Below are positions 1 through 41,021 of a stretch of 41,021 nucleotides of DNA, in pieces. The stretch is taken from contig DATKDW010000076.1 of assembly GCA_035512495.1 (NCBI GenBank), positions 1-41,021 of the forward strand, in the 5' to 3' direction. The translations under genes were made by a program, and so were the position numbers. This DNA comes from Acidimicrobiales bacterium. GTDB lineage: Bacteria; Actinomycetota; Acidimicrobiia; Acidimicrobiales; CADCSY01. The notes under the pieces are model-generated. The model saw only the letters and a list, made by a program, of their open reading frames with translations. It was not told where the DNA came from and ran no database searches. Numbering within the stretch: position 1 is the stretch's first letter; every line of letters begins with the position of its first letter.

Positions 1-1185
1 GCCCGCACGGTCGAGGCCGCCTTCGGTGAGGTCGCCAGCGACGAGGAGGTGGCGAAGTGGCGCTCGGTGACGCCATTGGACCGCACCATCGCGGTGGTCG
101 ACGAGGGTGAGATCGTGGGCACCGCGGGGGCGTTCTCCTTCGACATGTCGCTCCCGGGCGGCACCGACACCGCGGTCGCCGGCGTCACCGCCGTTTCGGT
201 GCGCCCGACGCACCGCCGGCGGGGCCTGCTGCGCCGGATGATGGATCACCAGCTCGACGACATCGCCGAGCGGGGCGAGGCGGTGGCCATCCTCACCGCG
301 TCCGAGACCGTCCTCTACGGCCGCTACGGCTACGGGCTGGCCGCCTCGTACAGCGGGTGGACCCTGCCGACGCTCGGCACCACTCTGGCTCGCCCTTCCA
401 CGGCGCCGGGACGGTGCCGGATCGTCGACGCCGCCGAGGCCCGCAAGGTGCTCCCCGACGTCTACGAGCGGTCGCGCCACCGCCACCCGGGCCAGCTGAC
501 TCGGAGCGAGGCGTGGTGGGACCTGCACCTCGCCGACGAGCCGTCGGACCGCAACGGCCTGTCCGCGCTGTTCCACGCCGTCCACGAGGATCCCGCCGGC
601 GTGGCCGACGGGGTCGTCACCTACCGGCGCAAGTCTGCCCACGACCACGGCCTCCCCGCAGCCGAGATCCACGTCCGTCCCGACCTCTACGCCGTCGACG
701 ACGAGGTCGAGGTTGCGCTCTGGGAGCTGTTGATCGGCACCGACCTCGTGCGCACGATCCGCACGCACGGCCGGCCCGTCGACGAGGTCCTTCGGTGGCG
801 CCTCGCCGATCCCCGGCGGCTCCAGATCCGGGCCGTGACCGATCACCTCTGGGTGCGGGTGCTCGACGTCGCCGTCGCCCTCGAGGCGCGCCGCTACCCG
901 GTGGATGGACGGCTGGTGCTCGACCTGACCGACCCCTTCCGCCCTGCCAACGACGGCCGGTGGGCGCTCGAGGGCGGCCCGGACGGCGCCACCGCAGGGC
1001 GGACGACCGACGATGCCGACTTGGCGCTGTCGGCCGACGACCTGGGGGCCCTCTACCTGGGCGGGGTCAGCGCCACGACCCTCGCCCGGGCGGGCCGGGT
1101 CACCGAGCTGCAGCCGGGCGCGCTGGCGAGGGCCGACGTCATCCTCGGCTGGGGCGTTGCCCCGTGGTGTGCCACCGAGTTCTGA
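1..1185 (+). CDS. Eis-like GNAT N-acetyltransferase (5' end outside window)
   Basis: The reading frame is open from base 1, so the N-terminus is cut off by the window; a GTG at 49 is probably internal. About 394 residues are visible, close to the roughly 400 of Eis enzymes, so only a short piece is missing. The GNAT core shows the acetyl-CoA loop VRPTHRRRGLLRRMM and the Eis-type segment ASETVLYGRYGYGLA, whose Tyr matches the general acid of Eis. The second half fits the tandem GNAT and SCP2-like part. The protein ends in Phe (ATEF), and in mycobacterial Eis the C-terminal Phe carboxylate takes part in catalysis (family knowledge). Eis proteins acetylate amines, including aminoglycosides in mycobacteria; the natural substrate here is unknown. 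Its promoter is not in view. Confidence 0.85.
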   Translation, partial: ARTVEAAFGEVASDEEVAKWRSVTPLDRTIAVVDEGEIVGTAGAFSFDMSLPGGTDTAVAGVTAVSVRPTHRRRGLLRRMMDHQLDDIAERGEAVAILTASETVLYGRYGYGLAASYSGWTLPTLGTTLARPSTAPGRCRIVDAAEARKVLPDVYERSRHRHPGQLTRSEAWWDLHLADEPSDRNGLSALFHAVHEDPAGVADGVVTYRRKSAHDHGLPAAEIHVRPDLYAVDDEVEVALWELLIGTDLVRTIRTHGRPVDEVLRWRLADPRRLQIRAVTDHLWVRVLDVAVALEARRYPVDGRLVLDLTDPFRPANDGRWALEGGPDGATAGRTTDDADLALSADDLGALYLGGVSATTLARAGRVTELQPGALARADVILGWGVAPWCATEF

Positions 1186-1217
1186 CCGGCCACTCGGCTG
1201 CCAGGCCCACCCCCTCG

Positions 1218-1223
1218 TAGGGT
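1218..1223 (+). promoter_or_regulatory. Candidate -10 box of a leaderless promoter (TAGGGT)
   Basis: TAGGGT fits the actinobacterial -10 pattern TANNNT and ends 6 nt before the ATG at 1230. No Shine-Dalgarno sequence fits in that space, so the mRNA probably begins at or next to the start codon. No good -35 box is visible. Confidence 0.5.
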
Positions 1224-1229
1224 GGGCAC

Positions 1230-1655
1230 ATGAACCTCAAGGACAAGATCGCCAAGGTGGTCACGACCGGGCACGAGGCGGTCTTCAAGGCCTCCGGTGG
1301 CCGACTGCTGGGCCGGGTTGCCGGCATGCCCGTGCTGGTGCTGACCACCACCGGGCGTCGGAGCGGCAAGCAGCGAACCACCATGCTCACCGCGCCCATC
1401 GTCGAGGACGGCAGGGTCGTGCTCGTCGCCTCCTACGGTGGCGACAGCCGTCACCCCACCTGGTTCCTCAACCTGCGCGACCACCCCGAAGTGCGGGTGC
1501 TCATGGACGGCGCCGACCGCCCGATGCGGGCCCGCGTCGCCACCGACGAGGAGAAGGCCGAGCTGTGGCCGAGGATCGTGTCCACCTACAAGGGCTACGC
1601 CGGCTACCAGGAGCGCACCGACCGCGACATCCCGCTGGCGATCCTCGAGGGGTAG
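1230..1655 (+). CDS. Deazaflavin (F420)-dependent nitroreductase family protein
   Basis: This is a 141-residue protein of the Ddn-like split-beta-barrel family, of typical length. The family signature is seen as LTTTGRRSGKQRTTML near residues 37-53, followed by VVLVASYGGDSRHPTWFLNLRDHP near 65-88 (read in two blocks), which normally forms the F420-binding face. Members use reduced coenzyme F420 to reduce quinones, nitro compounds or other acceptors; the physiological substrate here cannot be told. The ATG at 1230 is preferred because of the -10-like box directly upstream. The gene follows the Eis-like gene by 44 bp on the same strand but seems to have its own promoter. Confidence 0.87.
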   Translation: MNLKDKIAKVVTTGHEAVFKASGGRLLGRVAGMPVLVLTTTGRRSGKQRTTMLTAPIVEDGRVVLVASYGGDSRHPTWFLNLRDHPEVRVLMDGADRPMRARVATDEEKAELWPRIVSTYKGYAGYQERTDRDIPLAILEG

Positions 1656-1712
1656 CCCACCGAGGGTCCCGCCTAAGGGCGTCAGCCGGTCAGGCGCCGG
1701 GCTGCTCCGAGA

Positions 1713-2678
1713 TCAGGTGGTGAGCACGACCTTGCCGAAGACGTCGCCGGCGGCGAGCTGCTCGAGGCCGGTGCGGGCGTCGGCCAGCGGGAGCACGGTG
1801 TCGATCACCGGCCGGACGCCCGTGACCTCGCAGAACCGTGCCAGGCGGTCGAGCTCGTCGCGGGTGCCCATGGTGGAGCCGATGACCCGCAGCTGCAGGA
1901 AGAAGACGCGGTTGAGGTCGGCCGACGGGTCGGCGCCGCTGGTGGCACCGGAGACCACCAGGGTGCCGCCGGGTCGCAGCGACTTGAGGGAGTGGCTCCA
2001 GGTGGCCGCCCCCACGGTCTCCATGACGGCATCGACCCGCTCGGGCATCCGGGCGCCGCTCTCGAAGGCCTGGTGGGCGCCGAGCGCGACCGCCTGCGCC
2101 CGCTTCTCCTCGCTGCGGCTGGTGACCCAGACGCGGTACCCGGCGGCCTGGCCCAGGGCGATCAGGGCGGTGGACACCCCACCGCCGGCGCCCTGGACGA
2201 GCAGGGTGCCGCCGGGGTCGACGGCGGCGTTGGTGAAGATCATCCGGTAGGCGGTGAGCCACGCCGTGGGCAGGCACGCCGCTTCCTCGAACGAGAGGCC
2301 GGCCGGCTTGGGCACCACGTTGCGACGGGGGACGGCGACCCGCTCGGCCAGGGTGCCGTCGTGGACCTCGGAGAGGAGCGATCGCTTGGGGTCGAGGGTC
2401 TCGTCACCGGACCAACCGGGGGTGGAGATCACCGAGTGGACGATCACCTCGCGGCCGTCCTCGTCGATCCCGGCCGCGTCGCAGCCGAGGACGATCGGCA
2501 GGCGATCCGGGTCGATGCCAACGCCCCGCAGCGTCCAGAGGTCGTGGTGGTTCAGCGACGCCGCCCTGACCGTCACGGTCGTCCAGCCCTCCGGGGGCGA
2601 CGGGTCGGGCCGGTCGCCGATGGCGAGGCCGTCGAGGGGGGTGTCGGGGTTGGTGGCGGTTGCGGTCACGGCGAGCAC
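1713..2678 (-). CDS. MDR-family zinc-independent alcohol dehydrogenase / quinone oxidoreductase
   Basis: A 321-residue medium-chain dehydrogenase/reductase. The N-terminal GroES-like half contains SLNHHDLWTLRGVG and LGCDAAGIDEDGREV; the Rossmann half carries the nucleotide loop VQGAGGGVSTALIALGQ and VTSRSEEKRA, suited to NADP(H). The four-Cys structural zinc lobe is absent, and no catalytic zinc ligands are evident, so it resembles the quinone-oxidoreductase branch. The substrate is unknown. The frame stays open far upstream, over other genes on the same strand, but the GTG at 2678 is chosen because a TAGGGT box lies 7 nt before it and the family N-terminus starts here; GTG 2669 is the alternative. 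Upstream by 32 bp is the acyltransferase gene. Confidence 0.85.
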   Translation of the reverse strand: MLAVTATATNPDTPLDGLAIGDRPDPSPPEGWTTVTVRAASLNHHDLWTLRGVGIDPDRLPIVLGCDAAGIDEDGREVIVHSVISTPGWSGDETLDPKRSLLSEVHDGTLAERVAVPRRNVVPKPAGLSFEEAACLPTAWLTAYRMIFTNAAVDPGGTLLVQGAGGGVSTALIALGQAAGYRVWVTSRSEEKRAQAVALGAHQAFESGARMPERVDAVMETVGAATWSHSLKSLRPGGTLVVSGATSGADPSADLNRVFFLQLRVIGSTMGTRDELDRLARFCEVTGVRPVIDTVLPLADARTGLEQLAAGDVFGKVVLTT

Positions 2679-2685
2679 GGCGCCG

Positions 2686-2691
2686 ACCCTA
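2686..2691 (-). promoter_or_regulatory. Candidate -10 box (TAGGGT) of a leaderless promoter
   Basis: On the minus strand TAGGGT ends 7 nt before the GTG at 2678, the same box and nearly the same spacing as at 1218-1223. This supports the chosen start and suggests the MDR gene can be transcribed apart from the genes upstream. Confidence 0.5.
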
Positions 2692-2710
2692 CCGGCGCAG
2701 CGGGGAAGCC

Positions 2711-3259
2711 TCAGGGGCCGGCGCCGGTCACCCAGCGCCACTCGTCGCCGTCGTGGCGACGCACCACCTGGGCGGGGTTGCCCGCCACCACGGTGAGGTC
2801 GGGGACGTCGTCGCGCACCACGGCGTTGGCCCCGACCACGGCGTTGCGACCGATGCGGACGTTGCCCACGATCACTGCGCCGATGCCGATCCAGGCCCCC
2901 TCGCCGATCTCGACCCGGCGGCCGTCGCGCAGCCCCTGGCGCTTGATGGGGACGGTGGGGTCCTCGTAGATGTGGCCGGTGTCGGAGATGTAGACGCGGT
3001 CCGCGATCATCGCCTCGGCCCCGATCCGCACCCCTCCCACCGCAGTGAGGCGCAGGAAGCTTCCTAGGTAGGCGCCGTCGGCGATCTCGACCGTCACGCC
3101 CCGTTCGGGCACGAGCGCCTCGATCACGGCGAAGGCGCCGATGTTGACCCAGGAGCCGACGTGCACGCCGCCAGGGTTCACCACCGACAAGACGGGCTGG
3201 TGCAGCACGCTGTGGGGCCCGAAGGCAGCGAGCTGGTCGGGGTCGAAGGGCTCCATCAT
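2711..3259 (-). CDS. Hexapeptide-repeat (left-handed beta-helix) acyltransferase
   Basis: A 182-residue protein built of hexapeptide repeats, e.g. GVHVGSWVNIGAFAVI, GVRIGAEAMIADRVYI and the C-terminal run VEIGEGAWIGIGAVIVGNVR / IGRNAVVGANAVV, ending with the family closing motif VVAGNPAQVVRR. Such trimeric enzymes transfer acetyl or other acyl groups to sugars, amino sugars or antibiotics. A His in DTGHIYED could be the catalytic base. The start ATG at 3259 overlaps the TGA of the esterase upstream by one base (TGATG), so translation is likely coupled; an ATG directly after it (3256) is the alternative. The acceptor substrate is unknown. Confidence 0.83.
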   Translation of the reverse strand: MMEPFDPDQLAAFGPHSVLHQPVLSVVNPGGVHVGSWVNIGAFAVIEALVPERGVTVEIADGAYLGSFLRLTAVGGVRIGAEAMIADRVYISDTGHIYEDPTVPIKRQGLRDGRRVEIGEGAWIGIGAVIVGNVRIGRNAVVGANAVVRDDVPDLTVVAGNPAQVVRRHDGDEWRWVTGAGP

Positions 3260-4251
3260 CAAAGGGCTCCAGTCGTGGCGGTAGGCGCCCGGTCGGGTAT
3301 GGCGAGGGCGCGCAGGAGGAACTCGGCCTGGCCGGCCCGCCCGGCGTCGCCGATGCGGGTGCCCAGGGTGGTGAAGCCGTGATATGCCTCCGGATAGGTG
3401 CGAAGCTCGACCGCCACCCCGGCGGCCGCCAGCCGGGCGGCGAGGAACGTGGAGTCGTCGAGGAGTGGGTCGTGCAGCCCGACCGAGACGAGCGTCGGGG
3501 GGAGGCCGGCGAGGGAGGCGTAGAGCGGCGACACGTCCGGACGGCGCCGCTCCTCGGCGGTGAGGCCCGGCGTGTAGGCCTCCACGAACCACTCGACTGT
3601 CGCCCGGTCGAGGAGGACGGTGCGCTCGGCCGGGGCGCGCACGCTCGGCGTGAGGGAGAGGTCGTAGATCCCGTAGAGCAGGTCGAGGGCACCCACGGCG
3701 CCGGCGAGGCCGTCGCCGCGGAGGCGGAGCAGGGCCGACAGGGCGAGGTGGGCGCCCGTGGACTCTGCGGACACAGCGACCCGGTCGCTCCCGAGCTCGC
3801 CCTCCGCCCAGTCGATGCACCAGCGGAGGGCCGCCTCACAGTCGTCGACCGCGGCGGGGTGGGGGTCCTCGGGTGCCAGGCGGTGCTCGACGGAGGCCAC
3901 TGCCAACCCGGTGCGCACGGCGAGGTCCCACAGCGGCTCGTCCTGCTGGTCGGCGGCACCGGTGGTGAAGCCGCCGCCGTGGACGAAGGCGCAGGCGCCC
4001 ACCGGGTCCGGGGGAACGAGGAGGCGAACCGTCAGATCACCGGCGGGGCCGGGCACGGTGCGGTCCTCGGCTTGGGGGAGCCTGACTGGCCCGGGGAAGG
4101 GCCCCCCGCCGGTGGACCGCAGCCGCCGTGCCTCGTCGAGGTCGACCTCCGCGGGCGGGGCTCCACCGGCGAGTGTCGTCGCCAAGCGGTCGTTGGTCGC
4201 CCGCGCCTCGGCCAGCGCATCGTCGTCGAAGGGCACCAGCACGGAGGGCAT
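3259..4251 (-). CDS. Alpha/beta hydrolase, HSL-type esterase/lipase
   Basis: A 330-residue hydrolase of the hormone-sensitive-lipase class. The oxyanion-hole motif HGGGFTTG lies near residues 90-97. The nucleophile elbow reads SAESTGAHLAL instead of the usual GDSAGG, so the serine and the following Gly are kept but the first Gly is Ala. The acid appears in VGLHDPLLDD and the catalytic His in YHGF. The ATG is preceded by a good ribosome site (GGGAGGT, 6 nt away). It starts 30 bp after the regulator gene on the same strand and overlaps the acyltransferase, so it may be co-transcribed with the nitrate operon or form its own two-gene unit. Ester substrate unknown. Confidence 0.85.
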   Translation of the reverse strand: MPSVLVPFDDDALAEARATNDRLATTLAGGAPPAEVDLDEARRLRSTGGGPFPGPVRLPQAEDRTVPGPAGDLTVRLLVPPDPVGACAFVHGGGFTTGAADQQDEPLWDLAVRTGLAVASVEHRLAPEDPHPAAVDDCEAALRWCIDWAEGELGSDRVAVSAESTGAHLALSALLRLRGDGLAGAVGALDLLYGIYDLSLTPSVRAPAERTVLLDRATVEWFVEAYTPGLTAEERRRPDVSPLYASLAGLPPTLVSVGLHDPLLDDSTFLAARLAAAGVAVELRTYPEAYHGFTTLGTRIGDAGRAGQAEFLLRALAIPDRAPTATTGAL

Positions 4252-4281
4252 GGTGGCACCTCCCGTCGACCGGAGCGCCCT

Positions 4282-5487
4282 TCAGGCCCGTAGGCCCGTC
4301 ACCGCCTCCACGTCGTCGGCCACGAAGCGGTAGCCCCGGCGCACTGCCGTCTCGATGGCACTGCCGGCGGGGCCGAGCCGGCGACGGAGGCGGGCCACGG
4401 TGACCTCCACGGCGTGTTCGTCGGCCTCACCCGGACCCCACACCTGGCGCAGCAGGGTGCTCTTGGCCACCACCGTCCCCGGGCGCTCGAGCAGCACGTC
4501 GAGCACGGCCCGCTCCCGGTTGGTCAGCGCCACCGCGACGCCGTCGATGACGGCGGTGCTGCCCTGGAGCACGACCACCCGGGAACCGACCACCACTCGG
4601 CGACCTCGACCCTCGAGGGCCGAGCACAGGGCGCCGACCATGGCCCCGAGGCGGGCCCGAGGCGGCTCGACCACCCGGGTGAGGCCGTGGCGGGCGGCGA
4701 CGCCGGCGCACACCGGCCCGACGCAGACGACCAGGATCGGGCCGGCGGCGGCGGCGACCAGCTCGTCGAGGCGGCCCAGCCCCCTTGCCACCCCGAGGAG
4801 GTTCTCGAGGGCAGGGGCGCTCGTGAAGGTGACGGCGTCGAGGCGGCCCTCGCAGGCGGCGACCACCAGGCGCTCGGCCGGGCGCAGGTCGTCGGGCAGC
4901 GTCCAGCGGTACACGGGGACCTCCACCACGTCGGCGCCCCGAGCCCGCACGGCGTCGCTGAGCGTGGAGGTCTCGCTCCCGTCGAGCTGCACCGCCACCC
5001 GCAGGCCGGCCAGGTCGGCGCCGAGGTGCTCGAGCAGCTCGGTCGAGCGCTCGCTCGGTGCCGACCACGCGATCTCCAGGCCCGCTGTGAGGGCGGCGCC
5101 GGCCGACTTCGGGCCGCGGGCCAACACCTGGGCGCTCACCAGTGCCGCGAGCAGGTCGTCGTCGAGGCCCTGGCTCTGGGCCGTGGCCATCCAGCCGCGC
5201 ACCCCGAGCCCCGTGGTGATCAGCACCAGGTCGGGTGGCTCGGCGATCAGGGACTCGGTGGCGTCTCGCAGGGCGTCGGACGCACCCAGGAGGAGGGTGT
5301 GGATGGTGGGCGCGTGGACCACGGCGGCGCCCCGGCACTCCAGCAGCTGGGCCTGCTCCTCCCACCGGTGATCGGCGGTGATCCCGACCGAGAAGCCGGT
5401 GAGCGGGGAGAGGGCCATTGCATCAGTGTCGGACATCGATGTTTCGCCACCGTTGCCGAGGGATGTCCGCAGGTGTGGTTCGGTCAC
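4282..5487 (-). CDS. nnaR: HemD-like / OmpR-type winged-helix transcriptional regulator (NnaR-like)
   Basis: A 401-residue two-domain protein. Residues about 30-290 form a uroporphyrinogen-III synthase (HemD) fold, e.g. GVRGWMATAQ, DAVTFTSAPALENLL and VVCVGPVCAGVAARHGL. Residues about 300-390 form an OmpR/PhoB-type DNA-binding domain (LTNRERAVLDVLLERPG, VEVTVARLRRRLG, RRGYRF). This architecture is that of NnaR, a co-regulator of nitrate/nitrite assimilation in Streptomyces and mycobacteria, which fits its place at the end of the narK-nasA operon. Its start lies 18 nt after the nasA stop with GGAG 10 nt before the GTG; ATG 5436 is a possible shorter start. Whether the HemD half is still catalytic or only senses a tetrapyrrole-related signal is not decidable here. 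Confidence 0.86.
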   Translation of the reverse strand: MTEPHLRTSLGNGGETSMSDTDAMALSPLTGFSVGITADHRWEEQAQLLECRGAAVVHAPTIHTLLLGASDALRDATESLIAEPPDLVLITTGLGVRGWMATAQSQGLDDDLLAALVSAQVLARGPKSAGAALTAGLEIAWSAPSERSTELLEHLGADLAGLRVAVQLDGSETSTLSDAVRARGADVVEVPVYRWTLPDDLRPAERLVVAACEGRLDAVTFTSAPALENLLGVARGLGRLDELVAAAAGPILVVCVGPVCAGVAARHGLTRVVEPPRARLGAMVGALCSALEGRGRRVVVGSRVVVLQGSTAVIDGVAVALTNRERAVLDVLLERPGTVVAKSTLLRQVWGPGEADEHAVEVTVARLRRRLGPAGSAIETAVRRGYRFVADDVEAVTGLRA

Positions 5488-5505
5488 CGTCGAACGGCTC
5501 CGGGG

Positions 5506-7722
5506 TCACCGCTCCCAGTGGGCGAGGGCGCGGACGGCCACCGCAGCGTGCTTGTACGACGGTTGGCGCGAGTGCGGGTCGACGGTGGGGTGGGTGAGGC
5601 GGTTGGTGGCGGCGTCGTGCATGGCGACGAACACCTGGCCCGGCGACACCGTGGCGGTGACGAGTGCTCGAGCTCGCATGGTGCCCCGCGCCGAGGCGAC
5701 CTCCACCTCGTCGCCGGGGCTCACGCCCGCCACCTCGGCGTCGACCGGGTTCACCTCCACCCATGCTCCCTCGGGAGCCAGGCTGCGCAGCACCGCCGAG
5801 GTGGAGGTGCGGGTGCCGGTGTGCCACTGGGCGGCGCTGCCCCGTCCGGTGAGCAGCACCAGCGGAAACCGATCGCTCACGGCCTCCCGGGGGGCACGGG
5901 GCACATCGGCCACGAAGTGGGCCCTGCCGTCGGGGTGGAGGAAGCGGCCGTCGGCGAAGAGGCGTCGCTCGTCGCCCGCCACCACCTCGGCGCCGGCGGG
6001 GCAGGGCCACTGGATGCCGCCGGCATCGTCGATGTGGCGGTAGCCGTCGATGCCGCTGATGTCGCACGGGCGTCCGGCGGAGAGCTCCTGGAGGATGGCG
6101 AATGCAGCCTCGGGGGAGGTCCACCGCTCGAACAGCTCGCCACAGCCCCAGGCGTCGGCCAGCAGGCGGAGGATGGCGAAGTCGGCGAGCGCCTGACCCG
6201 GCGCCAGCGACACCGCCTTGATGACCCCCAAGCGGCGCTCCGAGTTGATGAAGGTGCCCTCCTTCTCCCCCCATGCGGCGGCGGGGAGCACCAAATCGGC
6301 CCGGCGGGCCGTCTCGGTGGTGGCGTACATGTCCTGGACGACCAGGAGGTCGAGGCGGTCGAGGAGGCCGTCGAGGTCGGTGGAGCTGATCCAGGAGTGC
6401 GCCGGGTTGGTGGCGATCACCCACAGGCCGCGGATGGCGCCGGACGCGATGCCCTCCACGATCTGGTCGTAGGCCCACGACGGCCGGTCGGGGATGCGCT
6501 CGACGGGGACGTCGAGGATCGACGCGACCTCGGCCCGGTCGCCGGCGTCGGTGAAGGAGCGACCTCCGAACAGGTTGGTGGTGTTGGCGAAGAGGCGTGA
6601 CCCCATGGCGTTGCACTGGCCGGTGATGGAGTTGGGACCCGTGCCCGGCCGGCCGATGTTGCCGGTCATGAGGGCGAGGCCGATGATCGCCTGGGCGGTG
6701 CGCACGGCTTCGTGGCCCTGGTTCACGCCCATCGTCCACCACAGCGACACCCGCTCCCCGGTGCCGATGCTGCGGGCGAGGCCCTCGAGCTGCTCGACGC
6801 TGAGGCCGGTTGCCGCGCCCACCCGCTCCACCGTGAAGTCAGCCACCGCCGCCGCCCACGCGTCGTAGCCCTCGGTGTGTGCGGCCACGAACGCCTCGTC
6901 GACCCACCCCCGCTCGATGATCAGGCGGGCCACGCCGTAGAGCAGCATCAGGTCGCTCTTGGGGAGCAGCGGGAGGTGGGTGGTGGCCGCCATCGCCGTC
7001 TCGGTGACGCGGGGATCGATGACGATGATCTCGGGGTGGTGGGGGTTGCGGGTGATGCGCTCCCAGAGGATGGGGTGGGCGATGCAGAGGTTGGATCCCA
7101 CCAGGACGATGACGTCGGACGCCTCGAGGTCGGCGTAGGTGTAGGGCGGGGCGTCGAAGCCGAAGCACTCCTTGTAGGCCACCACCGAGCTGGCCATGCA
7201 CTGGCGGGTGTTGCCGTCGCCGTGGACCATGCCCATGCCGATCTTGGCCACGGCACCGAGGAGGGCCAGCTCCTCGGAGGGCATCTGGCCGGTGCCGAGG
7301 AAGGCCACCGAGTCGAGGCCGTGGTCGGCCTGGATCTGCTGGAAGCGACGGGCGAACGTGGTGGTGGCCACCTCCCAGCTCACCGGTTCCAGCCGACCTC
7401 CCGGGCCTCGCAGTAGCGGGGTGGTGGCCCGTCCCTGCCCGGACAACGGCGTGAGCGCCTCCCAGCCCTTGGGGCAGGCCATGCCCAGGTTGACGGGGTG
7501 GTGGGTGCTCGGGGTGAGCCCCACCGCCTGCCCGTCGCGGAGGTGGACGTCGAGCGAGCATCCGGTGGAGCAGAACCCGCAGATCATCGAGGTGGTGGCG
7601 TCGGGGGCCCGGCGCGCGGGGACCTGGCCGATGCCGAAGCCGCCGGGTCGGCGCGACAGGTCGGCGGTGAGCGGGCCGTCGTCCTGGTGGAGGAGCGACC
7701 GGAGACGGTCGAGGAGCCTCAC
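5506..7722 (-). CDS. nasA: Assimilatory nitrate reductase, molybdopterin catalytic subunit
   Basis: A 738-residue member of the DMSO-reductase molybdopterin superfamily, of the Nas/Nap type. The N-terminal [4Fe-4S] ligands are Cys48, 51, 55 and 83 (C-x2-C-x3-C-x27-C). The expected molybdenum ligand is Cys175 in [12 protein letters not shown]; respiratory NarG enzymes have Asp instead. No twin-arginine signal is present, so the enzyme should be cytoplasmic and reduce nitrate to nitrite for assimilation. No C-terminal NADH/FAD or BFD-type domain is seen, so electrons must come from another protein. The GTG start overlaps the stop of the DmsBC-like gene by 4 nt (GTGA), pointing to coupled synthesis of those two. 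nirBD would take the nitrite onward. Confidence 0.92.
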
Positions 7723-9398
7723 GTGGGCGCCCCCGGCATGCGCCTCGGGGTGGAGGCGGTGAAGTGCAGGTTCCGCTCGAGCAGCTCCCCGGCGACGAGG
7801 AGTGCGAGGGCGGCGACGGCCAGGGCGACGACGAGCCCGTCGTTCGGCACCGGCGACCGTGCGGTCACCAGCACGGCGACGGGGAGCACCACGCCCCCGA
7901 GCGTGCCGGCAGCCAGGCGGCGCACCGAGGTGGACCGCAGGTCGCGGGTCAGCAGCACGGCGGTGCCCCGCAGCTCACCGGAGCCGTGGCGGTGGCGGAC
8001 CACCGAGGCGTCCAGGAGCAGCTTCGCGATCACCGACGCCACGACGGTGGTGGTGAGGGGCGCCACCAGGGCAGGCGCGCCGTCGGCACCGGCGGCGAGC
8101 GAGCTTGCCAGGACGGTGGCGGCACCGCACGACACGGTGGTGAGGGCGAAGCGGGGGCCGGTGGCACCGACCCGCCACCACCGCCGGCCGGTGGCGGCGT
8201 AGATCATCACCGAGCACGCCACCCCCGTCACGCCCATGACCACCACCGCGCCGGCGACGGCGGCGCCCGTCGCCGAGGCGAGCGGGACCCCGCCCACGGT
8301 GGCGCCCGCGTGGGCGGCGGCGGCACCGGCGAAGGCCACGAAGGCCACGATCTCCCGGCTCAGCCACGAGCGGCGCACGCCGAGCACGGCACGGAATGCC
8401 AGGTGCGGGCGCCCGAGGTGCAGCACCGACGCCCCGAGCGCCATCAGCCCGGCGACGAGGGCGCCGACGGCGTTCGACGGCAGCGCCTCGGCGGCGCCTC
8501 CGGCGGCCAGGAGCCGAACGGTGAGGTCAACGAGGAAGGCTCCGACGGAGAGCTGGGTCAGCACGAGCATCACCGCCAGGGACGGATGCGCGTGGCCCGG
8601 GACCACGGCGGAGGCGTCGGCGGCCACCAGGCCGGGGTCGATCCCGGTCGCCGACCGATAGGTGGTGGTGGGGACGGTGGTCGTCGATGCCGGGGCCCCG
8701 GGCACGAGCGGCGTGGCCGCCGCCACGCGCGCAGCAGCCACGTCGACCAGTCCGACGCGGATGGCCCCGTTGGGGCATCCCTGCACGCACGCCGGCGCCT
8801 CGCCCGCGGCCAGGCGGTCGGTGCAGAGGTCGCACTTGCGCACGATGCCGAGGCGAGCGCTCATGGTGGGCACCTCGTACGGGCAGGTCCAGGTGCAGTA
8901 CCCGCACCCGATGCACTGGTCGTCGAGGTGGCGGACGATCCCGGTGGTTGGGTCCTTGACGTACGCCTCGACGGGGCAGCCCTGGAGGCAGGCGGGCTCC
9001 ACGCAGTGGTGGCAAGCGGTGGTGACGTGCTGCTGGACCGCCGGGCCGCCGGACCCGCCGTGGAGCAGGCCCACCGAGCGCCAGGACTCCTCGTCCTCCA
9101 GTCCGTTGAGCTGGTGGCAGGCGGTGACGCACGCCTTGCACCCGGTGCAGGCGTCGAGATCGACCTCGAAGCCGTACTGCTGGCCCGGCCCGGGCGCCGT
9201 GAGGGGGATGAGATCGCGGTAGTACCGGGCGTGGGCGGGCACGGTCCCCGACTCGTGGCGTTGGGTGAAGCGCGCCACCGCCCGCAGGTCGCCCTGGGCG
9301 GCGAGCCAGTGGTCGAGGGGCGTCGACGGTGCCTGCTCCCCGGTCGGCGCCGGGCGGGACAGCTGCGCCCCGGCAAGGCTGGTGGCGGCCGCCGTCAC
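7719..9398 (-). CDS. Fused DmsB-like four-cluster ferredoxin and DmsC-like quinol anchor protein
   Basis: A 559-residue fusion. Residues about 75-215 are a DmsB/NrfC-type electron carrier with 16 Cys in four groups (84/87/90/94, 129/132/137/141, 162/165/168/172, 189/192/204/208), enough for four [4Fe-4S] clusters. Residues about 270-545 are a DmsC-type membrane anchor with several hydrophobic helices and the family motifs [14 protein letters not shown] and SWLSREI; the His and Glu in these match E. coli DmsC His65 and Glu87, which bear on quinol binding, with the same 22-residue spacing (from memory). It probably takes electrons from menaquinol and passes them to NasA. GTG 9398 overlaps the narK stop and its own stop overlaps nasA, each by 4 nt. 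The frame extends further upstream but that part is a shadow of narK. Confidence 0.88.
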
Positions 9399-10960
9399 GA
9401 GCTGGTCACAGCCACTCGCCGCTCCTCGGCGGCGGGGATGGCCACGGCGGACAGGTCCACGATCTCGTCGCCTGGGTCCTCGGCCGCCAGCTCGGCGTCG
9501 AAGGCGCCGTCGGGCTCGGGCAGGAAGGCGCAGGCCACGCTGCCGAGGACGGAGGCGGCGGCGATCACGATGAAGAACACCGCGGGGCTCACGAAGAGGA
9601 AGACGGTGAGGAAGCAGACCGCTCCCACGTTCCCGTAGGCCCCGACCATGCCGGAGATCTGGCCCCCGACACGCCGCTTGACGAGGGGGACGATGGCGTA
9701 GGTGGCGCCCTCGCCCGCCTGCACGAAGAACGAGCACGCCATGGTGACGGCCATGGCGACGGGCACGGGCCACGACGGCCCGAGGGCGGCCATGGCCAGG
9801 TAGCCCACGGTGAGGCCGACGAGGAGGGCCCGCAGGGTCTGGCGGCGGCTGCCGAGCAGGTCGGAGAGGAGGCCGCCGGCGGGTCGGGCCACCAGGTTCA
9901 TGAAGGCGAAGCCGCTCGCTGCCGCACCGGCGAGGGCCGGCCCGAGCCCCCACGTGTCGGCGAAGAACAGCGGGAGCATGGAGACGACGGCCAGCTCGGA
10001 TCCGAACGTGCAGGCGTAGGCGACGCACAGGATGGCCACGGAGCGGAAGGGGTAGCGGTCGCCCTCGGGGTACTCGTCGGCGAGGGCGGGTCGGTTCACC
10101 ACGATCACCCGCTGGAGCTGCAGCGCCAGCAGGGCGACGAGGGAGATGCCCACCACCCAGAGCCCGGTTGTGGGTAGCACGTCCACCCGCCACACGCGCC
10201 AGGCGATGAGCCCGAGCACCCCGGTGAGGGGCACGGTCAGGGCAGCCAGGCCCCACACGGCGCCGGGCCCGGTGACCTCGAGGGCCCCCTGCCGCCGGGG
10301 TCGGGCGTAGCTGCGCCCCTCGGGGGTGTCGCTGACCGACCGCAGGTAGACGAGGCCGTAGGTGGCGGCGACGACGCCGGTCGCCGCCGTGGCCCAGCGC
10401 CACCCGGAGTCGCCTCCAACGACGCCGGCGAGCAGGGGGAGGGAGAAGGCGGCCGCCGCCGACCCGAAGTTGCCCCAGCCGCCGTAGACCCCTTCGGCCA
10501 TCCCGACCTCGCGGGGCGGGAACCACTCCGAGACCATGCGGATGCCCACCACGAAGCCGGCGCCCACCAGGCCGGTGGCAAGGCGGCTCACCACGAGGGT
10601 GGTGAAGGTGGTGGCGGTGGCGAAGAGCAGGCAGGGCACCAGGCTGTACAGGAGGATGGCGCCGAAGACCCGGCGGGGCCCGTAGCGGTCGAGGGCCATG
10701 CCGATGAGGATCCGCGCCGGCACCGTGAGCGCCACGTTGCACAGGGCCAGGGTGCCGAGCTGACCGGTGGAGAGGTCGAGCTGGTCGCCGATGGTGGAGG
10801 CGAAGGGCGCGAAGTTGAACCACACCACGAACGACAGGAAGAAGGCGAACCAGGTCAGGTGGAGGGTGCGGTGCCGGCCCTGGAAGGAGCAGAGGCCGGC
10901 GATCCGGGCCGACGCCCGGTCGCCGGCGACGGCGCGGGGGGAGGGTGCGGTCGGGGGCAT
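9395..10960 (-). CDS. narK: Nitrate/nitrite transporter, MFS superfamily
   Basis: A 521-residue, strongly hydrophobic protein of about 12 membrane helices in the NarK/NasA transporter family. Helix 1 shows TWFAFFLSFVVWFNFAPF, typical of the family, and the two nitrate-signature regions appear as GGWGNFGSAAAAF and GAYGNVGAVCF. It would import nitrate and/or exchange nitrite. A loop of about 90 residues between helices near the middle is longer than usual. Two starts are possible: GTG 11035 and ATG 10960. The latter is preferred, because a CACGAT box lies 7 nt before it and because GTG 11035 falls inside a perfect 20-bp palindrome that looks like an operator. It is the first gene of the nitrate operon, divergent from nirB. 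Confidence 0.9.
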   Translation of the reverse strand: MPPTAPSPRAVAGDRASARIAGLCSFQGRHRTLHLTWFAFFLSFVVWFNFAPFASTIGDQLDLSTGQLGTLALCNVALTVPARILIGMALDRYGPRRVFGAILLYSLVPCLLFATATTFTTLVVSRLATGLVGAGFVVGIRMVSEWFPPREVGMAEGVYGGWGNFGSAAAAFSLPLLAGVVGGDSGWRWATAATGVVAATYGLVYLRSVSDTPEGRSYARPRRQGALEVTGPGAVWGLAALTVPLTGVLGLIAWRVWRVDVLPTTGLWVVGISLVALLALQLQRVIVVNRPALADEYPEGDRYPFRSVAILCVAYACTFGSELAVVSMLPLFFADTWGLGPALAGAAASGFAFMNLVARPAGGLLSDLLGSRRQTLRALLVGLTVGYLAMAALGPSWPVPVAMAVTMACSFFVQAGEGATYAIVPLVKRRVGGQISGMVGAYGNVGAVCFLTVFLFVSPAVFFIVIAAASVLGSVACAFLPEPDGAFDAELAAEDPGDEIVDLSAVAIPAAEERRVAVTSS

Positions 10961-10967
10961 GGCGGCG

Positions 10968-10973
10968 ATCGTG
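10968..10973 (-). promoter_or_regulatory. Candidate -10 box (CACGAT) before narK
   Basis: On the minus strand CACGAT (two matches to the strongest positions of TANNNT) ends 7 nt before ATG 10960, the same spacing as at other genes in this window. If used, the nitrate operon mRNA is leaderless. The box is a weaker match than those at ilvD or nirB. Confidence 0.35.
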
Positions 10974-11032
10974 CCCGGGGCGCGTTTCCCCTCGGGTTCG
11001 GCCGGGTTACGCCTCGTCGACGTCCGCCTCGC

Positions 11033-11052
11033 CACACCGGCGGGCCGGTGTG
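11033..11052. promoter_or_regulatory. Perfect 20-bp palindrome in the narK-nirB control region
   Basis: CACACCGG-CGGG-CCGGTGTG has two perfect 8-bp arms around a 4-bp centre. It lies between the divergent narK and nirB starts, 73 bp upstream of the narK ATG and 99 bp upstream of the nirB ATG, a fitting place for a shared operator. The adjacent operon encodes an NnaR-like DNA-binding protein, the obvious candidate to bind it. No T-run follows, so it is not an obvious terminator. Confidence 0.6.
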
Positions 11053-11075
11053 AGGGACCTCGCAGCGGCTACGGC

Positions 11076-11083
11076 CCGGTGTG
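11076..11083 (+). promoter_or_regulatory. Third copy of the CCGGTGTG half-site
   Basis: CCGGTGTG repeats the right arm of the 11033-11052 palindrome in direct orientation, starting 31 bp after it (11045 to 11076), about three helical turns, so both would lie on the same DNA face. It ends 56 bp before the nirB -10 box. This suggests cooperative binding of a regulator. Confidence 0.45.
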
Positions 11084-11139
11084 CGTGGCCGTTCACCGAG
11101 CCGTCCCACGGCGGCAACCGACGGGTGACGCAGCGTCCG

Positions 11140-11145
11140 TACGTT
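11140..11145 (+). promoter_or_regulatory. Candidate -10 box (TACGTT) of the nirBD promoter
   Basis: TACGTT ends 6 nt before the nirB ATG at 11152. The space between holds no ribosome site (CGTCCC), so nirB is probably translated from a leaderless mRNA. No good -35 box is visible, which fits an activator-dependent promoter. Confidence 0.5.
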
Positions 11146-11151
11146 CGTCCC

Positions 11152-13734
11152 ATGCAGTCGAAGCAGACGGTGGTCGTGATCGGCAACGGGATGGTGGGCC
11201 AGAAGCTCCTCGACGTGCTCGTGGAGGACGGGGCCACCGACAGGTGGGACGTGGTGGCCTTCGGTGAGGAGCGCCACCTGGCCTACGACCGGGTGAACCT
11301 CAGCGCCTACGTCGCCGGCGCGTCGGCCGCCGAGCTGAACCTGGCGGCGCCCGAGGTGGTCGGCCACCCGGCGGTGCGCATGGTGGTGGGCGACCGTGTG
11401 GTCGCCATCGACCGCGACGCCCGGACCGTCACCGCCGAGTCGGGCCAGGTCGTCTGCTACGACGCCCTCGTCCTCGCCACCGGGTCCACCCCCTTCGTGC
11501 CGCCGGTGGCCGGCGGAGACGGGCCCGGGTGCTTCGTCTACCGGACCCTCGACGACCTCGACGCCATCATCGCCCATGCCCCCGACTGCGGCACAGGGGT
11601 GGTGATCGGCGGCGGGCTGCTCGGCCTGGAGGCGGCCAACGCCCTGCGCCAGCTCGGGCTCGAGACCCATGTGGTGGAGTTCGCCCCCCGGCTCATGCCC
11701 GTGCAGGTGGACGACGCCGGCGGCTCGGTGCTGCGGTCGGCCATCGAGGCGATCGGCATCGGGGTGCACACGGCCAAGGTCACCACCGAGGTTCGCCGCG
11801 ACGGCGACCGGGTCACCGGGCTGGCCTTCGCCGACGGCACCGACCTGGTCGCCGACCTGGTGGTGTACTCCGCCGGGATCCGCCCCCGGGACGACCTGGC
11901 CCGCAGCTGCGGCCTCGAGGTGGGGGAGCGCGGCGGTGTCGTCGTCGACGACGCCTGCCGCACCGCCGACCCGCGCGTGTACGCCGTCGGTGAGTGCGCC
12001 AGCCACCAGGGTCGGGTGTACGGCCTGGTTGCCCCCGGCTACTCGATGGCCCGGGTCGTGGCCGACCGCCTGACCGGCGGCGATGCGACGTTCACCGGCG
12101 CCGACCTGTCGACCAAGCTCAAGCTCCTCGGCGTCGACGTGGCCTCCTTCGGCGATGCCCACGCCACCACCCCCGGGGCTCGGATTCTCACGTGGCACGA
12201 CGCCTGCCCCTCCGATCCGTCGGTGGCGACCTACAAGAAGCTGGTGGTGAGCGGGGACGGCCTACGGCTCCTCGGGGGGATGCTGGTCGGCGACGCCTCC
12301 GACTACGCGTCCCTCCACCAGCTGCACGCCTCCGGCGCGACGCTGCCCGCCCACCCCGAGCTGCTGGTGCTGCCGTCGCTCGCCGGCGCGTCGTCGCCCC
12401 TGCCCGGTGCCGGCGCCATGGACGACGGCGCCACCGTCTGCACTTGCAACAACGTCACCAAGGGCGCCATCTGCGCCGCCATCACCGACTGCGCCCTCAC
12501 GACCGTCGGCGAGGTGAGGGACGCCACCCGGGCCGGCTCCACCTGCGGCTCGTGCACCCCCCTGATCAGCGGCATCCTCGACGACGAGCTGACCCGGGCA
12601 GGCGTCGCGGTCGACCGGAGCCTCTGCGAGCACTTCCCCCACACCCGCCAGGAGCTCTTCGACATCGTGCGCGTCCGCCGGGTCCGCACCTTCGCCGAGC
12701 TGGTGGCGGGCTGGGGCACCGGCCGGGGCTGCGCGGTGTGCAAGCCGGCCGTGGCCTCGATGCTGGCCACGCTGTGGAACGAGCACGTGCTCGACCGCGA
12801 CCACGCCTCCCTCCAGGACACCAACGACCGCTTCCTCGCCAACCTGCAGCGGGACGGCACCTACTCGGTGGTCCCCCGCGTGCCCGGCGGGGAGATCACC
12901 CCTGAGCGGCTGATCGTGCTCGGTGAGGTGGCCCGCGACTACGACCTCTACACCAAGGTCACGGGCGGACAGCGCATCGACCTCTTCGGGGCCCGCCTCG
13001 ACCAGCTCCCGTCGATCTGGCGGCGGTTGGTCGACGCCGGCTTCGAGTCTGGCCACGCCTACGGCAAGTCGCTGCGGACGGTGAAGTCCTGCGTCGGGCG
13101 TTCGTGGTGCCGCTACGGGGTGCAGGACTCGACCAGCCTGGCCATCGCCCTCGAAGAGCGGTACCGGGGGCTGCGCTCACCGCACAAGCTGAAGCTGGCG
13201 GTGTCGGGGTGCTCTCGGGAGTGCGCCGAGGCCCAGGGCAAGGACGTGGGCGTCATCGCCACCGAGGCCGGCTGGAACCTCTACGTCGGAGGCAACGGGG
13301 GGATGAAGCCCCAGCACGCGGTGCTGCTGGCCACCGACCTCGACACGGCGACGCTCGTCCGGTACATCGATCGCTTCCTCATGTTCTACGTGCGCACCGC
13401 CGACCGGCTGGAGCGCACGGCCACCTGGCTCAACAAGCTCGACGGCGGCCTCGAGCACCTGCGCCGAGTGGTGGTCGATGACTCGCTGGGCCTCGCCGCC
13501 GAGCTGGAGGCGGCCATGGACCACCACGTCGACACCTACCGCTGCGAGTGGGCCGCGACCCTCGACGACCCGGCCAAGCTGGCCATGTTCACGCCCTTCG
13601 TGAACGAGCCGGAGGCGGTGGAGGTCGATCTCGCCTACGTCCGCGAGCGAGGCCAGCGCCGGCCGGCCTCGGCCGAGGAGCGCGCCGCCTCCGAGGTCGC
13701 CGTGACCGTGACGGCGGGGGTGGGTGGACGATGA
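11152..13734 (+). CDS. nirB: Nitrite reductase [NAD(P)H] large subunit
   Basis: An 860-residue protein that reduces nitrite to ammonium in the cytoplasm. Domains in order: FAD-binding fold (VVVIGNGMVGQ, residues 7-17), NAD(P)H fold (GVVIGGGLLGLEAAN near 148-162), a BFD-like [2Fe-2S] domain with Cys430, 432, 465 and 468, a second Cys pair in GRGCAVCKP near 527, then the ferredoxin-like and siroheme/[4Fe-4S] half with Cys647, 653, 687 and 691 (C-x5-C and C-x3-C, in SCVGRSWC and SGCSREC). All expected cofactor ligands are present. ATG 11152 is chosen because it begins just before the FAD motif and has TACGTT 6 nt upstream; the longer open frame upstream is not conserved-looking. It overlaps nirD by 4 nt. 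Confidence 0.95.
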   Translation: MQSKQTVVVIGNGMVGQKLLDVLVEDGATDRWDVVAFGEERHLAYDRVNLSAYVAGASAAELNLAAPEVVGHPAVRMVVGDRVVAIDRDARTVTAESGQVVCYDALVLATGSTPFVPPVAGGDGPGCFVYRTLDDLDAIIAHAPDCGTGVVIGGGLLGLEAANALRQLGLETHVVEFAPRLMPVQVDDAGGSVLRSAIEAIGIGVHTAKVTTEVRRDGDRVTGLAFADGTDLVADLVVYSAGIRPRDDLARSCGLEVGERGGVVVDDACRTADPRVYAVGECASHQGRVYGLVAPGYSMARVVADRLTGGDATFTGADLSTKLKLLGVDVASFGDAHATTPGARILTWHDACPSDPSVATYKKLVVSGDGLRLLGGMLVGDASDYASLHQLHASGATLPAHPELLVLPSLAGASSPLPGAGAMDDGATVCTCNNVTKGAICAAITDCALTTVGEVRDATRAGSTCGSCTPLISGILDDELTRAGVAVDRSLCEHFPHTRQELFDIVRVRRVRTFAELVAGWGTGRGCAVCKPAVASMLATLWNEHVLDRDHASLQDTNDRFLANLQRDGTYSVVPRVPGGEITPERLIVLGEVARDYDLYTKVTGGQRIDLFGARLDQLPSIWRRLVDAGFESGHAYGKSLRTVKSCVGRSWCRYGVQDSTSLAIALEERYRGLRSPHKLKLAVSGCSRECAEAQGKDVGVIATEAGWNLYVGGNGGMKPQHAVLLATDLDTATLVRYIDRFLMFYVRTADRLERTATWLNKLDGGLEHLRRVVVDDSLGLAAELEAAMDHHVDTYRCEWAATLDDPAKLAMFTPFVNEPEAVEVDLAYVRERGQRRPASAEERAASEVAVTVTAGVGGR

Positions 13735-14093
13735 GCGCCGGCACCGAGGTGACGACCACGTGGGTGGCGGTCTGCCCGGCCGAGCAGATCGTGCCCGAGA
13801 CGGGCGTGTGCGCCCTGGTCGAGGGCGAACAGGTGGCGGTGTTCCGCCTGGCCGACGGCAGCGTGTGGGCCCTCGGCAACCTCGATCCCTTCAGCGGCGC
13901 CTCGGTGATGGCCCGGGGGATCGTCGGCGACCGCGCCGGCGTCCCCGTGGTCGCCTCACCGGTCTACAAGCAGTGCTTCGACCTCCGCACCGGCGCGTGC
14001 CTCGACGACCCCTCGGTGGCCCTCCCGGCCCACCGGACCGAGGTGGTCGAGGGGGTGGTCCTGGTGGCGGCCCAGGAGGGCATGGCTACCTGA
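13731..14093 (+). CDS. nirD: Nitrite reductase small subunit, Rieske-like fold
   Basis: A 120-residue NirD protein that partners NirB. The ATG overlaps the nirB stop (ATGA), so the two are translationally coupled. The fold follows the Rieske pattern (VFRLADGSVWALGNLDPFSG, then SPVYKQCFDLRTGACLDD), but the CxH and CxxH cluster ligands are missing, as is usual for bacterial NirD, so it should not bind a [2Fe-2S] cluster. Its last 8 bp overlap the convergent ABC permease gene, leaving no room for a terminator between the two transcripts. Confidence 0.93.
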   Translation: MSAGTEVTTTWVAVCPAEQIVPETGVCALVEGEQVAVFRLADGSVWALGNLDPFSGASVMARGIVGDRAGVPVVASPVYKQCFDLRTGACLDDPSVALPAHRTEVVEGVVLVAAQEGMAT

Positions 14094-14790
14094 CGTCCTG
14101 GGTCGAGAGGCGGCGCACGGTGAGGGCCACCGCGGCGGCGGCGGCCAAGAGCGGGACGGTCACCCCGGTGGCCATGGTGACGTCGGCCAGCCGCTCCGGT
14201 CCGTCAGCCAGGAGGGTCAAGACGCTCCGGGTGTGGCTGCGGATGGCGAGCTGTGACGCCGCCGAGCCGGCCCGGGCCACGAAGCCCTCCCACACGAGGA
14301 TGTAGGCCAGGCCCCACACCAGGGCCCGCTGCACCCGCAGCCCCAGGAGGGTGAACACCGCGGTGTAGGCCACCGCTGCCAGCGCGACCGACGCGACGGT
14401 CGCGGTGACGAGCTCGGCACCCCCGCCGGTCAGCGCGGCGGCCAGAGCGAGTGGCATGACAGCGACCGGCACCACCACGGTGAGCGACGACGCCAGCGCC
14501 ACCGCGACGATCCGCCAGCGGGCGATGGGCCGCAACCACAGGTAGACGAGGGTGCCGTCCTCGTTGGGCTCGCCCAGCACCGTCGCCGCCAGCACCAGGC
14601 TGGTGACCGGCACGAAGAGGGACAGGCCGAACGTGGAGATCAGGATCGTGCCCTCGTCGAGCGGGTCGGCGGCGGTGGAGGCGCCGATGGCCACACCGAG
14701 GAGCACGCCGACGAGGCCCAGCCCGCACAGGGCCAGCACCCGGCCGGTGGTCGCCTGGTTCCGCAGGAGGAGCCGGTACAGCGCCGTCAT
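14086..14790 (-). CDS. ABC-2 type transporter permease (second cassette)
   Basis: A 234-residue protein with about six hydrophobic segments (near residues 18-40, 48-70, 95-125, 130-155, 160-180 and 210-228) and no enzyme motif. The segment ATVLGEPNEDGTLVYLWLRP resembles the short cytoplasmic loop of ABC-2 permeases in which an E(D)G-TL motif follows helix 2. Its ATG overlaps the stop of the ATPase upstream (ATGA). It closes a four-gene minus-strand unit of two ATPase/permease pairs. The substrate cannot be predicted. The stop overlaps the convergent nirD by 8 bp. Confidence 0.8.
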   Translation of the reverse strand: MTALYRLLLRNQATTGRVLALCGLGLVGVLLGVAIGASTAADPLDEGTILISTFGLSLFVPVTSLVLAATVLGEPNEDGTLVYLWLRPIARWRIVAVALASSLTVVVPVAVMPLALAAALTGGGAELVTATVASVALAAVAYTAVFTLLGLRVQRALVWGLAYILVWEGFVARAGSAASQLAIRSHTRSVLTLLADGPERLADVTMATGVTVPLLAAAAAVALTVRRLSTQDVR

Positions 14791-15698
14791 CGGGGCTCCA
14801 CCAGGTAGCGGAACACGCTCTCGAGGTCGTCGTCGAGGGGCACCAGCTCGAGGAGGCGGGCGCCGGCCTCCACCGCGGCGGGCGCCACGCCACGCCGGAA
14901 GGCGGCCACGTCGGTGACGTCGACCAGCACGGTGCCGGCACCGTCGAGCCGGACGCCGGCGACGAGTCCGGAGGCGACCAGGGCGGCGGCGAGCTCGCGG
15001 GGCCGGTCGGAGCGCAGGCGGAGGCGGTGGGGCCGGGTGTCCATGAGCTCGCGGATGGCGCGGAAGTCGCCCTCGGCGGCGAGTCGGCCCTGGGCGATGA
15101 CCAGCACCCGGGACCCGAAGCGCTCGACCTCTTCCAGCACGTGGCTGGAGACGAGCACGCAGCGGCCCGACGCCGCGATGCGGGTCACGAGGCCGATGAG
15201 GTGGAGGCGCTGGCGGGGGTCGAGGCCCTCGAGGGGCTCGTCGAGGAGCAACACGTCGGGCTGGTGGACGATGGCCTGCGCCACCTTGAGCCGCTGGCGC
15301 ATGCCCTTGGAGTAGGTGGCGAGCGGCCGGTCGTCGCTCCCGTCGAGCTCGACCTCGCTCAGGGCCCGTTCGGTCGCCTCCCCGGGCGCGTCGAGGCCGT
15401 GGAGGTCGGCGGCGAGGCGGACGAAGGCCGGTCCGCTGAGACGGTCGAAGAGGGCTTCTTGCTGGGGGACGAGGCCGATGCGCCGGTACAGCGCCGGCGA
15501 GCCGTGCGGCGCCTGGCCGAGGACGCGGACCGTCCCCTGCGACGGCGGCGTGAGCCCGCTGATCATCCGGAGCAACGTCGACTTGCCGGCCCCGTTGGGC
15601 CCGAGGAGGGCGGTCACGCCGGGGCCGACCCGGCACGTCACCTCCGACACCGCGACCACATCGCCGAACCACTTCGATGCCCGCTCGACCTCGATCAT
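14787..15698 (-). CDS. ABC transporter ATP-binding protein (second cassette)
   Basis: A 303-residue ATPase. Walker A is GPNGAGKST near residue 34, the signature is YSKGMRQRLKVA, Walker B is VLLLDEPLEGLD and the switch His is in VLVSSHVLEEVERF. The C-terminal 90 residues form the extra domain often seen in drug- or lipid-export ATPases of the CcmA/NodI type. Its ATG at 15698 overlaps the stop of the permease upstream by 4 nt, and its own stop overlaps the next permease by 4 nt, so stoichiometric coupled synthesis is likely. It should power export of an unknown substrate with one or both of the permeases. Confidence 0.9.
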   Translation of the reverse strand: MIEVERASKWFGDVVAVSEVTCRVGPGVTALLGPNGAGKSTLLRMISGLTPPSQGTVRVLGQAPHGSPALYRRIGLVPQQEALFDRLSGPAFVRLAADLHGLDAPGEATERALSEVELDGSDDRPLATYSKGMRQRLKVAQAIVHQPDVLLLDEPLEGLDPRQRLHLIGLVTRIAASGRCVLVSSHVLEEVERFGSRVLVIAQGRLAAEGDFRAIRELMDTRPHRLRLRSDRPRELAAALVASGLVAGVRLDGAGTVLVDVTDVAAFRRGVAPAAVEAGARLLELVPLDDDLESVFRYLVEPR

Positions 15699-16561
15699 CG
15701 CGCTACCTGCAGGCGGCGGTAGCGGCCCCAGACCACGCCGGCGGCGGCCGCCGTCCACGCAAAGGTGGCGGCGACCAGCTCGAGGGTGGCGATGGCGGGC
15801 TCCTCGCCGACTTGGCCGTAGATGCGCTGCACCAGCTCGAAGGGCAGGAAGAAGAGGTTGAGCAGTTGGATGCGGGTGTCGCCCCCGATGCCCACGAGCG
15901 TGCTCGCGGCCGACGCCGACACCAGGAGCAGGAGGATGACGGCCGCCGACGCCACCGCTCGGCGGTCGGTGAGGCTGGCGGCCGCCAGGGAGATCGCCGT
16001 GTACGCCACCGAGATCACCACGCCGCCGGCCACCATGCGGGCGAGGATCCCGAGGAAGTCGACCATGCCGTCGGGCCCGGCGTCGGCGAAGGTGAGCCCC
16101 ACCAGGAGCAACAGCAGCGGCCCGAGGGTCACCAGCGCCAGCACCGGGGCCACGGCGAGGACCTTGGCCCCGAGGTAGGTGGCCCGGGTGAGGGGTGACG
16201 CCAGGTAGAGGCCGAGCATGCCGTTGCGCCGGTCGGTGCACAGCACCTCCGGGCCGACCAGGGCCACGAAGATGATGATGGCGGCGCTGATGAAGCCGTA
16301 GTAGTCGGCGTAGGTGGGCAGGAGGCCGGTGTCTGTTGCGAGGTTCTCGGGGAGGAGCGCGGCCACGCCGACGAACACCGCGGCGGGCAGGTAGGCGATC
16401 AGGACCGAGAGAGCGGGGAAGACCTTCGCCCACGGGGAGCGCTTGAGGCCGAGGGCGCGCAGCACGCTGTGCCAGGCCAGGCTGCGCACCGCGCCCCTGG
16501 TCCCGCTCCGCGGACCGTCGTAGGGGCGGTAGCCGCGGTCGACGATGCGGGCGTCAGCCAC
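15695..16561 (-). CDS. ABC-2 type transporter permease (first cassette)
   Basis: A 288-residue integral membrane protein with about six helices (e.g. ALSVLIAYLPAAVFVGVAAL, VLALVTLGPLLLLLVGLTF, VASAAVILLLLVSASAAS). The N-terminal DRGYRPYDGPR stretch is a hallmark of a family of actinobacterial ABC-2 permeases. The loop GPEVLCTDRRNGMLGLYLASPLT is the usual cytoplasmic coupling element. The GTG at 16561 overlaps the upstream ATPase stop by 8 nt. A longer reading frame runs upstream across the ATPase gene but is a shadow. Substrate unknown. Confidence 0.83.
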   Translation of the reverse strand: MADARIVDRGYRPYDGPRSGTRGAVRSLAWHSVLRALGLKRSPWAKVFPALSVLIAYLPAAVFVGVAALLPENLATDTGLLPTYADYYGFISAAIIIFVALVGPEVLCTDRRNGMLGLYLASPLTRATYLGAKVLAVAPVLALVTLGPLLLLLVGLTFADAGPDGMVDFLGILARMVAGGVVISVAYTAISLAAASLTDRRAVASAAVILLLLVSASAASTLVGIGGDTRIQLLNLFFLPFELVQRIYGQVGEEPAIATLELVAATFAWTAAAAGVVWGRYRRLQVAR

Positions 16562-17492
16562 GGCCGGCCTCGCCCGTCGCCGCGCCGGAGGCGAGGAAGA
16601 CCTCCTCGAGGGTGGTGGTGCGGGGGGCGAGGCGCCGCAGGGGCACGCCGGCGCGGGCGGCGGCGTCGCGGACCGCGTCGGCGGCGGTGCCGGCGTCGCC
16701 GGCGACCACGAGCCGCGGTCCGTCCTGCTCGACGGGGAGCTCCGGGGCCACGGCGGCCAGCGCCACCAGGAGCGTGTGAGCCGAGTCGGCGTCGACGACA
16801 TCGACCGCGAGCCCCCGTTCGGCACCCCGGAGCGCATCGAGGGAGCCGGAGGCGGCGACGACCCCGTCGCCGAGGATCACCACCGCGTCGCAGGTGCGCT
16901 CCACCTCCTCGAGGAGGTGCGACGACAGGACCACGTCGATCCCGATGTCGTGGCTGATGCGCCTGATGAGGGCCAGCATCTCGTCGCGCTGGACCGGGTC
17001 GAGGCCGTTGGTGGGCTCGTCCAGGAGGAGGAGGGCGGGGTCGTGGGCGAGGGCGGCGGCGAGCTTCACCCGCTGGCGCTGGCCCGTCGACATCGTCCCG
17101 ACGGGTCGGAAGCGCTCCTCGCCCAGACCCACCTGCCACAGGGCGTCGCTGGCCCGCCCCACCGCCTCCCGGTGGGGGAGGCCGTGCACCTCCGCCAGGT
17201 GCCTGACGAGGTCGTGGGCCCGTTCGTCGCCGGGGAGGGCGTCGTACTCGGGCGCGTAGCCGATGCGCTCGCGCACCGCCGGGCCGGCCACGGTGGGGTC
17301 GAGGCCGAGGACCTGCAGCGTCCCTTCGTCGGGCCGGTGGAACCCGAGCAGCAGGCCGAGGAGGGTCGTCTTGCCGGCACCGTTGGCGCCGAGGAGGCCG
17401 GTCACGCCGGAGTGCACCTCGAACGTGGCGCCGGCGAGGGCGGTCGTGGCGCCCCAGCACTTCACCACCCCCTGGGCCAACACGACGGTCAT
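16554..17492 (-). CDS. ABC transporter ATP-binding protein (first cassette)
   Basis: A 312-residue ATPase with Walker [10 protein letters not shown] near residues 34-42, the Q-loop region reading YAPEYDALP (Glu in place of Gln, common in this subfamily), signature [12 protein letters not shown], Walker [13 protein letters not shown] and switch His [14 protein letters not shown]. The C-terminal 80 residues are an accessory domain. It starts the four-gene export operon. The ATG at 17492 has a TAGCGT box 8 nt upstream on its strand, back to back with the ilvD promoter, so it is likely leaderless. The longer open frame upstream lies over ilvD and is a shadow. Confidence 0.9.
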
Positions 17493-17500
17493 CGGCGCCG

Positions 17501-17506
17501 ACGCTA
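17501..17506 (-). promoter_or_regulatory. Candidate -10 box (TAGCGT) of the ABC exporter operon
   Basis: On the minus strand TAGCGT ends 8 nt before the ATG at 17492. It lies only 7 bp from the ilvD -10 box on the other strand, so the two promoters overlap head to head inside a 34-bp gap. Confidence 0.5.
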
Positions 17507-17513
17507 CCGGTCG

Positions 17514-17519
17514 TAGGAT
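17514..17519 (+). promoter_or_regulatory. Candidate -10 box (TAGGAT) of ilvD
   Basis: TAGGAT is a near-consensus -10 element ending 7 nt before the ilvD ATG at 17527, so the ilvD mRNA is probably leaderless. No convincing -35 box is seen. Confidence 0.55.
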
Positions 17520-17526
17520 CGGGACC

Positions 17527-19206
17527 ATGGCCGAGGACAGCAAGACGCGCAGCCACGAGGTGACCGACGGTGCCCAGCGGGCGCCGGCGCGGGCGATGCT
17601 GCGCGCCATCGGGATGGGTGACGACGACTGGGACAAGCCCCAGGTGGGGGTGTGCTCGTCCTGGAACGAGGTGACGCCGTGCAACATGCCGCTGGCCCAC
17701 CTGGCGAAGGTCGCCAAGGAGGGTGTGCGCGCGGCGGGCGGCTTCCCCATCGAGTTCACCACCATCGCCATCTCCGACGGGATCTCCATGGGCCACGAGG
17801 GCATGCGGGCCTCGCTGGTCAGTCGGGAGGTCATCGCCGACTCCGTCGAGGTCGTCATGCACGCCGAGCGCCTCGACGGCTTCGTGTCCTTCGCCGGCTG
17901 CGACAAGAGCCTCCCGGGGATGCTCATGGCCGCCGCTCGGCTCAACCTGCCGTCGGTGTTCGTCTACGGCGGGTCGATCATGCCGGGCCAGCACAGGGGC
18001 AGGGCCATCGACATCGTCGACGTCTTCGAGGCGGTCGGCGCCTTCTCCGCCGGCACCATGTCGCGCGAGGAGCTCGACGAGATCGAGCGGGCCGCCTGCC
18101 CCACGGTCGGTGCCTGCGCGGGCATGTTCACCGCCAACACCATGGCGTCGGTGGGTGAGGCCCTCGGCATGTCGCTGCCGGGCAGCGCCTCGGCTCCGGC
18201 CGTCGACGAGCGGCGCGACGGCATCGCCAGGGCCAGCGGCGAGGCCGTGGTCCGGCTCCTCGAGGCGGGGATCCGGCCGCGCCAGATCATGACCAAGGCG
18301 GCGTTCGAGAACGCCATCGCCGTGGTGATGGCACTCGGTGGCTCGACCAACGCCGTGCTCCACCTGCTCGCCATCGCCGCCGAGGCGCGGGTCGACCTGG
18401 CGCTCGACGACTTCAACGTGGTGGCCGCACGCGTGCCCCACATCGCCGACACCAAGCCGCACGGGCTCTACCACATGAGCGACCTCGACCGGATCGGCGG
18501 AGTGCCCGTGGTCATGCGCGAGCTGCTCGACGCCGGCCTGCTCGACGGCGACTGCCTCACCGTCACAGGCCGGACCGTCGCCCAGAACCTGGCCGACCTC
18601 GACCCGCCGGCGCCCGACGGCAAGGTGGTGCACCCCCTCTCCGACCCGATCCACGCCACCGGCGGCATCGCCGTCCTCACCGGCTCGCTCGCCCCCAAGG
18701 GCTCGGTCGTGAAGGTCGCCGGCCTCGACTTCACCCGCTTCGAGGGCACCGCCCGCGTGTTCGACGGCGAGGACGGTGCCATGGAGGCGATCCTCGCCGA
18801 CCAGATCCGCGCCGGCGACGTCGTGGTCATCCGGTACGAGGGCCCGAAGGGCGGTCCCGGCATGCGCGAGATGCTCGCGGTGACCGGCGCCATGAAGGGC
18901 GCCGGCCGGGGCGGCGACGCCGCGCTCATCACCGACGGGCGGTTCTCCGGCGGGACCCACGGCTTCTGCATCGGCCACGTGGCACCCGAGGCGGTCGACG
19001 GCGGACCCATTGCCTTCGTGGCCGACGGCGACCGCATCGTGATCGACGTCGAGGCCCGCACCATCGACCTCCTCGTCGACGACGACGAGCTGGCGCGTCG
19101 CCGCAGCGACTGGAAGCTGCCCGAGCCCCGCTACACCACCGGGGTCCTCGCCAAGTACGCCCGCCTCGCCAGCGGCGCCGAACGAGGCGCCATCACCGAG
19201 GCGTAG
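17527..19206 (+). CDS. ilvD: Dihydroxy-acid dehydratase
   Basis: A 559-residue IlvD/Edd-family enzyme that dehydrates dihydroxyisovalerate and dihydroxymethylvalerate to the keto acids leading to valine, leucine and isoleucine. The Fe-S ligands appear as Cys52 (VTPCNMPL), Cys125 ([12 protein letters not shown]) and Cys197 ([16 protein letters not shown]); three Cys fit the [2Fe-2S] type known in actinobacteria. The active-site segment [11 protein letters not shown] is present near residue 472. Length is normal. ATG 17527 is set by the family N-terminus and the -10 box just upstream; an upstream extension of the frame lies over the divergent ABC gene and is not real. It is separated from ilvBNC by about 3.5 kb. 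Confidence 0.96.
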
Positions 19207-19240
19207 CTGCCCGGGCCAGTGCGCGACGCGGTCGGGGGTT

Positions 19241-19819
19241 TCAGGGGCTGATCCCCTCGAGCACGGTGTCGAGGATCTCGGCGATGATCGATGCGTCGAC
19301 GGCGGAGGCCCGCAAGGTGAGCCGGTACAGAACGGCACCGGCGAGGAGGTCGATGACGATCTCGTGGGCGGTGCCAGCATGCAGCTCGCCGCGGGCGGCG
19401 GCTCGCTCGAGGACCTCGAGCGAGGCCTGCCGCCGGGCGTGGATGTGGGCATCCAGCAGGCGGCGAAGCTCGGGGTTGCGGCCGGCTTCGGCGGCGATGT
19501 CAGCCAGCACACTGGGGGCGGGCCCCGAGCCGAGGTCGTCAGCGAGGCCGATGAGGATCTCCTCCAGATCCCCGCGGAGCGAACCGGTGTCAGGCGCGGG
19601 GGCCGGCCCGGCGAGCTCGCCGGCAGCCGCCATCAGCAACGCCTCCCGACTGGGCCAGCGACGGTAGATCGTCGCCCTTCCCACCCCGGCGCGGGTCGCC
19701 ACGGCCTCGACGGTGGTGGCGGTGAAGCCCACCTCCGCGACCAGGGCGAGGGTGGCTTCGAGCACGTCCCGGTCGACCTCGGGGCGTCGTGGCCGCCCGG
19801 GGCGACGGGCATCAGCCAC
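19241..19819 (-). CDS. TetR-family transcriptional repressor
   Basis: A 192-residue TetR protein. The N-terminal HTH reads EATLALVAEVGFTATTVEAV / ATRAGVGRATIYRRWPSREALL (residues about 20-60), a textbook TetR DNA-binding domain; the C-terminal 130 residues are an all-helical ligand/dimer domain of unknown specificity. The GTG start overlaps the stop of the DUF4260 gene by 8 nt, so both are co-transcribed from the promoter at 20266-20296, which contains palindromes that the protein itself may bind (autoregulation, inference). It converges with ilvD, 34 bp apart. Confidence 0.92.
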   Translation of the reverse strand: MADARRPGRPRRPEVDRDVLEATLALVAEVGFTATTVEAVATRAGVGRATIYRRWPSREALLMAAAGELAGPAPAPDTGSLRGDLEEILIGLADDLGSGPAPSVLADIAAEAGRNPELRRLLDAHIHARRQASLEVLERAAARGELHAGTAHEIVIDLLAGAVLYRLTLRASAVDASIIAEILDTVLEGISP

Positions 19820-20234
19820 GCCCGACGGTGCCCAGGTGGGTGTGTCGGAAGCCGGCCGGGGACTTGAGGCCGAAGCCCAGCGCCCGGTCGAGGCCGACGT
19901 GTGCCACCCAGATGAGGGCGACCGCCTGCACGCCTACCAGGGTGAGGGCGAGTCCGGCAGCGCCGAGGGCGACCGGCAGGACAAGGTTGTGGCCAAGGTT
20001 GTATGCCCGGGCGCCGGTGACCGGTCCTCGCAGGTAGCCCAGCATCGAGAGATCGGGCGCCAGGAAGATGAGGGAGAAGGGCAGCCAGCCGGCGCCAAGC
20101 GCCTGGTAGGCAGCCAGGGCGACGATGAAGGTGGCCGCACCCTCGGCCCGGAGGCTGAGCACGCTCGCCCGGTCGGGGACCATGGGGCCGGGAGCGGCGT
20201 CGGGCGGGACGGTGGTGATGGTCGCAGAGGTCAT
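19812..20234 (-). CDS. DUF4260-family membrane protein
   Basis: A 140-residue protein with about four hydrophobic segments and the DUF4260 pattern: WLPFSLIFLAPDLSMLGYLRG, then GARAYNLGHNLVLP, then WVAHVGLDRALGFGLKSPAG and THLG at the end. Function of the family is unknown; it is often found beside a TetR regulator, as here. ATG 20234 is preferred because GGAAGAG lies 6 nt upstream; ATG 20249 in the same frame would add five residues but lacks a ribosome site. The gene is first in a two-gene unit with the TetR gene, which is probably its repressor. Confidence 0.85.
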   Translation of the reverse strand: MTSATITTVPPDAAPGPMVPDRASVLSLRAEGAATFIVALAAYQALGAGWLPFSLIFLAPDLSMLGYLRGPVTGARAYNLGHNLVLPVALGAAGLALTLVGVQAVALIWVAHVGLDRALGFGLKSPAGFRHTHLGTVGRG

Positions 20235-20250
20235 CCGGCGCTCTTCCATT

Positions 20251-20278
20251 CCGAGACGGATCCGTATTCTAATCTCGG
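20251..20278. promoter_or_regulatory. Candidate TetR operator overlapping the DUF4260-tetR promoter
   Basis: Two nested inverted repeats: CCGAGA (20251-20256) matches TCTCGG (20273-20278), and inside lies the perfect 10-bp palindrome ACGGATCCGT (20256-20265). The element covers the -10 box and the likely transcription start of the minus-strand promoter, so a bound repressor would block it. The divergent GNAT gene could also be affected. Confidence 0.5.
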
Positions 20279-20296
20279 TCGCATCACCCCGGTCAA
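20266..20296 (-). promoter_or_regulatory. Sigma-70-type promoter of DUF4260-tetR
   Basis: On the minus strand -35 TTGACC (20296-20291) and -10 TAGAAT (20271-20266) are 19 bp apart; both match consensus well, though the spacing is slightly long. Transcription would start near 20259, leaving a leader of about 25 nt with a ribosome site before ATG 20234. Confidence 0.55.
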
Positions 20297-20313
20297 GGGA
20301 GGATCATGAGCAG

Positions 20314-20847
20314 GTGATCCGCCTGGCCCGCGCCGCTGATGCCGAACGGCTCCGCAGCATCGAGCGGGCCGCCGGTGCCGCCTTTGCCGAGGTGGGGTTG
20401 GATGCCGTCGCCGCTGATGAGCCCCTCGCCGTGGAGGTCCTGGTCGCGTACGCGGAGGCGGGGCGCGCCTGGGTGGAGGTCGACGACGCCGACGAGGCCG
20501 TCGGCTACGTGGTGGTCGACCTGATCGACGGCTGCGCTCACGTGGAGCAGATCAGCGTCGACCCCGAGCACCAGGGCAGGGGGCTGGCCCGGCGATTGCT
20601 CGATGCGGTGGAGGCGTGGGCGGGAGCCCACCGGCTCCCGGCGCTCACCCTCACCACCTTCACGGAGGTGGCGTGGAACGCCTCGCTGTACGAGCACCTC
20701 GGCTTCCGCCGCATCGCCGATGACGCCGTCGGGCCCGAGCTTCGGGCGCTCGTGGCCCACGAGGCGGCCGCCGGGCTCGACCCCGGCGCGCGCACCTGCA
20801 TGCGGCGGCCGGTCGCTACGACGAGGAGGGCTGCGCCGCCAGCCTGA
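20314..20847 (+). CDS. GNAT-family N-acetyltransferase
   Basis: A 177-residue acetyltransferase. Motif A is clear: HVEQISVDPEHQGRGLARRL near residues 78-97, with the Q-x-x-G-x-G/A acetyl-CoA loop, followed by WNASLYEHLGFRRIADD near 126-142. The substrate is not predictable. The GTG at 20314 has AGGGAGG about 11 nt upstream. In another frame an ATG at 20306 makes a three-codon ORF whose TGA overlaps this GTG (see findings). The last 32 bp overlap the convergent DUF3052 gene, and the C-terminal Arg/Ala-rich tail encoded there looks non-essential. The upstream part of the open frame overlaps the DUF4260 gene and is not counted. Confidence 0.88.
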   Translation: MIRLARAADAERLRSIERAAGAAFAEVGLDAVAADEPLAVEVLVAYAEAGRAWVEVDDADEAVGYVVVDLIDGCAHVEQISVDPEHQGRGLARRLLDAVEAWAGAHRLPALTLTTFTEVAWNASLYEHLGFRRIADDAVGPELRALVAHEAAAGLDPGARTCMRRPVATTRRAAPPA

Positions 20848-21259
20848 GGGCGGACCAGTCGGGGCCCACGGTGATGACGTCGGTGCCCACCCAGCCGAGC
20901 GGCTGTGCCACCTCGTGGATGGCCCCCTCCGACAGGTCGGTCTCCAGCCCGGATCGCCCGGTGGGCCACAGCACCCAGAAGGCACCACTGGGGCGGATGG
21001 TGGCGACGAGCCAGTCGACGTTGCGCGCCAGGTGCGACCGGCTCGGCACGAAGCCCAGGATCAGGTCGACGGAGTCGCTGCGCTTCAGGCCGTGGCGGAC
21101 GTCGGCTCCGTCGGGCACCGGCCCGAGCAGGTCGTCGAACCCCTCCGGTGCGTGCAGCACCGCCACCCTCGTGCCCGGGCCGATCCCCAGTCGCTCGGAG
21201 AGGGCGCGGGACCCCTCGACGGGGAACGTCTCAGCACGCTCTACCTCGTCCTCATCCAC
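20816..21259 (-). CDS. DUF3052-family protein
   Basis: A 147-residue soluble protein that matches the DUF3052 pattern as I remember it: SERLGIGPGTRVAVLHAPEG, then VDLILGFVPSRSHL, then GAFWVLWPTGRSGLETDLSE and a final VGPDWSALRLA. The family has a small alpha/beta fold and no assigned activity. The only start in frame is GTG 21259, which lies within a GGGGAGGTG stretch; a CATCCT box 6 nt upstream could make it leaderless. It ends inside the convergent GNAT gene (32 bp overlap). Confidence 0.78.
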   Translation of the reverse strand: MDEDEVERAETFPVEGSRALSERLGIGPGTRVAVLHAPEGFDDLLGPVPDGADVRHGLKRSDSVDLILGFVPSRSHLARNVDWLVATIRPSGAFWVLWPTGRSGLETDLSEGAIHEVAQPLGWVGTDVITVGPDWSALRLAAQPSSS

Positions 21260-21333
21260 CTCCCCAGGATGCCCGCCCGAGGGTCATGCCGACTGCCGGT
21301 TCGGGTGCGCAAGCTCATTGGGCCGGACGCACG

Positions 21334-21361
21334 TTGACCTTTTCGCGTGGAAGGTCACTGT
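21334..21361 (+). promoter_or_regulatory. Candidate promoter of the HNH protein gene
   Basis: -35 TTGACC (21334-21339) and -10 CACTGT (21356-21361) are 16 bp apart. The resulting leader would carry GGTGGAG 9 nt before ATG 21387. A second possibility is a start-adjacent GAGAAT box at 21375-21380, 6 nt before the ATG. Confidence 0.4.
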
Positions 21362-21386
21362 CATACCCCCGGTGGAGAATGGGTGC

Positions 21387-22565
21387 ATGTTCGGGTCGTT
21401 GGCAGACGGGATCGGGGAGGCATTCGCTGCCGCGGACCGGCTCGTTGATGCCGAGCTGGCCGACGCGGTGGTTGCCCTGCAGGAGCACGCCCAGCGCCTG
21501 GAGGCGTTGCAGGCCCGGGTGTCGGCGAGGTTCGACGCCTCCAGGTCGTGGGCCGATGACGGTGCGCGCTCTGGGGCGGCGTGGTTGGCGTGGAGGCTCC
21601 GGGTGCCGCAGTCCGAGGCGCGGCGACGGATCCTGGCTGGTCGTTCGTGCCGGTCGATGCCTGTTGTCGATGAGGCGTGGCGCGCCGGTCGCATCGGTGC
21701 CGCCCACGTCGTGCTCTTGGCCCGTGCCGAGGCGTTGGACGCGCGGGCCTTCGCCCGTGATGAGGAGCTGTTGGTGGGCCACGCGACGTCGTTGCGGTTC
21801 TCGGCGTTCCAACGGGCGGTTGCCTATTGGTGTCAGCTGGCGGCACCCGACGCGGTGGAAGACGCTGCGGACGCGCAGCGGGCGCTGCGGGCGGTGCACC
21901 TGTCCCCGTCGATCGACGGCATGTGGTTCGGAAAGGTGACGCTCGACCCGGTGGGCGGCTCGATCGTGGGCGGCGAGCTCGCTCGATTGGAGCGGGAGAT
22001 GTTCGAGGCCGACTGGCGCGAGGCCACCGACCGCCTTGGGCGCACGCCGTGCGTCGACGACTTGGCTCGCACCCCGGCGCAACGCCGTGCTGATGCGCTG
22101 GTGGAGATGGCCACCCGGTCCGGCTCCACGCCGGAAGGCGCGCAGCGGCCAGCGCCGCTGTTCTCGGTGCTGGTGGGCTTGGAGACGTTTGCGGGGCGGG
22201 TGTGCGAGCTGGCGAACGGTGCGGTGGTGACACCGGGATCGTTGGTGCCGTGGCTGACCGAGGCGGAGGTGGAGCGGGTGGTCTTCGATGGGGCGTCACG
22301 TGTGATCGACGTCGGCGTGAGGCAGCGGTTCTTCCGGGGTGCCACTCGCCGGGCAGCGCAGGTCCGTGACCGTCGCTGTCAGCACCCCACCTGCGACGAG
22401 CCTCTCGATCGGTGCCAGGTCGACCACATCGAGCCGGCCGCCGCCGGCGGGCTCACCACCTTGGCCAACGCCCGCCTCCTCTGCGGGTTCCACAACCGCC
22501 TCCGTGCCACCCGCACCGGCAAGACGAGCCCCACCGACGACGACGCCGAGGCCGACCCAGCCTGA
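21387..22565 (+). CDS. DUF222 / HNH endonuclease-type protein (13E12 repeat family)
   Basis: A 392-residue protein of the multicopy 13E12 family of actinobacteria. The N-terminal 270 residues fit DUF222; the C-terminal HNH domain (about 335-375) reads CQHPTCDEPLDRCQVDHIEP, then GGLTTLANARLLCGFHNRL, keeping the DH pair, the zinc-type Cys and the final HN. Such proteins are thought to be nucleases or remnants of mobile elements; no role is established. Third codon positions are somewhat poorer in G/C (many TTG, GTT and GAT codons) than in the neighbours, which may mean recent arrival. No inverted repeats or target duplication were seen around it. Confidence 0.88.
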   Translation: MFGSLADGIGEAFAAADRLVDAELADAVVALQEHAQRLEALQARVSARFDASRSWADDGARSGAAWLAWRLRVPQSEARRRILAGRSCRSMPVVDEAWRAGRIGAAHVVLLARAEALDARAFARDEELLVGHATSLRFSAFQRAVAYWCQLAAPDAVEDAADAQRALRAVHLSPSIDGMWFGKVTLDPVGGSIVGGELARLEREMFEADWREATDRLGRTPCVDDLARTPAQRRADALVEMATRSGSTPEGAQRPAPLFSVLVGLETFAGRVCELANGAVVTPGSLVPWLTEAEVERVVFDGASRVIDVGVRQRFFRGATRRAAQVRDRRCQHPTCDEPLDRCQVDHIEPAAAGGLTTLANARLLCGFHNRLRATRTGKTSPTDDDAEADPA

Positions 22566-22573
22566 CCCGCCTC

Positions 22574-22732
22574 TCAGCTGTCGGGTTCGCCGGCCAGCGC
22601 CGTCAGCTCGTCCCACAGCCCGGTGATCACCTCGAGCACAGGGGTCTCTCGGGCGGCCGCCTCCGCCAGGCGGCCGTCGTGGGCAACGGCGCGTGCCTCG
22701 TCCGCCCACACCGCCTTGTCATCTCCGCGCAA
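22574..22732 (-). CDS. Possible small hypothetical protein
   Basis: A reading frame of 52 codons starting at TTG 22732, or 65 codons from ATG 22771. Third codon positions are almost all G or C across its length and the product is an acidic helical peptide (e.g. WADEARAVAHDGRLAEAAAR, ITGLWDELTALAG), which looks coding. The longer form would run across the ilvB leader peptide and promoter, so the shorter one is favoured; a CAGTGT box lies 7 nt before the TTG. I recognise no family. It could be a fragment of a larger gene or chance. Confidence 0.35.
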   Translation of the reverse strand: MRGDDKAVWADEARAVAHDGRLAEAAARETPVLEVITGLWDELTALAGEPDS

Positions 22733-22744
22733 CGCTGCGACACT
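22716..22744 (+). promoter_or_regulatory. Promoter of the ilvBNC operon
   Basis: -35 TTGTCA (22716-22721) and -10 GACACT (22739-22744) stand at the ideal 17-bp spacing. The -10 ends 7 nt before GTG 22752, so the transcript probably begins at or very near the leader-peptide start codon. The ilvB leader is then about 163 nt long. Confidence 0.6.
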
Positions 22745-22751
22745 GGGCGCC

Positions 22752-22790
22752 GTGATGACCGCCGACCTCATCCTCGTACGCCTGATCTAG
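22752..22790 (+). CDS. ilvB leader peptide (branched-chain-rich attenuation peptide)
   Basis: A 12-codon frame, [12 protein letters not shown], beginning GTG-ATG and ending TAG. Six of its last seven residues are Leu, Ile or Val, exactly the products of the operon, which is the mark of a translational sensor for attenuation. It starts 7 nt after the -10 box and so is probably read from a leaderless mRNA. Its stop codon overlaps the base of the first leader hairpin (22789-22818). The codons for Leu/Ile/Val are CTC, ATC, CTC, GTA, CTG and ATC. Comparable leader peptides are known before ilvB in Corynebacterium; this one is called from sequence only. Confidence 0.75.
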
Positions 22791-22818
22791 CGCACGCCGT
22801 CCACCACACGCGTGCGCT
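22789..22818 (+). promoter_or_regulatory. ilvB leader hairpin 1
   Basis: AGCGCACGC (22789-22797) pairs perfectly with GCGTGCGCT (22810-22818) over 9 bp, with a 12-nt loop. It overlaps the leader-peptide stop codon, so a ribosome there would mask the 5' arm. It sits in the place of the pause/protector hairpin of a classical attenuator. A competing 4-bp stem CGTG/CACG (22811-22814 with 22819-22822) joins it to the terminator. Confidence 0.65.
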
Positions 22819-22819
22819 C

Positions 22820-22852
22820 ACGACCTCCCCAGCGGGAGGTCGTCGCAGTTTT
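22820..22852 (+). terminator. ilvB attenuator terminator
   Basis: A perfect 10-bp stem, ACGACCTCCC (22820-22829) with its complement (22834-22843), a CAGC loop, and TTTT at 22849-22852. This is an intrinsic terminator placed 62 nt before the ilvB ATG and downstream of the leader peptide, so it must be regulated. The 3' arm can also pair with CGACCTC inside the leader-peptide frame (22763-22769). Confidence 0.75.
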
Positions 22853-22914
22853 CCGACCGTTCGCCCATCCCCGACGCCCGCCACCGGACACACGAGCAAG
22901 CCAGTAGGAGCGCC

Positions 22915-24641
22915 ATGAAGCTGACCGGGGCCCAGGCCCTCATCAAGAGCCTCGAGATGGAGCAGGTGGAGGTCATGTTCGGCCTTCCCGGTGGCGCCAT
23001 CCTGCCGGTCTACGACCCCATCATCGACAGCTCGATCCGCCACATCCTGGTGCGCCACGAGCAGGGTGCCGGCCACATGGCCGAGGGCTACGCCATGGCC
23101 ACCGGCCGGCCGGGCGTGGCCATGGTCACGAGCGGCCCGGCGGCGACCAACATCGTCACCCCCCTGTGCAACGCCTACATGGACTCCACCCCGCTGGTGG
23201 TCGTCACCGGCCAGGTGCCCTACTCCGCCATCGGCACCGACGCCTTCCAGGAGTGCGACACCACCGGCATCACCATGTCGATCACCAAGCACAACTGGCT
23301 GCTCTCCGACGCCCAGGACATCCCAAACGTGGTGCGCGAGGCCTTCCACATCGCCACCACAGGCCGTCCCGGCCCGGTGCTGATCGACATCCCCAAGGAC
23401 GTCTCCACCGCCACCATGGACTGGCACTGGCCCGACTCGCTCGACCTGCCGGGCTACAAGCCCACCACCATCGGCCACCCGAAGATGATCAAGGAAGCGG
23501 CTCGGCTCATCCTGGAGTCGCGCCAGCCGGTGATCTACGCCGGCGGCGGCATCCTCAAGGCGCGGGCCGCCGAGGCGCTGAAGGAGCTGGTCGAGCTCAC
23601 CGGCATCCACGTGGTCACCACCCTCATGGCCCGGGGCGCCTTCCCCGACGACCACGAGCTGTGCCTCGGCATGCCGGGCATGCACGGCAACTACACCGCC
23701 GTCACCTCCATGCAGCGGGCCGACCTGCTCATCGCCCTCGGCGCACGCTTCGACGATCGGGTCACCGGCAAGCTCGACGGCTTCGCCCCCGACGCCAAGA
23801 TCATCCACGTCGACATCGACCCGGCCGAGCTGGGCAAGGTGCGCAACCCTGACGTGCCCATCGTGGGCGACTGCCGCCTGGTCATCGAGGACCTGATCTC
23901 CGCCATCCGCGACCTCCAGGCCGGCGGCATCGAGGCTCCCGACCGCAGCGCCTGGCGCACCACCATCAGCGGCTGGCAGGAGCAGTTCCCCTACGGCTAC
24001 GAACCCCACGAGGAGGGCGACGCCCTCAAGCCGCAGTCCGTCATCGAGGCCCTGCGCGACTCGGCGCCCGACGACGCCATCGTCTGCTCGGGCGTGGGCC
24101 AGCACCAGATGTGGGCCAGCCAGTACTGGCGCTACAACCACCCCTACACCTGGATCAACTCCGGGGGCCTCGGCACCATGGGCTTCGCCGTCCCGGCCGC
24201 CATCGGGGCCAAGGTGGGCATGCCCGACCGCATGGTCTGGGCGATCGACGGTGACGGCTGCTTCCAGATGACCGCCCAGGAGCTCGTCACCGCCACCACC
24301 GAGCGCATCCCGGTCAAGATCGCCATCTTGAACAACGCCTACCTCGGCATGGTCCGCCAGTGGCAGGAGATGTTCTACGACGAGCGCTACTCCGAGGTGT
24401 ACCTCTCGCCCGACGTCCCCGACTACGTGAAGTGGGCCGAAGCCATGGGCTGCGTGGGCCTGCGGGCGGAGTCGCCCGAGGAGGTCCAGCCCGTCATCGA
24501 CAAGGCCAACGAGATCGACGACCGACCCGTGGTGATCGACTTCCGCACCGACAGCCGGGAGAAGGTCTTCCCGATGGTCGCCTCTGGCGCCACCAACGAC
24601 GACATCCAGGTGCCGCCGTTCCAACAGCGGAAGGACATCTG

Positions 24642-24642
<1 letters not shown>
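22915..24642 (+). CDS. ilvB: Acetolactate synthase large (catalytic) subunit
   Basis: A 575-residue thiamine-diphosphate enzyme making acetolactate and acetohydroxybutyrate, the first common step to branched-chain amino acids. Visible marks are the catalytic Glu49 in [15 protein letters not shown], the FAD-region segment [18 protein letters not shown] and the ThDP/Mg motif GDGCFQM near residues 447-453 ending in NN of [15 protein letters not shown] lies 6 nt before ATG 22915. Expression is probably controlled by the attenuator upstream. The stop overlaps the ilvN start by one base (TGATG), consistent with co-translation of the two subunits. Confidence 0.97.
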
Positions 24643-26203
<1,561 letters not shown>

Positions 26204-26287
26204 TCCAGGACCCGCACCATTGCCGACACCCGATCCGCCCGAGCGGGCAGACTCGTACCACTGGACGACCTCGACACGGGAGATCCG

Positions 26288-26368
26288 ATGACGCGAGCGA
26301 GCAGCTGCACCACACTTCCTCCGATCCGCAACACCATGTGGGTCGAAGCACGGTTCGGGCACCGCTGA
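26288..26368 (+). CDS. Possible upstream small ORF coupled to egtB
   Basis: ATG 26288 opens a 26-residue frame that ends at TGA 26366-26368, overlapping the egtB ATG by one base (TGATG). GGGAGA lies 4 nt before the ATG, a better ribosome site than anything in front of egtB itself. The peptide begins MTRASSCTTLPPIRNTM and ends in Arg; it has one Cys and one His but no clear domain. It may serve to load ribosomes onto egtB or to regulate it; a chance ORF cannot be excluded. Confidence 0.4.
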   Translation: MTRASSCTTLPPIRNTMWVEARFGHR

Positions 26369-27687
26369 TGGCGGTCACCGCATCATCGGGCACCGCCAGC
26401 GAGGCGACCGACGTGATCGACCGCGAGGCGCTGCTCGACCGCTACCAGGCCACCCGCGACGCCACCGAGCGCCTCGCCGCCGTCCTCGCCCCCGAGGACC
26501 AGGTGGTCCAGACGATGCCCGACGTGAGCCCCACCAAGTGGCATCGGGCCCACGTCACCTGGTTCTTCGAGACCTTCCTGCTCGGTGAGCTGGCGCCGGG
26601 CCACGAGCCGTTCCACCCGGGCTTCGGCTACCTCTTCAACAGCTACTACGAGCAGGTGGGGGAGCGTCACCCACGGGCCGAGCGGGGTCTCATCTCCCGG
26701 CCCACCGTCGCCGAGGTCGGTGAGTACCGCCGGGCTGTCGACGCTGCCATGGCCGGCCTCGTGGCCGCCGTGGACGAGCGCACCTGGACCGGGCTGGCCG
26801 CGCCGAGGATCGAGCTCGGGGTCCACCACGAGCAGCAGCACCAGGAGCTGCTGCTCATGGACATCAAGCACGTGCTCTCGTGCAACCCCCTGGCCCCGGC
26901 GTACGTGCCCGACGAGTGCGACCCGGCCGTCGACCTCACCCCGCAGGGCTGGGTCGACCTGGAGGGAGGGCTGGTGGAGGTCGGCGGGGAGCCCGATGGC
27001 TTCTCGTTCGACAACGAAGCCCCCCGGCACCCGGTGTTCCTCCAGCCCTACCGGCTGGCCAACCGCCTCGTCACCAACGGCGAGTGGCTGACCTTCATCG
27101 ACGACGGCGGCTACGAGCGGGCCGAGCTTTGGCTCTCCGACGGTTGGGCGGCGGTGCAGGCCGAGGGTTGGGGTTCGCCGCTCCACTGGCGGCGGGAAGG
27201 CGACGCCTGGCGGATCTTCACCCTCGCCGGTGAGCGGCCGGTAGACCTGGCCGAGCCGGTCTGCCATGTGAGCCACTACGAGGCCGACGCCTTCGCCCGC
27301 TGGGCGGGCTGCCGCCTGCCCCTCGAGGCGGAGTGGGAGCATGCCGTGGCTGGTCAGGCGGTGGAGGGCAACCTGCTCGATCCCCACGCTCCCGCCACCG
27401 GGGCGCCGCACCCCCGCCCCGCTCCGGCTGCCGCCGGTGGAGGGGTGCGCCAGGCCTTCGGCGACGTGTGGGAGTGGACCTCCAGCCCCTATGTGGCCTA
27501 CCCGGGCTTCCGGCCGGCCGAGGGGGCGATCGGTGAGTACAACGGCAAGTTCATGTCCAACCAGGTGGTGCTCCGCGGCGGGTCTTGCCTCACGCCTCGC
27601 GACCACGTTCGGCCGACCTACCGGAACTTCTTCCCGCCCTCGGCGCGGTGGCAGGCCGGTGGGTTGCGCCTGGCCGCCGACGCCTGA
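26368..27687 (+). CDS. egtB: Ergothioneine biosynthesis sulfoxide synthase EgtB
   Basis: A 439-residue non-heme iron enzyme joining gamma-glutamylcysteine or cysteine to trimethylhistidine with O2. The N-terminal DinB-like domain holds the iron His ligands: one in WHRAHVTWFFETF (residues 58-70) and the pair His154/His158 in HHEQQHQELLLMD. The C-terminal FGE-sulfatase domain shows VCHVSHYEADAFARWAGCRL, GDVWEWTSSPY and VLRGGSCLT. ATG 26368 overlaps the small upstream ORF stop; GTG 26413, preceded by GAGG, is an alternative. None of egtA, egtC, egtD or egtE is in the window, so the pathway genes are split. Confidence 0.93.
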   Translation: MAVTASSGTASEATDVIDREALLDRYQATRDATERLAAVLAPEDQVVQTMPDVSPTKWHRAHVTWFFETFLLGELAPGHEPFHPGFGYLFNSYYEQVGERHPRAERGLISRPTVAEVGEYRRAVDAAMAGLVAAVDERTWTGLAAPRIELGVHHEQQHQELLLMDIKHVLSCNPLAPAYVPDECDPAVDLTPQGWVDLEGGLVEVGGEPDGFSFDNEAPRHPVFLQPYRLANRLVTNGEWLTFIDDGGYERAELWLSDGWAAVQAEGWGSPLHWRREGDAWRIFTLAGERPVDLAEPVCHVSHYEADAFARWAGCRLPLEAEWEHAVAGQAVEGNLLDPHAPATGAPHPRPAPAAAGGGVRQAFGDVWEWTSSPYVAYPGFRPAEGAIGEYNGKFMSNQVVLRGGSCLTPRDHVRPTYRNFFPPSARWQAGGLRLAADA

Positions 27688-27695
27688 CCGCCCGT

Positions 27696-27712
27696 CGCGG
27701 TCCCGGGCCGCG
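27696..27712 (+). terminator. Weak candidate terminator hairpin after egtB
   Basis: CGCGG (27696-27700) pairs with CCGCG (27708-27712) around a 7-nt loop that itself contains CCCGGG. There is no T-run, so it would be of the T-less type at best. It sits between the egtB stop and the next promoter. Confidence 0.25.
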
Positions 27713-27740
27713 ATCGGGTCGGGGGCACGGGGCCCGGCGC

Positions 27741-27746
27741 TAGCGT
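27741..27746 (+). promoter_or_regulatory. Candidate -10 box (TAGCGT) of the PP2C-STAS pair
   Basis: TAGCGT ends 7 nt before GTG 27754, the same arrangement as at ilvD and the ABC operon. It argues for GTG 27754 over the GTG at 27745, which lies inside the box. Confidence 0.5.
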
Positions 27747-27753
27747 GATCGTC

Positions 27754-29358
27754 GTGGGAGGCGAGAGCACCGCTCGTTTCGTCGCGTCATCGCGCACGTG
27801 GCGGGCGGCCAGAGGCGGGTCGTGGCATCGCCGCGTGCTCGACGCCGTCGCCGACGCGGTGCTGGTGCTCGACCCGGACGACGTCGTCACCTATGCCAAC
27901 GACGCGGCCGTCACGCTGCTCGCCCGGCCCGCTGACGTCCTGGTCGGGTCCCACCTGGCCGACCTGGCGGCACCCGGGCCGGCCGCACCGCTCCCGCTCG
28001 AGCCGATCGGGGAGGGTCTCCCTGAGGAGCGGCCGGTCGCCGACGTGTGGGTCCTGCCCGATGGCACCCCAATCCCGGTCGAGGTCCTCTCGGCCCCGCT
28101 CCTGGGCCCGGGCGGCCAGGAGGGCATCGTGTTGACCCTTCGACCGGCGATCGTCCGCGACGGGTCCCTCTACGAGATCGAGCTGCTCCGCCTCACCGCC
28201 AGCGAGCAGGCGCAGCGGACGAACGTCCACCAGCTCCAGGAGGCGGTGCAGCCGCCCCAGCCCGAGGTCGACGGTGTCGAGCTCGGCGTCCACTACCTCT
28301 CGGCCGACCGGTCGGCTCCGACCGGCGGTGACCTCTACGACTGGCAGGTCCTGCCCGACGGCGACCTCCACCTCCTCGTCGTCGACGTGATCGGCAAGGG
28401 GGTGGCGGCCACCAAGGACGCTCTGGCGGTGGTCCACGTGCTGCGGGTGCTGGTGCTCGAGGGCTTCCCCATGGACCGCCTCGTCGAACGTGCCGACGAC
28501 CTCCTCGCCCGCACGAACCGCGACCTCGTGGCCACGGTCCTCGTGGGTCGCTACACGCCCGCCACCGGACGCCTGGTGCTGGCCGGCGGCGGCCACCCAC
28601 CGCTGCTGGTCGTCCGCTCCGACGGTGAGGTCGAGGAGGTGGCGGCGCCGGGGATCCCCCTGGGCTGGCCGGGTGCCGGCAGCTTCAAGCTCACCGAGGT
28701 CCACCTCGGTCGGTCGGAGACGGCGGTGCTCTACACCGACGGCCTCATCGAGGCCCGACGGGACATCCTCGCCGGCATCGCCGACCTCAAGACGGCGGCC
28801 GCCGAGACCTCGGGGTACCCGGCCCGACACCTCCCTCGTGTGCTCATCGAGCGTGCCCTGGCCGGGGCCCAGCGTCACGACGACAGCCTGGCCCTCGTGG
28901 TCCGCAGGCGCTGTCCACCACCGCCGGACGGAACCCGTCTGCTGGGCCCGTTCGAGCACCGGTTCACGCCGCACCTGGTGTCGGTCCCCGTGGCCCGATC
29001 GCTGTTCGGTGACTGGCTGCGCCATCAGGGCCTCGACGAGGCGACCGTGGCCGACCAGCTGTTGGTCGCCTCCGAGCTGTGCACCAACGCGGTGTGCTTC
29101 GCCACCGGATCGGTGGGCAGCATCACCCTGCGGGGCGAGGCCCGCGGCACCGACCTGGTGGTCGAGGTCGCCGACGACGGCGGCGGGTTCACCCAGGAGC
29201 TCACCCGTTTCGCAGAGCTGCCGACCCCGGAGCAGCTCACCGGTCGTGGTCTCTTCATCGTCGATGCCATGGTGGACGAGCTCATCGTCAACCAGTCGTG
29301 GGACCGCACGGTCGTCAGCGCCACCCGCCACGCCGTCTTTCCGGAGGAGTCCGAGTGA
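27754..29358 (+). CDS. PAS - PP2C phosphatase - HATPase partner-switching regulator
   Basis: A 534-residue three-domain protein. Residues about 25-125 are a PAS sensor (VLDAVADAVLVLDPDDVVTY). Residues about 165-385 are a SpoIIE/RsbU-type PP2C phosphatase, with metal-binding Asp in GGDLYDW, VVDVIGKGVAA and HDDSLALVV. Residues about 400-530 are an RsbW-type ATPase: N-box ELCTNAV, VADDGGGF and TGRGLFIVDAM. It likely both dephosphorylates and phosphorylates STAS antagonists in response to a PAS-bound signal. Its stop overlaps the STAS gene (GTGA). No sigma factor gene is near. Confidence 0.88.
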   Translation: MGGESTARFVASSRTWRAARGGSWHRRVLDAVADAVLVLDPDDVVTYANDAAVTLLARPADVLVGSHLADLAAPGPAAPLPLEPIGEGLPEERPVADVWVLPDGTPIPVEVLSAPLLGPGGQEGIVLTLRPAIVRDGSLYEIELLRLTASEQAQRTNVHQLQEAVQPPQPEVDGVELGVHYLSADRSAPTGGDLYDWQVLPDGDLHLLVVDVIGKGVAATKDALAVVHVLRVLVLEGFPMDRLVERADDLLARTNRDLVATVLVGRYTPATGRLVLAGGGHPPLLVVRSDGEVEEVAAPGIPLGWPGAGSFKLTEVHLGRSETAVLYTDGLIEARRDILAGIADLKTAAAETSGYPARHLPRVLIERALAGAQRHDDSLALVVRRRCPPPPDGTRLLGPFEHRFTPHLVSVPVARSLFGDWLRHQGLDEATVADQLLVASELCTNAVCFATGSVGSITLRGEARGTDLVVEVADDGGGFTQELTRFAELPTPEQLTGRGLFIVDAMVDELIVNQSWDRTVVSATRHAVFPEESE

Positions 29359-29699
29359 CCGACCCCGCTGACCACGCCACCTCTGACGCCCCATCCTTCG
29401 ACGTGGAGGTGGCGGCCGACGGCGCCCGGACCGTCCTCGCCCTGCGCGGCGAGCTCGACGCCTACACCGTCGCCCGCCTGGCCGAGGAGATCGTGAACCT
29501 CGGCGACATGGCCGGTCGCCACGTGATCCTCGACCTCGGTGCCGTCGGCTTCGTCGACTCCGCCGGGCTGTCGTCACTCGTCGCCGGCATCACCGCGGTG
29601 CGCGACGGCGGCGGGGCTGTCTCGATCCGGGCGGTGAGCCCCCAGCTCCGCAAGCTCTTCGAGATCACCGGCCTCACCCGGATGGTGACGCTCGAGTAG
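29355..29699 (+). CDS. STAS-domain anti-anti-sigma factor
   Basis: A 114-residue RsbV/SpoIIAA-like antagonist. The STAS core reads LALRGELDAYTVARLAEEI, then VILDLGAVGFVDSAGLSSLV; Ser69 in DSAGL is the expected phosphorylation site. The GTG overlaps the stop of the PP2C/kinase gene by 4 nt, and GGAGGAG lies upstream, so the two are made together and are presumably partners. It converges with the acyl-CoA synthetase gene, 21 bp away. The sigma factor or kinase it finally controls is outside the window. Confidence 0.92.
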   Translation: MTDPADHATSDAPSFDVEVAADGARTVLALRGELDAYTVARLAEEIVNLGDMAGRHVILDLGAVGFVDSAGLSSLVAGITAVRDGGGAVSIRAVSPQLRKLFEITGLTRMVTLE

Positions 29700-29720
29700 C
29701 ACCGGAGACGGGCCGAGGAC

Positions 29721-31445
29721 CTACATCGTCTCGGCGAAGCTCACCTCTCCCTCGCCCCGCAGCACGTTCTTGAGCAGCTTGCCCGAGGCGTTGCGCGGGA
29801 GCTTGTCGTCGACGAGCTCGACGTAGGCCGGGACCTTGAAGTTGGCGAGTGCCTCGGCCACCCACGACCTGACCTCGTCCTCGCTGATGGACGCCCCCGG
29901 CTCGACCTGGACGACCGCCTTGACCTCCTCGCCGAGGCTCGGGTGGGCCACGCCGATGACGGCGGCGTCGGCCACGGCCGGGTGCTCGACCAGCCGGTTC
30001 TCGATCTCGACGCAGTAGATGTTCTCGCCGCCCCGGATGATCATGTCCTTGGCCCGGTCGGTGATGTAGAGGAAGCCCTCGTCGTCGAGGTAGCCCACGT
30101 CGCCGGAGTGCAACCAGCCGTCGGTCACCGCCTCGGCCGAGGCCTCGGGCTTGCCCCAGTACCCGGGCATGATGATCGGACCCTTGATCCAGATCTCGCC
30201 GGTCGCACCGGTGGGGACGTCGTTGCCGTCGGCGTCGACGACCCGGAGGTCGACCACGGGCATGGCCCGCCCCACGGAGTCCGGCCGGTCGAGGAAGTCC
30301 TGGCCGCTGTTGACGGTGGCGACCGAGCTGGACTCGGTGAGGCCGTAGGCGTTGCCGAGCGTGCGCACGTTGGGGAACGTCTCCTGCACCCGACGCTGCA
30401 GCTCGCCGGCGGAGGGGGAGCCGCCGTAGGCGACGGAGGTGACCGACGAGAGGTCGTGGTCGTGGCGCTCGGGGTGCTCCACAAGCCTCCAGACCATGGT
30501 GGGCACGGTGGCCCAGACCGTGACCTTCTCCTGCTCGATGAGCTCCATGGCCTTCACCGGTTCGAAGCGGCCCTGGGGGATCACCAGCTTGATGCCGCCG
30601 AGCAGGCCGACCACGAGGCCCGAGTGGCAGCCCGAGACGTGGAAGAGCGGGGAGGTGAGCAGTGAGGCATTCTGGGTGCTCTGGTCGAAGACGGCGCCGC
30701 CACCGAGCATGCCCCCGGCGATGGCGTTGTACATCGTGTTCTGGAGGTTGGCGATCATCGACCGGTGGGTGGAGATGGCGCCCTTGGGCTTCCCGGTGGT
30801 GCCGCTGGTGTAGAAGATGACCGCCGGGTCGGCCTCGTCGATCGGCGTGTCGCGCATGGTGGGCGTGGGGTCGGCGGTGAGCTCGGCGAAGCGGCGGACG
30901 GCCACCCCCGAGGCCCCGGCGTCCGGGAAGTCGCCAGGGTCGGCGTCGATGAGGTAGACGGCCTCGAGGTCTGGCAGGTCGCCGAGGCGGTCGGCGATCC
31001 GCTCGAAGCGGCCGCGGTCGGCCACGAGCACCTTCGAGCCGGAGTCCTGGAGCCCGTAGACGATCTCCTCGGTCTTCCACCACCCGTTGAGGCCCACGAG
31101 GATGGCGCCGAGGTCGACGGTCGCCCAGAAGGCCAGGCACCACTCGGGGTTGTTGGCCGACAGCACGGCCACCCGGTCGCTGTGCCCGACGCCGCAGTCG
31201 TCCCGCAGGTGGTTCGAGACCGAGTTGGCCTCGGCGATGAACGTGGCGAAGCCCCAGCGGCGGTTGCCGTAGACGATGAAGGTCTGGTCGTCGCCCCGGG
31301 CGGCGCCGAGCTCGGCGACGACCCGCAACGAGGGGAGACGCTCCTTGTAGGCCTTCATCTCCACGCCGTCGATCACCTCGGTGGTGACCTCGAACATGCC
31401 TCCCGGTCCGGTCAGCTCGGCATGGACCTCGGCTCTGGTCGGCAT
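29721..31445 (-). CDS. Fatty-acyl-CoA synthetase (AMP-forming ligase)
   Basis: A 574-residue member of the ANL adenylate-forming family. The phosphate loop is YTSGTTGKPKGA near residues 212-223; further motifs are YGLTESSS, GWLHSGDVGYLDDEGFL, DRAKDMIIRGGENIY and the C-terminal catalytic Lys in NASGKLLKNVLR. It should activate a medium- or long-chain fatty acid, or a related carboxylate, to the CoA thioester; the exact chain cannot be told. GAGGGAG precedes ATG 31445. The gene stands alone and may be controlled through the palindrome at 31496-31513. Confidence 0.92.
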   Translation of the reverse strand: MPTRAEVHAELTGPGGMFEVTTEVIDGVEMKAYKERLPSLRVVAELGAARGDDQTFIVYGNRRWGFATFIAEANSVSNHLRDDCGVGHSDRVAVLSANNPEWCLAFWATVDLGAILVGLNGWWKTEEIVYGLQDSGSKVLVADRGRFERIADRLGDLPDLEAVYLIDADPGDFPDAGASGVAVRRFAELTADPTPTMRDTPIDEADPAVIFYTSGTTGKPKGAISTHRSMIANLQNTMYNAIAGGMLGGGAVFDQSTQNASLLTSPLFHVSGCHSGLVVGLLGGIKLVIPQGRFEPVKAMELIEQEKVTVWATVPTMVWRLVEHPERHDHDLSSVTSVAYGGSPSAGELQRRVQETFPNVRTLGNAYGLTESSSVATVNSGQDFLDRPDSVGRAMPVVDLRVVDADGNDVPTGATGEIWIKGPIIMPGYWGKPEASAEAVTDGWLHSGDVGYLDDEGFLYITDRAKDMIIRGGENIYCVEIENRLVEHPAVADAAVIGVAHPSLGEEVKAVVQVEPGASISEDEVRSWVAEALANFKVPAYVELVDDKLPRNASGKLLKNVLRGEGEVSFAETM

Positions 31446-31495
31446 CTGGCTGGTCTCCCTCGGTGTCGGTTTCGCGGAGAGATCCTGCCACGTTC

Positions 31496-31513
31496 GCTGA
31501 CGTCGATGTCAGC
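31496..31513. promoter_or_regulatory. 18-bp imperfect palindrome upstream of the acyl-CoA synthetase
   Basis: GCTGACGTCGATGTCAGC is a palindrome with one mismatched base pair, 51 bp before the acyl-CoA synthetase ATG. It covers the likely -35 region of a promoter whose -10 may be CAGGAT (minus strand, 31487-31482). This is the size and place of an operator for a TetR- or GntR-type fatty-acid regulator. Confidence 0.5.
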
Positions 31514-31553
31514 GGCGAACCGGCGTGGCCCCGGGCCCGCCGCCGGGGAGGCG

Positions 31554-32704
<1,151 letters not shown>

Positions 32705-32752
32705 GCGGGAGCCCTCCACACCGGCGAATCCGATCAGGAGCGACCACCCCCC

Positions 32753-33943
32753 ATGTCCAGGATCTCCGCCCGCATCGCCGCGATCGCCGAGTCGGCGACC
32801 CTCGCAGTCGACGCCAAGTACAAGGCCCTGAAGGCTGCCGGCGAGGACGTCATCGGCTTCGGCGCAGGCGAGCCCGACTTCCCCACGCCCGACCACATCG
32901 TGGAGGCGGCCGTGGCCGCCTGCCGCGACCCCAGGAACCACAAGTACTCGCCCGCCGCCGGGCTCCCCGAGCTGCGAGAGGCCATCGCCGTCAAGACCCT
33001 CCGCGACTCCGGCTACCAGGTCGCCGCCAAGCAGGTGCTGGTCACCAACGGCGGCAAGCATGCCCTCTACAGCACCTTCGCCACGCTGCTCGACCCCGGC
33101 GACGAGGTGCTGCTGCCGGCGCCCTACTGGACCACCTACCCCGAGCCGATCGCCCTCGCCGGTGGCGTCCCCGTGGTCCTGCCGACCGACGTCTCCACCG
33201 GCTTCAAGGTCAGTCTCGACCAGCTCGACGCGGCCGTCACCGAGCGGACCAAGGTCCTGGTGTTCGTCTCTCCCTCCAACCCCACCGGTGCGGTGTACTC
33301 GCCCGCCCAGGTGGAGGCGGTTGGCCGCTGGGCGCTCGAGCGCGGCATCTGGGTCGTCACCGACGAGATCTACGAGCACCTCACCTACGGCGACCACGTG
33401 TTCTCGTCGATGCCGGTGCTCGTCCCCGAGCTGGCCGACCGCTGCGTGGTGACCAACGGGGTGGCCAAGACCTACGCCATGACCGGCTGGCGGGTGGGGT
33501 GGATGGTCGGCCCGGCCGACGTGGTGAAGGCTGCGGCCAACCTCCAGTCGCACGCCACGTCCAACGTGGCCAACGTCTCCCAGCGGGCTGCCCTGGCCGC
33601 GGTGTCGGGTGGCCTCGACGACGTCGTCGCCATGCGCAGCGCCTTCGACCGCCGGCGCCAGACGATGCACTCGATGCTCCAGACCATCCCCGGGGTCGAG
33701 TGCGCCGAGCCGGAGGGAGCGTTCTACGCCTTCCCCTCGTTCGAGGGCGCCCTCGGCCGACCTCTCCGCGGCCGCACGCCGGCGACCTCGCTCGAGCTCT
33801 GCGAGCTGATCCTCGAGGAGGCCAAGGTGGCCCTCATCCCCGGGGAGGCGTTCGGCGCTCCGGGCTACGCTCGGCTGTCGTTCGCCTTGGGCGACGACGA
33901 CCTCGCCGAGGGCGTCCGCCGCATCGCCGACCTGCTCGCCTGA
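32753..33943 (+). CDS. Class I pyridoxal-phosphate aminotransferase (aspartate type)
   Basis: A 396-residue fold-type I aminotransferase of the aspartate aminotransferase Ib group. Marks are [46 protein letters not shown], the PLP Lys239 in [16 protein letters not shown] and the substrate Arg in [13 protein letters not shown]. It likely interconverts aspartate/oxaloacetate with glutamate, though other amino acids are possible. CAGGAG lies 12 nt before ATG 32753. Its 3' end overlaps the convergent SLH gene by 79 bp. Confidence 0.92.
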
Positions 33944-34896
33944 TCCGGGAGCTCGGCGGCGCCCTGCTCGACCCAGAGGTCGAGGGTCCGGGCGAGGATC
34001 ACCGCCAGCTGCGCCCGGTCGACGGGGACGTCGGGCCGGAACGTCGCACCGCTCCCGGCGGCGATGCCGGCAAGGGCGACTGCCTCCACGTTGTCGGCGT
34101 GCGGGTGGTCGCGGAGGTCGAGGAACGGCCTGCCCACCGGAGCGGGCAGCTCCTCTCCGGTCAGCGCCGTGTGGGCGCGGGCCACCAGGCTCGACACCTC
34201 CGCACGACTGACGGTGGCGACGGGGGAGAAGGTGCCGCCGTCGGGGTCACCCATGAGCCCAGCCGCCGCCACCCGGGCGATCGCCGGCTGGTGGACGGAG
34301 CCCTCGGTGTCGTCGAAGCGAGCTCGGGCGACGGGGAGGTCGTGACCGGCGGCTGCCAACACCCGGTCGAGGAAGGAAGCCATCTGCTCGCGGGTCACCT
34401 GCGCCTCGCCTCCGTAGGTGCCACCCTCGGCTGTCACCACGCCCCACCACGACAGGCATCGCACGGCCTGCTCCTGCGCGGAGCCCGGTGCGAGGTCGTC
34501 GTAGCCGTGGTCGGGGAGGCGCTCGGACGGGCACGCCCCGTCGATGCCGCGTGGGTGGACCTCGTCCTCGGCCGCCACCAGCTGCATCAGCGCGGTGGGG
34601 GCCAACAGGAGCACGCTCACGAGGGCGAAGAGCCGGGTGGTGTTGCCGAGCTCGGTCGTGCGCGTCGCCCGGGCCGACCACGTGTTGTCGGCGAAGGCGG
34701 AGACGCCCAAGGCCACGAAGGCCGCCGCGGGGAGGCCGACGAGCCACCAGCCCGGCTCCATGGAGGAGTCGACCAGCCACAGGACGGAGAACCCCAGGCA
34801 GAGGGTGGTGACGAACAGGCACGCCGCCAGGACCAGGGCACCGCTGATGGTGGAGACCCGGGGCATCCCGAAGTGGTCGGCGGTCGTCGATGCCAT
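33865..34896 (-). CDS. Membrane protein with three SLH-like repeats
   Basis: A 343-residue protein. Three hydrophobic segments occupy the first 115 residues ([59 protein letters not shown]). Three S-layer-homology-like repeats follow: [26 protein letters not shown], then [25 protein letters not shown], then [28 protein letters not shown] repeats bind cell-wall polymers in Firmicutes; in actinobacteria the role is less clear. The Ser/Arg-rich tail of 26 residues is encoded opposite the aminotransferase C-terminus. ATG 34896 is chosen; GTG 34941 is a longer alternative. Confidence 0.8.
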
Positions 34897-35010
34897 GGTT
34901 GGCACGTACCCGGAGGGCCGCTCGGCAAGGCGAGATCCCACCGACCGTCACCGAACTGGAACAGCGCCGGCGAGGCCGTTACCCGGTTCGCCATCGGGCC
35001 GGATCGGGGC

Positions 35011-35016
35011 CACGAT
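35011..35016 (+). promoter_or_regulatory. Candidate -10 box (CACGAT) of serA
   Basis: CACGAT, the same hexamer as before narK, ends 5 nt before the serA ATG at 35022. GGGG between them is too close to the ATG to act as a normal ribosome site. Moderate evidence only. Confidence 0.35.
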
Positions 35017-35021
35017 GGGGC

Positions 35022-36590
35022 ATGGCCCGCATCCTTGTGTCTGAGAAGCTCGCCGATGCCGGTCTCGACGACCTGCGCAAGGCCGGACACGAGGTCGACG
35101 TCCGTCTGGGGCTCTCACCGGAGGAGCTGGTTGAGGCGGTCCGGGGCGCGGCGGCGCTGATCATCCGGTCATCGACGCAGGTGACCGCCGAGGTGCTCGA
35201 AGCCGGGAGCGACCTGGTGGTCGTCGGCCGGGCGGGGATCGGCCTCGACAACGTCGACGTCGCCGCCGCCACCCGCCTCGGGGTCATGGTCGTCAATGCC
35301 CCGCAGTCGAACATCCTCACCACCGCTGAGCACACCATGGCCATGCTGCTGGCCCAGGCCCGCAACGTTCCCCAGGCCCACTCCGCCCTCAAGGCCGGGA
35401 AGTGGGAGCGCAGCCGGTGGGAGGGCGTCGAGCTGCACGGCAAGGTCCTCGGCATCGTCGGCCTCGGTCGGATCGGAACCCTCGTGGCGCAGCGCGCCCA
35501 CGCCTTCGGGATGCACCTCGTCGCCCACGACCCCTACGTCTCGGCCGAGCGTGCGCGCCAGCTCAACATCGAGCTCTGCGGCCTCGACGAGCTCGTCGCC
35601 CGGGCCGACTTCGTCACCATCCACGTGACCAAGTCCCCCGAGACCATCGGGCTGTTCGGCAAGGAGCTCTTCGCCAAGGCCAAGCCGGGCCTGCGCGTCG
35701 TGAACGTGTCCCGGGGCGGCATCATCGACGAAGACGCTCTCGCCGAGGCCGTGCGGGCCGGCCAGGTGGCCGGCGCCGCCCTCGACGTGTTCACCACCGA
35801 GCCCACAACCGAGTCGCCCCTCTTCGAGCTCGACAGCGTGGTCGTCACGCCGCACCTGGGCGCCAGCACGGTGGAGGCGCAGGACAAGGCCGGTGCCACC
35901 ATCGCCGAGCAGGTTCAGCTGGCCCTCGGCGGCGAGTTCGTGCCCTTCGCCGTCAACATCGCCGCCAGCGAGGCCTCGGAGACGGTGCGGCCCTTCCTGC
36001 CGCTGGCTGAGCGTCTGGGCTCCCTGTTCGCGGCCATGGTGGAGGGCGCGCCCGCGGTGCTCGAGGTCGAGTACCAGGGCCAGCTGGCCGACGCCGACAC
36101 CCGGATCCTCTCGCTGTCGGTGCTGAAGGGCCTCTTCACCGGAGCCGGCGCGGACTCGGTGTCCTACGTCAACGCCCCCCAGATGGCCGAGGAGCACGGC
36201 GTCGAGGTGCGTGAGACCACCGTCTCGGCCGCGCATGACTTCGTGAACCTCATCACCCTGCGGGGCGGGGGGCACGCCCTCGCCGGCACCCTCACGGGCG
36301 TGAAGGGCGAGCCGAGGATCGTCATGCTCGACGACCACACGGTGGAGCTGCCCCCCGCCGACAACCTGGTGGTGGTCCGCAACGACGACCGGCCCGGGAT
36401 GATCGGCCTCGTCACCACCGCCCTCGGACAGGCCGGCGTCAACATCTCGGACCTGCACTTGGGGCGTTCGCCCGCAGGGGAGATGGCGCTGATGGTGCTG
36501 GCGCTCGACCAACCGGCCCCCGACGCCCTCCTGGCAGACCTCCGCACCGCCGACGGCATCGCCAGCGTCCACGCTCTCACCCAGCCTTAG
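35022..36590 (+). CDS. serA: D-3-phosphoglycerate dehydrogenase
   Basis: A 522-residue long-form (type I) SerA that oxidises 3-phosphoglycerate, the first step to serine. The NAD fold is GIVGLGRIGTLVAQRA near residues 144-160; catalytic Arg is in NVSRGGIIDEDAL, Glu in FTTEPTTESPL and His in TPHLGAST. After the catalytic core comes the intervening domain typical of mycobacterial SerA and a C-terminal ACT domain (NLVVVRNDDRPGMIGLVTTA, residues about 448-522), the usual serine feedback site. ATG 35022 matches the family start ARILVSEKLADAG. The gene converges with the ferredoxin gene, 32 bp apart. Confidence 0.96.
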   Translation: MARILVSEKLADAGLDDLRKAGHEVDVRLGLSPEELVEAVRGAAALIIRSSTQVTAEVLEAGSDLVVVGRAGIGLDNVDVAAATRLGVMVVNAPQSNILTTAEHTMAMLLAQARNVPQAHSALKAGKWERSRWEGVELHGKVLGIVGLGRIGTLVAQRAHAFGMHLVAHDPYVSAERARQLNIELCGLDELVARADFVTIHVTKSPETIGLFGKELFAKAKPGLRVVNVSRGGIIDEDALAEAVRAGQVAGAALDVFTTEPTTESPLFELDSVVVTPHLGASTVEAQDKAGATIAEQVQLALGGEFVPFAVNIAASEASETVRPFLPLAERLGSLFAAMVEGAPAVLEVEYQGQLADADTRILSLSVLKGLFTGAGADSVSYVNAPQMAEEHGVEVRETTVSAAHDFVNLITLRGGGHALAGTLTGVKGEPRIVMLDDHTVELPPADNLVVVRNDDRPGMIGLVTTALGQAGVNISDLHLGRSPAGEMALMVLALDQPAPDALLADLRTADGIASVHALTQP

Positions 36591-36622
36591 CGGGGCCCGT
36601 CACCGACGGAACCCTCCCGCAC

Positions 36623-36811
36623 CTACTCCAGCTTGATGGCGCCTGTGGGACAGAGCTCGGCGGCCTCGCGGACCTGGTCGTGGAGCGCCTCGGGGGGCTC
36701 CTCCTGCAGGACGTAGAGGTAGCCGTCGTCGCGCAGCTCGAAGACCTCTGGCGCGACCCGTGCGCACGATCCCGTGCTCACGCAGCAGTCGAAGTCGACC
36801 ACGACCTTCAT
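36623..36811 (-). CDS. Small ferredoxin, [3Fe-4S] or [4Fe-4S] type
   Basis: A 62-residue ferredoxin of the kind that often serves cytochrome P450s in actinobacteria. It shows VDFDCCVSTGSCARVAPEVF near residues 5-24 and ELCPTGAI near 52-59. The C-x5-C...C-P spacing, with Ala or another residue where a further ligand would be, favours a [3Fe-4S] cluster, although the extra adjacent Cys leaves room for doubt. GGGAGAG precedes ATG 36811. No P450 gene is in the window, so the partner is unknown. It lies 31 bp downstream of the sunset-like protein gene. Confidence 0.88.
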   Translation of the reverse strand: MKVVVDFDCCVSTGSCARVAPEVFELRDDGYLYVLQEEPPEALHDQVREAAELCPTGAIKLE

Positions 36812-36842
36812 GGGCTCTCCCTGGGTTGTGTGCTGGTGCGGC

Positions 36843-37439
36843 TCAGCGCTTGGCGGCGCGGAGCCCGTCGGACTCGGCGGCATCGGGGTCCACGTAGCAC
36901 CGGTCGGGCGCGGTGCGCTCGTAGTTCAGCATCCCCGGAAGGTGGAAGATCTTGCTCGAGAGCTTCGCCTTGACCGGGTGGGAGCCGGGGCAGGTGCCGT
37001 CGGCGTCGGGCTCGATCCACGCCGCCTTCTTGGCGGCGCCCTTCTTCGCCGTCGCCTTGCGGCCCGGGGCCTTCTTCGCCGCAGCCTTCTTCTTCGGTGC
37101 CGGCTCGAATGCCGTGGGGGCCGGGGCCTCGGCCTCGTCGGCGGCCGCGTCGGCCCAGTCGGGAGTGGGGGACTCGGGCTGGCGGTCGACGTCGCCTGCC
37201 TGGTCGTCGGCGTCGGTGCCGGTCCCGGTGGAGACGGTCGGGGCGGGCGCCGGGGTCTTCGGCGCCGGTGCGGCGTTGGTGTCGACCCGTTCGGGGGGCG
37301 TCGAGATCGGCGGCCAGGCCGACGAGCCGCCGCTCCCGGGCGCGCTCGAACGACGTCCCTGGATTGCCTTGACCGCGGCTGCGACGCCACCGGCGAGCGC
37401 TCCCAGTGTCAACCCGATGCGGAACGATCGACGGATCAT
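36843..37439 (-). CDS. Lys/Ala-rich protein with C-terminal 'sunset'-like domain
   Basis: A 198-residue protein in four parts: a basic start with one hydrophobic segment (IGLTLGALAGGVAAAV, residues 8-23), a long Pro/Ala/Thr/Asp-rich linker, a histone-H1-like stretch (KKKAAAKKAPGRKATAKK near 115-132), and a C-terminal domain of about 50 residues with CPGSHPVKAKLSSKIFHLPG then APDRCYVDPDAAESDGLRAA. That last pattern (HPVK..IFHLPG..Y..T.P..C) matches what is called the sunset domain in some annotations, of unknown function. The protein may tether DNA or a polymer to the membrane, but this is speculation. Confidence 0.78.
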   Translation of the reverse strand: MIRRSFRIGLTLGALAGGVAAAVKAIQGRRSSAPGSGGSSAWPPISTPPERVDTNAAPAPKTPAPAPTVSTGTGTDADDQAGDVDRQPESPTPDWADAAADEAEAPAPTAFEPAPKKKAAAKKAPGRKATAKKGAAKKAAWIEPDADGTCPGSHPVKAKLSSKIFHLPGMLNYERTAPDRCYVDPDAAESDGLRAAKR

Positions 37440-37522
37440 GGGTCTGCGGTCTCCCTCGCTGCGTGCGGTCCTGGGGGCACCCTAGTTGGGCACGCCGATT
37501 GGATCCTTCGCCAGACGCTCGG

Positions 37523-38119
37523 TCAGGCCGTGGTGGGGAGGTGGCTGGGGCGGGTGGCCTCGAAGCGGTCGACGTCGTCGCCGTGTCGCAGCGTGAGGCC
37601 GATGTCGTCGAGGCCCTCGAGCAGCCGGTAGCGGGTGAAGTCGTCGAGGGGAAAGGTTGCCTCGATGCCGGCGGCGGGCGCTTCGATGGTGCGTCGCTCG
37701 ACGTCGATGGTGATCTCGAGGGTGGGGTCGTCCTCCACGGCGCGCATCAGCGCCTCACCCACGGCCTTCTCGACCGTCACCGGCACCACGCCGACCTTGG
37801 TGCAGTTGTTCCGGAAGATGTCGGCGAAGCGGGGCGAGACGACGGCCCGGAAGCCGAAGTCCTCCAGCGCCCACACGGCGTGCTCCCGCGAGGAGCCGGT
37901 GCCGAAGTTGGGGCCGGCCAGGAGGATGGAGGCGCCGGCGTGCTCGGCCCGGTCGAGGACGAAGTCGGGCTCCGACTCCCGCCACGACGAGAAGAGCCCG
38001 GCGCCGAAGCCGGTGCGCTCCACGCGCTTGAGCCAGTCGGCGGGGATGATCTGGTCGGTGTCGACGTCGCTGCGGTCGAGGGGCACCGCGGTGCCGGTGA
38101 TGATGCGGGTGGGCTCCAT
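37523..38119 (-). CDS. leuD: 3-isopropylmalate dehydratase small subunit
   Basis: A 198-residue LeuD, the swivel-domain subunit that with LeuC isomerises 2- to 3-isopropylmalate in leucine synthesis. Visible family motifs are DRSDVDTDQIIPADWLKR, LLAGPNFGTGSSREHAVWAL (substrate-binding Ser/Arg loop) and SPRFADIFRNNCTKVGVVPV. GGAG lies 5 nt before ATG 38119 and overlaps the end of leuC, which stops 9 nt upstream, so the two are in one operon. Confidence 0.96.
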   Translation of the reverse strand: MEPTRIITGTAVPLDRSDVDTDQIIPADWLKRVERTGFGAGLFSSWRESEPDFVLDRAEHAGASILLAGPNFGTGSSREHAVWALEDFGFRAVVSPRFADIFRNNCTKVGVVPVTVEKAVGEALMRAVEDDPTLEITIDVERRTIEAPAAGIEATFPLDDFTRYRLLEGLDDIGLTLRHGDDVDRFEATRPSHLPTTA

Positions 38120-38128
38120 GGGAGGCTC

Positions 38129-39541
38129 CTAGCGGTCGAGGTCGGCGGGTGACGCGAAGTGCCCGGCGACGGCGGTGGCGGCGGCGACGGCGGGGGAGAC
38201 GAGGTGGGTGCGCCCGCCCCGACCCTGGCGACCCTCGAAGTTGCGGTTGCTGGTGGAGGCGCAGCGCTCGCCGAGGCCGAGCTTGTCGGGGTTCATGGCC
38301 AGGCACATGGAGCAGCCGGGCTCGCGCCAATCGAAGCCGGCCTCGGTGAGGATGCGGTCGATGCCCTCGGCCTCGGCCTGCTCCTTCACCGCGAACGAGC
38401 CGGGGACGACGAGGGTGCGGATGCCGTCGGCCACCTTGCGGCCCTTGGCCACGGCGGCCACGGCCCGCAGGTCCTCAATGCGTCCGTTGGTGCACGACCC
38501 GATGAAGACGGTGTCCACGGGGATCTCGCGCACGGGGGTGCCAGCCGTCAGCCCCATGTAGGTGAGCGCCCGGGCGGCCGACTCGCGGGCCGCCGGGTCG
38601 GTGAAGGAGTCGGGGTCGGGCACGGTGTCGTCGATCGAGGCCACCTGGGCGGGGTTGGTGCCCCAGCTCACGTGGGGGGTGAGGGTGGAGGCGTCGATGA
38701 TGACCTCCTTGTCGAAGGTGGCGCCCTCGTCGGTGGCGAGCGCGCGCCAGTCGGCCACCGCTGCGCCCCAGTCGGCGCCGGTGGGGGCGTGCGGGCGGCC
38801 CCGCAGGTACTCGAAGGTGGTCTCGTCGGGGGCGATCATCCCGGCACGGGCGCCAGCCTCGATCGACATGTTGCAGACCGTCATGCGCCCCTCCATGGAG
38901 AGGGCGCGGATGGCCGAGCCCCGGTACTCGATGACCGAACCGATGCCGCCACCGGTGCCGATGCGCCCGATGACGGCGAGGATCAGGTCCTTGGCGGTCA
39001 CCCCATCGGGGAGGGCGCCCTCGATGGTGACGGCCATGGTGCCGGGCCGCACCTGGGTGAGGGTCTGGGTGGCCAGCACGTGCTCGACCTCGGAGGTGCC
39101 GATGCCAAAGGCGAGGGCCCCGAAGGCGCCGTGGGTGGAGGTGTGGCTGTCGCCGCACACGATGGTCATGCCCGGCTGGGTGAGGCCCTGCTCGGGACCG
39201 ATGATGTGGACGATCCCCTGGCCGGGGTCACCCATGGGGTAGAGGCGGATCCCGAACTCGTCGCAGTTGCGGGCCAGGGCGGACATCTGGGTGGCCGAGA
39301 CGGGGTCGGCCAATGGCTGGTCGATGTCGGCGGTGGGGACGTTGTGATCCATCGTCGCCACGGTGAGGTCGGGGCGGCGAACCGGCCGGTCGGCGAGGCG
39401 GAGCCCATCGAAGGCCTGGGGTGAGGTGACCTCGTGGACGAGGTGCAGGTCGATGTAGAGCAGCTCGGGCTCGCCCTCGGCCGCACGGACCACGTGGCGG
39501 TCCCACACCTTTTCGCTGAGCGTGCGGGGAGTGTCGGTCAT
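38129..39541 (-). CDS. leuC: 3-isopropylmalate dehydratase large subunit
   Basis: A 470-residue aconitase-superfamily subunit carrying the [4Fe-4S] cluster. Ligands are the Cys in [11 protein letters not shown] near residue 348 and the pair in [14 protein letters not shown] near 408-411 (C-x2-C). Other family blocks: [28 protein letters not shown] and [15 protein letters not shown]. Length is normal. ATG 39541 lies directly behind a palindromic operator shared with the divergent IclR-type regulator 38 bp away. The -10 may be TACTAT (minus strand, 39569-39564). Confidence 0.97.
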
Positions 39542-39548
39542 CGTTGCG

Positions 39549-39574
39549 ATCTCACATTCTGAGATAGTAGTCTC
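39549..39574. promoter_or_regulatory. leuCD / ndgR operator region
   Basis: Two overlapping inverted repeats: ATCTCA (39549-39554) with TGAGAT (39560-39565), and GAGA (39561-39564) with TCTC (39571-39574). They cover both -10 boxes of the divergent leuC and regulator promoters within a 38-bp gap. In related actinobacteria NdgR/LtbR binds just upstream of leuCD, so this is the likely binding site. Confidence 0.6.
39568..39573 (+). promoter_or_regulatory. Candidate -10 box (TAGTCT) of the IclR-family regulator
   Basis: TAGTCT ends 6 nt before GTG 39580, with a possible -35 TTGCGA at 39544-39549 (18-bp spacing). The mRNA would be leaderless. The box lies within the operator, implying autoregulation. 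Confidence 0.5.
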
Positions 39575-39579
39575 GGTTT

Positions 39580-40227
39580 GTGGACACGAGTGTAAGCGGG
39601 GTGGGCGTGCTCGACAAGAGCGTGCGCGTTCTCGAGGCCCTGGAGGGCGGGCCGCTCGGTCTGGCCGAGCTGGTGGAGGCCACCGGGCTGTCGCGTGCCA
39701 CCGCCCACCGTCTGGCCGTCGCTCTCGAGACCCATGGCCTGGTGCGCCGTGGTGACGACGGCCGCTTCGCGCTGGGGCTGCGGCTGGTGGCCCTCGGCCG
39801 CGGCGCGAGCGACGCCCTCCCGCTCGCCGAGGCGGCCCGACCCGCCCTCACTGCCCTCAGGGACGAAACGGGTGAGAGCGTGCAGCTCTACGTCCGCCAC
39901 GGCGACCAGCGGGTGTGCGTGGCGTCGCTCGAGTCACCCCACGGCCTGCGGACCATCGTCGGCCTCGGCGCCACCTTGCCCCTCGACCGGGGGTCGGCCG
40001 GTCGAGCCCTCACGGGGGCGTCGGGGCCGCAGGGCTGGGTGGAGAGCGTGGGTGAGCGCGAAGAGGGCGTGGCATCGGTGAGCGCGCCGGTGCTCGATGA
40101 GGGCGGTGGGGTGCTCGCCGCGGTGAGCGTCTCGGGACCCATCCCCCGGATCTCCCGGACGCCCGGCCGTCTCTACGGGGACGCCGTCGTCCGGGCGGCC
40201 ACCGCGGTGGCCGCCGCCCAGCGCTGA
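39580..40227 (+). CDS. ndgR: IclR-family regulator, NdgR/LtbR-like
   Basis: A 215-residue IclR protein. The winged HTH (residues about 10-70) reads [20 protein letters not shown]; the effector domain includes [32 protein letters not shown] and [16 protein letters not shown], the last closely resembling NdgR. Divergent placement before leuCD is the standard context for NdgR/LtbR, which controls leucine genes and amino-acid-dependent metabolism. At 215 residues it seems about 20 shorter than NdgR as I recall it, the shortfall lying between SAGRAL and [13 protein letters not shown] start chosen from the -10 box. Confidence 0.88.
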
Positions 40228-40352
40228 TGCAGTCGACGAAGGAACTTCTCGGCCCATCGAGCAGGAATCGGTGCATCTGGTGTAGAACGGGGGTGCTACG
40301 GCGACCCCCGTCGCCAACGCTGATCACCATCGCACCCCTGGGGGAGAGTCCT

Positions 40353-40982
40353 GTGAAGAACCGAATCTTGGCCATCTGCGCCGTCCTGTTGCTGGGCCTC
40401 GGCATCGCCGGTGCTCCCGCCATGGCGCAGGAGGAACCCGACGATCCCGCGCTGACCGAGGTCACCGACGGGCTCCGCCAGATCCTCGATGAGGCACAGC
40501 CGCTCTTCGACGGCCTCGAGCCCGTCACCGACGCCGTCGGCGATGCGCTCACCGAGCTCATCGCCGAGCTCCAGCCCCTGTTCCTCGCCCTGCAGGACGC
40601 CCTCAACGAGCTCGAGCCCACCTGCGTGGTGCTCGGCCCCATCGTCGACACCATCCAGCCGCTCATCGACGAGATCCAGCCGATCCTCGACCTCCTCGAC
40701 CCCGATGAGACGCCCGAGCAGCTCGCGTTCCTGAGCCCGCTGCTGGCAGAGGTCGACATCCTCATCGACCAGGTCCTCGAGCTGTGCGCCCCCGCCGAGG
40801 AGCCCGAGGCCGAGGCGCCGCCCACGACCGAGGCCCCGGCGCCCCCGCCCCCGCCGCCCGCACCGGCCGAGCTGCCCCGTACCGGTGGGCCCTTGGGTGA
40901 CACCGCTCCGGTGGCCCTTGCCCTCATGGGCCTTGCCGGCCTGGCCTACGCCGCCCAGCGGCGCCTCGCCAGCATCCGCTAG
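40353..40982 (+). CDS. Secreted, sortase-type (LPRTG) anchored surface protein
   Basis: A 209-residue exported protein. GTG 40353 follows GGGGAGAG and opens a classic signal peptide (KNR, then ILAICAVLLLGLGIAGAPAMA, cut after AMA). The mature part, about residues 25-150, is acidic and helical with loose repeats of the type IQPLIDEIQPILDLL and contains two Cys (PTCVV, ELCAP). A Pro/Ala/Thr-rich spacer follows, then the sorting signal LPRTG, a hydrophobic segment (VALALMGLAGLAYAA) and a basic tail (QRRLASIR). No domain of known function. The frame is also open from ATG 40227, which overlaps the regulator stop, but that start would bury the signal peptide. Confidence 0.85.
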   Translation: MKNRILAICAVLLLGLGIAGAPAMAQEEPDDPALTEVTDGLRQILDEAQPLFDGLEPVTDAVGDALTELIAELQPLFLALQDALNELEPTCVVLGPIVDTIQPLIDEIQPILDLLDPDETPEQLAFLSPLLAEVDILIDQVLELCAPAEEPEAEAPPTTEAPAPPPPPPAPAELPRTGGPLGDTAPVALALMGLAGLAYAAQRRLASIR

Positions 40983-40985
40983 CCA

Positions 40986-41005
40986 GAGCCGCCGGTTGGC
41001 GGCTC
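40986..41005 (+). terminator. Hairpin terminator after the LPRTG protein gene
   Basis: GAGCCGCC (40986-40993) pairs perfectly with GGCGGCTC (40998-41005) over a GGTT loop, 4 bp after the stop codon. There is no T-run, as is common for terminators of high-GC actinobacteria. Confidence 0.6.
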
Positions 41006-41021
41006 ATCGACGATCGACGGC

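Follow-up and report, generated by a model that had tools for sequence, protein, structure and literature searches.

The window, i.e. the whole stretch of 41,021 nucleotides analysed here, carries the nitrate and nitrite genes of an Acidimicrobiales bacterium on both strands. On the minus strand, narK, coding for a nitrate/nitrite transporter (9395..10960; TIGR00886, 342.6 bits, over the cut-off), a gene for a fused 4Fe-4S and DmsC-like subunit (7719..9386; PF13247 and PF04976), a gene for a Nas-like molybdopterin nitrate reductase (5506..7719; below the cut-offs of the NasA and NasC models) and nnaR (4282..5418) are nearly contiguous, and the plus strand carries nirB and nirD, coding for the large and the small subunit of nitrite reductase (11152..13731, TIGR02374, 1053.9 bits; 13725..14090, TIGR02378, 106.7 bits). 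The gene at 7719-9386 (minus strand) joins a 4Fe-4S dicluster part and a DmsC-like anchor in one protein beside the Nas-like molybdoenzyme, a pairing that was also seen in many relatives and that hints at a membrane-linked nitrate reductase inside an otherwise assimilatory operon. Apart from these genes, an identical 27-mer was noticed near two contig starts, at window positions 4-30 and at G000:C35:112-138, perhaps an assembly overlap or a repeat.

An earlier sequence-only reading had taken the HemD/OmpR protein of the narK operon for NnaR-like. A family scan covering positions 4282-5484 bore this out, with a score of 359.9 bits against NF005568 (cut-off 273) and with the HemD domain (PF02602, 118 bits) fused to an OmpR-type DNA-binding domain (PF00486, 62 bits), as expected of an NnaR; this DNA-binding domain was aligned across 65 loci, the window among them. 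The genome (2.80 Mb, 96% complete) codes for five proteins with a Trans_reg_C domain. In one of them, the GlnR-like protein, Trans_reg_C was the only domain matched, with no match to a receiver family or to any GlnR-named model, and its best PDB chain matches were 8hih, 8hig and 8hml. We take these three entries to be GlnR structures, and the identity of the protein as GlnR rests on those names. Genes for both regulators thus appear to be present, that for NnaR within the narK operon and another for a protein resembling GlnR. The best four-repeat GlnR-type array of the genome (L260, G000:C40:55797-55834, minus strand) was found directly upstream of the ammonium transporter gene amt, an indication that GlnR control operates in this organism.

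The sequence-only reading had drawn attention to a perfect palindrome, CACACCGG-CGGG-CCGGTGTG, between narK and nirB and to a further CCGGTGTG downstream of it. Both are exact, at 11033..11052 (no strand) and 11076..11083 (plus strand), the further copy starting 31 bp from the start of the right arm of the palindrome. Taken by themselves, the octamer and the palindrome say little, since the octamer is not over-represented (6 copies in the window versus 4.3 expected, with at least 6 in 22 of 100 shuffles) and 8-bp palindromes are common in the GC-rich sequence of the window (45 perfect inverted repeats with 8-bp arms and a loop of up to 10 in the window versus 28 in shuffles). It is the recurrence, 31 bp on, of a longer element of 27 bp that goes beyond chance. 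Two such NnaR-type boxes, of the form CTCRC-N17-GYGMG and 31 bp apart, occupy the narK-nirB intergenic region. Box A (11028..11054, minus strand; CTCACACCGGCCCGCCGGTGTGGCGAG in narK orientation) reads CTCAC-N17-GCGAG toward narK, with one mismatch to CTCAC-N17-GTGAG, and box B (11059..11085, plus strand; CTCGCAGCGGCTACGGCCCGGTGTGCG in nirB orientation) reads CTCGC-N17-GTGCG toward nirB, with two mismatches. Both have the two-fold design of NnaR operators, CTCAC(a/c)..GTGAG, in which 15-18 bp separate the two 5-mers, here 17. The two direct copies of CCGGTGTG are the right arms of boxes A and B, and the inverted copy, which starts at 11033, falls within box A.

Each box stands next to a GlnR-type array with a periodicity of 11 bp. 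The array toward nirB (11092..11129, plus strand) reads TTCAC-n6-GTCCC-n6-GCAAC-n6-GTGAC, with GTCCC as its weakest repeat, and fits the published a/b-site consensus; the array toward narK (10984..11021, minus strand) reads GTCGA-n6-GTAAC-n6-GAACC-n6-GAAAC. Both consist of 5-mers of the gTnAC/GaAAc type with 6-bp gaps, as in known GlnR sites. Box B faces nirB and box A faces narK; each is 17 bp away from the array of the gene that it faces and 48 bp away from the array of the other gene. A -10-like hexamer follows each array 37 bp after the array start, TACGTT for nirB (11140..11145, plus strand; 12 bp before the ATG) and CACGAT for narK (10968..10973, minus strand; 13 bp before the ATG). In both directions the order is thus the same, namely box, 17 bp, array, -10-like hexamer and a nearly leaderless ATG, with 81 bp from the box start to the -10 hexamer. 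The right NnaR half-site lies one 11-bp step, with a 6-bp gap, before the first GlnR-type 5-mer. An NnaR operator is further marked by GlnR-type arrays near nitrate and nitrite genes, and here such arrays are found 17 bp off on both sides, upstream of these genes.

A matrix built from relatives' boxes only (20 boxes listed by hand, hence conditioned on having a box and mostly also an array) ranked box B first (15.9) and box A second (14.5) in the 41-kb window, the next match scoring 9.7. The training boxes themselves score between 12.7 and 27.9, and both values belong to the bottom quarter of these. Since the best score in 30 shuffles of the 41-kb sequence, which permuted 2-mers and so preserved dinucleotides only roughly, was 12.6 on average and reached 16.9, neither box is significant alone. 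On the plus strand, the left arms of both boxes read CTCGC versus CTCAC in the consensus of the order, and box B also carries GTGCG; the deviating left-arm position is A, rarely T, in the 20 training boxes. When the whole genome was searched for the composite of an NnaR-type box and a GlnR array, only the two composites of the window were recovered with at most one mismatch, partly by construction, because the search pattern had ambiguity letters that admitted the boxes of the window. The informative part of this search is that nothing outside the window had fewer than three mismatches; the nine other composites had three each, which is the control level. CTCRC-N17-GTGMG alone was discarded as a genome-wide motif, being too loose (80 matches versus 33 in the control).

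Relatives were examined as well. In the order, 397 genomes were covered and 50 of them, including the one studied here, have nirB; the 49 relatives' loci were compared, and nnaR lies near nirB in most of them. Perfect CTCAC-Nk-GTGAG was found in 169 upstream regions of the order, among which divergent regions can count twice, nine times at k=17, three times at k=18 and 0-1 times at any other k, and in 40 loci of the same phylum 12 times at k=18, four times at k=17 and 0-2 times elsewhere. An apparent peak at k=15 in the 169 regions was rejected as a shift artefact of CTCACAC/GTGTGAG. A divergence of narK and nirB was detected in none of the 49 relatives' nirB loci, in which distant NarK variants may be missed. 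In three Streptomyces-type loci (L212, L216 and L221), the full nirB is directly preceded by a partial match to the N-terminal part of nirB, with 37-38% identity over about the first 400 residues.

The comparison with relatives also bears on the palindrome. The dyad of box A (11041) and the axis of the palindrome (11042.5) are 1.5 bp apart, the left arm of the palindrome falls in the interior of box A and does not share the register of that dyad, and no conservation of the palindrome's inner letters was found among the relatives' boxes. As a working unit the palindrome was therefore rejected, both for its unconserved letters and for the commonness of 8-bp palindromes, and the earlier proposal of an operator for the NnaR-like regulator acting in both directions is supported in its regulator, by comparison of the NnaR-type boxes, and is not supported in its unit. 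One may still think of the operator of an unrelated dimer, be it a repressor or an activator, to which the third CCGGTGTG would offer an auxiliary half-site: CACACCGG-N4-CCGGTGTG has its sole perfect copy of the 2.80-Mb genome here, and at up to three mismatches 67 matches were found versus 28 for the reversed control. We consider this very improbable, since the arms conserved in relatives are CTCAC and GTGAG with k=17 or 18, in addition to the shifted axis, the variable inner letters and the frequency of such repeats. That the palindrome, which could make a GC-rich stem, serves as an RNA hairpin or terminator can hardly be credited, because it lies about 81 and about 111 bp upstream of the inferred starts and should be outside both leaderless transcripts.

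Next to the boxes themselves, it is their distance from the arrays that recurs. In the nirB loci of the order (49) and the phylum (40), from whose comparison L078 nirB and L095 fesC were dropped, box-to-array distances form two clusters, at 17 bp and at 47-49 bp. The remark in the sequence-only reading that the repeats are about three helical turns apart was an apt one, as 31 bp is the gap between these two distances. The same clusters were obtained independently of genes by scanning both strands of the 49 loci of the order, the 40 of the phylum and 78 named ones, with the window, L185 and L191 left out, for boxes with at most one mismatch (386 boxes). An array scoring at least 8.5 was present at 53 of the 386, with 28 at 17 bp, eight at 6 bp, which is the same array taken one repeat earlier, 11 at 47-49 bp and six elsewhere. 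Strong arrays at offsets 6, 17 or 28 numbered 36 versus a shuffled mean of 0.12, and those at 47-49 numbered 11 versus a shuffled mean of 0.135 and a maximum of 2 in 200 rounds, the shuffles again being of 2-mers. Kinship enters these counts, as 14 of the 16 phylum-set matches at offset 17, with k=18 and one mismatch, come from one family. With looser limits, a composite of either class was found in 32 of the 49 order loci and other offsets in at most three loci, and 17 of the 49 had no composite even so; at the strict threshold, three of 23 actinobacterial and one of 57 other named loci had one. Of 47 modules picked by hand, a choice that presupposes a box and mostly also an array, 28 have the -10 pattern xAxxxT at +37 from the array start and six have it at +36, mostly with an ATG soon after.

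Paired boxes recur as well. Over all loci, box pairs with a summed mismatch of at most three were found five times at 31-32 bp (the window, L096, L114, L135 and L146), whereas no other spacing had more than two. Moreover, six of nine promoters of the distal class carry a degenerate box (up to three mismatches) exactly in the proximal slot; with a chance of 0.0073 per slot this gives a binomial probability of 1.2e-11 if relatedness is ignored. The nine promoters were listed by hand, again on the strength of a box and mostly of an array (seven upstream of nirB, L112 upstream of narK and L116 without gene assignment), and the slot test took k=17 or 18, a choice made after an earlier run with k=17 only. 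The 31-bp step thus recurs, and it does so mainly in nirB promoters. At L216 5815 and L168 8891, NnaR-type boxes overlap at a distance of 16 bp, half the step of 31-32 bp.

We therefore read the narK-nirB region as a back-to-back pair of like promoter modules through which NnaR and GlnR would co-activate both operons, and give this a probability of roughly 0.84. The earlier reading, which left a choice between the NnaR-like regulator and a global one, overlooked the GlnR-type arrays at a fixed distance on each side; judged from the motifs, both regulators acting together are most likely. Each predicted module would consist of an NnaR box, 17 bp, a GlnR array of 11-bp repeats, a -10 hexamer at +37 and an ATG that is nearly leaderless. 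When nitrogen is limiting, GlnR would sit on both arrays and NnaR on both boxes, and the OmpR-type DNA-binding domains of the two would lie side by side on one helical face, since the 11-bp period of the GlnR repeats extends to the right half-site of NnaR. NnaR would act as a co-activator of GlnR, probably with cooperative binding. The pair may turn on import and nitrate reduction (narK, FeS/DmsC, nas and nnaR) together with nitrite reduction (nirBD), and with nnaR in the narK operon a feedback is predicted.

Another regulator of the OmpR family, of the MtrA, PhoP or AfsQ1 type and competing for the GlnR-like repeats, might be the main occupant of the region. For such proteins, competition or binding at nirB has been reported in two papers (PMC6277429, PMC10704036), and there are five Trans_reg_C proteins in the genome to choose from. 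This is nevertheless improbable, as such competition would touch the arrays and not the boxes, the CTCAC-N17-GTGAG box is a published NnaR-type motif, and nnaR stands beside nirB in most loci.

Since the boxes are 31 bp apart, the opposite array is in each case 48 bp away, which is the second of the two favoured distances. There may be two NnaR seats per GlnR array, at 17 and about 48 bp, and sharing of the box pair would then make co-activation of narK-nas and nirBD obligatory within one NnaR-GlnR assembly. We propose this use of the distal position tentatively, at somewhat less than even odds. Alternatively, a single functional box (A or B) could serve both genes, or each box its near gene only, in which case the 48-bp relation would be incidental, or the second copy would act as a weak accessory site. 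Single boxes that read 17 one way and 48 the other do exist, as in Yinghuangia and Streptomyces sp. RPT161, where the one nnaR-nas box reads 17 toward nas and 48 toward nnaR; the degenerate proximal copies of the distal class and the off-consensus letters of both window boxes point the same way. Yet the scores of the two window boxes are similar and an array of its own stands 17 bp from each, and we regard a one-box or near-gene arrangement as rather unlikely. Returning to the pair of co-activated modules, their same-face 11-bp register suggests that a HemD-fused regulator and a GlnR-type one, which lacks a recognised receiver domain, touch each other directly.

The NnaR and GlnR regulators, the NnaR motif and the co-control of nitrate genes are already known. 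The sequence-only reading had asked for a comparison with the mycobacterial NnaR motif, and the region does hold boxes that match it. In M. smegmatis, according to the available portion of Antczak et al. 2018 (PMC6277429), the motif is CTCAC(a/c)-N16-(t/g)GTGAG and lies beside GlnR sites with a similar spacing, transcripts are leaderless, and narK and nirB are among the targets. The box spacing there is 18, a strict mycobacterial value, versus 17 here, and that portion of the paper describes neither a two-position rule nor a shared box pair. For M. abscessus, the accessible text of PMC11162112 gives CTCAC[A/C][Cg]-N13-16-GTGAG, a small regulon and boxes 63-66 bp upstream of the start codons; the boxes of the window end 66-67 bp before each ATG. 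Unlike the locus described here, M. abscessus has a single operon, narK3-nirBD-nnaR-sirB, without a divergent shared region. In S. coelicolor, the nirB promoter is likewise a target of NnaR and GlnR (PMC10704036), which NnaR binds cooperatively with GlnR (Amin et al. 2012, as cited in the parts available of PMC10704036, PMC11162112 and PMC6988585). The a/b-site arrays of GlnR, gTnAC-n6-GaAAc 5-mers with 6-bp gaps in the excerpt of PMC3662644, share their 11-bp periodicity and their 5-mers with both arrays of the window, whereas here two such arrays point away from each other and each keeps a fixed distance to an NnaR box. In the accessible literature on NnaR spacing and tandem sites we found no rule of two distances, no tandem boxes at nirB and no back-to-back pair shared by two operons; Amin et al. 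2012 may contain part of this. Compared with these systems, it is the precise spacing rule and the layout shared in two directions that appear to be new. They turn a loosely stated co-activator relation, in which NnaR helps GlnR, into a testable geometric rule, with distances of 17 and 47-49 bp and a fixed 37 bp to the -10 hexamer, from which NnaR targets should be predictable by sequence in lineages that lack genetics.
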